This document shows, piece by piece, positions 1 through 43,464 of a DNA stretch of 43,464 nucleotides. The notes beneath the pieces were generated by a model that did not search any database, was not told the DNA's origin, and worked only from the letters and a program-made list of their open reading frames with translations. The DNA comes from Maribacter sp. (GTDB lineage: Bacteria > Bacteroidota > Bacteroidia > Flavobacteriales > Flavobacteriaceae), in assembly GCA_024228355.1 (NCBI GenBank), contig JAAETN010000526.1, positions 1 to 43,464 on the forward strand. The letters are read 5' to 3'. How positions within the stretch are numbered: the stretch's first letter is position 1; each line of letters begins with the position of its first letter. The translations under genes were made by a program, and so were the position numbers.

Positions 1-63
1 GGCGTAATCGAAGGTAGAGATGAATTTCTTGACAAAGCAATAGAACTTACGATTCAAAAATAA
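1..63 (+). CDS. C-terminal end of an unidentified protein (partial)
   Basis: The window opens inside a frame that reads 20 codons and stops with TAA at 61-63. The visible tail ends in AIELTIQK. It is too short to assign to a family. The next plus-strand gene is more than 3 kb away, and the two tRNAs that follow lie on the opposite strand, so this is probably the last gene of its transcript. Confidence 0.55.
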   Translation, partial: GVIEGRDEFLDKAIELTIQK

Positions 64-254
64 CTAGGGCCGCATAGAAAAGCATTAAAACTAAAGTTCT
101 AATAAACGATCCTTGTTTTTAACTTTTAGGTTTAGGAAAGAAGTTGGGAATAAAAATTATCTGTCCCATAAAATGTTCGTTTATTTGGGTTCTGATATTG
201 AACTATATAGGCCGTAATTAATAATTCCCCCTATTTATCCCCCTAAAAATTTAA
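64..254. other. Intergenic stretch with no gene seen
   Basis: AT-rich sequence between the end of the partial gene and the terminator-like hairpin of tRNA-Leu. I find no open frame with a plausible start, no tRNA and no strong inverted repeat here. Confidence 0.5.
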
Positions 255-288
255 AAACCCTTGAAAATCAATTGATTAACAAGGGTTT
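255..288 (-). terminator. Hairpin just 3' of tRNA-Leu, likely terminator or processing signal
   Basis: Arms AAACCCTTG (255-263) and CAAGGGTTT (280-288) pair perfectly over 9 bases. The loop contains its own palindrome, ATCAATTGAT (267-276). On the minus strand the hairpin begins 3 bases after the tRNA discriminator base and is followed by a T-rich run. It probably ends the tRNA transcript. Confidence 0.65.
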
Positions 289-291
289 AAG

Positions 292-376
292 TACTCGAGA
301 TGGGACTTGAACCCATACGGCCATAATGGCCATTGGATTTTAAGTCCAACGTGTCTACCAATTCCACCACTCGAGC
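292..376 (-). tRNA. tRNA-Leu, anticodon TAA
   Basis: Read on the minus strand, an 85-base cloverleaf starts GCTCGAGTGGTGG and ends CTCGAGTA. The acceptor stem pairs over seven positions, with a G-U pair at the end. The anticodon loop is CTTAAAA, giving TAA. A long variable arm (GGCCATTATGGCC) and a T-arm with GTTCAAG-type loop mark a class II tRNA, as expected for leucine. CCA is not encoded. It lies downstream of tRNA-Gly and could share its transcript. Confidence 0.95.
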
Positions 377-446
377 TTGTCCACCGAAGGCGCGACCTTT
401 CTACCGATGATTTGGCGTCAAAGCCTTAAGTTGAAGGTAGTAATAT

Positions 447-459
447 GAGCGAAAAACGG
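447..459 (-). repeat. 13-base copy of the tRNA-Gly 3' end
   Basis: GAGCGAAAAACGG at 447-459 recurs exactly at 596-608, where it is the 3' acceptor and T-stem part of tRNA-Gly plus one flanking base. The rest of the tRNA is not present around this copy. It may be a relic of tRNA duplication or an attachment-site remnant. Confidence 0.6.
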
Positions 460-477
460 TCCCGATAACTATCGGGA
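460..477. repeat. Short inverted repeat TCCCGATA-AC-TATCGGGA
   Basis: Eight-base arms separated by AC form a near-perfect palindrome. It directly abuts the partial tRNA-Gly copy. As RNA it would form a stable hairpin. From memory, repeats of this type are scattered through flavobacterial intergenic DNA, but only this copy was noticed in this window. Confidence 0.6.
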
Positions 478-501
478 GAATACTGACTCAAGGTCAGCAT
501 C

Positions 502-529
502 TTGACATTCCGCAGGGCGGAATCGTCAA
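502..529. repeat. Inverted repeat TTGAC-ATTCCGC-AGG-GCGGAAT-C-GTCAA
   Basis: The arms pair over 12 positions with a single bulged C at 524 and a 3-base loop. The inner core ATTCCGC/GCGGAAT is perfect. It is GC-richer than its surroundings and lies in the spacer between the two tRNA genes. Its function is unknown. There is no T-run on either side, so it is not an obvious terminator. Confidence 0.55.
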
Positions 530-535
530 TGGCCC

Positions 536-549
536 GCGACCAAGGTCGC
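536..549. repeat. Inverted repeat GCGACC-AA-GGTCGC
   Basis: Perfect 6-base arms around AA. This is one of several unrelated short inverted repeats in the 220-base spacer between tRNA-Gly and tRNA-Leu. A further small one, CTGAC/GTCAG, lies at 483-497. Confidence 0.5.
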
Positions 550-596
550 AAGAAAGATTAACTTCCCAATCACCGTTATTCACTTTCAAAAAACAG

Positions 597-669
597 AGCG
601 AAAAACGGGATTCGAACCCGCGACCCCCACCTTGGCAAGGTGATGCTCTACCAACTGAGCTATTTTCGC
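597..669 (-). tRNA. tRNA-Gly, anticodon GCC
   Basis: Minus-strand 73-base cloverleaf. The acceptor is GCGAAAA paired with TTTTCGC, with discriminator T. The D-arm reads AGCTCAGTTGGTAGAGCA. The anticodon arm TCACC-TTGCCAA-GGTGG gives GCC. The T-arm contains GGGTTCGAACCC. CCA is not encoded. It sits upstream of tRNA-Leu on the same strand, with 220 bases between. Confidence 0.96.
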
Positions 670-703
670 ATTTTAAAAGAACTGCACATCATCAAAGATG
701 CGG

Positions 704-725
704 ACCTGTCTACCGATAGGCAGGT
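704..725. repeat. REP-like inverted repeat between mutS and tRNA-Gly
   Basis: Nine-base arms ACCTGTCTA and TAGGCAGGT, with one G-T pair, flank CCGA. It lies 35 bases upstream of the tRNA-Gly 5' end and downstream of the mutS stop. It is not followed by a T-run on the mutS strand. It looks like a dispersed intergenic palindrome more than a terminator. Confidence 0.55.
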
Positions 726-784
726 GCAAATTTAATACATTTCTATAAAAAGCAAAGGAATTTATTGAAAAAGCGGATAATATT

Positions 785-3406
785 TTACGAACTGGCTTTC
801 CTGTTTTTAGTAAGTAATCTTTTGATTTCATTAAGCTTCATCAAAGCCTCTACAGGGGTGAGGGTATTGATATCCAAATGGGTGATTTCTTCCTTGATCT
901 GTTCCAATAATGGGTCATCTAAATTAAAGAAACTGAGTTGCATTTCATTTTGAACCGATTGTAACTTATCCGTTAATTCCTCACTGGAATGGGATTTTTC
1001 TAATTTCTTTAGAATTTTATTCGCTTTTTGGATTACCTGTTGGGGCATACCGGCCATTTTCGCTACATGTATACCAAAACTATGTTCGCTGCCGCCAGGT
1101 GTCAGTTTTCGTAAAAACAGGACCTTGTCTTTTAATTCCTTGATAGAGACGTTATAATTCTTGATTCGTTCAAAGGTCGATGCCATTTCATTGAGTTCAT
1201 GATAATGGGTGGCAAAAAGGGTTTTGGCCCGCGTGGGATGCTCATGTAAATATTCAGATATGGCCCAAGCAATTGAAATACCATCATAGGTACTAGTGCC
1301 GCGCCCTATTTCATCCAAAAGTATAAGACTCCGTTCTGAAAGGTTGTTCAAAATAGATGCCGTTTCGTTCATCTCGACCATGAATGTAGATTCTCCCATT
1401 GAGATATTGTCACTGGCACCTACCCGGGTGAAAACCTTATCTACATACCCGATTTTGGCAGATTCAGCAGGTACGAAACTGCCCATTTGGGCCAATAATA
1501 CAATTAAGGCGGTTTGTCGTAATATGGCCGATTTACCACTCATATTTGGCCCAGTGATCATAATAATCTGCTGGTTTTCGCGATTAAGGCTAACATCATT
1601 GGGAATATAGGCTTCGCCAAGCGGTAATTGTTTTTCGATTACAGGATGACGCCCACCTAAGATTTCCAATTCCGTTGAATCATTGAGCTGTGGCTCGTTG
1701 TAATCATTATCTTTTGCCAATTGGGTAAATCCACAAAGACAATCCAAAGTAGCTATTTGTTGCGCATTGTTCTGTACTGGTACAATGTATTCTTGCATCC
1801 ACACAACCAATTGTGCAAATAATTGTTGTTCCAAGTGTAGAATACGTTCTTCCGCTCCAAGAATTTTAGCTTCGTATTCCTTTAATTCTTCGGTTATATA
1901 TCGTTCTGCACTGACGAGGGTCTGTTTACGGATCCATTCTTCAGGGACTTTGTCTTTGTGGGTATTTCTTACTTCAATATAATAGCCAAATACATTGTTC
2001 GATGCTATTTTTAATGAAGAAATGCCAGTTCGTTCTGTCTCCCGTTCCAACATTTTGTTGAGATACTCTTTCCCTGAAAAGGCCAACCCGCGAAGTTCGT
2101 CCAATTCGTCCGAATAACCTTGGGCAATGACATTACCTTTCAATACATTTACTGGTGCCTCTTCATTGACCATCTCTTTGATCTTGGCCCGTAGCAAATC
2201 ACAGGAATGAATTTGGTCACCTATTAAATTCAGGGCCTCATTCCCACAAGTTGTTGTTAGTTGTTTAATCGGGATGGTCGCTTCCAAAGAGTTTTTTAGT
2301 TGTATTACTTCCTTAGGATTTATCTTTCCGGTAGCTACTTTTGAAATTAGTCGCTCCAAATCCCCCATCTGTTTAATGTTGTGTTGCAATTTGTGCAAAA
2401 CAGTTTCATCTTTATTCAGATATGAAATTACTTGATGTCTCCTTCTTATCTTTTCAATGCTTTTAAGGGGCAGGGCCAACCAACGTTTCAGCATTCTACC
2501 ACCCATTGGTGATAAGGTTTTGTCAATAACATCCAATAAGGTAACGGCGTTTACATTAGTAGAATGATAGAGTTCAAGGTTCTTAATGGTAAACCTGTCC
2601 ATCCAAATATACTCTTCCTCTGCGATACGTTTTAAGGTATTAATATGTTGCAGTTGTCTATGTTGGGTTTCGGACAAATAATGCAGTACAACACCTGAGG
2701 CAATAATTCCCTGACTTAATTGATCTACCCCGAACCCTTTTAAGGTAGTGGTCTTAAAATGAGTGGTCAGCATTTCGATGGCATAATCTTCTTGAAACAG
2801 CCAATCTTCGGTAAAAAAGGTATGGAATTCTTTACCGAAAATCTCCAAGAATTCTTTTTTGTGGGCTTTGGAAACCAAAATTTCATTGGGGTCAAAGTTC
2901 TGAAGTAGTTTGTCTATTTGCTCCTCATTACCTTCGGCAGTCAGGAATTCCCCAGTAGATATATCTAAAAAAGAGACACCCAATAATTTTCTTCCAAAAT
3001 GAACGGCACACAAAAAATTGTTGGTTTTTGCGTTAAGAATATCATCATTTAGTGCAACTCCAGGTGTAACCAATTCTGTCACACCTCTTTTTACAATACT
3101 TTTCGTAAGCTTAGGGTCTTCCAATTGGTCGCAAATAGCAACACGCTGGCCAGCCTTCACCAGCTTAGGGAGATAGGTGTTTAGTGAATGATGGGGGAAA
3201 CCTGCAAGTTCTGTACGATCACCTCCATTATTTCGATGGGTAAGGATAATGCCCAATATTTTTGAGGCTTTAACAGCATCTTCTCCGAAAGTTTCATAGA
3301 AATCGCCTACACGAAACAACAATAATGCATCAGGATATTTGGTCTTGATGGTATTATATTGTTGCATTAAAGGTGTAACCTTTTTTGTTTTTTCGGTTTT
3401 TTTCAA
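785..3406 (-). CDS. mutS: DNA mismatch repair protein MutS
   Basis: MutS finds base mismatches and small loops after replication and, using ATP, recruits the repair machinery. The 873-residue length fits the family. The N-terminal domain has the mismatch-wedging Phe-X-Glu as GDFYETF (F36, E38). The ABC-type ATPase shows Walker A GPNMSGKS (619-626), Walker [11 protein letters not shown] (D698, E699) and a switch motif LFATHYHEL near 730-738. The start is TTG at 3406. Family N-termini include the KKVTPLM stretch that precedes the first ATG (3367), so TTG is preferred. It is divergent from the SpoU methyltransferase, with 163 bases between the two starts and no clear promoter on this side. Confidence 0.97.
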
Positions 3407-3569
3407 AGCGATTTGAATAACTTATTTTTGTATCGTACTTCGTAAAACGAAAATACCAATTTTGACCTGTAAAAGTCATCATTGTTAATATGTTTGAAAA
3501 AGTTTATTCCTTCAATATTTATAGGGTTCTTTATCCTGTTTTGTTTAGAGCTTGTACCAAAACCAAAAA

Positions 3570-4100
3570 ATGCGTAAACTAAAAAACGAAGAATTAAACC
3601 GATTGGATATCGAAGCCTTCAAAGAGGCAGAGAAAACCCCAATGTGTATCGTCCTTGATAATATTCGTAGTTTGAACAATATTGGTTCGGTATTTAGAAC
3701 TGCTGATGCTTTTCTAATCGAAAAAATCTACCTCTGTGGCATTACGGCGACACCGCCACATAAGGATATTCGTAAAACTGCCCTTGGTGCTACAGATAGT
3801 GTTGTTTGGGAATATAGAAAGGATACCTTAGAATTGGTTGAGGAACTAAAAACTATTGGTTATCAAGTAATATCGGTCGAGCAAGCGGAAAATGCCCAAA
3901 AGCTTAACGAATTTTCAGTTAATAAATCTGAAAAATATGCACTTGTATTCGGTAATGAGGTTAAAGGTGTGTCACAGGAAGTGGTAAGTGCCAGCAATAA
4001 GGTATTTGAAATCCCACAGTATGGTACCAAGCACTCATTGAATATTTCCGTAAGTGTAGGAATTGTAGTTTGGGACCTTTGGTCAAAGTTGAACCAATAA
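3570..4100 (+). CDS. SpoU/TrmH-family RNA 2'-O-ribose methyltransferase
   Basis: 176-residue SPOUT-fold enzyme that uses S-adenosylmethionine to methylate a ribose 2'-OH in tRNA or rRNA. All three SpoU motifs are visible: LDNIRSLNNIGSVFRTADA (motif 1, Asn/Arg for catalysis), LVFGNEVKGVS (motif 2) and EIPQYGTKHSLNISV (motif 3, cofactor knot). There is no N-terminal substrate-binding extension, so it resembles the short TrmH/TrmL type. The RNA target cannot be told from sequence. The ATG at 3570 is preferred over a TTG 18 bases upstream. A terminator follows 3 bases after the stop. Confidence 0.9.
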   Translation: MRKLKNEELNRLDIEAFKEAEKTPMCIVLDNIRSLNNIGSVFRTADAFLIEKIYLCGITATPPHKDIRKTALGATDSVVWEYRKDTLELVEELKTIGYQVISVEQAENAQKLNEFSVNKSEKYALVFGNEVKGVSQEVVSASNKVFEIPQYGTKHSLNISVSVGIVVWDLWSKLNQ

Positions 4101-4103
4101 AAA

Positions 4104-4125
4104 ACCCTGATGTTTAAATCAGGGT
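4104..4125 (+). terminator. Intrinsic terminator after the SpoU methyltransferase
   Basis: Perfect 8-base arms ACCCTGAT (4104-4111) and ATCAGGGT (4118-4125) around a 6-base loop, followed by CTTTCG. It starts right after the methyltransferase stop codon. The A-run before it could make it work for minus-strand transcripts too. Confidence 0.75.
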
Positions 4126-4219
4126 CTTTCGATATATAGTTTGAGTTAGTTAGTTGCTCTATTGAGGTGCTAATTAAGGAAAACGTTAGATTCTAAACAA
4201 GAAATATGTGAAATATTTC

Positions 4220-5365
4220 TTAAATATTCAAGTCGATGGCAAAATTTTTAATCTTGTCAACTATTGTATCATAATCCTCTAAACGAGAAACAAAATCCAT
4301 TTCCCCCACATCGATAATCAATGTGTTTTGTTCAGGATAACTTTTGAAAAAATCAAAATAACCCTTGTTTATTTTATCTAAATATGAGGGTTCAATACTT
4401 TGTTCATAGGCCCTTCCGCGATTTTTGATATTTTGCAACAAGCGTTCTGTTGATTGGTACAGGTACACATAGATTCGAGGTTTTTTAACCTCTCTGTACA
4501 TCAGATTAAATAACTTTCTATATAGATTGAATTCATCTTTTTGCAAGGTAACCTGTGCAAAAATGAGCGATTTATAAATATCGTAATCACTTACCATAAA
4601 GTTCTTAAAAAGGTCAAACTGAGAGGTGTCATCGGTAAATTGTTGATAACGATCAGCTAAAAAAGACATTTCCAAGGGAAATGCATATCGTGCCTGGTCC
4701 TCATAAAATTTAGGTAAAAATGGGTTGTCTGCAAAACGTTCCAAGACCAACTTGCCCTTATAATCCTCTGCAATTCTGTTCGCCAATGTGGTCTTTCCAG
4801 CTCCAATATTACCTTCAATTGCGATAAAACTTAGGCTTGAAAAAAGTTCTTCATTAGTTTTATAAAGTTTTAAATTGGTCCTAAACGGTTGACTTTTATC
4901 CTTGCATTCCTGTAATAGATTCCTAGTATCCCTTCCAAGAACAGGATGATAGAATTGTGGAGCAATATCGGCAAGTGGTAAAAGAACGAAATTACGCTCA
5001 TGAAGCTTAGGGTGAGGAATGGAAAGACTATCGGATTGTAGGATTTCATTCCCATAATACAGAATATCAATGTCTATATTCCTAGATTCATAACCACTTT
5101 CTTGAGTCCGTACCCTGCCCATTTTTTTCTCAATGAGCAGAATTTTTTCCAGAATGACACTTGGTGTTAAATTGGTTTCGATTTCCAAGCATGCATTTAA
5201 GAAATCGGGAGCATCAAATCCCCATGAAGGACTTTCGTAAACTTTGGAAATATTTCTTACTTTACCAATTCCATTACCTAAGAGAAAAACCGCTGTCTGT
5301 AGGTTTTGCAGACGGTTACCAAGGTTGCTTCCTATAGAAAAATATACCTTTTTGAGTTCGATCAT
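4220..5365 (-). CDS. folK: Bifunctional HPPK (FolK) / deoxynucleoside kinase fusion
   Basis: 381 residues with two enzymes in one chain. Residues 1 to about 155 are 6-hydroxymethyl-dihydropterin pyrophosphokinase of folate synthesis, with GSNLGNR near 12-18, ESPSWGFDAPDFLN, and the Mg-binding pair D98/D100 in SRNIDIDILYYG. From about 178 it is a deoxyribonucleoside kinase, with P-loop GNIGAGKTT (185-193), LER glutamate (E209), DRY (238-240) and lid RGRAYE (317-321). The two activities belong to folate synthesis and dNTP salvage. The start is ATG at 5365, since the frame extends upstream with no family match. Divergent from sppA. Confidence 0.93.
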   Translation of the reverse strand: MIELKKVYFSIGSNLGNRLQNLQTAVFLLGNGIGKVRNISKVYESPSWGFDAPDFLNACLEIETNLTPSVILEKILLIEKKMGRVRTQESGYESRNIDIDILYYGNEILQSDSLSIPHPKLHERNFVLLPLADIAPQFYHPVLGRDTRNLLQECKDKSQPFRTNLKLYKTNEELFSSLSFIAIEGNIGAGKTTLANRIAEDYKGKLVLERFADNPFLPKFYEDQARYAFPLEMSFLADRYQQFTDDTSQFDLFKNFMVSDYDIYKSLIFAQVTLQKDEFNLYRKLFNLMYREVKKPRIYVYLYQSTERLLQNIKNRGRAYEQSIEPSYLDKINKGYFDFFKSYPEQNTLIIDVGEMDFVSRLEDYDTIVDKIKNFAIDLNI

Positions 5366-5404
5366 AATATTGAAACAAAGTAAACAAAACAATTTCACTT
5401 TGGT

Positions 5405-5412
5405 TATCTTTG
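5405..5412 (+). promoter_or_regulatory. Flavobacterial -7 box for sppA (TATCTTTG)
   Basis: TATCTTTG matches the TAnnTTTG consensus and lies 25 bases before the sppA ATG at 5437. No clear TTG -33 box is seen at the usual distance, so only the -7 element is called. Confidence 0.45.
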
Positions 5413-5436
5413 GTCGGTAATAAAAACAAGATTGTA

Positions 5437-7194
5437 ATGAATTTTTTGAGAAATCTTTTGGCGGCAATTATTGGCTGCTTAATAGCTTTTGGAATTATAT
5501 TTATTATGTTCATTCTTTTTCTGAGCTTATTGGGAAGCTCTGAAGATGGGGTAGTAATAAAGGATAATTCTATTTTGGAATTGCAAATGCAACATCCCAT
5601 AAATGATTATGTGGGTAATAAAGAGGACCCTTTTGCAAGCTTTTTTGGTCAGGCCCAGGGATTGGATGAAATTCTGCATGCTATCCGAGTGGCAAAAAAC
5701 GATACTGACATAAAAGGCATAAGTATCAGCAATAATTTCATTAGGGCCGGTCTAGCCCAAACCCAGGCCATTCGAAAAGCATTGAAAGATTTTAAGGAAA
5801 GTGGAAAGTTCATTTACACTTATGGTGACTTTTACATGCAGAAAGATTATTATTTGGCAAGCGTGGCAGACTCTATCTTTCTAAATCCTGTTGGTGGTAT
5901 GGATTTCAAGGGCTTATCGACTGAAATATTGTTTTATAAGGATCTTCAGGAGAAAACGGGGGTGAAAATGGAGGTGATTCGCCATGGTAAGTATAAAAGT
6001 GCCGTTGAACCTTTTTTAGCGAATGAGATGAGCGATGCCAATAGGACACAAATCAAGGAACTGATTAGTTCTTTATGGGATACCATGGTTGCTGATATTT
6101 CTGAAGGTAGGAATATAAGTGAGGAAAATGTTAATATTATTGCAGATACTCTGGGAGGGAGGTCCCCTAAATATGCCAAAGCTTCCGGGTTGGTTGATGA
6201 TGTTTTGTTCTTTGATCAATATGAGGACAAACTTCGGTCGGCCATTTCATTGGATTCCGAGGATGAGATCAATTATGTATCGCTAAAAGATTATACGAAG
6301 CATTCAAACAAAAAATCCTTAAAAAAAGGCGATGATAAAATTGCCGTAATATTTGCCCAAGGAGAAATATTATATGGTGAAGGTGGTCCCAAGATTATTG
6401 GTCAAGGAATTATTAATAAGGCACTTATTAAGGCCCGTGATGATGATAAGGTAAAAGCCATTGTTTTGCGAGTAGATTCACCTGGCGGAAGTGCGTTGAC
6501 TTCAGATATTATCTGGCGCGAAGTAGAGCTGGCCAAAGAAAAGAAGCCTGTCGTTGTTTCAATGGGCAATGTAGCGGCATCTGGCGGATATTATATTGCA
6601 GTTGGCGCTAATAAGATTTTTGCCGAACCCACTACGGTTACCGGGTCTATTGGGGTTTTTGGGACAATCCCCAATATCAATGAACTCGCGGCCGATATAG
6701 GTATTAATGCCGAGCAGGTAGGGACCAACAAGAATTCGGTAGATTATTCATTATTCGAACCAATGACCGACAATTTTAGGAAAGTGGTCCAGGATGGCAT
6801 CGAGCAGACCTACGATACTTTTTTGGAACGTGTTGCACAAGGCAGGAATATTACTGTGGCACAGGCCGATAGTATGGCCCAAGGAAGGGTTTGGAGCGGT
6901 GTAGATGCCAAAAATTTGGGATTGGTCGATGAGCTGGGTAATTTGGAAGATGCCTTAGCGGCGGCAGCTGAATTGGCCGAAATTGAATCGTATGGGATCA
7001 AAAAATATCCGAAATACAAAACTGGCTTCGAAAAATTCATGGAAGATATGAGCTCGGTAAAATCAAGAATAGGACAAAACTTTATAAAAGAGGAGCTAGG
7101 TATGGAAACCTATGATATCTTAAGGCAAATGAAATCTACAATGGAACAAAAAGGGGTACAGGCCAGAATGCCCTTTGTGCTGGATATCAAGTAA
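5437..7194 (+). CDS. sppA: Signal peptide peptidase SppA, long (67K) type
   Basis: 585-residue membrane-anchored serine protease that cuts up cleaved signal peptides. One N-terminal transmembrane segment is visible (about residues 6-33). It has two tandem crotonase-like halves. The catalytic dyad is split between them: Lys187 in GKYKSAVEPF and Ser382 in NVAASGGYYIA, as in the E. coli 67K enzyme. The start is the ATG at 5437. A TTG 27 bases upstream overlaps the -7 box and is unlikely. The queuosine-transporter gene follows 3 bases after the stop, so they are probably co-transcribed. Confidence 0.95.
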   Translation: MNFLRNLLAAIIGCLIAFGIIFIMFILFLSLLGSSEDGVVIKDNSILELQMQHPINDYVGNKEDPFASFFGQAQGLDEILHAIRVAKNDTDIKGISISNNFIRAGLAQTQAIRKALKDFKESGKFIYTYGDFYMQKDYYLASVADSIFLNPVGGMDFKGLSTEILFYKDLQEKTGVKMEVIRHGKYKSAVEPFLANEMSDANRTQIKELISSLWDTMVADISEGRNISEENVNIIADTLGGRSPKYAKASGLVDDVLFFDQYEDKLRSAISLDSEDEINYVSLKDYTKHSNKKSLKKGDDKIAVIFAQGEILYGEGGPKIIGQGIINKALIKARDDDKVKAIVLRVDSPGGSALTSDIIWREVELAKEKKPVVVSMGNVAASGGYYIAVGANKIFAEPTTVTGSIGVFGTIPNINELAADIGINAEQVGTNKNSVDYSLFEPMTDNFRKVVQDGIEQTYDTFLERVAQGRNITVAQADSMAQGRVWSGVDAKNLGLVDELGNLEDALAAAAELAEIESYGIKKYPKYKTGFEKFMEDMSSVKSRIGQNFIKEELGMETYDILRQMKSTMEQKGVQARMPFVLDIK

Positions 7195-7197
7195 GAC

Positions 7198-7908
7198 ATG
7201 AACCAGAAGGATAAAAAACTAGCGTACAAAATTTATCTGTATCTGGGAGCATTGTTCATTACCTCCTTGGTAGTGTCTAATTTAATCTTTCAAAAATTCT
7301 TTTATTGGAATCCATTTGGAGAAGTGGAGGTTTTTGGTGCACCACTATTTGAAGTCTCAGTAGGCATTTTACCCTATCCGATTACTTTTCTGATAACCGA
7401 TTTGATCTCGGAGATTTTTGGTAAAAAGAAAGCCAATCAGATAGTAACTGCCGGTATATTCGCATCATTTTTTTCAATGGGAATCGTATTCTTGGCCGAT
7501 TTTGTCCCGGCAATAGAAAACTCACCAGTTGATAATGGGGTCTTTAGTAAAGTTTTCGCACTATCACCCGTTGCTGTATTGGCCTCAATGCTGGCCTATT
7601 TGTTCGCACAATATGTAGATATTGCGATATATCATTTTTGGAAGCGATTGACCAAGGGCAGACACCTGTGGTTACGAAACAACTTCTCGACTTTTTTGTC
7701 CCAATTTATCGATACGTTTACCGTGGTAAGTCTACTTTGTCTTTTTAAGGTTTTACCGTGGAGTATGTTCTATGGATTGGTCATAAGCGGTTTTCTTTTC
7801 AAAGTATTAATTGCATTCCTCGACACCCCTTTTCTTTATTTCTTCGTATATCTTCTTAGAAAACGCTTTGGTCTAAAAACGGGTGAAGAAATAAATCTGG
7901 AAGCATAA
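7198..7908 (+). CDS. yhhQ: Queuosine-precursor transporter, YhhQ (VUT) family
   Basis: 236-residue inner membrane protein with about six hydrophobic segments. The family imports preQ0/preQ1 for queuosine modification of tRNA. Recognisable features are SNLIFQKFF near the first helix, LPYPITFLITDLISEIFGKKKA, and the later NNFSTFLSQFIDTFTVV, which match the conserved PxTF...DxxxExxG and SQxxDT motifs of YhhQ. It starts 3 bases after sppA. It may be the second gene of a short operon, although the two roles are not obviously linked. Confidence 0.88.
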   Translation: MNQKDKKLAYKIYLYLGALFITSLVVSNLIFQKFFYWNPFGEVEVFGAPLFEVSVGILPYPITFLITDLISEIFGKKKANQIVTAGIFASFFSMGIVFLADFVPAIENSPVDNGVFSKVFALSPVAVLASMLAYLFAQYVDIAIYHFWKRLTKGRHLWLRNNFSTFLSQFIDTFTVVSLLCLFKVLPWSMFYGLVISGFLFKVLIAFLDTPFLYFFVYLLRKRFGLKTGEEINLEA

Positions 7909-7959
7909 AATAATCCTTCTTTACAAGAGTTATAGTCCTAGATAAACACTTGTTATACC

Positions 7960-10686
7960 ATGAAGAAGAAAATCCTGAAATTTGTTGGCGTTGTATTGCT
8001 TGTTTTGGTTGGAGTCCTTATTGCTGCACCATTTCTATTGGAAGCTAAAATAGGCGATATTCTCAAAAACAATATTAACAATAATGTCAATGCTACTTTG
8101 GATTTTTCTGAAGCTAATTTAAGTCTAATCAAAAGCTTTCCCAATGCGAAGGTCGAACTCAAGAATGTAACACTGATTAACAAAGAGCCATTCGAAGGAG
8201 ATACGCTCTTTGCTTCAGAGCGAGTTGGTTTAAAAATGGGCATTGGTGATCTGTTTAAGGGCGATGGGGAAGCTATTGGCATCAAAAGCTTAGTAGTTGA
8301 TGGAGCTCAAATTCATGTGAAAGTCAATGAAGATGGGAACGCTAATTATGAGATAGCCAATGAGGATGGTAATGAAGAACTGGAATCGTCAGAAGGTTTT
8401 ACCTTGAATCTACAATCTTATGAAATTACAAATTCAGATGTCATCTATGATGATAAGGTTGCCAAGGTTTATTTAGTGGTTTCCGAAATTATGCACAGCG
8501 GTTCGGGTGATCTTTCGGTAGAAACGTCAGAATTGGATACAAAAACCGAAGCTTTGGTCACTTTTGAATTGGATAACACCAATTATCTCAATAAAAACAA
8601 AGTCAAATTGGATGCCCTCATCGATATTGACCTGAAAGAGGATAAATATACTTTTTTGAAAAACAAGGCAATGGTAAATCAGTTGCCTTTGGTATTTGAT
8701 GGCTTTGTTCAGGTGAACGAAGAAAGCCAGGAAGTTGATATCAATTTCGAAACCCCTTCTTCCGATTTTAAAAATTTCTTGGCTTTGATACCCGAAGCCT
8801 ATTCAAAAAACATAGAGAACGTAGAAACTACGGGAGAATGTATAGTCGAGGGTGAGTTTAAAGGATTGGTTGATGATGAACATATTCCAAAATTCAAGAT
8901 TGAGGTAAAATCCGATAACGCCTCATTCAAGTATCCTGACCTCCCCAAAACGGTACGGAACATTCATTTGGATATATTAGTGAATAATACAAGCGGCATT
9001 TCTGAAGACACTTATATAGATATTAGGAAAGCTTCATTTATGATAGACCAAGATAGATTCAACCTTTCCTCCAAAATCACCGATCTTATGGGTAATTCCA
9101 AGGTCAATGCCCAGATTAAGGGAATTTTGAACTTGGCCAATATTTCCAAGGCCTATCCAGTCCCTTCAGATTTAAAACTTTCCGGAATTTTGAATGTCGA
9201 TGTAACAACGGCTTTTGATATGGCCTCAATCGAGAGAAAGCAATACGAAAACACCAAGACATCGGGTAAACTAAAACTGAGTGATTTTGAATACAATTCC
9301 CCTGAAATCCGAAATCCAGTAAAAATCAAAAATACCGCAATGACATTCAATCCTGCCACGGTGACTTTAAATGAATTACAGGGGACAACCGGTCAAACCG
9401 ATTTCAATGCCACAGGCACAATTGACAATCTATTGGGATATATGTTCAATGATGAAAAAGTTGAAGGCAATTTCAATCTAAAATCGAACACCTTTGCTGT
9501 AAACGATTTTATGAGCGAGGAAGAAGTTGATCCAACTGGGATACCCAAGGCTGAAGAACAGTTGAAAATCCCCTCTTTTTTGGATTGTAATATCAATGCC
9601 AGTGCAGGGACGGTTATCTATGATAATCTTAGGTTGAAAGATGTTAAAGGAAATTTGAGGATAGTTGATGAAAAAGCCGTGCTGACCAATATGACTTCTT
9701 CACTCTTCAATGGAACCGTAGGGTTCAACGGAGAGGTTTCCACTAAAAACGAGGTCCCGACTTTTGCCATGAAATTGGGTATGGATCAATTGGGTATAGG
9801 AGAAAGCTTCAAGTCGCTCGAATTATTCAAGGTCTTGGCCCCCGTAGCCAATGCGCTGCGAGGTAAGTTGAATTCCGACATCGAATTGTCAGGTAGTCTT
9901 AACAATGACTTTACTCCCAATCTTAACACCATAACAGGCAAGGTATTGGCAGAATTATTGTCTACCCAAATTAATGCAGATCAAGCAAAAGTACTTTCTG
10001 CACTGGGAAATAAACTCAATTTTATCAAGTTGGATAAACTCGATTTAAAAGGCTTGAAAACAGCATTGTCTTTTGAGGATGGTACGGTAAAAGTGAAGCC
10101 TTTTACAATTAAGTATGAAGATATTTCTATCAATGTAGACGGTAGCCATACCTTCGATAGAAAATTGAATTACAAAGCAACTTTGGATGTCCCGGCCAAA
10201 TACTTGGGGACTGAAGTGAATGACCTGATTGCAAAAATTGATGAAAAAGAACTTAACAATCTGACCATTCCCGTAACCGCTAACATTGGTGGAAAATACA
10301 CCAGTCCGGCGGTGACTACCGATTTGACTTCAGGGGTAAAGAATTTGACCACGAAACTAATCGATATTCAAAAACAGAAATTGATCAATAAAGGAACAGA
10401 CAAAGCAGGCGAACTGTTAGGGGATATATTAACAGGAAATACTAATGATAAGGATTCGACATCGGTATCACAACAAGATCAATCCAACGATGCTGTGAAG
10501 GACGTAATAGATGGAATTTTAGGTGGTACAAAGCAAACCCAAGATTCGGTCGGTCAAGAAAATGATACCTCGTCCACTTCAAAAAAAGATCCTGTTCAGG
10601 ACGCCGCAAAGAGCATTTTAGGAGGATTATTGGGAGGAAAAAAGAAAAAGGATACCACCAAAACCGAGAACGATACCATTAACTAA
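7960..10686 (+). CDS. AsmA-family envelope protein
   Basis: 908 residues: an N-terminal membrane anchor (about 5-27) followed by a very long periplasmic beta-rich region typical of AsmA/TamB-like proteins. In that superfamily, bridge-like proteins are linked to phospholipid movement between the membranes. Recognisable segments are the N-terminal LSLIKSFPNAKVELKNVTL and a C-terminal AsmA_2-type region near 560-790. The last 120 residues are low complexity (Asp, Thr, Lys, Gly), with two copies of an AxxxIxGxLGG-like unit. The gene overlaps the convergent DUF2797 gene by 8 bases at the stop codons. Confidence 0.85.
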   Translation: MKKKILKFVGVVLLVLVGVLIAAPFLLEAKIGDILKNNINNNVNATLDFSEANLSLIKSFPNAKVELKNVTLINKEPFEGDTLFASERVGLKMGIGDLFKGDGEAIGIKSLVVDGAQIHVKVNEDGNANYEIANEDGNEELESSEGFTLNLQSYEITNSDVIYDDKVAKVYLVVSEIMHSGSGDLSVETSELDTKTEALVTFELDNTNYLNKNKVKLDALIDIDLKEDKYTFLKNKAMVNQLPLVFDGFVQVNEESQEVDINFETPSSDFKNFLALIPEAYSKNIENVETTGECIVEGEFKGLVDDEHIPKFKIEVKSDNASFKYPDLPKTVRNIHLDILVNNTSGISEDTYIDIRKASFMIDQDRFNLSSKITDLMGNSKVNAQIKGILNLANISKAYPVPSDLKLSGILNVDVTTAFDMASIERKQYENTKTSGKLKLSDFEYNSPEIRNPVKIKNTAMTFNPATVTLNELQGTTGQTDFNATGTIDNLLGYMFNDEKVEGNFNLKSNTFAVNDFMSEEEVDPTGIPKAEEQLKIPSFLDCNINASAGTVIYDNLRLKDVKGNLRIVDEKAVLTNMTSSLFNGTVGFNGEVSTKNEVPTFAMKLGMDQLGIGESFKSLELFKVLAPVANALRGKLNSDIELSGSLNNDFTPNLNTITGKVLAELLSTQINADQAKVLSALGNKLNFIKLDKLDLKGLKTALSFEDGTVKVKPFTIKYEDISINVDGSHTFDRKLNYKATLDVPAKYLGTEVNDLIAKIDEKELNNLTIPVTANIGGKYTSPAVTTDLTSGVKNLTTKLIDIQKQKLINKGTDKAGELLGDILTGNTNDKDSTSVSQQDQSNDAVKDVIDGILGGTKQTQDSVGQENDTSSTSKKDPVQDAAKSILGGLLGGKKKKDTTKTENDTIN

Positions 10687-11473
10687 TACCAAGTGAAACA
10701 TAGTACCCTTCGCTACCCCGAACATTGAATACGGTATTGTCTTCAAATAGGAGATACTGCCCTTTTATACCTTTTAGAATACCTTTAAAACTAGGGGTTT
10801 TGCCCAAATTAAGACTTTTTACCTTATCTGGGTATTTAAGAACGGGAAACTCCATATGGGTTTCTTGATTGTTTTCTAAAAAAAAATCCTTTGCTTCAGG
10901 CGGGACATACTGTTTTAGTTTGTTGCGCCAAGCTACCAAATCCTCATCATCAACATCGTTGGTAAGCATTTTTCGCCAATTGGTCTTATCTCCTAGATGG
11001 TCTTTTAAGGCTACTTCGGTAATGCCCGCCAAATATCTATTCGGGACTTCGACAATTTCAATGGCTTCATGAGCCCCTTGGTCTATCCATCTTGTGGGCA
11101 CTTGGGTTTTACGGGTTACCCCGACTTTAATATTGCTTGAGTTTGCGAGATATACAATATGAGGTTGCAATTGCACTTTTTTTTCATATTCCAAATCGCG
11201 ATCTTCCTTCCCTAAATGGGCAGTGCTAAGTTCCGGGCGCATAATCCAATCCCCTGCCGAAGGCGTTTCGAAAAAGCAGGTTTTGCAAAAACCTTGTCTA
11301 AAAATCGGCCGGTTTTCACCGCAGCTGAGACATTGGAATTTTATGAAATCTAGCTGCATTTCCTTATTCAAAATCTGGTTCACGTTTAAAAAATCATTTT
11401 CAAAGAGCATAAAATATTGAATTGGATGCCCTATTTCGGTTTGCATTTTTCGTAGTACTCCTTTGTATTGCAT
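10679..11473 (-). CDS. DUF2797 protein: zinc ribbon plus GIY-YIG-like core
   Basis: 264 residues of a conserved uncharacterised family. A four-cysteine zinc ribbon is clear: C48-x2-C51 and C63-x2-C66. After it, the segment around 105-170 reads HIVYLANSSNIKVGVTR, then RW, and later an acidic ITEVALK. This order looks like a GIY-YIG nuclease core (first strand, KVG, Arg, Glu). That comparison is my inference; the canonical Tyr-Ile-Gly is not intact. The C-terminal part (about 225-264) is beta-rich. The gene stands alone on the minus strand, convergent with the AsmA gene. Confidence 0.8.
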   Translation of the reverse strand: MQYKGVLRKMQTEIGHPIQYFMLFENDFLNVNQILNKEMQLDFIKFQCLSCGENRPIFRQGFCKTCFFETPSAGDWIMRPELSTAHLGKEDRDLEYEKKVQLQPHIVYLANSSNIKVGVTRKTQVPTRWIDQGAHEAIEIVEVPNRYLAGITEVALKDHLGDKTNWRKMLTNDVDDEDLVAWRNKLKQYVPPEAKDFFLENNQETHMEFPVLKYPDKVKSLNLGKTPSFKGILKGIKGQYLLFEDNTVFNVRGSEGYYVSLGIS

Positions 11474-11499
11474 ATAAGAAACTCTTATTGGATAATCTA

Positions 11500-11531
11500 T
11501 TTGAAAATGATAACTATATAAGTTATTTTTA
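11500..11531 (+). promoter_or_regulatory. Likely promoter of the GH3-family gene
   Basis: TTTG at 11500-11503 and TATTTTTA at 11524-11531 are separated by 20 bases, close to TTG-N19-TAnnTTTG. An inverted repeat ATAACT/AGTTAT (11510-11515, 11521-11526) lies in the spacer and overlaps the -7 box. The ATG at 11553 is 21 bases downstream. Confidence 0.5.
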
Positions 11532-11552
11532 GCTTGTTAAAGATACCCAAAA

Positions 11553-13067
11553 ATGCCAATACCATTATTTAATTCCATTGCATCGTGGCTATTAAAAAAA
11601 CGTTATCATCAGATAGAGCTTTTTTTAAAGTACCCTGGGGAAGTACAAGAAGAGGTATTGCATCAACTTTTGGAAATTGCTGAGGACACAGAAATTGGTA
11701 AGAAATACGATTTTGAGTCTATCGCAAACTATGAAACCTTTAGCCAAAGGGTACCCATAGTTTCTTATGAGGAGATAGAACCATTGATTGAGCGAACGCG
11801 AAAAGGTGAACAGAACATTTTTTGGCCTACATCGATCAAATGGTTTGCGAAAAGTAGTGGTACCACAAATGCCAAGAGCAAGTTTATTCCTGTAAGTACA
11901 GAGGCATTGGAAGATTGCCATTACAAATCAGGAAAAGATTTGCTTTGTCTTTATCTGAACAATAATGAGAATTCGCAGCTTTTTACGGGAAAAAGTCTCA
12001 GACTTGGAGGTAGTAAAGAACTCTATAAAGACAACGGTTCATTTTTCGGTGACCTATCGGCAATTCTCATTGATAATATGCCACTCTGGGCCGAATTTAG
12101 TAGTACCCCAAGCAATAGGGTTTCTTTAATGAGTGAGTGGGAAAGCAAACTAAAAGCTATCGTTTATGAAAGTACCCAGGAGAATGTAACCAGTTTGGCA
12201 GGTGTACCCTCTTGGATGCTGGTATTATTGAATAATGTGTTACAGGAAACAGGGAAAGACCATCTTTTTCAAATTTGGGAAAATCTTGAAGTGTATTTTC
12301 ATGGTGGGGTCAGTTTTATACCATATAAGGAGCAATACCAAAACTTACTTCCACGTAAGAGTTTCAAATATTATGAGATTTATAATGCCTCAGAAGGTTT
12401 CTTTGCTATCCAAGACAGAAATAATGCAGATGACTTATTGTTGATGTTGGATTATGGGATATTTTACGAATTTATTCCCATGGATACCTATGGAACTGCC
12501 AACCAAAAAACCCTTCCCTTATGGGATGTTGAGGTCAATAAGAATTATGTAATTATCATTACTACAAATGCAGGTCTATGGCGCTATAAAATAGGGGATA
12601 CCGTACGATTTACATCTACAAATCCTTATCGTATTCGTATTACAGGGAGAACCAAACATCATATTAATGTATTTGGTGAGGAATTGATTATTGAAAATGC
12701 GGAGGAAGCACTTAGGCAGATTTGTAAAAAGACCGAGGCCGAGATAAAAGACTACACCGTTGCACCAATCTTCATGTCTGGTAAAGAGAAAGGGGCTCAT
12801 GAGTGGATAATTGAATTCAGGAAAGCACCAAAAGATTTGAATTATTTTACCGAGTTTCTGGATAATGCCTTAAAATCGCTCAATTCTGATTATGAGGCCA
12901 AACGCTACAACAATATTACCCTAAAAATGCCCAAGGTACATATGGCACGGGAAAATTTGTTCTATGATTGGCTGAAATCAAGAGACAAATTGGGGGGGCA
13001 ACATAAAATACCCAGATTATCCAATAAAAGGGACTATATCGAAGAATTGCTTCCAATGAACCAATAA
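11553..13067 (+). CDS. Bacterial GH3-family acyl-adenylating protein
   Basis: 504 residues matching the GH3 family, whose plant members join amino acids to jasmonate or auxin through an acyl-adenylate. The three ATP/AMP motifs are present: SSGTTNAKSKFIP near 104-117, YNASEGFFAIQD near 278-289, and GRTKHHINVFGEELIIENAEEAL near 366-388. Bacterial GH3 proteins are common in Bacteroidetes, but I know of no settled substrate. The downstream hydrolase-like gene, 65 bases away on the same strand, is a possible partner. Confidence 0.88.
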   Translation: MPIPLFNSIASWLLKKRYHQIELFLKYPGEVQEEVLHQLLEIAEDTEIGKKYDFESIANYETFSQRVPIVSYEEIEPLIERTRKGEQNIFWPTSIKWFAKSSGTTNAKSKFIPVSTEALEDCHYKSGKDLLCLYLNNNENSQLFTGKSLRLGGSKELYKDNGSFFGDLSAILIDNMPLWAEFSSTPSNRVSLMSEWESKLKAIVYESTQENVTSLAGVPSWMLVLLNNVLQETGKDHLFQIWENLEVYFHGGVSFIPYKEQYQNLLPRKSFKYYEIYNASEGFFAIQDRNNADDLLLMLDYGIFYEFIPMDTYGTANQKTLPLWDVEVNKNYVIIITTNAGLWRYKIGDTVRFTSTNPYRIRITGRTKHHINVFGEELIIENAEEALRQICKKTEAEIKDYTVAPIFMSGKEKGAHEWIIEFRKAPKDLNYFTEFLDNALKSLNSDYEAKRYNNITLKMPKVHMARENLFYDWLKSRDKLGGQHKIPRLSNKRDYIEELLPMNQ

Positions 13068-13132
13068 ATAGTTGTTTCAGATATTAAATGGTGAATTTGT
13101 ACTAATAAACTAACCTAGTATCAAACAACATC

Positions 13133-13714
13133 ATGGCAGAAAAACTTGTAGTAGTTTCAGACATGTGGGGCGCAAAAAAAGGGCTATGGATAACCTCTTA
13201 TCTCGGGTATCTTCAACAATATTTTGATATAACCTATTATAATATCCAGCAATTGGCAAATATAGAAGTGAATGTTAATTCTGAAAAAAATCTACATGCC
13301 GCTTTTATTAATGGTGGTATAGATACCGCCGTTGCACATTTAATAAAAAGGGAAAAAGAGCCCTGTCATTATTTGGCCTTCAGTACAGGCGGTACTATTG
13401 CCTGGAAAGCAAATCTGCTGGGTCTTCCCATGAAATCATTATATGTTGTATCCGCCACAAGAATTCGGATGGAAAACAAAAAGCCCAACATACCTATTAC
13501 TTTGGTGTATGGTGAAAAGGAGACCAGGATACCCCCGAAAGAATGGTTCAATCGACTTGAAATAGATAAAGAGATTATCCCAAATTTTGGGCATGGACTA
13601 TATGCTGATGAGAAGATCATCAAAAAAATATGTATAGATCTTTTATCAATTGTTACAACGAAATTAAATCAAATTAAAAAAGGGCGGGTGTTAAAATTAA
13701 GAAACTGCCTTTAG
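13133..13714 (+). CDS. Small alpha/beta-hydrolase-like protein
   Basis: 193 residues resembling a trimmed alpha/beta hydrolase. A nucleophile-elbow-like LAFSTGG (S84) is followed by a strand LYVVSATRI, then [14 protein letters not shown] (where the family acid would sit, here Glu) and a late NFGHGLYAD with H154. The elbow reads A-x-S-x-G instead of G-x-S-x-G, and the N-terminal oxyanion HG motif is absent. The last 18 bases overlap the end of convergent clpX, giving a basic, poorly conserved-looking C-terminus. Activity is uncertain. It follows the GH3 gene on the same strand. Confidence 0.65.
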
Positions 13715-14932
13715 TTTCTTTATCGTTTCATGAGACAATTTATTCTCCGCATAAGGTTTGGATACCTTGAATTCCGTTTCACCGGTACTAGGCATTTCGA
13801 ACATGGCATCAGTAAAAATGGCCTCACACAATGAACGAAGACCCCTTGCTCCAAGTTTGTAGTCAACAGCCTTTTTTACGATATAATCCAAAGCTTGTTC
13901 GGTAATGGTGAATGATATGCCATCCATCCCAAATAACTTCTCGTATTGTTTAATTATGGCATTTTTGGGCTCCGTAAGAATGGCCCTTAAGGTTTTTTCA
14001 TCCAACGGATTCATATGCGTCAACACAGGAAGTCTTCCAATAATCTCCGGAATAAGCCCAAATTCTTTTAAATCCTTAGGAATTATATACTGCAATATGT
14101 TGCTTTCATCCAAACTTTCATCAGCTTTTGAAGCACTATAACCTACAGCCTGCATATTCAAACGCTTGGTAATAGCACGCTCAATACCATCAAAGGCACC
14201 ACCTGCAATAAATAGAATGTTTTCGGTATTTACTTCAATGAATTTTTGGTCGGGATGCTTTCGTCCTCCTTTGGGCGGTACATTGACTACTGTTCCTTCT
14301 AAAAGTTTAAGCAGGCCTTGTTGAACTCCTTCCCCTGAAACATCCCTAGTTATTGAAGGATTATCACTTTTCCGGGCGATTTTATCTATTTCATCAATAA
14401 ATACTATGCCACGCTCGGCCTTCTCAAGATTATAATCAGCAGCCTGTAATAGACGCGTAAGAATACTTTCAACATCTTCGCCAACATATCCGGCTTCAGT
14501 GAGAACGGTTGCATCAACTATGGCCAAAGGTACATTGAGCATTTTGGAAATAGTTTTCGCCATTAGGGTTTTACCAGTACCTGTCTGGCCAACCATTATA
14601 ATGTTACTCTTTTGTATTTCTATGTCATCTTCATTGGAATGTGGTTGCAACAATCTTTTATAATGATTGTATACGGCAACAGACATTACCTTTTTAGTAC
14701 GTTCTTGACCAATAATGAACGTATCAAGGAATTCTTTGATTTCCAGCGGCTTTTTGAGTACCAACTCAGAAGAGAGGTCATTGGTTTTTGATTGGCTGGA
14801 TTCCTCGGCTACAATTCCGTGCGCCTGCTCTATACAACGGTCACATATATGCGCATCTAAACCAGCAATCAAAAGATTGGTCTCCGGTTTTTTTCTTCCA
14901 CAAAAAGAACATTCTAAATTTTCCTTTGCCAT
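13697..14932 (-). CDS. clpX: ClpX, ATP-dependent unfoldase of ClpXP
   Basis: 411 residues. ClpX unfolds tagged proteins and feeds them to ClpP. The N-terminal zinc domain uses C8, C11, C30 and C33. The AAA+ core has Walker A GQTGTGKT (115-122), pore loop GYVG (148-151), Walker [10 protein letters not shown] (about 175-183) and sensor-2 GARGLRS. The ClpP-binding IGF loop appears as VGY (263-265). The start is ATG at 14932; a TTG 18 bases upstream is less likely. It lies 94 bases after clpP in the conserved tig-clpP-clpX order. Confidence 0.97.
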
Positions 14933-15026
14933 ATCATTATTGTCTATCAAGTGTATTAACGATAGAATCTACTTTTTGGTTTATTAAATAGGCAACAAAT
15001 ACCAAATTCTTCGTTTTTCGTCGAAA

Positions 15027-15707
15027 TTAATCGCGGTCTCTTACGAGTATTTCGTCAATCATACCGTATTTCATGGCTTCTTCGGCTTTCATCCAGTAAT
15101 CCCTGTCGCTATCGTCATGAATCTTGTCCAGTTTTTGTCCCGAATGTTTGGAGATGATTTGATAAAGCTCTTCCTTCAGTTTTAAAATTTCCCTAGCTGT
15201 AATTTCAATATCACTTGCTTGGCCTTGTGCACCACCCATAGGCTGGTGAATCATTACTCGTGAATGTGTGAGCCCACTTCTTTTGCCTTTTTCGCCAGCA
15301 CACAACAATACCGCACCCATAGATGCTGCCATACCTGTGCAAATGGTAGCAACGTCTGGTTTTATAAACTGCATGGTATCATAGATCCCCAATCCTGCAT
15401 ATACACTTCCCCCAGGTGAATTAATATAGATCTGAATATCTTTTGAAGCATCGGCACTTTCTAAAAACAATAGTTGGGCCTGTACAATATTTGCCACTTG
15501 GTCATTAATACCTGTTCCAAGGAAAATTATTCGATCCATCATTAATCGTGAGAAAACATCCATTGCAATGGCGTTTAATTGCCTTTCTTCAATTATGTTC
15601 GGTGTCATATTTGTAGGGTACATGCTACTCATGATCTTATCGTAGTACATGCTGCTTATTCCCTGATGGTTTATAGCGTAATTTTTGAATTCTTTTCCGT
15701 AATCCAT
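15027..15707 (-). CDS. clpP: ClpP, proteolytic subunit of Clp protease
   Basis: 226-residue serine peptidase that forms the double-ring chamber fed by ClpX. The catalytic triad is S129 (TGMAASMGA), H154 (VMIHQP) and D203 (SDRDYW). The spacing (25 and 49 residues) is identical to E. coli S97/H122/D171. NSPGGS (96-101) forms the substrate-binding strand. An N-terminal stretch of about 30 residues precedes the mature-like core and is probably self-processed. The start is ATG at 15707. The frame stays open upstream through the leader hairpin, which is not expected to be coding. Confidence 0.97.
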
Positions 15708-15731
15708 GTGATTTGTATTCGATATTTTAGA

Positions 15732-15774
15732 TAAAAAAGGTGCCGAAAAACAACTCTTCGGCACCGTAAAGATA
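15732..15774 (-). promoter_or_regulatory. Leader hairpin/terminator and weak -7 box between tig and clpP
   Basis: Perfect 9-base arms GGTGCCGAA (15739-15747) and TTCGGCACC (15757-15765) are followed on the minus strand by TTTTTTAT, a classic intrinsic-terminator form. It lies between tig and clpP, 24 bases before the clpP ATG. Immediately upstream on the minus strand is TATCTTTA (15767-15774), one base off the TAnnTTTG box. Transcription from it would start inside the hairpin and give clpP mRNA a 5'-terminal stem-loop. Terminator, attenuator and 5'-stabiliser roles are all possible. Confidence 0.65.
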
Positions 15775-15830
15775 CTTATTTTTAATGAGACATTTTAAAG
15801 CAATGGATTTTGCTTTTTTTTGTCTTTTGA

Positions 15831-17153
15831 TTATCCGTAAACCTCTTTAACGAAGTTTTCATAGGTAACTTCCTTAGTCTTTAAATTGACTTTCTCTTTA
15901 TATAGATTTATCAATTTTTGACTCATTAATTGTTCAGACAATCTTTTAACCTCATCTTGGTTGCCCAAAACCCTCGCAGCGATATTATCCAATTCCTCTT
16001 CCTGAGGATTCAATTGGCCAAATTGGGCCATTTGTGATTTAATGAAACCTTTGGCAAATTCCTTAAGCTCTTCAAATTGAATTTGAATATCATTGTCCTT
16101 GATGATTTTACCTTCAATTAATTGGTAACGAAGACCTTTTTCAGATTTTTCGTATTCTTCATTGGCCTGCTCATCAGAAAGTGGCTTTTCACCAGTTATT
16201 TGGATCCATTTGGTCAAGAATTCTGTAGGTAGTTCAAATTTGGTATTTTCAATGAAATACTCTGTTATGTCATTTAATAACTTCTGATCTGATTGCTGCT
16301 CAAATTGTTTTTCAGAATCTTCCTTGATCCTATCCTTCAATTCCTTCGCTGAAGCAATGGCATCTTTTCCAAATAGTTTGTCGAACAACTCTTGGTCTAG
16401 CTTCGCAGGTTCCCTTTCGTTGATTTCATCAATAGTGAAAGACACCTCAATATTAATATCCTTGGCTTTTTCTTGGGAAATCCCCAAAACACTTGAAACT
16501 AAGTAATCTTCTTTGAATAGCCCTTTTGTATTTAGAGTTATGGCATCACCTACTTTCTTACCTAAAAGGCTATCAAAAGCCTTTTTACTTTTTACTTTGT
16601 CTAGCTCTAACGTGGTTTTATTTTCAATTTCTTCGGCTTCGTTTTTAAATGTACCCAAGACTTCAAAATCCTTACCTACCTCTTTTTTATTAACTAATTT
16701 TCCATATTGTTTCTGAAGACGCTTTACTTGTTCGTCGACCATTTTTTTATCGGCTACGATTTTATAATGGGTAAGTGACTTTTTTGTTTTTAACGGAACT
16801 TCGAAATTTGGTGCCAGGCCCAATTCGAATTCAAAATCCAACTGGTCTTGATCCCAGTCAAAATTATCTTGTTGTTTTGGTAAAGGATTTCCAAGAACAT
16901 CCAACTTTTCTTCTGTTAGATATTTGTTGAGGTTATCTTGAAGAAGTTTGTTCACTTCATCGACCAAAACTGCTTTACCGTATTGTTTTTTGATGAGGCC
17001 CATTGGAACATGGCCTTTTCTAAATCCAGGTATATTAGCCTGTTTTCTATAATCGCTGAGAATACTATCTACCTTGTCCTGATAGTCATCTTTGGTGATG
17101 GCAACTTTTACAACTGCATTTAAATCGTCAATCTGCTCTTTCGTGATATTCAT
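15831..17153 (-). CDS. tig: Trigger factor, ribosome-associated chaperone
   Basis: 440 residues. Trigger factor binds the ribosome exit tunnel and shields new chains. The N-terminal ribosome-binding signature is present as IPGFRKGHVPMGLIKKQYG (about 37-55), close to the family GFRxGKxP. The middle region, where the peptidyl-prolyl isomerase domain would sit, is diverged as in Bacteroidetes. The C-terminal half is charged and helical. The start is ATG at 17153, just after a good promoter. The longest frame runs upstream into the promoter and is rejected. First gene of the tig-clpP-clpX group. Confidence 0.94.
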   Translation of the reverse strand: MNITKEQIDDLNAVVKVAITKDDYQDKVDSILSDYRKQANIPGFRKGHVPMGLIKKQYGKAVLVDEVNKLLQDNLNKYLTEEKLDVLGNPLPKQQDNFDWDQDQLDFEFELGLAPNFEVPLKTKKSLTHYKIVADKKMVDEQVKRLQKQYGKLVNKKEVGKDFEVLGTFKNEAEEIENKTTLELDKVKSKKAFDSLLGKKVGDAITLNTKGLFKEDYLVSSVLGISQEKAKDINIEVSFTIDEINEREPAKLDQELFDKLFGKDAIASAKELKDRIKEDSEKQFEQQSDQKLLNDITEYFIENTKFELPTEFLTKWIQITGEKPLSDEQANEEYEKSEKGLRYQLIEGKIIKDNDIQIQFEELKEFAKGFIKSQMAQFGQLNPQEEELDNIAARVLGNQDEVKRLSEQLMSQKLINLYKEKVNLKTKEVTYENFVKEVYG

Positions 17154-17188
17154 TTGCGTATCTAATTTTGCATAAATAAAATGGGATG

Positions 17189-17219
17189 CAAAAGTAGTAC
17201 AATTTAAATACCTTAGCAA
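17189..17219 (-). promoter_or_regulatory. Promoter of tig
   Basis: On the minus strand, TTG (17217-17219) and TACTTTTG (17189-17196) are 20 bases apart, an exact match to the flavobacterial -7 consensus. The tig ATG is 35 bases downstream. An 8-base inverted repeat TTTTGCAT/ATGCAAAA (17166-17173 and 17186-17193) overlaps the -7 box. Confidence 0.7.
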
Positions 17220-17250
17220 GTTTTTAAGTTAAGGGATTTCAAACTAAAAA

Positions 17251-17601
17251 TCATCCTTTTTTGTCTTCCTTTAGTAAAGAAAACAGAATGGATTGCAAAA
17301 AGGAAAGTAATAAGCTAAACAATAGGGCCCACCAAATACTATCTACAGAGAAACCAGTAATAAGGTTATCGGCAAGCAATATGATGATGGCATTGATTAT
17401 CAAGAGAAATAGACCTAAAGTTAGAATGGTGACGGGTAAGGTCAATATGATCAGGATTGGTTTTACAATAAAATTCAATAAGCTAATAACAACTGCCACG
17501 ATTAAGGCTGTAGTGTAAGTGTCTACTCCGACACCAGGTAATATTTTTGCAAGAACAACAACTGCCAAGGCGCTTAATAGAATACGTAATATGAATTTCA
17601 T
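17251..17601 (-). CDS. Small four-helix membrane protein, phage-holin superfamily IV (DUF360-like)
   Basis: 116 residues, nearly all hydrophobic, with four predicted membrane segments and a short basic tail (KEDKKG). The pattern GVGVDTYTTALIVAVVISLLN followed by KPILIILTLPVTILTLGLF is typical of the 4TMS phage-holin family found in many chromosomes. It is not in a phage context here, so lysis is not implied. Function is unknown. The start is the ATG at 17601. It lies downstream of the GDSL lipoprotein gene but is separated from it by a strong terminator. Confidence 0.8.
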   Translation of the reverse strand: MKFILRILLSALAVVVLAKILPGVGVDTYTTALIVAVVISLLNFIVKPILIILTLPVTILTLGLFLLIINAIIILLADNLITGFSVDSIWWALLFSLLLSFLQSILFSLLKEDKKG

Positions 17602-17620
17602 AAGTGAGAATTTAACAAAT

Positions 17621-17655
17621 AATAAAAAAAGGTATCGGAACATTCCGATACCTTT
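17621..17655 (-). terminator. Intrinsic terminator of the GDSL lipoprotein gene
   Basis: Arms AAAGGTATCGGAA (17628-17640) and TTCCGATACCTTT (17643-17655) form a stem of at least 11 pairs. On the minus strand it is followed by TTTTTTATT. It lies 22 bases after the stop of the lipoprotein gene. Confidence 0.85.
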
Positions 17656-17677
17656 AAAAGTATAAAATATTTTTTGA

Positions 17678-19261
17678 TTAATTTATGTACAGACCTGTAT
17701 AATCCAAAGGATTTACTCCAGGTAAATCTGAACCATACTTGGCATTGATCGATTCGATGAAAAGATTGGCCAGGAGGGCAGAACCTCTAGGTGAGGGATG
17801 TATGCCATCCAAGGAAAAACCACCTCCCGTACCATAAGTTGCCGTGACAGTACTGCCATCAGCTAAAGGAAAACCAGATTCGACAAATGTTGCCGTGAAA
17901 GTATTGGCATCAACAAAAGCCAATCCATATTGTGCCACCAACGCCTCAATAGTCTGATTATAGGCTGCATGTGCCGTGGCTACGGCTTGTTGTTCAGGCG
18001 GGGTAAGCACCCATTTGTCCTCCATGGGATAGGTAATGCCATTTATTGCCAACTGGCCAGCGTTTGCGGGCGGTAAGCCCAAGTTTTGTAATGTCGCAAA
18101 GGCGTCTTCGTTTAGTTCGGCTATGACCGTTTGACTAGGAAATACAATCAGATCATCAGCTGTTGCCTGACGGGCTTGACCGTACAGAAAGCCCAAAACA
18201 CCTGCTGTGGGAGCATCTAGTCCACCGCCTATCAGAGTTTGTGTTATTTGTGTTGATAAATCAGTTAAAGAATCATCCCTAATAACCAAAGCACTGGCAG
18301 CAGTTGAAGAAAATTCAATTGCCCTCTCTGGCACACCAAGGAATGCGAAAACCCCATTCAATTGGGCAAAAGTTGCATTCAAAGTGGGTATTTGCGGTCC
18401 GAAATCCGGGTTTGTCGGATCTAATGGGTTATGAGGTACAGTTGTAAAATAGGGTATGGTAGTCACGTCAGGAATGTTGGCGACGACCCCATCCGCTCCA
18501 TTGGCCGTTAATGCCTGTAATAGCCCGTCATAAACACCTGCAAATACATTGGGATCTGTTATATCAGTACTACCATATGTTGTAGGGTCAAAATTTCCAG
18601 TTTGATCTTCACCATCGCCACCTGCAGCCGCATACCCTAAGATGTCCTGCTGTCCAATCCAAAGTGAAAAGAAAGTTGGGTTTTGGGTAACAGCATCTCC
18701 TATGACCGTCGCAATCGGACTTGATGCAAATCTTGCGAAAAATGGATTGGCCAATCCTAAAGCAACACCAGCAACGTTACCATAACCAGGAGCAGCCAAA
18801 TGGTAGCTTTTTGCCTGAGGTACGCCCATATTATTAAAAGGACCAGAGAGTATATTGCTAATTTCGGTAGATCCTGTCCCAGAGACTGGAGTTGGCGTTG
18901 GTGAGCCTGATGCAAAAGATAAAAATAATCGATTGCCCAAAATAGGCACGCCACCTAATGTAGCTCCCCCCAGATTATCTGCCATAAATGGTATGTTGAA
19001 TGCCCCACCACCAACAAGAGCAAAATTTGACGCCATCATATTAGGAAACGATGCTGTTTGACCATCTATAAAAAGTGCTGCATCAGATAATCCCGCAGTT
19101 AGCGAATTACCAACAGATACAAAATTAGAGAAATTAGCAGTTCCGCTAGTATATGTTATCGGGTCGGGTTCAATCGGTGTATGATCAATTACTGGGTCAT
19201 CATCACTACAAGAGACCAATAGCAGACTAAAAATTGCGAGTATAGGAAGAATCTTTTTCAT
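17678..19261 (-). CDS. SGNH/GDSL-family lipoprotein
   Basis: 527 residues. The lipoprotein signal peptide ends at LLLVSC, and the mature start CSDDD fits the flavobacterial export signal that sends lipoproteins to the cell surface. The GDSL-type block I is FVSVGNSLTAG (near 47-57). A block-III-like LWIGQQD and a C-terminal DGIHPSPRG supply the Asp and His of the catalytic set. Such proteins are usually esterases or lipases; the substrate here is unknown. It has its own promoter and terminator, so it is a single-gene transcript. Confidence 0.85.
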   Translation of the reverse strand: MKKILPILAIFSLLLVSCSDDDPVIDHTPIEPDPITYTSGTANFSNFVSVGNSLTAGLSDAALFIDGQTASFPNMMASNFALVGGGAFNIPFMADNLGGATLGGVPILGNRLFLSFASGSPTPTPVSGTGSTEISNILSGPFNNMGVPQAKSYHLAAPGYGNVAGVALGLANPFFARFASSPIATVIGDAVTQNPTFFSLWIGQQDILGYAAAGGDGEDQTGNFDPTTYGSTDITDPNVFAGVYDGLLQALTANGADGVVANIPDVTTIPYFTTVPHNPLDPTNPDFGPQIPTLNATFAQLNGVFAFLGVPERAIEFSSTAASALVIRDDSLTDLSTQITQTLIGGGLDAPTAGVLGFLYGQARQATADDLIVFPSQTVIAELNEDAFATLQNLGLPPANAGQLAINGITYPMEDKWVLTPPEQQAVATAHAAYNQTIEALVAQYGLAFVDANTFTATFVESGFPLADGSTVTATYGTGGGFSLDGIHPSPRGSALLANLFIESINAKYGSDLPGVNPLDYTGLYIN

Positions 19262-19300
19262 TATTCAAGTTTGAGTTAATGGGTTATAATACGATAAATC

Positions 19301-19330
19301 CAAAATTAATTAAAATTATGACACTCGCAA
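19301..19330 (-). promoter_or_regulatory. Promoter of the GDSL lipoprotein gene
   Basis: Minus-strand TTG (19328-19330), 19 bases, then TAATTTTG (19301-19308): an exact TTG-N19-TAnnTTTG match. The ATG lies about 40 bases downstream at 19261. A perfect 16-base palindrome stands 16 bases upstream of the TTG. Confidence 0.75.
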
Positions 19331-19346
19331 TAATTAGGGTATAAAA

Positions 19347-19362
19347 ATTATGCATGCATAAT
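19347..19362. promoter_or_regulatory. Perfect 16-base palindrome ATTATGCATGCATAAT
   Basis: Dyad-symmetric sequence with no spacer, placed just upstream of the GDSL lipoprotein promoter and 15 bases after the stop of the alpha/beta hydrolase gene. The position suits an activator or operator site. It could also be a weak hairpin at the end of the hydrolase transcript. Confidence 0.5.
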
Positions 19363-19377
19363 AAATAGACTCTTTAA

Positions 19378-20151
19378 TTATAGATTTATGAAATCCATCG
19401 TCTTGTTGAAGAATTGAATGGGATTTTCTGCATGAAGCCAATGCCCTGCATTATCAATTGTTTCGATTCTTGCACTTGGGAAGTGTCTTTTAATCGAATC
19501 GTTGTCAGTAGGGGCAATGTATTCTGATTTGTCTCCTTTAATAAATAGAGTAGGACCTTTATAAATATCCGATGGTGTGATATTATCACCGATTTCCCCC
19601 ATTTTGTCACTTAGTACGTTTAGGTTGAACCGATAACAGAGTTTTCCTTTTTGCACCCAATATAGGTTTTTCAACAAAAATTGACGGATTCCAAAATCAG
19701 GAATGTATTTACTTAATTCGGTATCGGCCTGTCCCCTTGATTTGATTTGGTCAAAATCCAGTTGGTTCAATCCGTCTACAATATGTTGGTGGTGTGGAGG
19801 GTAGTATTTGGGTGCAATATCTGCCACTATAATTTTATACAATAAATCAGGATACATAAAGGCGAATTGCATGGCTGTTTTACCTCCCATCGAGTGTCCA
19901 AGAATTATGGCTTCATCCAAATCATGTTCTTGAATATAGTTCTTTATGTCATCAGCTAGAATATCATAATCAAAGTCTTCTGAATGAAAACTTCTACCAT
20001 GGTTTCGTTGATCTATTAAATGGACTTCCAATCCGTGATCAGCATATTGTATGCCCAAGGTTTTCCAATTGTCAGACATGCCCAAAAATCCATGTAAAAT
20101 CAATAAGGGCTTTCCTTTACCTAATATTTTGGAATGTAAGGATGTGTTCAT
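19378..20151 (-). CDS. Alpha/beta hydrolase, YbfF-like esterase
   Basis: 257 residues with a complete alpha/beta hydrolase layout. The oxyanion motif is LHGFLGMSDNW (19-29), the nucleophile elbow is GHSMGG (S87), and IDQRNHGRS is typical of this esterase group. A late acid region reads GDKSEYIAPTDND, and the histidine is in NAGHWLHAENP. The family hydrolyses short acyl esters and thioesters; the physiological substrate is unknown. Its ATG overlaps the pdxJ stop (ATGA), so the two are translated from one message. Confidence 0.9.
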   Translation of the reverse strand: MNTSLHSKILGKGKPLLILHGFLGMSDNWKTLGIQYADHGLEVHLIDQRNHGRSFHSEDFDYDILADDIKNYIQEHDLDEAIILGHSMGGKTAMQFAFMYPDLLYKIIVADIAPKYYPPHHQHIVDGLNQLDFDQIKSRGQADTELSKYIPDFGIRQFLLKNLYWVQKGKLCYRFNLNVLSDKMGEIGDNITPSDIYKGPTLFIKGDKSEYIAPTDNDSIKRHFPSARIETIDNAGHWLHAENPIQFFNKTMDFINL

Positions 20152-20861
20152 TTTAGTTTATTCAAGTACATTTTCACCACATTTTCCAGCCCAAAATACA
20201 GCGATTCACAGATTAAGGCATGCCCAATAGAAACTTCCATTAAATTGGGAATGTTCTCTTTAAAATATTTTATGTTGTTTAAGCTGAGGTCATGGCCTGC
20301 ATTAATGCCCAATTCCAAAGTATTCGCCATTTGTGCGGCTTCTATAAAAGGATCAATACCCTTTATATTACCTTTTCCAAACGCCTCTGCATAACTCTCG
20401 GTATAGAGTTCAATACGATCTGCTCCGGTGTGTGCCGCACCTTCCACCATCTTCAAGTCGGGATCCACAAAAATTGATGTTCTTATTTGCTTTTGCTTAA
20501 ATGTTGCAATAACATCTTTGAGGAAGTCTCTATGCTTAATGGTATCCCATCCCGCATTTGAGGTAATGGCATTTTCAGCATCTGGCACTAAGGTGACCTG
20601 GGTTGGTTGCACTTCCAAAACCAAATCAATGAATTTTTGAATGGGATTCCCTTCTATGTTATACTCAGAGGCAACAATTATTTTCAAATCCCTAGCATCT
20701 TGGTATCTTATGTGTCTTTCATCAGGCCTTGGGTGCACAGTTATTCCATGAGCACCAAAAGATTCAATATCTTCTACCACCTTTATTAAATTTGGAACAT
20801 TGCCACCTCGTGAATTTCTTAAAGTTGCAATTTTATTAACATTAACACTGAGTTTAGTCAT
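20148..20861 (-). CDS. pdxJ: Pyridoxine 5'-phosphate synthase PdxJ
   Basis: 237-residue TIM barrel that joins 1-deoxyxylulose 5-phosphate and 3-amino-2-oxopropyl phosphate to make pyridoxine phosphate (vitamin B6). Family landmarks include the N-terminal LSVNVNKIATLRNSRGG, the HPRPDERHI phosphate/active-site loop, the TLVPDA strand, ELYTESYAEAF and the final IGHALI segment. It starts the pdxJ-hydrolase pair. A TATTTTTG box lies about 20 bases upstream of the ATG on the minus strand, with a 10-base palindrome behind it. Confidence 0.96.
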   Translation of the reverse strand: MTKLSVNVNKIATLRNSRGGNVPNLIKVVEDIESFGAHGITVHPRPDERHIRYQDARDLKIIVASEYNIEGNPIQKFIDLVLEVQPTQVTLVPDAENAITSNAGWDTIKHRDFLKDVIATFKQKQIRTSIFVDPDLKMVEGAAHTGADRIELYTESYAEAFGKGNIKGIDPFIEAAQMANTLELGINAGHDLSLNNIKYFKENIPNLMEVSIGHALICESLYFGLENVVKMYLNKLK

Positions 20862-20881
20862 AGGATCATTTCAAATAAAAA

Positions 20882-20914
20882 GAAATCAAAAATACAAAAT
20901 AGGCATGCCTTTTG
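20882..20914. promoter_or_regulatory. Divergent pdxJ/CBS promoter region with palindrome AGGCATGCCT
   Basis: The 90-base gap between pdxJ and the CBS gene holds a perfect palindrome AGGCATGCCT (20901-20910). On the minus strand it lies about 9 bases upstream of a TATTTTTG -7 box for pdxJ. On the plus strand it abuts TTTG (20911-20914), the likely -33 box of the CBS gene, whose -7 candidate is TATTTTG at 20929-20935. Confidence 0.45.
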
Positions 20915-20951
20915 ATATATTAAATTAGTATTTTGCGTTATATATTAAGTT

Positions 20952-21608
20952 ATGCAGATTCAAACACACATAATCACTACGATACCGGTCTTTAATTTAA
21001 AAGAACCGCTTGAAAATTTGGTTCAGTTTTTTATGGAAAACACCTTTTCGCATGTAGCTATTGTTCAGGAGAATAGGTTTTTAGGTGTCTTCAATGCAAA
21101 TGATTTAGAGAATTTCGAGGTTGATAAGACTATTGAGGATTATAGGTATAATTTGCAATCTTTTTTTGTTGGGAAAGATACCGGTTGGTTGGATGTTCTT
21201 GAATCTTTCGCTAGGAATGAAGCTAATTTAGTACCTGTAGTGGGCGATCATGAAAAGGTTCTAGGTTATTATGATATTACAGATATTGTGGGGATTTTTA
21301 TAGATACCCCATTTTTTTCTGAACCAGGAGGAATTCTAGTAGTGGCCAAGGGAATTAAAGACCACTCTTTTAGTGAGATAGTACAAATAGTTGAAAGTAA
21401 TAACAGCAAATTTATTGGAGGTTTTATTTCCGAGCAAATAGATGAATTGGTTCAGGTAACAATAAAGATCAGCAGTAATAATATGAACGAAGTAGTTCAG
21501 ACTTTTAGGCGCTATAATTATAATATCCTTTTTGGAAATATTGATGATCAGTTCATTGATGATTTAAAAGAACGCTCAGATTATCTTGATAAATATCTAA
21601 ACGTGTAA
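20952..21608 (+). CDS. CBS-domain protein with ACT-like C-terminus
   Basis: 218 residues. Two CBS repeats fill the first 130 residues: the first ends HVAIVQENRFLGVFNANDL, the second NLVPVVGDHEKVLGYYDITD. CBS pairs usually sense adenosyl nucleotides. The remainder (about 125-205), starting PGGILVVA, alternates strands and helices like an ACT domain, which is my reading of the pattern. No enzyme domain is attached. It sits 5 bases before nadK, so a nucleotide-sensing role next to NAD kinase is plausible but unproven. Confidence 0.85.
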   Translation: MQIQTHIITTIPVFNLKEPLENLVQFFMENTFSHVAIVQENRFLGVFNANDLENFEVDKTIEDYRYNLQSFFVGKDTGWLDVLESFARNEANLVPVVGDHEKVLGYYDITDIVGIFIDTPFFSEPGGILVVAKGIKDHSFSEIVQIVESNNSKFIGGFISEQIDELVQVTIKISSNNMNEVVQTFRRYNYNILFGNIDDQFIDDLKERSDYLDKYLNV

Positions 21609-21613
21609 TAGGT

Positions 21614-22495
21614 ATGAAGGTTGCCATTTATGCACAAATATTTCAGGATAGTACGCTTGAATATGTTGAAGAACTTATTGATGAGCTCGAAAAGGAATCT
21701 GCTACGATTTCAATTGAAAAAAAATTCAGAACACATTTAGCCAATAAATTTAAGATTAAGAATTATGCAACTTTCGATGAGGTTGACGGGCTTGATGGTT
21801 CTTTTGATATGTTCATAAGTTTTGGTGGTGATGGTACCATTTTAGGGGCAACTACCTACGTTCGTGATTTAGGAATTCCGATTGTTGGCGTAAATACCGG
21901 ACGACTAGGATTTTTATCAACTTTTAAGAAGGAAGATGTTCGGAAAGTAGTTCAAGAGTTTGTTCAGGGTGCTTATACCATAATCGAAAGAAGTTTAGTT
22001 GAGGTACATGCTGGCGATCAAGCCAAGGAAATAGGCGAACTCAATTTTGCCTTAAACGAGATTGCAGTCAGCCGGAAGGATACAACTTCCATGATAACTG
22101 TAGAAACCTATTTGAACGGCGAATATTTAACTTCATATTGGGCTGATGGTCTAATAGTATCAACACCAACTGGTTCAACAGGATATTCACTAAGTTGTGG
22201 AGGTCCAGTAATTGTCCCTACGGTTAAATCATTGGTTCTTACGCCAGTAGCCCCGCATAATCTAAATGCAAGACCTTTGGTTATATCTGACGATACAGTA
22301 ATTCGTTTAATTGTTTCTGGTAGGGAAGATCATCATTTGGTTTCCTTGGATTCTAGGATTGCAACATTGGAAAATGGGAAAGAAATCGAAATTAGGAAGG
22401 CAGACTTCACTATTAAAATGATAGAATATACTTCAGAAAGTTTTTTAAAAACACTTCGTAACAAATTATTGTGGGGAGAAGACAAGCGCAATTAA
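21614..22495 (+). CDS. nadK: NAD kinase
   Basis: 293 residues. It phosphorylates NAD to NADP using ATP or polyphosphate. The GGDGT motif (71-75) with catalytic Asp73, the following VGVNTGRLGFLS, NEIAVSR and the glycine-rich STPTGSTGYSLSCGGP are all present. The length is normal. It is tightly linked to the upstream CBS gene. The next gene has its own promoter after a 115-base gap. Confidence 0.97.
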   Translation: MKVAIYAQIFQDSTLEYVEELIDELEKESATISIEKKFRTHLANKFKIKNYATFDEVDGLDGSFDMFISFGGDGTILGATTYVRDLGIPIVGVNTGRLGFLSTFKKEDVRKVVQEFVQGAYTIIERSLVEVHAGDQAKEIGELNFALNEIAVSRKDTTSMITVETYLNGEYLTSYWADGLIVSTPTGSTGYSLSCGGPVIVPTVKSLVLTPVAPHNLNARPLVISDDTVIRLIVSGREDHHLVSLDSRIATLENGKEIEIRKADFTIKMIEYTSESFLKTLRNKLLWGEDKRN

Positions 22496-22565
22496 GCTCC
22501 AAATAAACAATAATTGTTCTCAAATGTTGTTTATCAATTGAGTATACTGAATATAATCTTTGGTA

Positions 22566-22594
22566 TTGATAAGCTTTGGAAAGGATTATATTTG
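22566..22594 (+). promoter_or_regulatory. Promoter ahead of the DUF6089-uppS-bamA genes
   Basis: TTG (22566-22568), 18 bases, TATATTTG (22587-22594): an exact flavobacterial promoter form. The ATG of the DUF6089 gene follows at 22611, giving a short leader. This likely drives the DUF6089-uppS-bamA run. Confidence 0.7.
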
Positions 22595-22610
22595 CAAACT
22601 TTTAGAATTT

Positions 22611-23306
22611 ATGAAAAGTTATCTTGTATTGATTCTTGTTTTAATGGGCTTTGGTATGAGCGCACAGACCTATGAAATTGGAGCATTCGCAGGTGGAGCC
22701 AATAATATTGGGGATGTTGGTAGGACTAATTTCATTCTGCCTTCTGATATTGCTTTTGGTGGATTGTTCAAATGGAATAAAAGTAAAAGATATGCTTGGC
22801 GTGCTAGCGTAATTTATGGTAAATTTACAGCGGATGATTCAAAATCAAATATGACCTCAAGACAGCAGAGGGGTTATTTGGTAAAGAATTCTATTTTTGA
22901 GGCTTCGGCCGGTTTGGAATTTAATTTTGTTGAATACAATTTGCATAAATTGGGTCCTGCCTTTACACCGTACCTATATACAGGATTTACCTATTTTAGG
23001 TACGATTATGACTATATTGATGCAGGTCAACAAATTAACTTTGGACAAAAAGATGGTTCTATTGCGATACCAATGGTCGTAGGGGTCAAAAAAAGATTGA
23101 ATCAGTTTTTAATAATAGGGGCAGAAGTTGGTGCTAGATACACTTTTACTGATAATTTGGATGCCAGTAATCCCGAAAAATCGAATATTAATCAGCAACT
23201 CGATGTTGATTTTGGGAATATTTTTAGTGACGATTGGTACGTTTTCTCTGGGCTTACATTAACCTATACGTTTGGCAGAAAACCATGTTCCGATTGTTTT
23301 GAGTAA
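22611..23306 (+). CDS. DUF6089-family outer membrane beta-barrel-like protein
   Basis: 231 residues with a clear signal peptide (MKSYLVLILVLMGFGMSAQ). The mature chain is rich in aromatic, alternating beta strands, such as YEIGAFAGGANNIGDVG at the start and YVFSGLTLTYTFGRKPCSDCFE at the end. It resembles a small eight-stranded barrel. The family is typical of Bacteroidetes and often lies next to uppS and bamA, as here (uppS starts 6 bases after the stop). No function is established. The ATG at 22611 is preferred because it gives the signal peptide and fits the promoter. Confidence 0.85.
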   Translation: MKSYLVLILVLMGFGMSAQTYEIGAFAGGANNIGDVGRTNFILPSDIAFGGLFKWNKSKRYAWRASVIYGKFTADDSKSNMTSRQQRGYLVKNSIFEASAGLEFNFVEYNLHKLGPAFTPYLYTGFTYFRYDYDYIDAGQQINFGQKDGSIAIPMVVGVKKRLNQFLIIGAEVGARYTFTDNLDASNPEKSNINQQLDVDFGNIFSDDWYVFSGLTLTYTFGRKPCSDCFE

Positions 23307-23312
23307 TACAAC

Positions 23313-24053
23313 ATGAACACTATTGAAGAAATTAATGACCAAAAATTACCAAGACATATTGCCATAATAATGGATGGTAACGGTCGTTGGGCCAAAAAGA
23401 AAGGTAAATTAAGGGCTTTTGGTCATGAGAACGGAGTACGTACCGTTAGGAGAACGGTAGAAAGCTCAGTTAAAATGGGGCTGGAATATCTTACCCTTTA
23501 TACTTTTTCCACTGAAAACTGGAACAGACCCAAACTAGAGGTCGAAACATTAATGCGGCTTCTTGTTTCTTCCTTAAGAAAAGAACTTAAAGTATTTAAC
23601 AAAAACAACGTTAGGCTCAATACCATTGGTGATATCCAATCGTTACCAAGAAAAGCATATAATGAACTTGTAGAGGTAATGGAAAAAACAAAGGGGAACA
23701 CAGGTTTGACCCTTACTTTGGCCTTAAGTTATGGTGCGCGGGAAGAGCTAAAAAACGCCATTCAGCAAATTGCATTCAAAGTTAAAAATAATATAATTTC
23801 GCCCGAAAGTATTGATGAAACCATTATAAATAACCATCTTTACACGCAAAATTTGCCAGATGTCGATTTGTTGATCCGAACCAGTGGGGAACATAGGATC
23901 AGCAATTTTTTATTATGGCAAATTGCATATGCCGAATTATATTTTATTGAGGTATTTTGGCCCGATTTTAAGGAGCATCATTTGGTAGAGGCCATTTTAA
24001 ATTACCAGAACAGAGAACGAAGATTTGGAAAAACTAGCGAACAACTTAACTAG
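23313..24053 (+). CDS. uppS: Undecaprenyl diphosphate synthase (isoprenyl transferase)
   Basis: 246 residues. It adds isopentenyl units in cis to farnesyl diphosphate to make the C55 carrier lipid for peptidoglycan and surface sugars. The catalytic motif IAIIMDGNGRWAKKKG has Asp21. TLYTFSTENWNRP and the C-terminal RTSGEHRISNFLLWQIAYAE with VFWPDF are diagnostic. It is packed between the DUF6089 gene and bamA (4-base gap), so it is likely co-transcribed with both. Confidence 0.97.
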   Translation: MNTIEEINDQKLPRHIAIIMDGNGRWAKKKGKLRAFGHENGVRTVRRTVESSVKMGLEYLTLYTFSTENWNRPKLEVETLMRLLVSSLRKELKVFNKNNVRLNTIGDIQSLPRKAYNELVEVMEKTKGNTGLTLTLALSYGAREELKNAIQQIAFKVKNNIISPESIDETIINNHLYTQNLPDVDLLIRTSGEHRISNFLLWQIAYAELYFIEVFWPDFKEHHLVEAILNYQNRERRFGKTSEQLN

Positions 24054-24057
24054 CGAT

Positions 24058-26691
24058 ATGAAAAGGTTCATATCCCTTGAACTTTTCATTACTTTCTTAC
24101 TACTTTTTACAACCTTTATTGCCTCAGCACAGGATGTTTCCTATGAAGATGGTAAAAAGTATATTCTAGGAGGGCTAGAAGTAACTGGACTACAAAGCTA
24201 TAATGAGCAAACTGTAAAGACCTATACCGGTCTTAGGGTGGGTCAGCCTATTACATTGCCAGGAGAACAGATAAGCGCCATAATCAATAAACTCTGGGGA
24301 CTTGAACTCTTTACCGATATCGATTTCTACATTACGGATATTCAAGGAGAAAATGTTTTTCTCGAATTGAACATTCTTGAAAGGCCTACCTTGTCCAAGG
24401 TGACAATGAATGGTGTTAAGGATAGAAAGGTTGATGAGATAATCAAGGATACCGATCTTAAAAAGGGAAAGAAAATAACTGAAAGCCTTATCGCAAATAG
24501 TAAAAATTATATCCAGAACAAATTTAAGAAAAAGGGGTATTTGAATACTAAAGTGAATATTATAACAGCAAATGATACTTCCCAGACCAATGCCAGAAGT
24601 ATGGTTGTTAATGTGGATAAAGGGGATAAAGTAAAAATTAAGGATATTATTTTTGAAGGCAATGATAAGTTGGCTGCCAAGAAATTAAGAAAAGCACTAA
24701 AAAAGACAAAGAAGAAGAAATTAGGCCGTTTTTGGAAAAAGTCAAAGTTTATTGAAGATGACTACGAAAATGACCTGTCATTGTTAGTGGATAAATATGC
24801 TGAAAATGGCTATAGGGATGCCAGGGTTCTTTCGGACACCATTTTGAATTTAGATGAGAACAATATCCAAATAAAAATAAAGGTCGAAGAGGGTGATAAG
24901 TATTATTTTGGAGATATCGATTTTGTAGGAAATAGTGTTTATACGGATCAAGTATTAGGGAGAGTACTTGGTATTAAAAAAGGATCAACTTATAACGGGG
25001 TACTATTAAGAGAGCGTATTGCCGATGACTCCAAACCAGATGCCAATGATGTAACCAGCTTATATCAGAATCACGGATACCTCTTTTCGAGTATTAACCC
25101 TGTGGAAGTCTCTGCGGAAAACGATACGATCAACTTTGAGATTCGAATAGTTGAGGGGAAAGAGACGTTTTTAAACCATGTCACTGTAAATGGGAATGAT
25201 AAGACCAACGACCATGTAATTTTTAGGGAGTTAAGAACCCGTCCTGGTCAAAAGTATAACAAGTCGGATATCATACGGAGTATTCGTGAATTGGGACAAC
25301 TCGGCTTTTTTGATGCGGAACAAATTAAACCAGATATTGTTAACCCAAAACCTAATGAGGGTACGGTAGATTTGGCCTATAGTTTGGTCGAATCTGGATC
25401 TAGTCAGATAGAGCTTCAAGGGGGATACGGTGGTGGAGGTTTCATAGGTACATTAGGACTTTCATTTAGTAATTTTTCCCTTAGGAATATATTGAAAGGG
25501 GAGGCCTATAAACCGGTACCTATGGGAGATGGCCAGAGTTTTGCGGTGCGCTTACAGGCCAGTAGGACCTTTAGGGTTTACAGTCTTAATTTTTCTGAAC
25601 CATGGCTTGGGGGCAAAAAACCTGTACGGTTTAATTTGTCACTGTCCAAAACCCAACAATTTGGGGCAAGTTATTCAAGAAACGGACGAGTTGAGGTAAA
25701 CAAGGACCAAGGATTTTCCATTACTGGGATTTCAGCAGGCTTGGCGAAAAGAGTACAATGGCCAGATGATTTCTTTACCATTTCACATTCATTGGGTTAT
25801 CAACTTTATGAATTCAAAAATTATAATATTGGGCTGTTCAATTTTGGAAATGGCAAATCAAATTCCTTTTCCTATACTTTAGGGATTTCTAGAAATGCTT
25901 TGAGTGGAGGGAGAATATATCCCAGGGGAGGGTCAAACTTTGAAATTACCGCGAAATTAACGCCACCTTATTCTTTGTTTAATAATAAGGATTATAGGGG
26001 ATTGCAACAAGAAAGTGATGATTTGTTTGAACAGATCTCAGCTTTGGACCCAACGGTTGATGCGCAGGAAATTTCAGAACTGAATAGCGAAAGGGAAAAA
26101 TTGGAGGAGGAGCGATTTAAATGGTTAGAGTATTACAAATTGAACTTTAAGGGAGATTGGTATACTACATTGGTTGGTGATTTGGTTCTTCGTACAAATG
26201 CTGAATTTGGTTTTCTTGGAAATTATAATAGTGATGTAGGTGATGTACCATTTGAGCGATTCTACGTTGGTGGTGATGGCATGGGCAATTTTACCTTGGA
26301 TGGCAGGGATATTATACAGCTACGAGGTTATGAGAACCAATCATTGACGCCATACAGTACAAATCCACTTACAGGAAGATCAGAACAAAATGGAGGTTTG
26401 GTGTATAATAAGTTTTCTTTGGAGCTTCGTTATCCATTAACATTAAAGCCTTCGGCTTCAATTTATGGTCTTGCATTTTTAGAAGGAGGTAATGCCTTCA
26501 ACAATTTTCAGGAATTTAATCCGTTTCAAATAAAACGATCGGCCGGAGTGGGGCTTAGAATCTTTATGCCAGCGTTTGGACTTTTGGGTATAGATTTCGG
26601 TTATGGGTTTGATGAGGACCTAAGACCACAATCAATAGGAACCGGACCAAGTGGTTGGCAAACACACTTCATTATCGGCCAACAGTTTTAA
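24058..26691 (+). CDS. bamA: BamA, outer membrane protein assembly factor
   Basis: 877 residues. BamA folds beta-barrel proteins into the outer membrane. A signal peptide (to about residue 24, ending ASA) is followed by POTRA repeats over roughly 30-430, then a 16-strand barrel that ends in the terminal phenylalanine of GQQF. The loop-6 motif appears as LRGYENQ. An acidic, coiled-looking insertion (about 650-695, rich in Glu, Ser, Leu) interrupts the barrel, as often in Bacteroidetes. The start is ATG at 24058, 4 bases after uppS. An upstream TTG in frame would overlap uppS. Confidence 0.96.
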   Translation: MKRFISLELFITFLLLFTTFIASAQDVSYEDGKKYILGGLEVTGLQSYNEQTVKTYTGLRVGQPITLPGEQISAIINKLWGLELFTDIDFYITDIQGENVFLELNILERPTLSKVTMNGVKDRKVDEIIKDTDLKKGKKITESLIANSKNYIQNKFKKKGYLNTKVNIITANDTSQTNARSMVVNVDKGDKVKIKDIIFEGNDKLAAKKLRKALKKTKKKKLGRFWKKSKFIEDDYENDLSLLVDKYAENGYRDARVLSDTILNLDENNIQIKIKVEEGDKYYFGDIDFVGNSVYTDQVLGRVLGIKKGSTYNGVLLRERIADDSKPDANDVTSLYQNHGYLFSSINPVEVSAENDTINFEIRIVEGKETFLNHVTVNGNDKTNDHVIFRELRTRPGQKYNKSDIIRSIRELGQLGFFDAEQIKPDIVNPKPNEGTVDLAYSLVESGSSQIELQGGYGGGGFIGTLGLSFSNFSLRNILKGEAYKPVPMGDGQSFAVRLQASRTFRVYSLNFSEPWLGGKKPVRFNLSLSKTQQFGASYSRNGRVEVNKDQGFSITGISAGLAKRVQWPDDFFTISHSLGYQLYEFKNYNIGLFNFGNGKSNSFSYTLGISRNALSGGRIYPRGGSNFEITAKLTPPYSLFNNKDYRGLQQESDDLFEQISALDPTVDAQEISELNSEREKLEEERFKWLEYYKLNFKGDWYTTLVGDLVLRTNAEFGFLGNYNSDVGDVPFERFYVGGDGMGNFTLDGRDIIQLRGYENQSLTPYSTNPLTGRSEQNGGLVYNKFSLELRYPLTLKPSASIYGLAFLEGGNAFNNFQEFNPFQIKRSAGVGLRIFMPAFGLLGIDFGYGFDEDLRPQSIGTGPSGWQTHFIIGQQF

Positions 26692-26739
26692 TTTTAAGAA
26701 TCGTGGCATGAGCTAATCCGTTCATTTTAAAAGTTTTAG

Positions 26740-26747
26740 TATTTTTG
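26740..26747 (+). promoter_or_regulatory. -7 box ahead of the OmpH genes (TATTTTTG)
   Basis: An exact TAnnTTTG match 35 bases before the ATG of the first OmpH gene. A TTC at 26721-26723 is the nearest match to the -33 TTG. It suggests the chaperone pair can be expressed apart from bamA. Confidence 0.5.
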
Positions 26748-26782
26748 GCACGATATTTTCTATACATTAAAACGGAATCAAA

Positions 26783-27619
26783 ATGAAACCAAAAACTAAT
26801 GTCCTATTAATAGTATCCTTGATACTATGTTCAGCTTACACTTTCGCGCAGCGAGGTGTTCGGATAGCATATGTAGATATGGAGTATATACTGGAAAATG
26901 TTGAAGAGTATCGCGATGCTAGTGAACAATTGGAAGCTAAGGCGCAAAAATGGAAGATAGAGATTGAGCAAAAACAGAGTAGTGTTGAGCAAATGAAAAA
27001 GGACTTGATGGCCGAAAAGGTACTATTAACCAGTGAGTTGATTTCTGAACGAGAGGAAGATATCCAGATTTTGGAAAAAGAGATGATCGAGTATCAACAA
27101 GATCGTTTTGGTCCGCACGGAGATTTGGTATTGCAAAAAAGACAGTTGATACAGCCGATACAAGATCAGGTCTTTAATGAGGTACAAAAAATTGGAGCCA
27201 ATAAAAAGTATGATTTTATTTTTGATAAATCGGCGGATGTCGTAATGTTGTATTCCGAAAAAAGGCATGATATCAGTGAGTTGGTATTGAGAGGGATAGC
27301 AAGAACCAGAAAAGTAAGTAAGCCAAAGAAAAAGACAATCGCAAAAAATAGATTAGAGGATTTTGAGGGAGAGGAGCCTGTTGAAGAAATGAGCGAAGCC
27401 CTAAAGGATAGAAAAGATAAGGCGAAACAAGCTCAAGATGCAAGAACCAAAACAGCAGAAGAAAAACGGGCAGAGCAGCTGAAACTTAGAGAGGAACGTA
27501 AAAAGGCCTATGATGAAAGAAGAAAAAAGCTTTTAGAAGAAAGAGAAGCCAAAAAGAAAGCAAAATTAGAAGATAGAATAAAGGAGTCCGACGAAGAGAA
27601 TGACTCAAGTAATCAATAA
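26783..27619 (+). CDS. OmpH/Skp-family periplasmic chaperone with long charged tail
   Basis: 278 residues. Signal peptide to about residue 22 (YTFAQ). The OmpH/Skp core follows (RIAYVDMEYILENVEEY..., then a long coiled coil, then the returning KKYDFIFDKSADVVMLYS), ending near residue 170. After it comes about 100 residues rich in Lys, Glu and Arg (for example EEKRAEQLKLREERKKA). This tail makes the protein much longer than E. coli Skp (161 residues). It is the first of two tandem copies behind bamA and probably carries unfolded outer membrane proteins. Confidence 0.9.
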   Translation: MKPKTNVLLIVSLILCSAYTFAQRGVRIAYVDMEYILENVEEYRDASEQLEAKAQKWKIEIEQKQSSVEQMKKDLMAEKVLLTSELISEREEDIQILEKEMIEYQQDRFGPHGDLVLQKRQLIQPIQDQVFNEVQKIGANKKYDFIFDKSADVVMLYSEKRHDISELVLRGIARTRKVSKPKKKTIAKNRLEDFEGEEPVEEMSEALKDRKDKAKQAQDARTKTAEEKRAEQLKLREERKKAYDERRKKLLEEREAKKKAKLEDRIKESDEENDSSNQ

Positions 27620-27665
27620 GAAATCATTAACTTAAATTAACACTCAAATATTTTAATTAGAAATC

Positions 27666-28175
27666 ATGAAAGAAGTAAAGAAAATAGTAGTTGCCTTGGT
27701 TTTATTCGTTGCAGCAACAAGTTTTGTAAATGCACAAAGTAAAGTTGCGCATATAGATGTAACTCAACTTTTATCTCAAATGCCGGAAATGAAAGCAGCA
27801 GAAGCTGAACTGAAAAAATTACAGGAAACATATAGGGCTGACATCGAAAGCTCTATGACAGAATTAAAGAATAAATACACGCAATATTCAAATGAGTCTG
27901 CGGCTAAATCTGAAGAAGAAAATCAGAAAAGAGCACAGGAATTGCAGGGCTTTGAGAAGAATATTGGTGAGGCGCAACAAAATGCCCAACAAGAACTTCA
28001 GAAAAAGCAAGCTGAATTATTTGCGCCAATATCCGAAAGGGCAAAAGCAGCCATTGAAAAGGTTGCAACAGCCCAAGGTTATGACTATGTATTGGATGCC
28101 CAGGCTGGTGCTGGTCTTATTGTCGCTAAAGGAAAAGATTTATTGGCGGAAGTAAAACAAGAGTTGGGCTTCTAA
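27666..28175 (+). CDS. OmpH/Skp-family periplasmic chaperone, standard length
   Basis: 169 residues with signal peptide (ending VNAQ) and the classic Skp layout. SKVAHIDVTQLLSQMPEM is followed by a coiled-coil arm (about 40-125, rich in Glu, Gln, Ala and Lys) and a returning strand GYDYVLDAQAGAGLIVAKG. It lies 46 bases after the longer paralogue and ends at a terminator. The two likely form trimers that hold outer membrane proteins for BamA; whether they mix is unknown. Confidence 0.92.
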   Translation: MKEVKKIVVALVLFVAATSFVNAQSKVAHIDVTQLLSQMPEMKAAEAELKKLQETYRADIESSMTELKNKYTQYSNESAAKSEEENQKRAQELQGFEKNIGEAQQNAQQELQKKQAELFAPISERAKAAIEKVATAQGYDYVLDAQAGAGLIVAKGKDLLAEVKQELGF

Positions 28176-28194
28176 AAAAACACTTTACAAAATT

Positions 28195-28232
28195 AAAAAA
28201 CCATCAAGATAGATTCATCGGGGTGGTTTTTT
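28195..28232 (+). terminator. Terminator after the OmpH pair
   Basis: AAAAAACCA (28195-28203) pairs with TGGTTTTTT (28224-28232) around a 20-base loop, ending in a T-run. Its symmetry may also serve the convergent glycosyltransferase gene, whose stop is at 28236. Confidence 0.7.
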
Positions 28233-28235
28233 GTT

Positions 28236-29090
28236 TTATAGAGATAACTTATTCCTGATACCTTTCCATCTAAGAGATCGTATATACACTCCCTCATCTT
28301 CGGTGACTATTTTAGAAATACCCTTCTGCTGTGCCTTCAAGAATCCATTCATATTATGATAGATTGCTATTAGTCTTTTTTGCTTTAAGGCCATTTTAAA
28401 TGAAGCGACTAAGGTTAGCCAAAATCCATAGTCCATGGTAAACATGGCCTGTCCTTGTAATAGCTTGGCTTTTGCATTATATGCTTTTCCAGTAGGCCGT
28501 AGGTGCTTGACCATTAAATTATCCAAAGTTCTTATTTCGTAGCCATGATATTGTATTAATAATTCATCTACCGTATCCCATCCCATTGCAGATTTTAGTC
28601 CGCCTATTGCTTTAAAACAATTTTTTGAATAGGCTTTAAAAGCTCCACGAACATGATTTTTGTTCATTGGGTGGTTCAATGCCCAATTTCCATTTGAATT
28701 CTTCTCATAAACGAATCCACCTGTCAAACCAACTTTTGGGCTTTTTTTGAATACGGCTGCAATTTCTTCAAAATAGTTATTGGGTAATATTAGATCAGCA
28801 TCAAGTTTTACAATGAAGTCATATTCATCATCCAATAAAACCAATCCTTTGTTAAAAGCATTAATTACCTTGCTTCCCGGCATATGCTCACTTGATGAAC
28901 TCGTATTCACCCTTTGGAAAACTCCATGGTTATAAATAAAATCATTAATAATGTCTTCTGTATTGTCTGTAGAATTGTCGTTGACAATGATCACTTTCTT
29001 TGGCTGCAAAGTTTGTAGGACTATTGATTGCAACGTCTTCTCCAGGAAGGCCTCTTCATTGTGTGCGGGAATGATGATGTAGTACTTCAA
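28236..29090 (-). CDS. Family 2 glycosyltransferase
   Basis: 284 residues. A GT-A fold enzyme that transfers a sugar from a nucleotide donor. N-terminal YYIIIPAHNEEAFLEKTLQS and VIIVNDNSTDNT form the nucleotide site. FIVKLDADLILP holds the DxD metal motif, and GWDTVDELL gives an acidic acceptor region. No membrane helix is seen. The only start that keeps the first strand is TTG at 29090, 7 bases after the upstream methyltransferase stop. The sugar product is unknown; the neighbours suggest a surface glycan or glycolipid. Confidence 0.88.
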   Translation of the reverse strand: MKYYIIIPAHNEEAFLEKTLQSIVLQTLQPKKVIIVNDNSTDNTEDIINDFIYNHGVFQRVNTSSSSEHMPGSKVINAFNKGLVLLDDEYDFIVKLDADLILPNNYFEEIAAVFKKSPKVGLTGGFVYEKNSNGNWALNHPMNKNHVRGAFKAYSKNCFKAIGGLKSAMGWDTVDELLIQYHGYEIRTLDNLMVKHLRPTGKAYNAKAKLLQGQAMFTMDYGFWLTLVASFKMALKQKRLIAIYHNMNGFLKAQQKGISKIVTEDEGVYIRSLRWKGIRNKLSL

Positions 29091-29097
29091 GTTAAAC

Positions 29098-29640
29098 TCA
29101 TTTTACTGCTCTAAAGGAAGGTTCCCTTTCAGCATAGACGATATAGTATCTTGGTGTAAAACTTCGCAATAAAGGGCGAATGCCAACTTTTTTTACAGGA
29201 TTGGTCCATTTGCTTGAATCCATGATTTTCCATCCGGCTTTTTCAAGTAACCAATCAAATTGCCAATCTTCAAACTCGTGATAATGCCTGTCCCACGGAT
29301 CAGTTTTACTTTGGTAGGCAGGGGAGAACCATAATCTTAAAGGTATACTGGCTACCAATTTATTTGCCTTAATTTTCTGTAATACATTAAATGGAGCCAA
29401 GAGATGCTCAAAAATCTCAAATGCGGTCACCACCTCTGAATCGCTTTGGATTATCGTGGAAAAATCAATATCTAAATCTTCTCCTATGGTATTTGATATC
29501 TCATAACCATTCTCCTCCATAATCTTTGAAAACGGATTTTCAACACCGAGATCTAAGATTGATTGCTCAGTTGAAATATGTTTCTGAAGGAAAGCAAGCG
29601 TATTTTTAAAACGCTTGTTAGGAAATGTTTTTTCGTACAT
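29098..29640 (-). CDS. SAM-dependent methyltransferase-like protein
   Basis: 180 residues with a shortened class I methyltransferase look. The SAM strand reads ILDLGVENPFSKIM (near 34-47), followed by SEVVTAFEIFEHLLAPFNVL, which fits the post-motif helix of methyltransferase type 11/23 proteins. The usual GxGxG is reduced to a single glycine, so cofactor binding may be atypical. WDRHYHEFEDWQFDWLLEKAGW is the conserved C-terminal helix region of sugar-linked methyltransferases. It is paired with the downstream glycosyltransferase. Confidence 0.75.
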   Translation of the reverse strand: MYEKTFPNKRFKNTLAFLQKHISTEQSILDLGVENPFSKIMEENGYEISNTIGEDLDIDFSTIIQSDSEVVTAFEIFEHLLAPFNVLQKIKANKLVASIPLRLWFSPAYQSKTDPWDRHYHEFEDWQFDWLLEKAGWKIMDSSKWTNPVKKVGIRPLLRSFTPRYYIVYAEREPSFRAVK

Positions 29641-29768
29641 CTACACTTGTGAATGCTAAGCAGTGTCCAAAAAAAGGAAATGCTTTAATTTATTAGTACG
29701 AAGTTAAAAAAATAAGCACAGTGATATCAAAATAAGGATTGATTCTTTGAAACTCAGAAGCTATGGGA

Positions 29769-30827
29769 TTAAACCTGATACACTATTGCATTTATATTCA
29801 TACCCGCTCCAACACTTGCAAAAATGACCAAATCGCCAGAACTTATATTATGAATGTTCAACTTACCATGTTTGACCATGTCGAAAAGTGTAGGTATGGT
29901 GGCAACTGAACTGTTTCCCAATTTTTCGATGTTCATGGGCATTATATCCTTGGGCATTTCGATACCATACAATTTGTAGAACCGTTCCACAATTGCTTCA
30001 TCCATTTTTTCATTGGCTTGGTGAATAAATATTTTCTTTACTTCAGAAATGTCCCTTCCACTTTCTTCCAGGCAATCTTTCATTGCCTGTGGTACATGGG
30101 TTATTGCAAACTCATATATTTTTCTACCGTACATTTTTATAAAAAGCCTATCCTCTTCACTTTCTTTTTTGTAAGAATCACCAAAAAACAGAAAGTATGC
30201 CTCACCATTGGCATAGGTTGCAGACGAGTGCGCCAATATTTCGCCTTTATTTTCGGAACTCTCAATTATGGTTGCGCCTGCGCCATCCGAATAAATCATT
30301 GAATCGCGATCGTAGTCATCAACCACCCTTGATAGCGTTTCAGCACCGATTACCAAACATTTTTTGGCTATTCCACTTTTAATAAAAGCATTGGCTTGGA
30401 TCACGCCCTCAATCCAGCCAGGGCAACCAAAAAGCATGTCATAGGCAACACATTTGGGATTTTTTATTCCAAGTCTATGCTTAACCCGTGTAGCAAGGCT
30501 AGGCAAAGTATCACCTTGTTTTCGACCATAGGTTATATCCCCAAAATTATGGGCAAAAATAATATAGTCCAAGGTCTCCCTATCTATTCCAGCATCTTCA
30601 ATTGCTTTCAACGAAGCAAAGTATCCAAGGTCAGAAGTGTTTACGTCATTTTTGGCATAACGTCTTTCACCTATTCCTGTGATAGATTTAAACTTTTGAA
30701 TTATTATGTTATTAGGGGCGTCTATGGCAGAACCATCACTATTTAAAAAAGTATGACCTTCAAAGCTTGCATTTTCAACTTTGAGTGGCGGAAGAAATGA
30801 ACCTGTGCCTGTAATTGCTATTCCCAT
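29769..30827 (-). CDS. 3-oxoacyl-ACP synthase III (FabH)-like enzyme
   Basis: 352 residues with a thiolase-fold ketosynthase III layout. Catalytic Cys125 is in MLFGCPGWIEG, His259 in FIHQANEKM and Asn295 in LGNSSVATIP, the Cys-His-Asn set of KAS III. It condenses an acyl-CoA or acyl-ACP primer with an extender. It is longer than E. coli FabH (317), and the first condensation of fatty acid synthesis is not the only option; secondary lipid or branched-chain products are possible. The upstream TTG-N20-TAATTTG is a candidate promoter. Confidence 0.87.
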   Translation of the reverse strand: MGIAITGTGSFLPPLKVENASFEGHTFLNSDGSAIDAPNNIIIQKFKSITGIGERRYAKNDVNTSDLGYFASLKAIEDAGIDRETLDYIIFAHNFGDITYGRKQGDTLPSLATRVKHRLGIKNPKCVAYDMLFGCPGWIEGVIQANAFIKSGIAKKCLVIGAETLSRVVDDYDRDSMIYSDGAGATIIESSENKGEILAHSSATYANGEAYFLFFGDSYKKESEEDRLFIKMYGRKIYEFAITHVPQAMKDCLEESGRDISEVKKIFIHQANEKMDEAIVERFYKLYGIEMPKDIMPMNIEKLGNSSVATIPTLFDMVKHGKLNIHNISSGDLVIFASVGAGMNINAIVYQV

Positions 30828-30935
30828 TGTTGGTTTAAAGTTTGTGTTAATTTACTTTAAACACTAAAACAAACAAACAAATTATCTTCCTAGAATACGA
30901 CGTCCAATGGGAGTTGTCATAAGAATTTAGACATG

Positions 30936-30965
30936 AAAAAAGCCTTTCAAACTAAGTGAAAGGCT
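30936..30965 (-). terminator. Intrinsic terminator after gcvP
   Basis: Perfect 8-base arms AGCCTTTC (30941-30948) and GAAAGGCT (30958-30965) with a 9-base loop. On the minus strand it is followed by a T-run (30936-30940), and it lies 23 bases after the gcvP stop. Confidence 0.8.
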
Positions 30966-30988
30966 CTTGTTTGTGGGGATTTGAAATA

Positions 30989-33844
30989 TTATTCGGTTTC
31001 TGCATAGGCCTCAATGGGGGCACAACTGCAGATAAGATTACGATCTCCATAGGCATCATCAACTCTTCTGACGGATGGCCAAAACTTGTTCTCCAATACA
31101 TAAGGTAAAGGAAAAGCCGCACTTTGTCTGCTATAAGGAAAATTCCATTCATCACTGGTCACCAATGCCATGGTATGGGGAGCATTTTTAAGTACATTAT
31201 TTTCGTTATTTTCAACGGCCATATCAACTTCCTCACGAATGGCGATCATTGCATCACAGAATCGGTCAAGTTCAGCAAGGCTTTCACTCTCAGTGGGTTC
31301 AATCATTACCGTACCTGCAACTGGGAAAGAAACCGTTGGAGCATGAAATCCGTAATCCATAAGGCGTTTGGCGATATCGGTAACTTCGATTCCATTTTGC
31401 TTGAACGGTCGACAATCGATAATCATTTCATGGGCGGCACGGCCTTTTTCGCCGGTATAAAGAACTTCATATTTTCCACTTAATCGTTCCTTTATGTAAT
31501 TGGCGTTCAGTATGGCGATTTTAGTGCTGTTAGTCAAGCCTTCCTCACCAAGCATTTTTATATATCCATAGGAAATCAAACAAACCAAAGAGCTTCCCCA
31601 AGGTGCTCCTGAAATTGCTGAAATTGCATTTTTCCCTCCTGTTTCAATCAAAGGGTTCCCTGGCAGAAATGGTAAAAGTTGCTTGGCTACACAAATTGGG
31701 CCAACCCCAGGACCACCTCCCCCATGTGGTATGGCAAAGGTTTTATGTAGGTTTAAGTGGCATACATCGGCGCCGATCGTCGCAGGATTGGTCAACCCCA
31801 CTTGGGCATTCATGTTGGCACCATCCATATAAACCTGTCCGCCATTTTCATGTATAACCTTTGTAATGTGTTTTATCGATGATTCGAAAACACCGTGTGT
31901 TGAAGGGTAAGTGACCATCAAGGCAGCTAAACCATCGGAGTGCAGCTTGGCTTTTTCCTCTAAATCGATCACATCAATATTCCCTTTTTCATCGGTTTTC
32001 GTAACTACTACTTTCATTCCGGCCATAACTGCTGAAGCGGGATTGGTACCATGTGCCGAAGCTGGGATAAGACAAATATTACGATGGCCTTCGTTTCTGG
32101 ATTCATGATAGGCACGTATCATCATCAACCCTGCATATTCACCTTGGGCCCCTGAATTAGGTTGCAATGAAGTACCTGCAAAACCAGTTATGGTTGTTAG
32201 GTCTCTCTCAAGCTCTTTAAGTACTATTTGATAGCCTTCAGCTTGATCAACTGGTACAAAAGGGTGAATATTGCCCCATTGTTCCCAACTTAATGGCAGC
32301 ATTTCGCTGGCGGCGTTCAACTTCATCGTACATGAGCCCAAAGAGATCATGGAGTGGTTCAAAGCCAAATCCCTACGTTCCAATTTTTTGATATAACGCA
32401 TTATTTCGGTCTCCGAATGATAAGCGTTGAAGACTTTATTTTCCATGAAAGAAGAGGCTCTCACAAGTGTTGAGGGTATTACATCCAAAAGTGGTTCAGA
32501 AATTGAAAAAGTTTCGTTTTTTGGGTGCAATTCCATAAAACACGATATGATATGCTTTATATCATTTTTATCGGTAGCTTCATTAACAGATATAGAAATG
32601 GTGTTCTTGTCAATATAATTAAAGTTAATTCCTTTCTTTTCAGCTATGACTTTAAGCATATCGGAATCCTCAACATTTATCTTTATGGTGTCAAAAAAGG
32701 AAGTATTTAATTGATTGAATCCCAAACCATGTAAAAATTGGCTCAATGCCCTAGCATTAGAGTGAACTTGCTCTGCAATATTTGTTAGTCCTTTAGGCCC
32801 GTGGTAAACGGCGTACATGCCTGCCATCACGGCTAAAAGCACCTGAGCCGTACAGATATTTGAAGTAGCCTTATCCCGTTTTATGTGCTGCTCCCTTGTC
32901 TGTAATGCCATGCGCATTGCAGGCCTCCCATCAGTATCTTTGGTAACTCCGATGATTCTTCCTGGAATGTTTCTTTTATACGCTTCTTTAGTGGCGAAAT
33001 AGGCAGCATGGGGCCCACCATAACCTAAGGGGATTCCAAAACGCTGGGTTGTGCCTACAACTACATCGGCACCCAATTCTCCAGGGGGTGTCAGTAAAAT
33101 CAAACTCAAAATATCAGCGGCAACAGCAACCTTAATTTCATTCTCTTTTGCCTTTGCAACGAATGCCGCATAATCATGTACTTGACCATGTTTGCCCGGA
33201 TATTGAAGCAATACACCATAAAAGTCATCATTAAATTTGAAATCTTCATGATTGCCGACTACCAATTCAATTCCCAATGGACGTGAACGTGTTTGTAATA
33301 AAGATAAGGTCTGAGGGAGTACTTCTTCAGAAACAAAAAACTTGATAACGCCTTCTTTCTTTTGGGCTCTGGTACGTACATCAAAAAGCATAGACATAGC
33401 TTCCGCGGCAGCTGTACTTTCGTCCAAAAGGGAAGCATTTGCCAATTCCATTCCGGTCAATTCAGCAACAACAGTCTGGAAATTTAAAAGTGCTTCCAAT
33501 CTTCCCTGTGCAATCTCGGCCTGGTAAGGTGTATATGCCGTATACCATCCTGGGTTTTCCAAAATATTCCGTTTTATAACGGAAGGGGTGATACTTTCGT
33601 GATACCCAAGACCAATATAGGTTTTGAACATCTTGTTTTTCTCGGATAGTTGCTTAATATGGGAAAGAAATTCATTTTCGCTCATTGCTTCAGATAGGGA
33701 AAGAGGCTTGGCCAATCTAATATCTAAAGGAATGGTTTCATCAATGATCTGATCAAGGCTCTTGGCTTTAACTGTTTTGAGCATTTGCTGAAGGTCTTCT
33801 TCTTTAATGCCGATATGTCGTGAAGCAAACAAGTCTGTTCTCAT
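30989..33844 (-). CDS. gcvP: Glycine dehydrogenase (decarboxylating), P-protein of the glycine cleavage system
   Basis: 951 residues, a full-length fused P-protein. It decarboxylates glycine through pyridoxal phosphate and hands the aminomethyl group to lipoyl GcvH. Lys701 in NLHKTFAIPHGGGGPG is the expected cofactor lysine. The N-terminal ASRHIGIKEEDLQQML, the GYHESITPSVIKRNILENPGWYTAYTPYQAE region and SAHGTNPASA are diagnostic. GcvT and GcvH are not in this window, so the system is split. It has its own promoter and terminator. A perfect 12-base palindrome abuts the -7 box. Confidence 0.97.
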   Translation of the reverse strand: MRTDLFASRHIGIKEEDLQQMLKTVKAKSLDQIIDETIPLDIRLAKPLSLSEAMSENEFLSHIKQLSEKNKMFKTYIGLGYHESITPSVIKRNILENPGWYTAYTPYQAEIAQGRLEALLNFQTVVAELTGMELANASLLDESTAAAEAMSMLFDVRTRAQKKEGVIKFFVSEEVLPQTLSLLQTRSRPLGIELVVGNHEDFKFNDDFYGVLLQYPGKHGQVHDYAAFVAKAKENEIKVAVAADILSLILLTPPGELGADVVVGTTQRFGIPLGYGGPHAAYFATKEAYKRNIPGRIIGVTKDTDGRPAMRMALQTREQHIKRDKATSNICTAQVLLAVMAGMYAVYHGPKGLTNIAEQVHSNARALSQFLHGLGFNQLNTSFFDTIKINVEDSDMLKVIAEKKGINFNYIDKNTISISVNEATDKNDIKHIISCFMELHPKNETFSISEPLLDVIPSTLVRASSFMENKVFNAYHSETEIMRYIKKLERRDLALNHSMISLGSCTMKLNAASEMLPLSWEQWGNIHPFVPVDQAEGYQIVLKELERDLTTITGFAGTSLQPNSGAQGEYAGLMMIRAYHESRNEGHRNICLIPASAHGTNPASAVMAGMKVVVTKTDEKGNIDVIDLEEKAKLHSDGLAALMVTYPSTHGVFESSIKHITKVIHENGGQVYMDGANMNAQVGLTNPATIGADVCHLNLHKTFAIPHGGGGPGVGPICVAKQLLPFLPGNPLIETGGKNAISAISGAPWGSSLVCLISYGYIKMLGEEGLTNSTKIAILNANYIKERLSGKYEVLYTGEKGRAAHEMIIDCRPFKQNGIEVTDIAKRLMDYGFHAPTVSFPVAGTVMIEPTESESLAELDRFCDAMIAIREEVDMAVENNENNVLKNAPHTMALVTSDEWNFPYSRQSAAFPLPYVLENKFWPSVRRVDDAYGDRNLICSCAPIEAYAETE

Positions 33845-33864
33845 ATTTACAAAAATTCAATGGG

Positions 33865-33884
33865 CAAACATAGGAATTAATTCC
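33865..33884 (-). promoter_or_regulatory. gcvP -7 box with adjoining palindrome
   Basis: Minus-strand TATGTTTG (33865-33872) matches TAnnTTTG, 20 bases before the gcvP ATG. Directly upstream is a perfect 12-base palindrome, GGAATTAATTCC (33873-33884), in the promoter spacer. No TTG is found at the -33 position, which would suit an activated promoter. The leader is too short for a riboswitch. Confidence 0.5.
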
Positions 33885-33969
33885 CTTAAAATTATCGGTT
33901 TATCGTTGAACTGGACTAAAGTTTTTAACCAATTTCAAAGGTTATAAACAGTTTGGGTATTTTTACCTA

Positions 33970-34794
33970 ATGAAGTTCCTGAAAAGAATATTTAATTTTT
34001 ACTTGGATGCTAGTATCCATGTGGGATTAGCCGTATTTGCCTTACTCAAGGTTACATCTATTCTTTTTAAGGTTGAATTGAGTAATCATCTATCTTTTTT
34101 TGTCTTTTTGGGAACTATTGTCTGCTATAATTTCATTAAATACGGGGTAGAAGCTGGTAAGTATATTTTGGTCAATAATAGATATCATAAAAGTATCCAG
34201 ATTTTTAGTTTAGTTGCTTTTGTTTTTGGCTGCTATCACGGATATTTTTTAAGTATTGATTCGTGGCTGATAATTTTGATTTTAACGGGTTTGACTGGTT
34301 TATATGCGTTGCCAGTACTACCGCAATCCAATAATTTAAGAAGCCTTGGCGGACTTAAAATATTTCTCGTCGCAATAGTCTGGTCAGGGATAACAGTTGT
34401 TTTGCCCTATACTGAAATAAGTAGGATTTTAGTTTGGGATGACTGGGTAGAAGTAGTACAGCGATTATTGTTGGTTTTAGTGTTAATGATTCCTTTTGAG
34501 ATAAGGGATTTGGCTTATGATAAACCCGAATTAAAGACCATACCGCAGCGTATAGGCGTAACAAAAACCAAAATTTTTGGCAGTTTTTTAGTACTTTTCT
34601 TCTTCTTCTTGACTTTTTTAAAGGATGACATATCTGAATTGGAACTTATTGCAAAGGCCGTGCTTTTTTTGATTTTGGGAGGATTGATGATTATAACCAA
34701 ACGCGATCAAACGCGATATTTTGCCTCTTTTTGGGTCGAATTCGTTCCCATTTTCTGGTGGTTTTTGATTTGGGGCCTCACGTTCTATTATTAA
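33970..34794 (+). CDS. UbiA-superfamily-like membrane protein
   Basis: 274 residues with about eight membrane helices. The second aspartate-rich motif of UbiA prenyltransferases is visible as EIRDLAYD (D180, D184), followed by KTIPQRIG (189-196), and YALPVLP matches a family loop. The first motif, normally NDxxDxxxD, reads YNFIKYGVE here (N54, E61 remain), so the usual metal-diphosphate site is incomplete. It may be a non-prenyltransferase relative. The gene is alone on its strand, and its stop codon overlaps the convergent anti-sigma-like gene by 4 bases. Confidence 0.72.
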   Translation: MKFLKRIFNFYLDASIHVGLAVFALLKVTSILFKVELSNHLSFFVFLGTIVCYNFIKYGVEAGKYILVNNRYHKSIQIFSLVAFVFGCYHGYFLSIDSWLIILILTGLTGLYALPVLPQSNNLRSLGGLKIFLVAIVWSGITVVLPYTEISRILVWDDWVEVVQRLLLVLVLMIPFEIRDLAYDKPELKTIPQRIGVTKTKIFGSFLVLFFFFLTFLKDDISELELIAKAVLFLILGGLMIITKRDQTRYFASFWVEFVPIFWWFLIWGLTFYY

Positions 34795-35018
34795 ATTTTA
34801 TCCTGCAGGTCTTTTTTCATTATCAATTTGTCTTTAGCAGGCAAACAGTGAAGTGGTGCTTTATCACAGAGCGCAGTTAGTTCGGCGTTCCTTTTAGAAA
34901 ATTTAGAGCAGGTATTACAGTAGAGTAAGTGCATTACCAATTTTATTTTTTCTATAAAAGACGCTTCCTTATATTGTTTTTTGTTGCAGATTATAGCTGC
35001 CTCATCACACGAAATCAT
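34791..35018 (-). CDS. Small zinc-binding anti-sigma-like protein
   Basis: 75 residues, soluble, with no membrane segment. C4, then H30-x3-C34-x2-C37, gives a Cys-x25-His-x3-Cys-x2-Cys spacing that matches the zinc anti-sigma (ZAS) pattern; the C-to-H spacing equals that recalled for RsrA (C11, H37, C41, C44). Three more cysteines (C11, C51, C58) are present. It starts one base after the sigma factor stop (TAA-T-ATG), strongly suggesting translational coupling. The sigma-binding role is inferred from the motif and the neighbour. Confidence 0.72.
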   Translation of the reverse strand: MISCDEAAIICNKKQYKEASFIEKIKLVMHLLYCNTCSKFSKRNAELTALCDKAPLHCLPAKDKLIMKKDLQDKI

Positions 35019-35019
35019 A

Positions 35020-35574
35020 TTAAAACCAATTTTGATTCAGGCAACCCATCAAGGCAGTTCTGGCCCTATGTATCATTACCCAAAGGTTAGACGGATTTAT
35101 CCCGAGTTCTTTACAAATATCTTCTGTGCTCATACCTTGAATGGTCTTCATTATAAAGACCAATGATTGTTTTTTTGGTAATTTGGAAATGCATTCCTGA
35201 ATAGCCAAACCTAATTCCTCATTTTCAATTCTATCATTTTCCAACGTACTAATGGGGTCGGCTACTTGTTCCTCTAACCAATCACCATCAGTATCGCTGT
35301 GTGAGCTATAGCTCATACGAACTTCAGCTTTTCCTTTATTAGAATATATCTTTCGATAATGGTCTATTACCTTTCTTTTGAGAATTGCAATTAGCCAGGT
35401 GCGCTCGGCTGCTGTACCTTTATAGTTCTTGGCTGACTTCAATCCGGCAAAAAATGTTTCCTGCACCAAATCTTTTGCAACCTCAGTATCACTTACGCGA
35501 GATACTGCATAATTAAAGAGGTAATCAGCGTATTGATCTACCCAATTTTCTGGATGTAACTGGTGCGTCTCCAT
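35020..35574 (-). CDS. ECF-type RNA polymerase sigma factor
   Basis: 184 residues with the two ECF domains. Region 2 includes AKDLVQETFFAGLKSAKNYKG, then TWLIAILKRKVIDHYRK. Region 4 includes LPKKQSLVFIMKTIQGMSTEDICKELGI, then NLWVMIHRARTALMGCL, a helix-turn-helix. A charged linker (about 90-125) separates them. The start is ATG at 35574; a TTG 21 bases upstream is less likely. It is followed by the ZAS-like gene and is divergent from the rhodanese lipoprotein. Confidence 0.92.
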   Translation of the reverse strand: METHQLHPENWVDQYADYLFNYAVSRVSDTEVAKDLVQETFFAGLKSAKNYKGTAAERTWLIAILKRKVIDHYRKIYSNKGKAEVRMSYSSHSDTDGDWLEEQVADPISTLENDRIENEELGLAIQECISKLPKKQSLVFIMKTIQGMSTEDICKELGINPSNLWVMIHRARTALMGCLNQNWF

Positions 35575-35601
35575 GAATTTTGTTATTCTTCCCAAAAGTA
35601 G

Positions 35602-35635
35602 TTGATTTTTTTGTTAACAAATATGTTTATTTTTA
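35602..35635. promoter_or_regulatory. Divergent control region with palindrome TTTGTTAACAAA
   Basis: The 78-base gap between the sigma gene and the rhodanese gene contains a perfect 12-base palindrome (35610-35621). On the plus strand, TTG (35602-35604) and TATTTTTA (35628-35635), 23 bases apart, form a likely promoter for the rhodanese gene with the palindrome in its spacer. The same palindrome lies upstream of the sigma gene start. Confidence 0.5.
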
Positions 35636-35652
35636 GAGCAAACTAGTTTAGC

Positions 35653-36009
35653 ATGAAGAATTTCATTTTAGTTGCCGTTGTTCTTTTATTTAATTTTGGA
35701 TGTTCCCAAATAAAAGAAAAGCATATCACAGAAGTCTCACGGAGCGAACTTGAAAATGTGATTTTAGTTGATGTGAGAACCCCAAAGGAGTTTAATGCTG
35801 GTCATTTGGAGAATTCATTGAATATTGACTGGTTAGGGGATAGTTTTATAGAGGAATTTGAAAAAATCAAAAAAGACAAGTCCATTTACCTTTATTGTAG
35901 AAGTGGTAGGCGAAGTGCCTATGCGACCAAGTACCTTGATTCTTTGGGATACACAAGCGTTTACAACCTAACAGGAGGATATATAGCTTGGGAAGAAAAG
36001 AACAAGTAA
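35653..36009 (+). CDS. Rhodanese-domain lipoprotein
   Basis: 118 residues. A short signal peptide ends FNFGC (C17), so the protein is likely lipid-anchored in the periplasm; no surface-export signal follows. One rhodanese domain fills the rest. LVDVRTPKEFNAGHLENSLNI is the entry motif, and the active loop is C82-RSGRR (82-87), carrying the sulfur-accepting cysteine. Possible roles are sulfur transfer or handling of periplasmic thiols. It is divergent from the sigma/anti-sigma pair and meets the M3 peptidase gene with a 1-base gap. Confidence 0.88.
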   Translation: MKNFILVAVVLLFNFGCSQIKEKHITEVSRSELENVILVDVRTPKEFNAGHLENSLNIDWLGDSFIEEFEKIKKDKSIYLYCRSGRRSAYATKYLDSLGYTSVYNLTGGYIAWEEKNK

Positions 36010-36010
36010 G

Positions 36011-38032
36011 TTATTTTTGTAATAAACCAGCACGTTCCAATAGAGCTTCGACTTTAGGTTCGGCACCCCTAAAGCGTTTATACAAAATCATAGGCTTTTC
36101 CGTACCTCCCTTAGAAAGAACATTATCCTTGAATTTTGTGGAGATTTCTTTGTTGAATATCCCTTTTTCCTTAAAATACGCAAAAGCATCGGCATCTAGG
36201 ACTTCTGCCCATTTATAGCTGTAATAACCGGAGGAGTAACCTCCTTGAAAAATATGCGAGAACGCTGTACTCATACAGGTTTCAATAGTCTTCGGATATA
36301 GAATGGTATCTTCGAAAGCTATTGTTTCGTGATCTTTAACATTAGTTATTTTTGAAGGGTCCGCAGCGTGCCAAGACATGTCCAATAAACCAAAACTTAT
36401 TTGGCGAAGGGTTGCCATCCCTTCTTGAAAAGTAGCAGATTCCTTTATTTTCTGTACCAATTCCATCGGAATAATTTCGCCAGTTTCGAAATGTGTTGCA
36501 AAAAGTTCGAGGGCCTCTTTTTCATAACACCAATTTTCCATTACCTGACTAGGTAACTCAACGAAATCCCAGTATACCGAAGTACCAGATAGGCTGGGGT
36601 AAGTTGTATTCGCGAGCATGCCATGCAAACCATGGCCGAATTCGTGGAATAAGGTGGTGACTTCATTGAAAGTAAGTAAAGATGGTTTACTTGGTGTTGA
36701 CAGTGTAAAATTGCAGACGTTTGAGATATGTGGACGCACATTCTCACCATTTTTTATGTATTGCGGTTTGTATGAGGTCATCCATGCACCACCCCGCTTA
36801 CCTACCCTAGGGTGAAAATCGGCGTAGAACAGTGAAATAAGATTGCCATTTGTATCTTTTACCTTATAAGTCTTCACTTCATCATGGTACGTATCAATAT
36901 CAGAGACTTCTTCAAATTTGAGGCCGAACAATTTTTCTGCTACTTTAAAAACGCCAGCGATAACATTCTCTAATTTAAAATAGGGCTTCAACTTCTCATC
37001 ATCAAGATCGAATAGTTTTTGTTTTAGCTTTTCGGAATAGTAGGACCCATCCCATTTTTGCAATTGTTCAATTCCGTCTAATTCCTTCGCAAAATCCTCC
37101 AATTGCTTGAATTCCCTTTCAGCTGCTGGTTTGGCTTTTTCCAAAAGCTCGTTCAAAAATTCATGAACTTTTTCAGGAGTCTCCGCCATGCGCTCTTCCA
37201 ATACAAAATGGGCATGGGTTTTATAACCCAAAAGAACCGCTCTTTCATGACGTAGATTGGCAATCTTAAGTATGTTTTCCTGATTGTCCAATTCATCATT
37301 ATGAAAACCCTTGCTGCCAAAAGCCAAGGAAAGCTTCTTACGAAGCGCTCTGTTCTTGGCATATTTCATGAATGGGATGTAACTCGGATAATCCAAGGTT
37401 ATCAACCATCCTTCTTTATCCTTTGATTCTGCCAATTGGGCAGCGGCCTCCTTTTCACCCTCTGGTAAACCATCTAACTGATTTTCGTCATTAAGGTGCA
37501 TTTCGTAATTATTGGTCTCGGCCAGTACATTCTCACCAAATTTTAATTTAAGTTTGGAAAGGTCTGCATCAATCTCTCGCAAGCGTTTCTTTTTCTCTTC
37601 ACTTAAATTTGCCCCGTTTCTACTGAAACTTTTATATTTTTTATCTAGTAAAGTGTCTTCCTCAACTGTTAACTTAAGCTGGTCTTTTTGAATATAAATA
37701 GCTTTTACTCTATTGAATAATGCGGGGTTCAATGTTATATCATTGCTGAATTCTGATAGTAATGGAGATACCTCTTGGGCAATTTTTTGTATTTCCTCAT
37801 TTGTCTCGGCAGAATTTAAATTGAAAAACACACTTGAAATGCGGTCTAGTTGTTGTCCCGAAAAATCCAAGGTCTTAATGGTGTTTTCAAACGAAGGCTC
37901 TGAGGGATTATTTGTTATATTGTCGATTTCTGCCCTAGCATCTTCAATAGCTTGAAGAAAAGCTGGTTTAAAATGTTCATTTTGGATTTTTGAAAATGGT
38001 GCGGTGTCAAAGGGCTGAAGAAGAGGGTTCAT
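36011..38032 (-). CDS. M3-family metallopeptidase (oligopeptidase A / Dcp type)
   Basis: 673 residues. A zinc oligopeptidase that degrades short peptides, probably cytoplasmic since no signal peptide is seen at the chosen start. The zinc motif HEFGHGLHG has H463, E464 and H467, and the third ligand is expected in the downstream Glu of WDFVELPSQVMENW. N-terminal LLQPFDTAPFSKI, and DARAEI and TLDFSGQQLDR further on, match the family. The frame continues 36 codons upstream, but the ATG at 38032 fits family N-termini. Confidence 0.94.
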   Translation of the reverse strand: MNPLLQPFDTAPFSKIQNEHFKPAFLQAIEDARAEIDNITNNPSEPSFENTIKTLDFSGQQLDRISSVFFNLNSAETNEEIQKIAQEVSPLLSEFSNDITLNPALFNRVKAIYIQKDQLKLTVEEDTLLDKKYKSFSRNGANLSEEKKKRLREIDADLSKLKLKFGENVLAETNNYEMHLNDENQLDGLPEGEKEAAAQLAESKDKEGWLITLDYPSYIPFMKYAKNRALRKKLSLAFGSKGFHNDELDNQENILKIANLRHERAVLLGYKTHAHFVLEERMAETPEKVHEFLNELLEKAKPAAEREFKQLEDFAKELDGIEQLQKWDGSYYSEKLKQKLFDLDDEKLKPYFKLENVIAGVFKVAEKLFGLKFEEVSDIDTYHDEVKTYKVKDTNGNLISLFYADFHPRVGKRGGAWMTSYKPQYIKNGENVRPHISNVCNFTLSTPSKPSLLTFNEVTTLFHEFGHGLHGMLANTTYPSLSGTSVYWDFVELPSQVMENWCYEKEALELFATHFETGEIIPMELVQKIKESATFQEGMATLRQISFGLLDMSWHAADPSKITNVKDHETIAFEDTILYPKTIETCMSTAFSHIFQGGYSSGYYSYKWAEVLDADAFAYFKEKGIFNKEISTKFKDNVLSKGGTEKPMILYKRFRGAEPKVEALLERAGLLQK

Positions 38033-38171
38033 TATAGGTTTATGCTTTTGTCTGTGTATGGGTTTATTAAGAGATTGCTTGGGATCTGAGAATTTTATTG
38101 CTACTAGGTTATTCGAAACCTGAAGCCATGAAAGCTTCATACTTTTGCTGCTAACTATTACGTGCCTACTC

Positions 38172-38663
38172 TTACTTTTTACTATTTACAGATTTCGCTC
38201 CTTCAATCACTTTTTGTTTCAATCCTTCTTTATAAAGTATGATTTTATCAGGCACGGGTTTATCAGGGCTACCAATAATTGGAGCAGCCAATATACCCGC
38301 ATTTTTAGCACCGTTTAAGGCGACAGTTGCGACAGGTACACCGCCTGGCATTTGTAGTATCGAAAGGACAGAATCCCAGCCGTCAATAGAGTTGCTGCTT
38401 TTAACAGGAACGCCAATTACGGGCAAAGGCGACATTGAAGCGACCATTCCAGGGAGGTGTGCTGCTCCTCCTGCTCCCGCAACTATTACTGAATAACCAT
38501 TTTTATGGGCATTTTGACTGAAGTCAAAAAGTTTTTCTGGGGTACGGTGGGCAGAAACAATGTCGACATCAACTTCAATATCAAATCCGTTTAATATGTC
38601 AATGGCCTCTTGCATTATAGGTAGGTCGCTAGTGCTTCCCATTACTACGGCTACTTTTTTCAT
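38172..38663 (-). CDS. purE: PurE, N5-CAIR mutase
   Basis: 163 residues. It moves the carboxyl group of N5-carboxyaminoimidazole ribonucleotide to carbon in purine synthesis. The active-site motifs are VVMGSTSDLP (near 5-14), SAHRTPEKL and AGGAAHLPGM with the flanking GVPV strand. The start is ATG at 38663. It lies 66 bases downstream of purK, which supplies its substrate. The two are probably one transcript, with an AT-rich repeat-like linker between them. Confidence 0.97.
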   Translation of the reverse strand: MKKVAVVMGSTSDLPIMQEAIDILNGFDIEVDVDIVSAHRTPEKLFDFSQNAHKNGYSVIVAGAGGAAHLPGMVASMSPLPVIGVPVKSSNSIDGWDSVLSILQMPGGVPVATVALNGAKNAGILAAPIIGSPDKPVPDKIILYKEGLKQKVIEGAKSVNSKK

Positions 38664-38729
38664 AAAATTCCAAATTTTAAATTCCAAATTCCAAATGATT
38701 ATTGGAAAATGGGATTTGGTTTTTGTGAT
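38664..38729. repeat. AT-rich AATTCCAAATT-type repeats between purK and purE
   Basis: The 66-base gap is built from repeated units of the form AAATTCCAAAT (38664-38698), followed by looser TTGGAAA/GGGATTTGG complements that could fold back on them. It is the only simple-repeat tract seen between co-directional genes here. Confidence 0.45.
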
Positions 38730-39884
38730 TTATTTGCTTATTACTTTTATCGTTTCCTTTACTTGTTGTGCAATTTTTCTGGCTTCCTCAATATCCTCAT
38801 TTATAATAGTCACATGACCCATTTTGCGAAAAGGCCTCGTTTGTTTTTTCCCATAGATATGTGGGGTAACTCCCTCCAATCTCAATATGTCTTCTATATT
38901 TTTATAGATAACATCACCGGTATATCCTTCCGCACCTACCAAATTTACCATTATACCAGCTACTTTGCTATCTGTATTCCCTAAAGGTAAGTCCAAAATG
39001 GCACGTATATGTTGTTCAAACTGGTTGGTATAGCTGGCCTCAATACTATAATGTCCACTATTATGGGGTCTAGGAGCAACTTCATTCACCAAGATTTCAT
39101 CTTCTTTGGTTTGGAACATTTCAACTGCCAAAAGACCTACATGTTTTATGCTATTAGAGACTTTTAAGGCTATCTTCCTCGCTTTCTGGGCGACCTTATC
39201 ATCAATACGAGCTGGACAAATAACATATTCTACCTGATTTGCTTCTGGGTGGAATTCCATTTCAACGACAGGGTAGGTATCCACATCACCACTCACATTT
39301 CGGGCAACAACCACGGCTAGCTCATTTTTGAACGGAATCATATCCTCTGTAATGCACTCCCCTTGAGGCAATCCATTTAAATCTTCAGTGCTGCGAATTA
39401 TTTTTACACCTTGTCCGTCATAACCGAATTGTGCACTTTTCCACACAAACGGGAACTCCAGACTAACATGCTCAATACTGTCCTTTATTTCACTGGCATA
39501 AGCAAAACGGGAAAAAGGAGCGGTTGGAATATCATTATCAACATAAAACAATTTTTGCTTGGCTTTGTTTTGTATAATCCGCAATGCCGATGTGGGTGGA
39601 TACACTTTTACCCCCTCAACTTCCAACCTCTCAAGGGCATTAATATTTACATTTTCAATCTCAATAGTAAGCACATCGACGGTTAGACCAAAGTTGTAAA
39701 CCGCCTCAAAATCCAGTAAATCCCCAATTACAAATTCATTACAGGCTATTTTACAAGGAGCTTCATTAGAGGCATCCATTACCTTAGTGTAAATGTCAAA
39801 TTTCCGGGTTTCGTACAATATCATTTTACCCAGTTGTCCACCACCTAGAATTCCCAGTTTAAAGTCAGAAGAAAAATAATCCAT
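38730..39884 (-). CDS. purK: PurK, N5-CAIR synthetase
   Basis: 384-residue ATP-grasp enzyme that carboxylates aminoimidazole ribonucleotide with ATP and bicarbonate. The N-terminal KLGILGGGQLGKM is the AIR site. FPFVWKSAQFGYDGQG is the ATP-grasp lysine and glycine loop, and EILVNEVAPRPHNSGHY carries the metal-binding Glu/Asn. The start is ATG at 39884; a TTG 12 bases upstream is less likely. It heads the purK-purE pair. A TATTTTTG box lies upstream at 39932-39939 on the minus strand. Confidence 0.97.
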   Translation of the reverse strand: MDYFSSDFKLGILGGGQLGKMILYETRKFDIYTKVMDASNEAPCKIACNEFVIGDLLDFEAVYNFGLTVDVLTIEIENVNINALERLEVEGVKVYPPTSALRIIQNKAKQKLFYVDNDIPTAPFSRFAYASEIKDSIEHVSLEFPFVWKSAQFGYDGQGVKIIRSTEDLNGLPQGECITEDMIPFKNELAVVVARNVSGDVDTYPVVEMEFHPEANQVEYVICPARIDDKVAQKARKIALKVSNSIKHVGLLAVEMFQTKEDEILVNEVAPRPHNSGHYSIEASYTNQFEQHIRAILDLPLGNTDSKVAGIMVNLVGAEGYTGDVIYKNIEDILRLEGVTPHIYGKKQTRPFRKMGHVTIINEDIEEARKIAQQVKETIKVISK

Positions 39885-39931
39885 ACGACTATTCAAGCAG
39901 TTAGGGTTAATGAATTTTTAGATAATTGCAA

Positions 39932-40000
39932 CAAAAATACACCGAATTCTTAAAACTATATGGCTGTCATTTAAAAAGAGAAATCAAAATGGTATCTTTG
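39932..40000. promoter_or_regulatory. Divergent -7 boxes for purK and hpt-adk
   Basis: Minus-strand TATTTTTG (39932-39939) stands 48 bases before the purK ATG. Plus-strand TATCTTTG (39993-40000) stands 22 bases before the TTG start of the Hpt-Adk gene. Both match TAnnTTTG exactly. No convincing -33 TTG was found for either. Confidence 0.5.
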
Positions 40001-40022
40001 CCGTCTTAGTAAGTTTAAACCA

Positions 40023-41129
40023 TTGATAAAACTTCACGATAAATACTTCAAACCTTTTATTAGCGAGGAAGAGATTCTTTCGGCGGTCAAATCAATTGCT
40101 GAAAAAATTGCTGCGGACTATAAAGACAAGACACCTGTGTTTGTTGGGGTCTTGAATGGAGCTTTTATGTTCGTTGCTGATTTTTTAAAGGCGTATCCGC
40201 ATCCCTGCGAAGTTTCATTCGTAAAATTAAGCTCTTATCAGGGTTTGACCTCAACGGGGATTGTAGAGACCTTATTGGATCCACCAGACAATTTGCAGGG
40301 TAAAAGCGTTATTATTCTGGAGGATATTATTGACTCTGGCCGCACATTGAAGGAATTGGTACATCTGTTCAATAATACGAATGTAAAAGAGTATAAAATT
40401 GCAAGCTTATTCTACAAATCAGAGGTTTATAATGGCGAATACCCCATTGATTACATAGGCATAAACATCCCAGATAAATTTATCGTAGGTTACGGACTTG
40501 ATTATCTTGAGTTGGGTCGTAATCTAAGAGAAGTATACCAATTAAATAAAAAGCATATGATTAATCTTGTCCTTTTCGGCAAACCAGGAGCCGGAAAAGG
40601 TACTCAGGCCGAGTTTTTAAAAGATAAATACAATTTAAAGCATATTTCTACCGGAGATGTTTTTCGATATAATATCAAAAATGGAACAGAATTAGGGACC
40701 TTGGCCAAGTCGTATATGGACAAAGGAGATTTGGTCCCTGATGAGGTGACTATAAAAATGTTGGAAGACGAGGTAGTGAAAAATCCTGAAGCAAGTGGAT
40801 TTATTTTCGACGGATTTCCTAGAACAACTGCGCAAGCTGAAGCTTTGGATAAATTCCTGGAATCAAGAAAAATGAAAATTGATGCAACACTTGCACTTGA
40901 TGCCGATGATGAGATCTTGATCCAACGTTTGTTGGAACGTGGTAAGCTGAGTGGAAGAATCGATGATCAGGACGAGTCCAAAATCAGGAATAGATTTGTG
41001 GAATACAATCAAAAGACTGCTCCCTTACAAGCCTATTATGAGGCCCAAGGTAAATACCACAGTGTGAATGGCATTGGTGCCATTGAGGACATTACCCACC
41101 GCTTGGGTAAGGTAATTGAGGAGCTGTAA
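40023..41129 (+). CDS. adk: Hypoxanthine phosphoribosyltransferase / adenylate kinase fusion
   Basis: 368 residues with two complete enzymes. Residues 1 to about 175 are a purine phosphoribosyltransferase, with PRPP loop ILEDIIDSGRTL (98-109) and GVLNGAFMF earlier. From 179 an adenylate kinase begins. Its P-loop is GKPGAGKGT (186-194), followed by STGDVFR, DGFPRT and a short LID (GRIDDQDE) without zinc cysteines. The first enzyme makes IMP/GMP from bases; the second balances AMP, ADP and ATP. The start is TTG at 40023, since no ATG precedes the first strand. ATG at 40557 (M179) could start a free Adk. Confidence 0.93.
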   Translation: MIKLHDKYFKPFISEEEILSAVKSIAEKIAADYKDKTPVFVGVLNGAFMFVADFLKAYPHPCEVSFVKLSSYQGLTSTGIVETLLDPPDNLQGKSVIILEDIIDSGRTLKELVHLFNNTNVKEYKIASLFYKSEVYNGEYPIDYIGINIPDKFIVGYGLDYLELGRNLREVYQLNKKHMINLVLFGKPGAGKGTQAEFLKDKYNLKHISTGDVFRYNIKNGTELGTLAKSYMDKGDLVPDEVTIKMLEDEVVKNPEASGFIFDGFPRTTAQAEALDKFLESRKMKIDATLALDADDEILIQRLLERGKLSGRIDDQDESKIRNRFVEYNQKTAPLQAYYEAQGKYHSVNGIGAIEDITHRLGKVIEEL

Positions 41130-41156
41130 GGTATTTTTGAGTTCTGTAGTGTATAT

Positions 41157-41678
41157 ATGAATTTTGATCTTCAACCCTTACTACAGTCTGATTTGGTGGT
41201 TATTAGGCCATTGAAAACGGAAGACTTTAATAATTTGTATGAGGTCGCCTCTGATCCACTGATATGGGTACAACACCAAAACCAAAATCGTCATACGTTA
41301 GAAGAGTTTACCCAGTTTTTTAGGGAGTCACAGGCATCACTCGGTGCATTGACCATAGTGAATAAGAAAACCAAACAGATTATTGGAAGTTCAAGATTCA
41401 AAATTATCGATGATGCTGAAGGAGTAGTTGAAATTGGTTGGTCATTTTTGGCCAGGAAATATTGGGGCGGCTTTTATAATGGGGATATAAAGAAGTTAAT
41501 GGTGAATTATGCCCTGAATTCCCGTAAGAAGGTCATTTTTTATGTTGACTCTAAAAACTTTCGGTCACAACGTGCTCTGGAAAAGTTAGGGGCAAAGAAG
41601 TCCAGGAATTTTCTAAAATCATGGGTTTTGCCAGAAAACAAAGGAATGACCTATGTAATCGATAAAAAGTTTGAATAA
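41157..41678 (+). CDS. GNAT-family N-acetyltransferase
   Basis: 173 residues with the RimJ/RimL-like acetyltransferase pattern. It opens LVVIRPLKTEDFNNLYEVASDP, then QIIGSSRFKIID and VEIGWSFLARKYWGGFYN (strand beta4 and the start of the acetyl-CoA site), and ends NFRSQRALEKLGAK. The pyrophosphate-binding R/QxxGxG/A loop is weak. The substrate is unknown. A TATTTTTG box at 41132-41139, just after the adk stop, suggests it can be expressed separately. Confidence 0.85.
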   Translation: MNFDLQPLLQSDLVVIRPLKTEDFNNLYEVASDPLIWVQHQNQNRHTLEEFTQFFRESQASLGALTIVNKKTKQIIGSSRFKIIDDAEGVVEIGWSFLARKYWGGFYNGDIKKLMVNYALNSRKKVIFYVDSKNFRSQRALEKLGAKKSRNFLKSWVLPENKGMTYVIDKKFE

Positions 41679-41756
41679 CAGATAAAAATTTGGATTTTCC
41701 GCTTCTAGTCGATTTTATTGTCTTTCCTGTATTTTGTTTGACATTTACCTACCAAA

Positions 41757-41783
41757 TTGCATCCACCAAATTCATTACTTTTG
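41757..41783 (+). promoter_or_regulatory. Promoter of obg
   Basis: TTG (41757-41759), 16 bases, TACTTTTG (41776-41783): exact -7 consensus. The expected transcript start falls just before a 7-base hairpin, GTTTCAG/CTGAAAC (41792-41798, 41807-41813), so the obg message probably begins with a stem-loop. Confidence 0.6.
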
Positions 41784-41831
41784 CCTCGAGTGTTTCAGCC
41801 TAGAACCTGAAACCTAAAATTAAAACTAGTC

Positions 41832-42833
41832 ATGACCGAAGGAAACTTTGTTGATTATGTGAAGATTCATGCCAGCTCAGGTAAGGGTGGTAAGGGTTCT
41901 GTACACTTACATCGAGAGAAATATATAACAAAAGGAGGTCCAGATGGAGGTGATGGTGGTCGTGGTGGTCATGTGATAGTTCGTGGCAACAAGAATTTGT
42001 GGACCCTGGTGGGATTTAAATTCAAAAGGCATTTTAAAGCTGGTCACGGTGGTCACGGCAGTAAAAACAGAAGCTCGGGAGCCGATGGTGAGGATGTTTA
42101 TATGGATGTTCCCTTGGGTACTGTTATTAGGAATTCTGAAAATAGTGAGGTTCTTTTCGAAATCACAGAAGTTGGTGAAGAAAAAATCCTTGTGGAAGGT
42201 GGTATGGGAGGCCGCGGAAACTGGCATTTTAAATCTTCTACGAATCAAACACCTCGTTACGCTCAACCAGGTGTTGAGGGTAAGGAGATTGACGTAACGC
42301 TTGAACTTAAAGTATTGGCCGATGTTGGTTTGGTCGGTTTTCCCAATGCAGGTAAATCTACATTGCTGGCCGCCATTACTTCGGCTAAACCCAAGATTGC
42401 AGATTATGAGTTTACTACATTAAAACCCAATTTGGGTATTGTTCAGCACCGTGATTTTCAAAGTTTTGTTATGGCCGATATCCCGGGTATTATTGAAGGC
42501 GCTGCAGAAGGTAAGGGGCTTGGACATTACTTCTTAAGGCATATTGAACGCAATGCAACGCTTTTGTTTTTGATTCCGGCCGATAGTAATGATATCAGCA
42601 AGGAATATGGTATTCTTTTGGATGAGCTTAGAAGATATAATCCGGAGTTGTTGGACAAAGAAAGATTAGTGGCTATTTCCAAAAGTGATATGCTAGATGA
42701 AGAATTGATGGGGGAAATGAAAATTGAATTGGACAAGGATTTTACCGATGTTCCTTATCTGTTTATATCCTCAGTTTCGCAGTTAGGTATCCAAGAACTT
42801 AAGGATAGACTCTGGGTGTTATTAAACGATTAA
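41832..42833 (+). CDS. obg: Obg/CgtA GTPase
   Basis: 333 residues. An essential GTPase in late 50S ribosome assembly and stress control. The glycine-rich Obg domain (about 1-158) has [13 protein letters not shown] and [14 protein letters not shown]. The G domain follows: G1 [10 protein letters not shown]3 [17 protein letters not shown], and G4 SKSD where most GTPases have NKxD. There is no C-terminal OCT extension. It has its own promoter and is followed at 53 bases by the DUF4136 gene. Confidence 0.97.
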
Positions 42834-42885
42834 ACCTTACAGAAGTACCAATCTCTGCTATTTTTCTTTAAATTTATGTAAAACG

Positions 42886-43419
42886 ATGCTAATGAAAGGC
42901 TTAGGTTTCATGCTATTAGTGCTTTTATTCACGTCTTGCCATGTGGTTCGTGTGCAAACAGATTATGAAAAGGAAACCGATTTTTCCAATTATACCACCT
43001 ATAACTATTACGATGATATGGAAACGGGTTTGAGTGAACTGGATGAAAAACGATTAATCAAGATTTTGGACGCAGCCATGCAAGCTGAGGGGTTATTACT
43101 CTCTGAAGAACCGGATTTTCTTGTTAATATACAAAGTGGAATTTACCAGACACCAAGAAACAATACAGTTGGAGTAGGCGTAGGAGGCACGGGAAAAAAT
43201 GTTGGTGGAGGTGTTTCTGTGGGAATACCCATTGGGCAGTCAAACGTGCAGCAAGAAATCCATTTCGATTTCGTAGATAGCCAGAAAGAAATGTTGATTT
43301 GGCAGGCAATAAGTAAAAACTACTTGAATGAAAATGTGACTCCTGTTGAACGGGAAAAAAAGTTACAGGAAATTGTGGAAAAGGTATTGTCAAGATATCC
43401 TCCTAAGAAGAGAAAATAA
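42886..43419 (+). CDS. DUF4136-family lipoprotein
   Basis: 177 residues. The signal peptide ends LLFTSC, so the protein is lipid-anchored. The DUF4136 pattern is clear: DYEKETDFSNYTTYNYYD at the start, IQSGIYQTPRN and VGVGVGGTGKNVGGGVSVGIP in the middle, and QEIHFDFVDSQKEMLIWQAIS near the end, closing with a basic tail. The family is common in Gram-negative envelopes and has no known activity. A second ATG two codons in (42892) is an equally good start. A strong terminator follows directly. Confidence 0.87.
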   Translation: MLMKGLGFMLLVLLFTSCHVVRVQTDYEKETDFSNYTTYNYYDDMETGLSELDEKRLIKILDAAMQAEGLLLSEEPDFLVNIQSGIYQTPRNNTVGVGVGGTGKNVGGGVSVGIPIGQSNVQQEIHFDFVDSQKEMLIWQAISKNYLNENVTPVEREKKLQEIVEKVLSRYPPKKRK

Positions 43420-43420
43420 A

Positions 43421-43452
43421 AAAAGCGATTTCAATTTTGTATTGAAATCGCT
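43421..43452 (+). terminator. Strong hairpin terminator after the DUF4136 gene
   Basis: Perfect 12-base arms AGCGATTTCAAT (43424-43435) and ATTGAAATCGCT (43441-43452) around a 5-base loop. It begins 4 bases after the stop codon. The A-run before it would let it end transcripts coming from the other side as well. Confidence 0.8.
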
Positions 43453-43464
43453 CAAATAGCTTTA

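Follow-up and report, generated by a model that had tools for sequence, protein, structure and literature searches.

A putative redox-controlled sigma/anti-sigma pair in Flavobacteriaceae, with a predicted promoter for the inhibitor inside the sigma gene

An ECF sigma factor paired with a tiny zinc-type inhibitor is, judging from the genomes compared, widespread in marine flavobacteria, and the sequence evidence suggests that the sigma factor turns on repair genes together with its own inhibitor. The reading as a whole, a redox-controlled switch of an ECF sigma factor and a zinc anti-sigma factor with an msrB/trxB regulon and feedback through a promoter embedded in the sigma gene, is given a probability of about 0.74. 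The locus was found in a 43,464-nucleotide contig of Maribacter sp., all of which is referred to here as the window, and its features are as follows.

35020..35574, minus strand: ECF sigma factor gene (184 aa from the ATG; a TTG-started frame extends to 35595)
34791..35018, minus strand: 75-aa soluble zinc-type anti-sigma factor (Cys4/His30/Cys34/Cys37)
35090..35115, minus strand: predicted sigma-dependent promoter inside the sigma gene, TGTAAA (35115-35110), N16, CGTC (35093-35090), then TAA
35593..35600, minus strand: housekeeping-type -7 box TACTTTTG of the sigma/anti-sigma operon, TAnnTTTG near the sigma ATG
35628..35635, plus strand: housekeeping-type -7 box TATTTTTA of the rhodanese, one mismatch to TAnnTTTG
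35653..36009, plus strand: exported rhodanese gene, divergent (Pfam Rhodanese 4.1e-21, 75.8 bits)

The sigma protein matches Pfam Sigma70_r2 (1.2e-12) and Sigma70_r4_2 (1.4e-15), both above cut-off, and the best of 96 NCBIfam families, TIGR02943, scores 128.7 bits, below its cut-off of 162.2. In Flavobacterium psychrophilum the -7 box of sigma-A is TAnnTTTG, as described in PMC9723704. Of 154 non-redundant loci (181 loci, minus 13 in which the aligned sigma start is not ATG, with duplicates merged), 135 have this box no more than 45 nt from the sigma ATG, against a mean of 4.0 and a maximum of 9 in shuffled sequences. Autoregulation from an upstream TGTAAG site was considered for the Flavobacteriaceae sigma gene and rejected, as only one of 101 upstreams carries such a site (at most one mismatch; shuffles 0.65).

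The anti-sigma factor is present in 203 of 249 family genomes, and its gene lies directly downstream of the sigma gene in all 100 family loci fetched; in the window, the single base 35019 separates the sigma stop from the 75-residue frame, as a sequence-only reading of this DNA had described. That reading had also recognized the spacing of redox-sensing zinc anti-sigma factors and three further cysteines, and both descriptions hold: the protein has Cys4-x25-His30-x3-Cys34-x2-Cys37, along with Cys11, Cys51 and Cys58. This spacing, like the position of the gene 3' of an ECF sigma gene, agrees with the ZAS (zinc-containing class I anti-sigma) proteins, for which the motif C/H-x23-26-H-x3-C-x2-C is given in PMC7907618. 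Among the 100 family loci, Cys4 and Cys34 are found in 100, Cys11 in 99, and His30 and Cys37 in 97, and since the ligands are kept in 97 to 100 of 100, the locus is more than chance; Cys51 (45/100) and Cys58 (37/100) are not conserved. These loci are a non-random sample because they were drawn from the better-scoring rows, with some short-contig rows passed over. Culturable carriers of the locus include Zobellia uliginosa DSM 2061 and Maribacter arenosus CAU 1321. The window's small protein has no Pfam match, and it would not be filed under NCBIfam NF052368 (antisigmaE) because its score of 41.2 bits (E 1.1e-10) falls under the curated cut-off of 50, which is reached in only six of 198 phylum genomes. 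A PDB search by sequence gave no match up to E 10. The AlphaFold2 model (pLDDT 91.5) has four helices, and the first nine Foldseek rows, all with weak scores, are sigma/anti-sigma complexes or anti-sigma domains, the best being RsiW (E 0.42); VIA gave Z 7.3 with rmsd 7.7 against RsiW, and Z 6.7 with rmsd 2.3 over 53 residues against an AlgU-MucA entry. The small zinc-type inhibitor probably releases the sigma factor upon oxidation of its cysteines.

The motif within the sigma gene is located in region-4 codons, 71 nt before the anti-sigma ATG, and has one mismatch to TGTAAG-N16-CG[AT]C. It is found, with at most one mismatch, in 98 of 100 family sigma genes including the window's, where draws of synonymous codons predict 8.4, and none of 500 synonymous-codon simulations reached the conservation observed (each codon test dropped one family locus, L119 for the motif count, to give 100 sigma genes with the window). 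The codons of the embedded CGTC are the two most codon-constrained of the 184 positions in the sigma gene, and residue 161 has an xCG codon in 98 of 100 genes, against a background in which CCG makes up 16% of proline and GCG 12% of alanine codons. The -35 element is mostly TGTAAT (80%), weaker than TGTAAG. Outside the family, the embedded site is exact in six distant sigma genes from other Bacteroidota families, and three other distant sigma genes have TGTAAGG-N15-CGAC upstream instead, with no gene having both layouts. It is rather likely that part of the region-4 coding DNA of this sigma factor doubles as a promoter that the factor itself recognizes, codon-locked across the Flavobacteriaceae, from which free sigma would make the inhibitor, and that an upstream autoregulated promoter replaces the embedded one in the three other genomes. 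We infer that the embedded promoter is sigma-dependent and serves the inhibitor, feeding back on a sigma factor that is itself driven by a housekeeping promoter.

Sigma control of msrB (methionine sulfoxide reductase) is predicted from promoter conservation: TGTAAG-N16-CG[AT]C occurs with at most one mismatch in 25 of 29 Flavobacteriaceae msrB upstreams (shuffles 0.14), compared with none of 342 control upstreams at the same threshold. For trxB, the motif stands in 12 of 25 upstreams from genomes that bear the anti-sigma factor and in none of five from genomes that do not. Thirty loci of each gene were taken, the searches having covered 41 and 60 genomes, and the msrB set leaves out one paralogue below 200 bits (L376). 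In most cases the trxB site has CTAC, and a housekeeping TAnnTTTG box overlaps it. The window's genome has the motif before both trxB and msrB, each with one mismatch in the -10. Of 49 genomes that have the anti-sigma factor, 29 also have the MsrB subtype, and of 11 that lack the factor none does; this co-loss may be genome reduction, since most genomes lacking the factor are small (1.5-3.1 Mb).

Distant relatives of the pair adjoin Msr, DsbD-like and MNIO genes, several of them behind TGTAAGG-N15-CG[AT]C. Exact TGTAAGG-N15-CGWC occurs 19 times in 20 non-family loci (201 kb), against a mean of 0.15 and a maximum of 1 in mononucleotide shuffles, and these sites stand before sigma, DsbD-like, MNIO-operon, YHS-like and DoxX-like genes and inside four sigma genes. 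One distant Bacteroidota relative adjoins HvfB/HvfC-family genes, Hvf being the name of the Haemophilus cluster. The shuffles used for the housekeeping boxes, the distant-locus motif, the upstream sets and the tyrS set keep base composition only. The labels gcvP, M3 peptidase, ubiA-like, purE, purK, tyrS, DoxX-like and YHS-like are a reading of the sequences only; no Pfam family scores above cut-off for the ubiA-like protein, and of ten further proteins compared with Pfam eight matched, the exceptions being the YHS-like protein and the small protein that opens the L257 operon. A luxE-like label is based on NF052244 at 70 of 550 bits.

Genome-wide, the motif does not stand out from its reversed pattern, with 42 matches against 104 in the window's genome (97 against 169 for a tightened pattern), and 18 exact TGTAAG-N16-CGACTA against 22 across 60 family genomes. 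Calling a regulon from the motif alone was ruled out on this control, and the call is based on position and conservation because of this lack of enrichment. Thirty of the 42 matches were examined as loci, and among the other 12 only the window site. Six of the 30 are intergenic, including those at trxB (L264) and msrB (L266); the remaining four are at a lipoprotein (L262), a membrane-type protein (L267), a 450-aa enzyme (L289) and a contig edge (L274). The tightened pattern has eight exact matches in this genome, four inside genes, one at the contig edge (L274) and one at 42816-42841 of the window that overlaps the end of gene 41832-42833, and the only two that are intergenic with a downstream gene are those of trxB and msrB. 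In many relatives, a putative small RNA linked to tyrS has the motif as its predicted promoter, and at tyrS the motif is found in none of ten genomes without the anti-sigma factor. This RNA was not found in the window's clade, as searched in its own tyrS flank (235 nt only), G032 and six relatives; an element search of eight genomes gave 14 places, none with the promoter (at most two mismatches) where the upstream sequence sufficed. The reversed-pattern control of that search carries no weight, its pattern being identical in either direction. Rfam had no matches in seven loci, and the covariance model R1 is weak.

The proposed mechanism runs as follows. Sigma and anti-sigma factors would be co-transcribed at a basal level from the housekeeping (sigma-A) promoter, and the cell would therefore always hold inhibited sigma. 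Oxidation of Cys4, Cys34 and Cys37, perhaps with Cys11, would lead to zinc loss and sigma release, by analogy with RsrA and MseR, and free sigma would recognize TGTAAG-N16-CG[AT]C. Activation of msrB would then allow the repair of oxidized methionine, and that of trxB would restore thiol reducing power; in many relatives the small RNA beside tyrS would also be activated, and in more distant ones the targets may also be Msr, DsbD-like, peroxiredoxin-like or MNIO/HvfB genes. By firing the embedded motif, sigma would produce an anti-sigma-only transcript that shuts off the response.

The divergent rhodanese had been placed by the sequence-only reading in one unit with the pair, the sigma factor controlling it in a compact envelope sulfur and redox response. 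The 78 bases between the sigma and rhodanese ATGs (35575-35652) are as described, and so is the CRSGRR loop of what was called a periplasmic lipoprotein, but the lipobox, N-F-G-C, is atypical. Such a unit is favored by the rhodanese being the first, divergent gene in 80 of 81 loci of its cluster, and by its still adjoining the pair in 33 of 100 family loci (29 of the 40 most similar, four of the other 60) and in 50 of 80 named near relatives. The three genes do not stay together across the Flavobacteriaceae, however, as 67 of the 100 loci keep the pair with no adjacent rhodanese. The predicted sigma promoter (at most one mismatch) is found in none of 34 rhodanese upstreams, and 60 of 83 loci have TAnnTTTG on the rhodanese strand (7.2 in shuffles), the 83 being those with a gap of 20-200 nt among 84 adjacent rhodaneses (33, 50 and the window's). 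The rhodanese was ruled out as a sigma-regulated partner on these two counts, leaving the three-gene unit a slim chance. Seventy-eight of the 84 pass the active-site pattern, with CRSGRR in five, CKKGGR in 41 and a loose lipobox in 49 of them. The rhodanese is probably a bystander, a clade-level neighbor on its own housekeeping promoter, and what survives of the earlier redox unit is the zinc-type anti-sigma/ECF pair with a thiol and oxidation repair theme in its predicted targets, trxB and msrB.

The codon constraint could be real and yet reflect something other than a promoter, such as a folded mRNA or coupled translation at the anti-sigma start, given that the site is near that start, the two genes nearly touch, and two codons outside the motif (residues 164 and 170) are moderately constrained; this is unlikely, as the same two blocks with the same spacing recur independently at msrB and the tyrS-linked RNA, and the three relatives that have a sigma-type promoter upstream lack the embedded site. 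That the motif belongs to another ECF factor with which the pair merely co-occurs is more improbable still. The window's genome does have eight further sigma-like matches to the sigma factor (E <= 0.001), but relatives of this same sigma gene have the motif, either within them or upstream, 10 of the 11 genomes that lack the anti-sigma factor have no sigma orthologue (a fragment in G058), and such genomes lack the motif at both trxB and tyrS, in the sets given above. Better placed, though still doubtful, is a structural zinc site in a switch that answers zinc, copper or another ligand. RsiW-sigma binding is described as independent of zinc (PMC7406223), some distant relatives adjoin MNIO/HvfB genes, and the zinc-ligand spacing is no proof of redox sensing because the meningococcal SigE targets reported in PMC2893595 were unresponsive to peroxide, diamide and singlet oxygen. 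Oxidation is favored over other ligands by the predicted targets, which are thiol and methionine repair enzymes, and by Cys11, which lies beyond the four ZAS ligands and is as conserved as they are.

If this redox switch is real, msrB, trxB and the tyrS-linked small RNA would form a Flavobacteriaceae thiol-stress sigma regulon, none being described in the literature found, and the switch can now be described by a predicted promoter sequence and feedback circuit, by targets open to testing and by a clean signature in its codons. It would also strikingly illustrate how a single stretch of DNA can carry two codes, protein and promoter, with the promoter read by the protein encoded there. Few Bacteroidetes ECF factors have a class I anti-sigma factor assigned to them (6%, as given in PMC7406223), and a family-wide redox switch may have escaped notice because of this and the lack of a Pfam match.

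The grouping had been put forward as undescribed, and as a whole it was not found in the literature, but its sigma/anti-sigma half resembles SigE/MseR, RpoE2/HrsE and SigR/RsrA as these are described. The ligand numbering, Cys4/His30/Cys34/Cys37, is identical to that of Neisseria meningitidis MseR (PMC2893595; compared by description). As here, the small soluble MseR is encoded directly downstream of its sigma gene, and the main target of SigE is msrA/msrB, a likeness to the predicted msrB target; the system also has a 74-nt sigma-dependent small RNA and a DoxX-linked operon (PMC2893595, PMC3240639). The Neisseria sigma operon is, by these accounts, autoregulated from upstream, whereas that of the Flavobacteriaceae has a housekeeping box. 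In Haemophilus influenzae, RpoE2 is paired with HrsE, a 67-aa cytoplasmic ZAS anti-sigma factor, with MsrAB as target, a DoxX-containing cluster, and rpoE2 expression that rises with HOCl and H2O2; the targets there are periplasmic (PMC7907618), in contrast to trxB and an MsrB that, by eye, lacks a signal peptide. Streptomyces SigR/RsrA is alike in zinc ligand spacing, a thioredoxin-system target and feedback by thiol reduction, and for sigR these sources give one SigA-dependent and one SigR-dependent start upstream and report no internal promoter (PMC2893595, PMC3489674). The closest circuit is that of Corynebacterium glutamicum SigH/RshA, in which the two genes nearly touch in a housekeeping-driven operon, a sigma-dependent promoter inside the sigma gene gives an anti-sigma-only transcript, and the regulon is that of disulphide stress (PMC3489674); the internal promoter and the thiol theme are predicted here. 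Its promoter is of the GGAAT / GTT type and belongs to another phylum (PMC3489674), unlike the flavobacterial site, which lies in region-4 codons and whose conservation, followed in Bacteroidota, is family-wide and extends to the six distant genomes. This type of feedback circuit is thus already known from Corynebacterium, and the flavobacterial form would be a new variant of it.

The sigma and anti-sigma genes lie on the minus strand of the window, whose genome belongs to the Flavobacteriaceae and stands near Maribacter and Zobellia among named relatives, and the rhodanese gene diverges from them on the plus strand:

34791-35018, minus strand: anti-sigma gene of 75 codons, with no Pfam match and a sub-cut-off match to NCBIfam NF052368
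35020-35574, minus strand: ECF sigma gene, both Pfam ECF regions matched
35090-35115, minus strand: embedded predicted promoter, a match to TGTAAG-N16-CG[AT]C lying within the sigma coding sequence and 71 nt upstream of the anti-sigma ATG
35653-36009, plus strand: rhodanese gene, with a clear Pfam match

One base separates the end of the sigma gene from the anti-sigma gene, and 78 bases lie between the sigma ATG and the rhodanese start on the opposite strand; all numbers of the sequence-only reading were confirmed. The proposal that the three genes form a unit was not supported. The anti-sigma factor was present in 203 of the 249 family genomes searched, and among 100 loci picked from these, better-scoring rows first, a divergent rhodanese gene lay within 400 nt of the pair in 33. 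Most of these belong to the nearest relatives, with 29 in the first 40 loci retrieved and 4 in the remaining 60; among 80 named near relatives the count is 50. The rhodanese is thus a clade-level neighbour. The pair was flanked on one side by a gcvP-like gene (95/100) and a membrane-protein gene (97/100), and on the other by an M3-peptidase-like gene (86/100). In the slot between the sigma and M3-peptidase-like genes, a recurring minus-strand island replaces the rhodanese or sits beyond it (e.g., loci L078, L085, L104, L108-L110, L112, L127, L129, L170 and L177), its genes having been labelled by reading of the sequences as helix-turn-helix regulator-like (28 loci), epimerase-like (22), methyltransferase-like (14) and others.

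The zinc motif of the anti-sigma factor consists of Cys4, His30, Cys34 and Cys37, exactly the positions seen in MseR of Neisseria meningitidis, where Cys34 is essential, Cys4 and Cys37 are important and His30 is dispensable (PMC2893595). Motif and gene order are both those of the zinc-type anti-sigma (ZAS) family, and neither the sigma nor the anti-sigma protein reaches a curated NCBIfam cut-off; the latter matched the antisigmaE profile NF052368 at E 1.1e-10 and nothing in Pfam even at E 1. Over the 100 family loci, Cys4 and Cys34 were conserved in 100, Cys11 in 99, and His30 and Cys37 in 97, the remaining two cysteines not being conserved. Cys11, which lies outside the four ZAS ligands and, once distant homologues are included, outside the nearly invariant columns, may be a family-level addition, because only Cys4 and Cys34 are invariant in a 43-row alignment with five distant homologues. 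An AlphaFold2 model gave four helices (mean pLDDT 91.5), and the first nine Foldseek rows all came from anti-sigma domains or from complexes of a sigma with its anti-sigma factor (RsiW, MucA, DdvA, RslA), at E of at least 0.42; VIA gave Z 7.3 and rmsd 7.7 for RsiW, and Z 6.7 and rmsd 2.3 over 53 residues for an AlgU-MucA entry. These matches of a predicted structure to known anti-sigma factors are suggestive, not proof. Four listed family genomes (G102, G086, G177 and G217) each held two anti-sigma matches, those of G102 in tandem (C4:49293-49938, minus strand).

The motif emerged from more distant Bacteroidota. A search of 198 genomes from the phylum with the NF052368 profile found matches in 103, of which 6 passed the cut-off, and 20 loci, all outside the Flavobacteriaceae, were fetched. 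In several of them the neighbours of the pair include MsrA/MsrB fusions (L243, L255), a DUF417 protein (L243), a DsbD/thioredoxin protein (L253), a molybdopterin oxidoreductase and an AhpC/TSA-family protein (L248), and, in L257, an HvfB-family MNIO enzyme and its HvfC-type partner. Reading the upstream regions of these loci revealed a recurrent TGTAAGG-N15-CG[AT]C, with 19 exact copies in 201 kb and a mean of 0.15 in shuffles; eight of the 20 loci, including L243 with its MsrA/MsrB gene, lacked an exact copy. In L257 (4420-8011), the pair lies upstream of the operon of the HvfB-family and HvfC-type proteins, which has a TGTAAGG-N15-CGTC site in front.

Within the family, the motif points to msrB and trxB. 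In the window's genome, the motif within one mismatch was not commoner than its reversal (42 vs 104 matches), and of 30 matches made into loci, six were intergenic, two of them preceding genes for thioredoxin reductase and MsrB (TIGR01292 and TIGR00357, above cut-off). A tightened pattern gave 97 matches within one mismatch vs 169 reversed; eight of the 97 were exact, and the two exact intergenic matches with a gene downstream were those of trxB and msrB. Across genomes, TGTAAG-N16-CG[AT]C within one mismatch occurred in the 200 nt upstream of 25 of 29 msrB genes of the subtype (0.14 in shuffles, at most 1), and upstream of trxB in 12 of 25 anti-sigma-positive genomes vs none of five without the anti-sigma factor; control upstreams of four neighbouring genes had it in 0 of 342. 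The MsrB subtype itself accompanied the anti-sigma factor in 29 of 49 genomes and was absent from all 11, mostly small, genomes lacking that factor (one-sided Fisher 2.5e-4, a value that ignores kinship). The sigma orthologue was also missing from 10 of these 11; the other, G058, holds a 69-residue fragment (C97:3895-4086; 63% identity, internal stop), which may be a relic or may result from a contig edge. Ahead of trxB the ECF box is mostly CTAC and overlaps a housekeeping box, an arrangement that looks like a dual promoter.

At the pair itself, the housekeeping box TAnnTTTG, the primary sigma factor box in Flavobacterium psychrophilum (PMC9723704), lay within 45 nt of the sigma ATG in 135 of 154 non-redundant loci (mean of 4.0 and maximum of 9 in shuffles) and on the rhodanese strand in 60 of 83 (shuffles 7.2), the window's rhodanese copy carrying one mismatch. 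Within one mismatch, the ECF-type motif preceded the sigma gene in 1 of 101 upstreams and the rhodanese gene in 0 of 34. It is found inside the sigma gene, spelled by the region 4 codons for C-K-E-L-G-I-N-P-S (residues 154-162). Counting the window, 98 of 100 family sigma genes carry this embedded site with at most one mismatch, and six of these match it exactly; synonymous codon draws from each locus's own usage predicted 8.4, and none of 500 simulations reached 98. In a codon-constraint profile of 184 positions, residue 161 ranked first (CCG 57, GCG 41, CCA 2) and residue 162 second (TCT 87, TCA 8, TCC 5), their codons jointly spelling CGTC, against a background of CCG for 16% of Pro, GCG for 12% of Ala and TCT for 24% of Ser. 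Constraint was less sharp on the -35 side (ranks 8 and 10), with TGT in 99 of 100 genes vs 62% in the background and AAT for 82 of 82 Asn vs 63%. Neighbouring codons are mostly little constrained (residues 164 and 170 somewhat) and vary freely among genomes, so that kinship alone does not account for the frozen ones. Related sigma genes occur in 16 of the 20 distant loci: six have the exact embedded site (L242, L247, L252, L253, L255, L257), three have the motif upstream and no embedded site (L248, L249, L250), and seven have neither. The embedded site is read as a putative promoter through which the sigma factor would drive the anti-sigma gene.

A search of 60 family genomes for exact TGTAAG-N16-CGACTA gave 18 matches vs 22 for the reversed pattern. 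Six lie ahead of msrB, and four (L378, L379, L381, L384) share a position between a luxE-like gene and a convergent tyrS; in L388 a match adjoins that luxE-like gene too, an additional gene preceding tyrS. Downstream of all five tyrS-linked sites come 83-97 nt that hold no clear open frame and finish in a hairpin, as in this candidate:

L378, 1418-1528, minus strand: predicted sigma-dependent small RNA, with promoter motif, GGTTGGTTAG-type element and terminator hairpin

In 58 tyrS flanks taken without preselection (L395-L452), the promoter with at most one mismatch was seen for 23 of the 48 genomes that have the anti-sigma factor, for none of the 10 that lack it, and on the opposite strand for 0 of 58 (shuffles 0.6); the GGTTGGTTAG-type element occurred in 25 of 58, together with the promoter in 19. 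Within the contig sequence available, the RNA is absent at tyrS in the clade of the window, and Rfam gave no match among seven loci submitted. For F. psychrophilum, 85 new RNAs are reported (PMC9723704).

In the proposed circuit, the housekeeping promoter would provide basal co-transcription of sigma and anti-sigma, and oxidation of the zinc site would free the sigma factor, which would turn on msrB and trxB while the embedded site supplied additional anti-sigma; thioredoxin reductase might help to reset the switch, by analogy with the SigR/RsrA proposal. The open-access literature searched yielded no description of the pair, promoter or regulon in Flavobacteriaceae. The same wiring is known from SigH/RshA of Corynebacterium glutamicum, where a SigH-dependent promoter inside sigH was experimentally shown to give an rshA-only transcript, suggested to ensure anti-sigma excess and rapid shut-off (PMC3489674). 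This precedent makes the circuit less novel, yet supports the embedded-promoter reading. Neisseria SigE likewise controls a small RNA, of 74 nt (PMC3240639), and the flavobacterial pair would work like SigE/MseR, RpoE2/HrsE and SigH/RshA.
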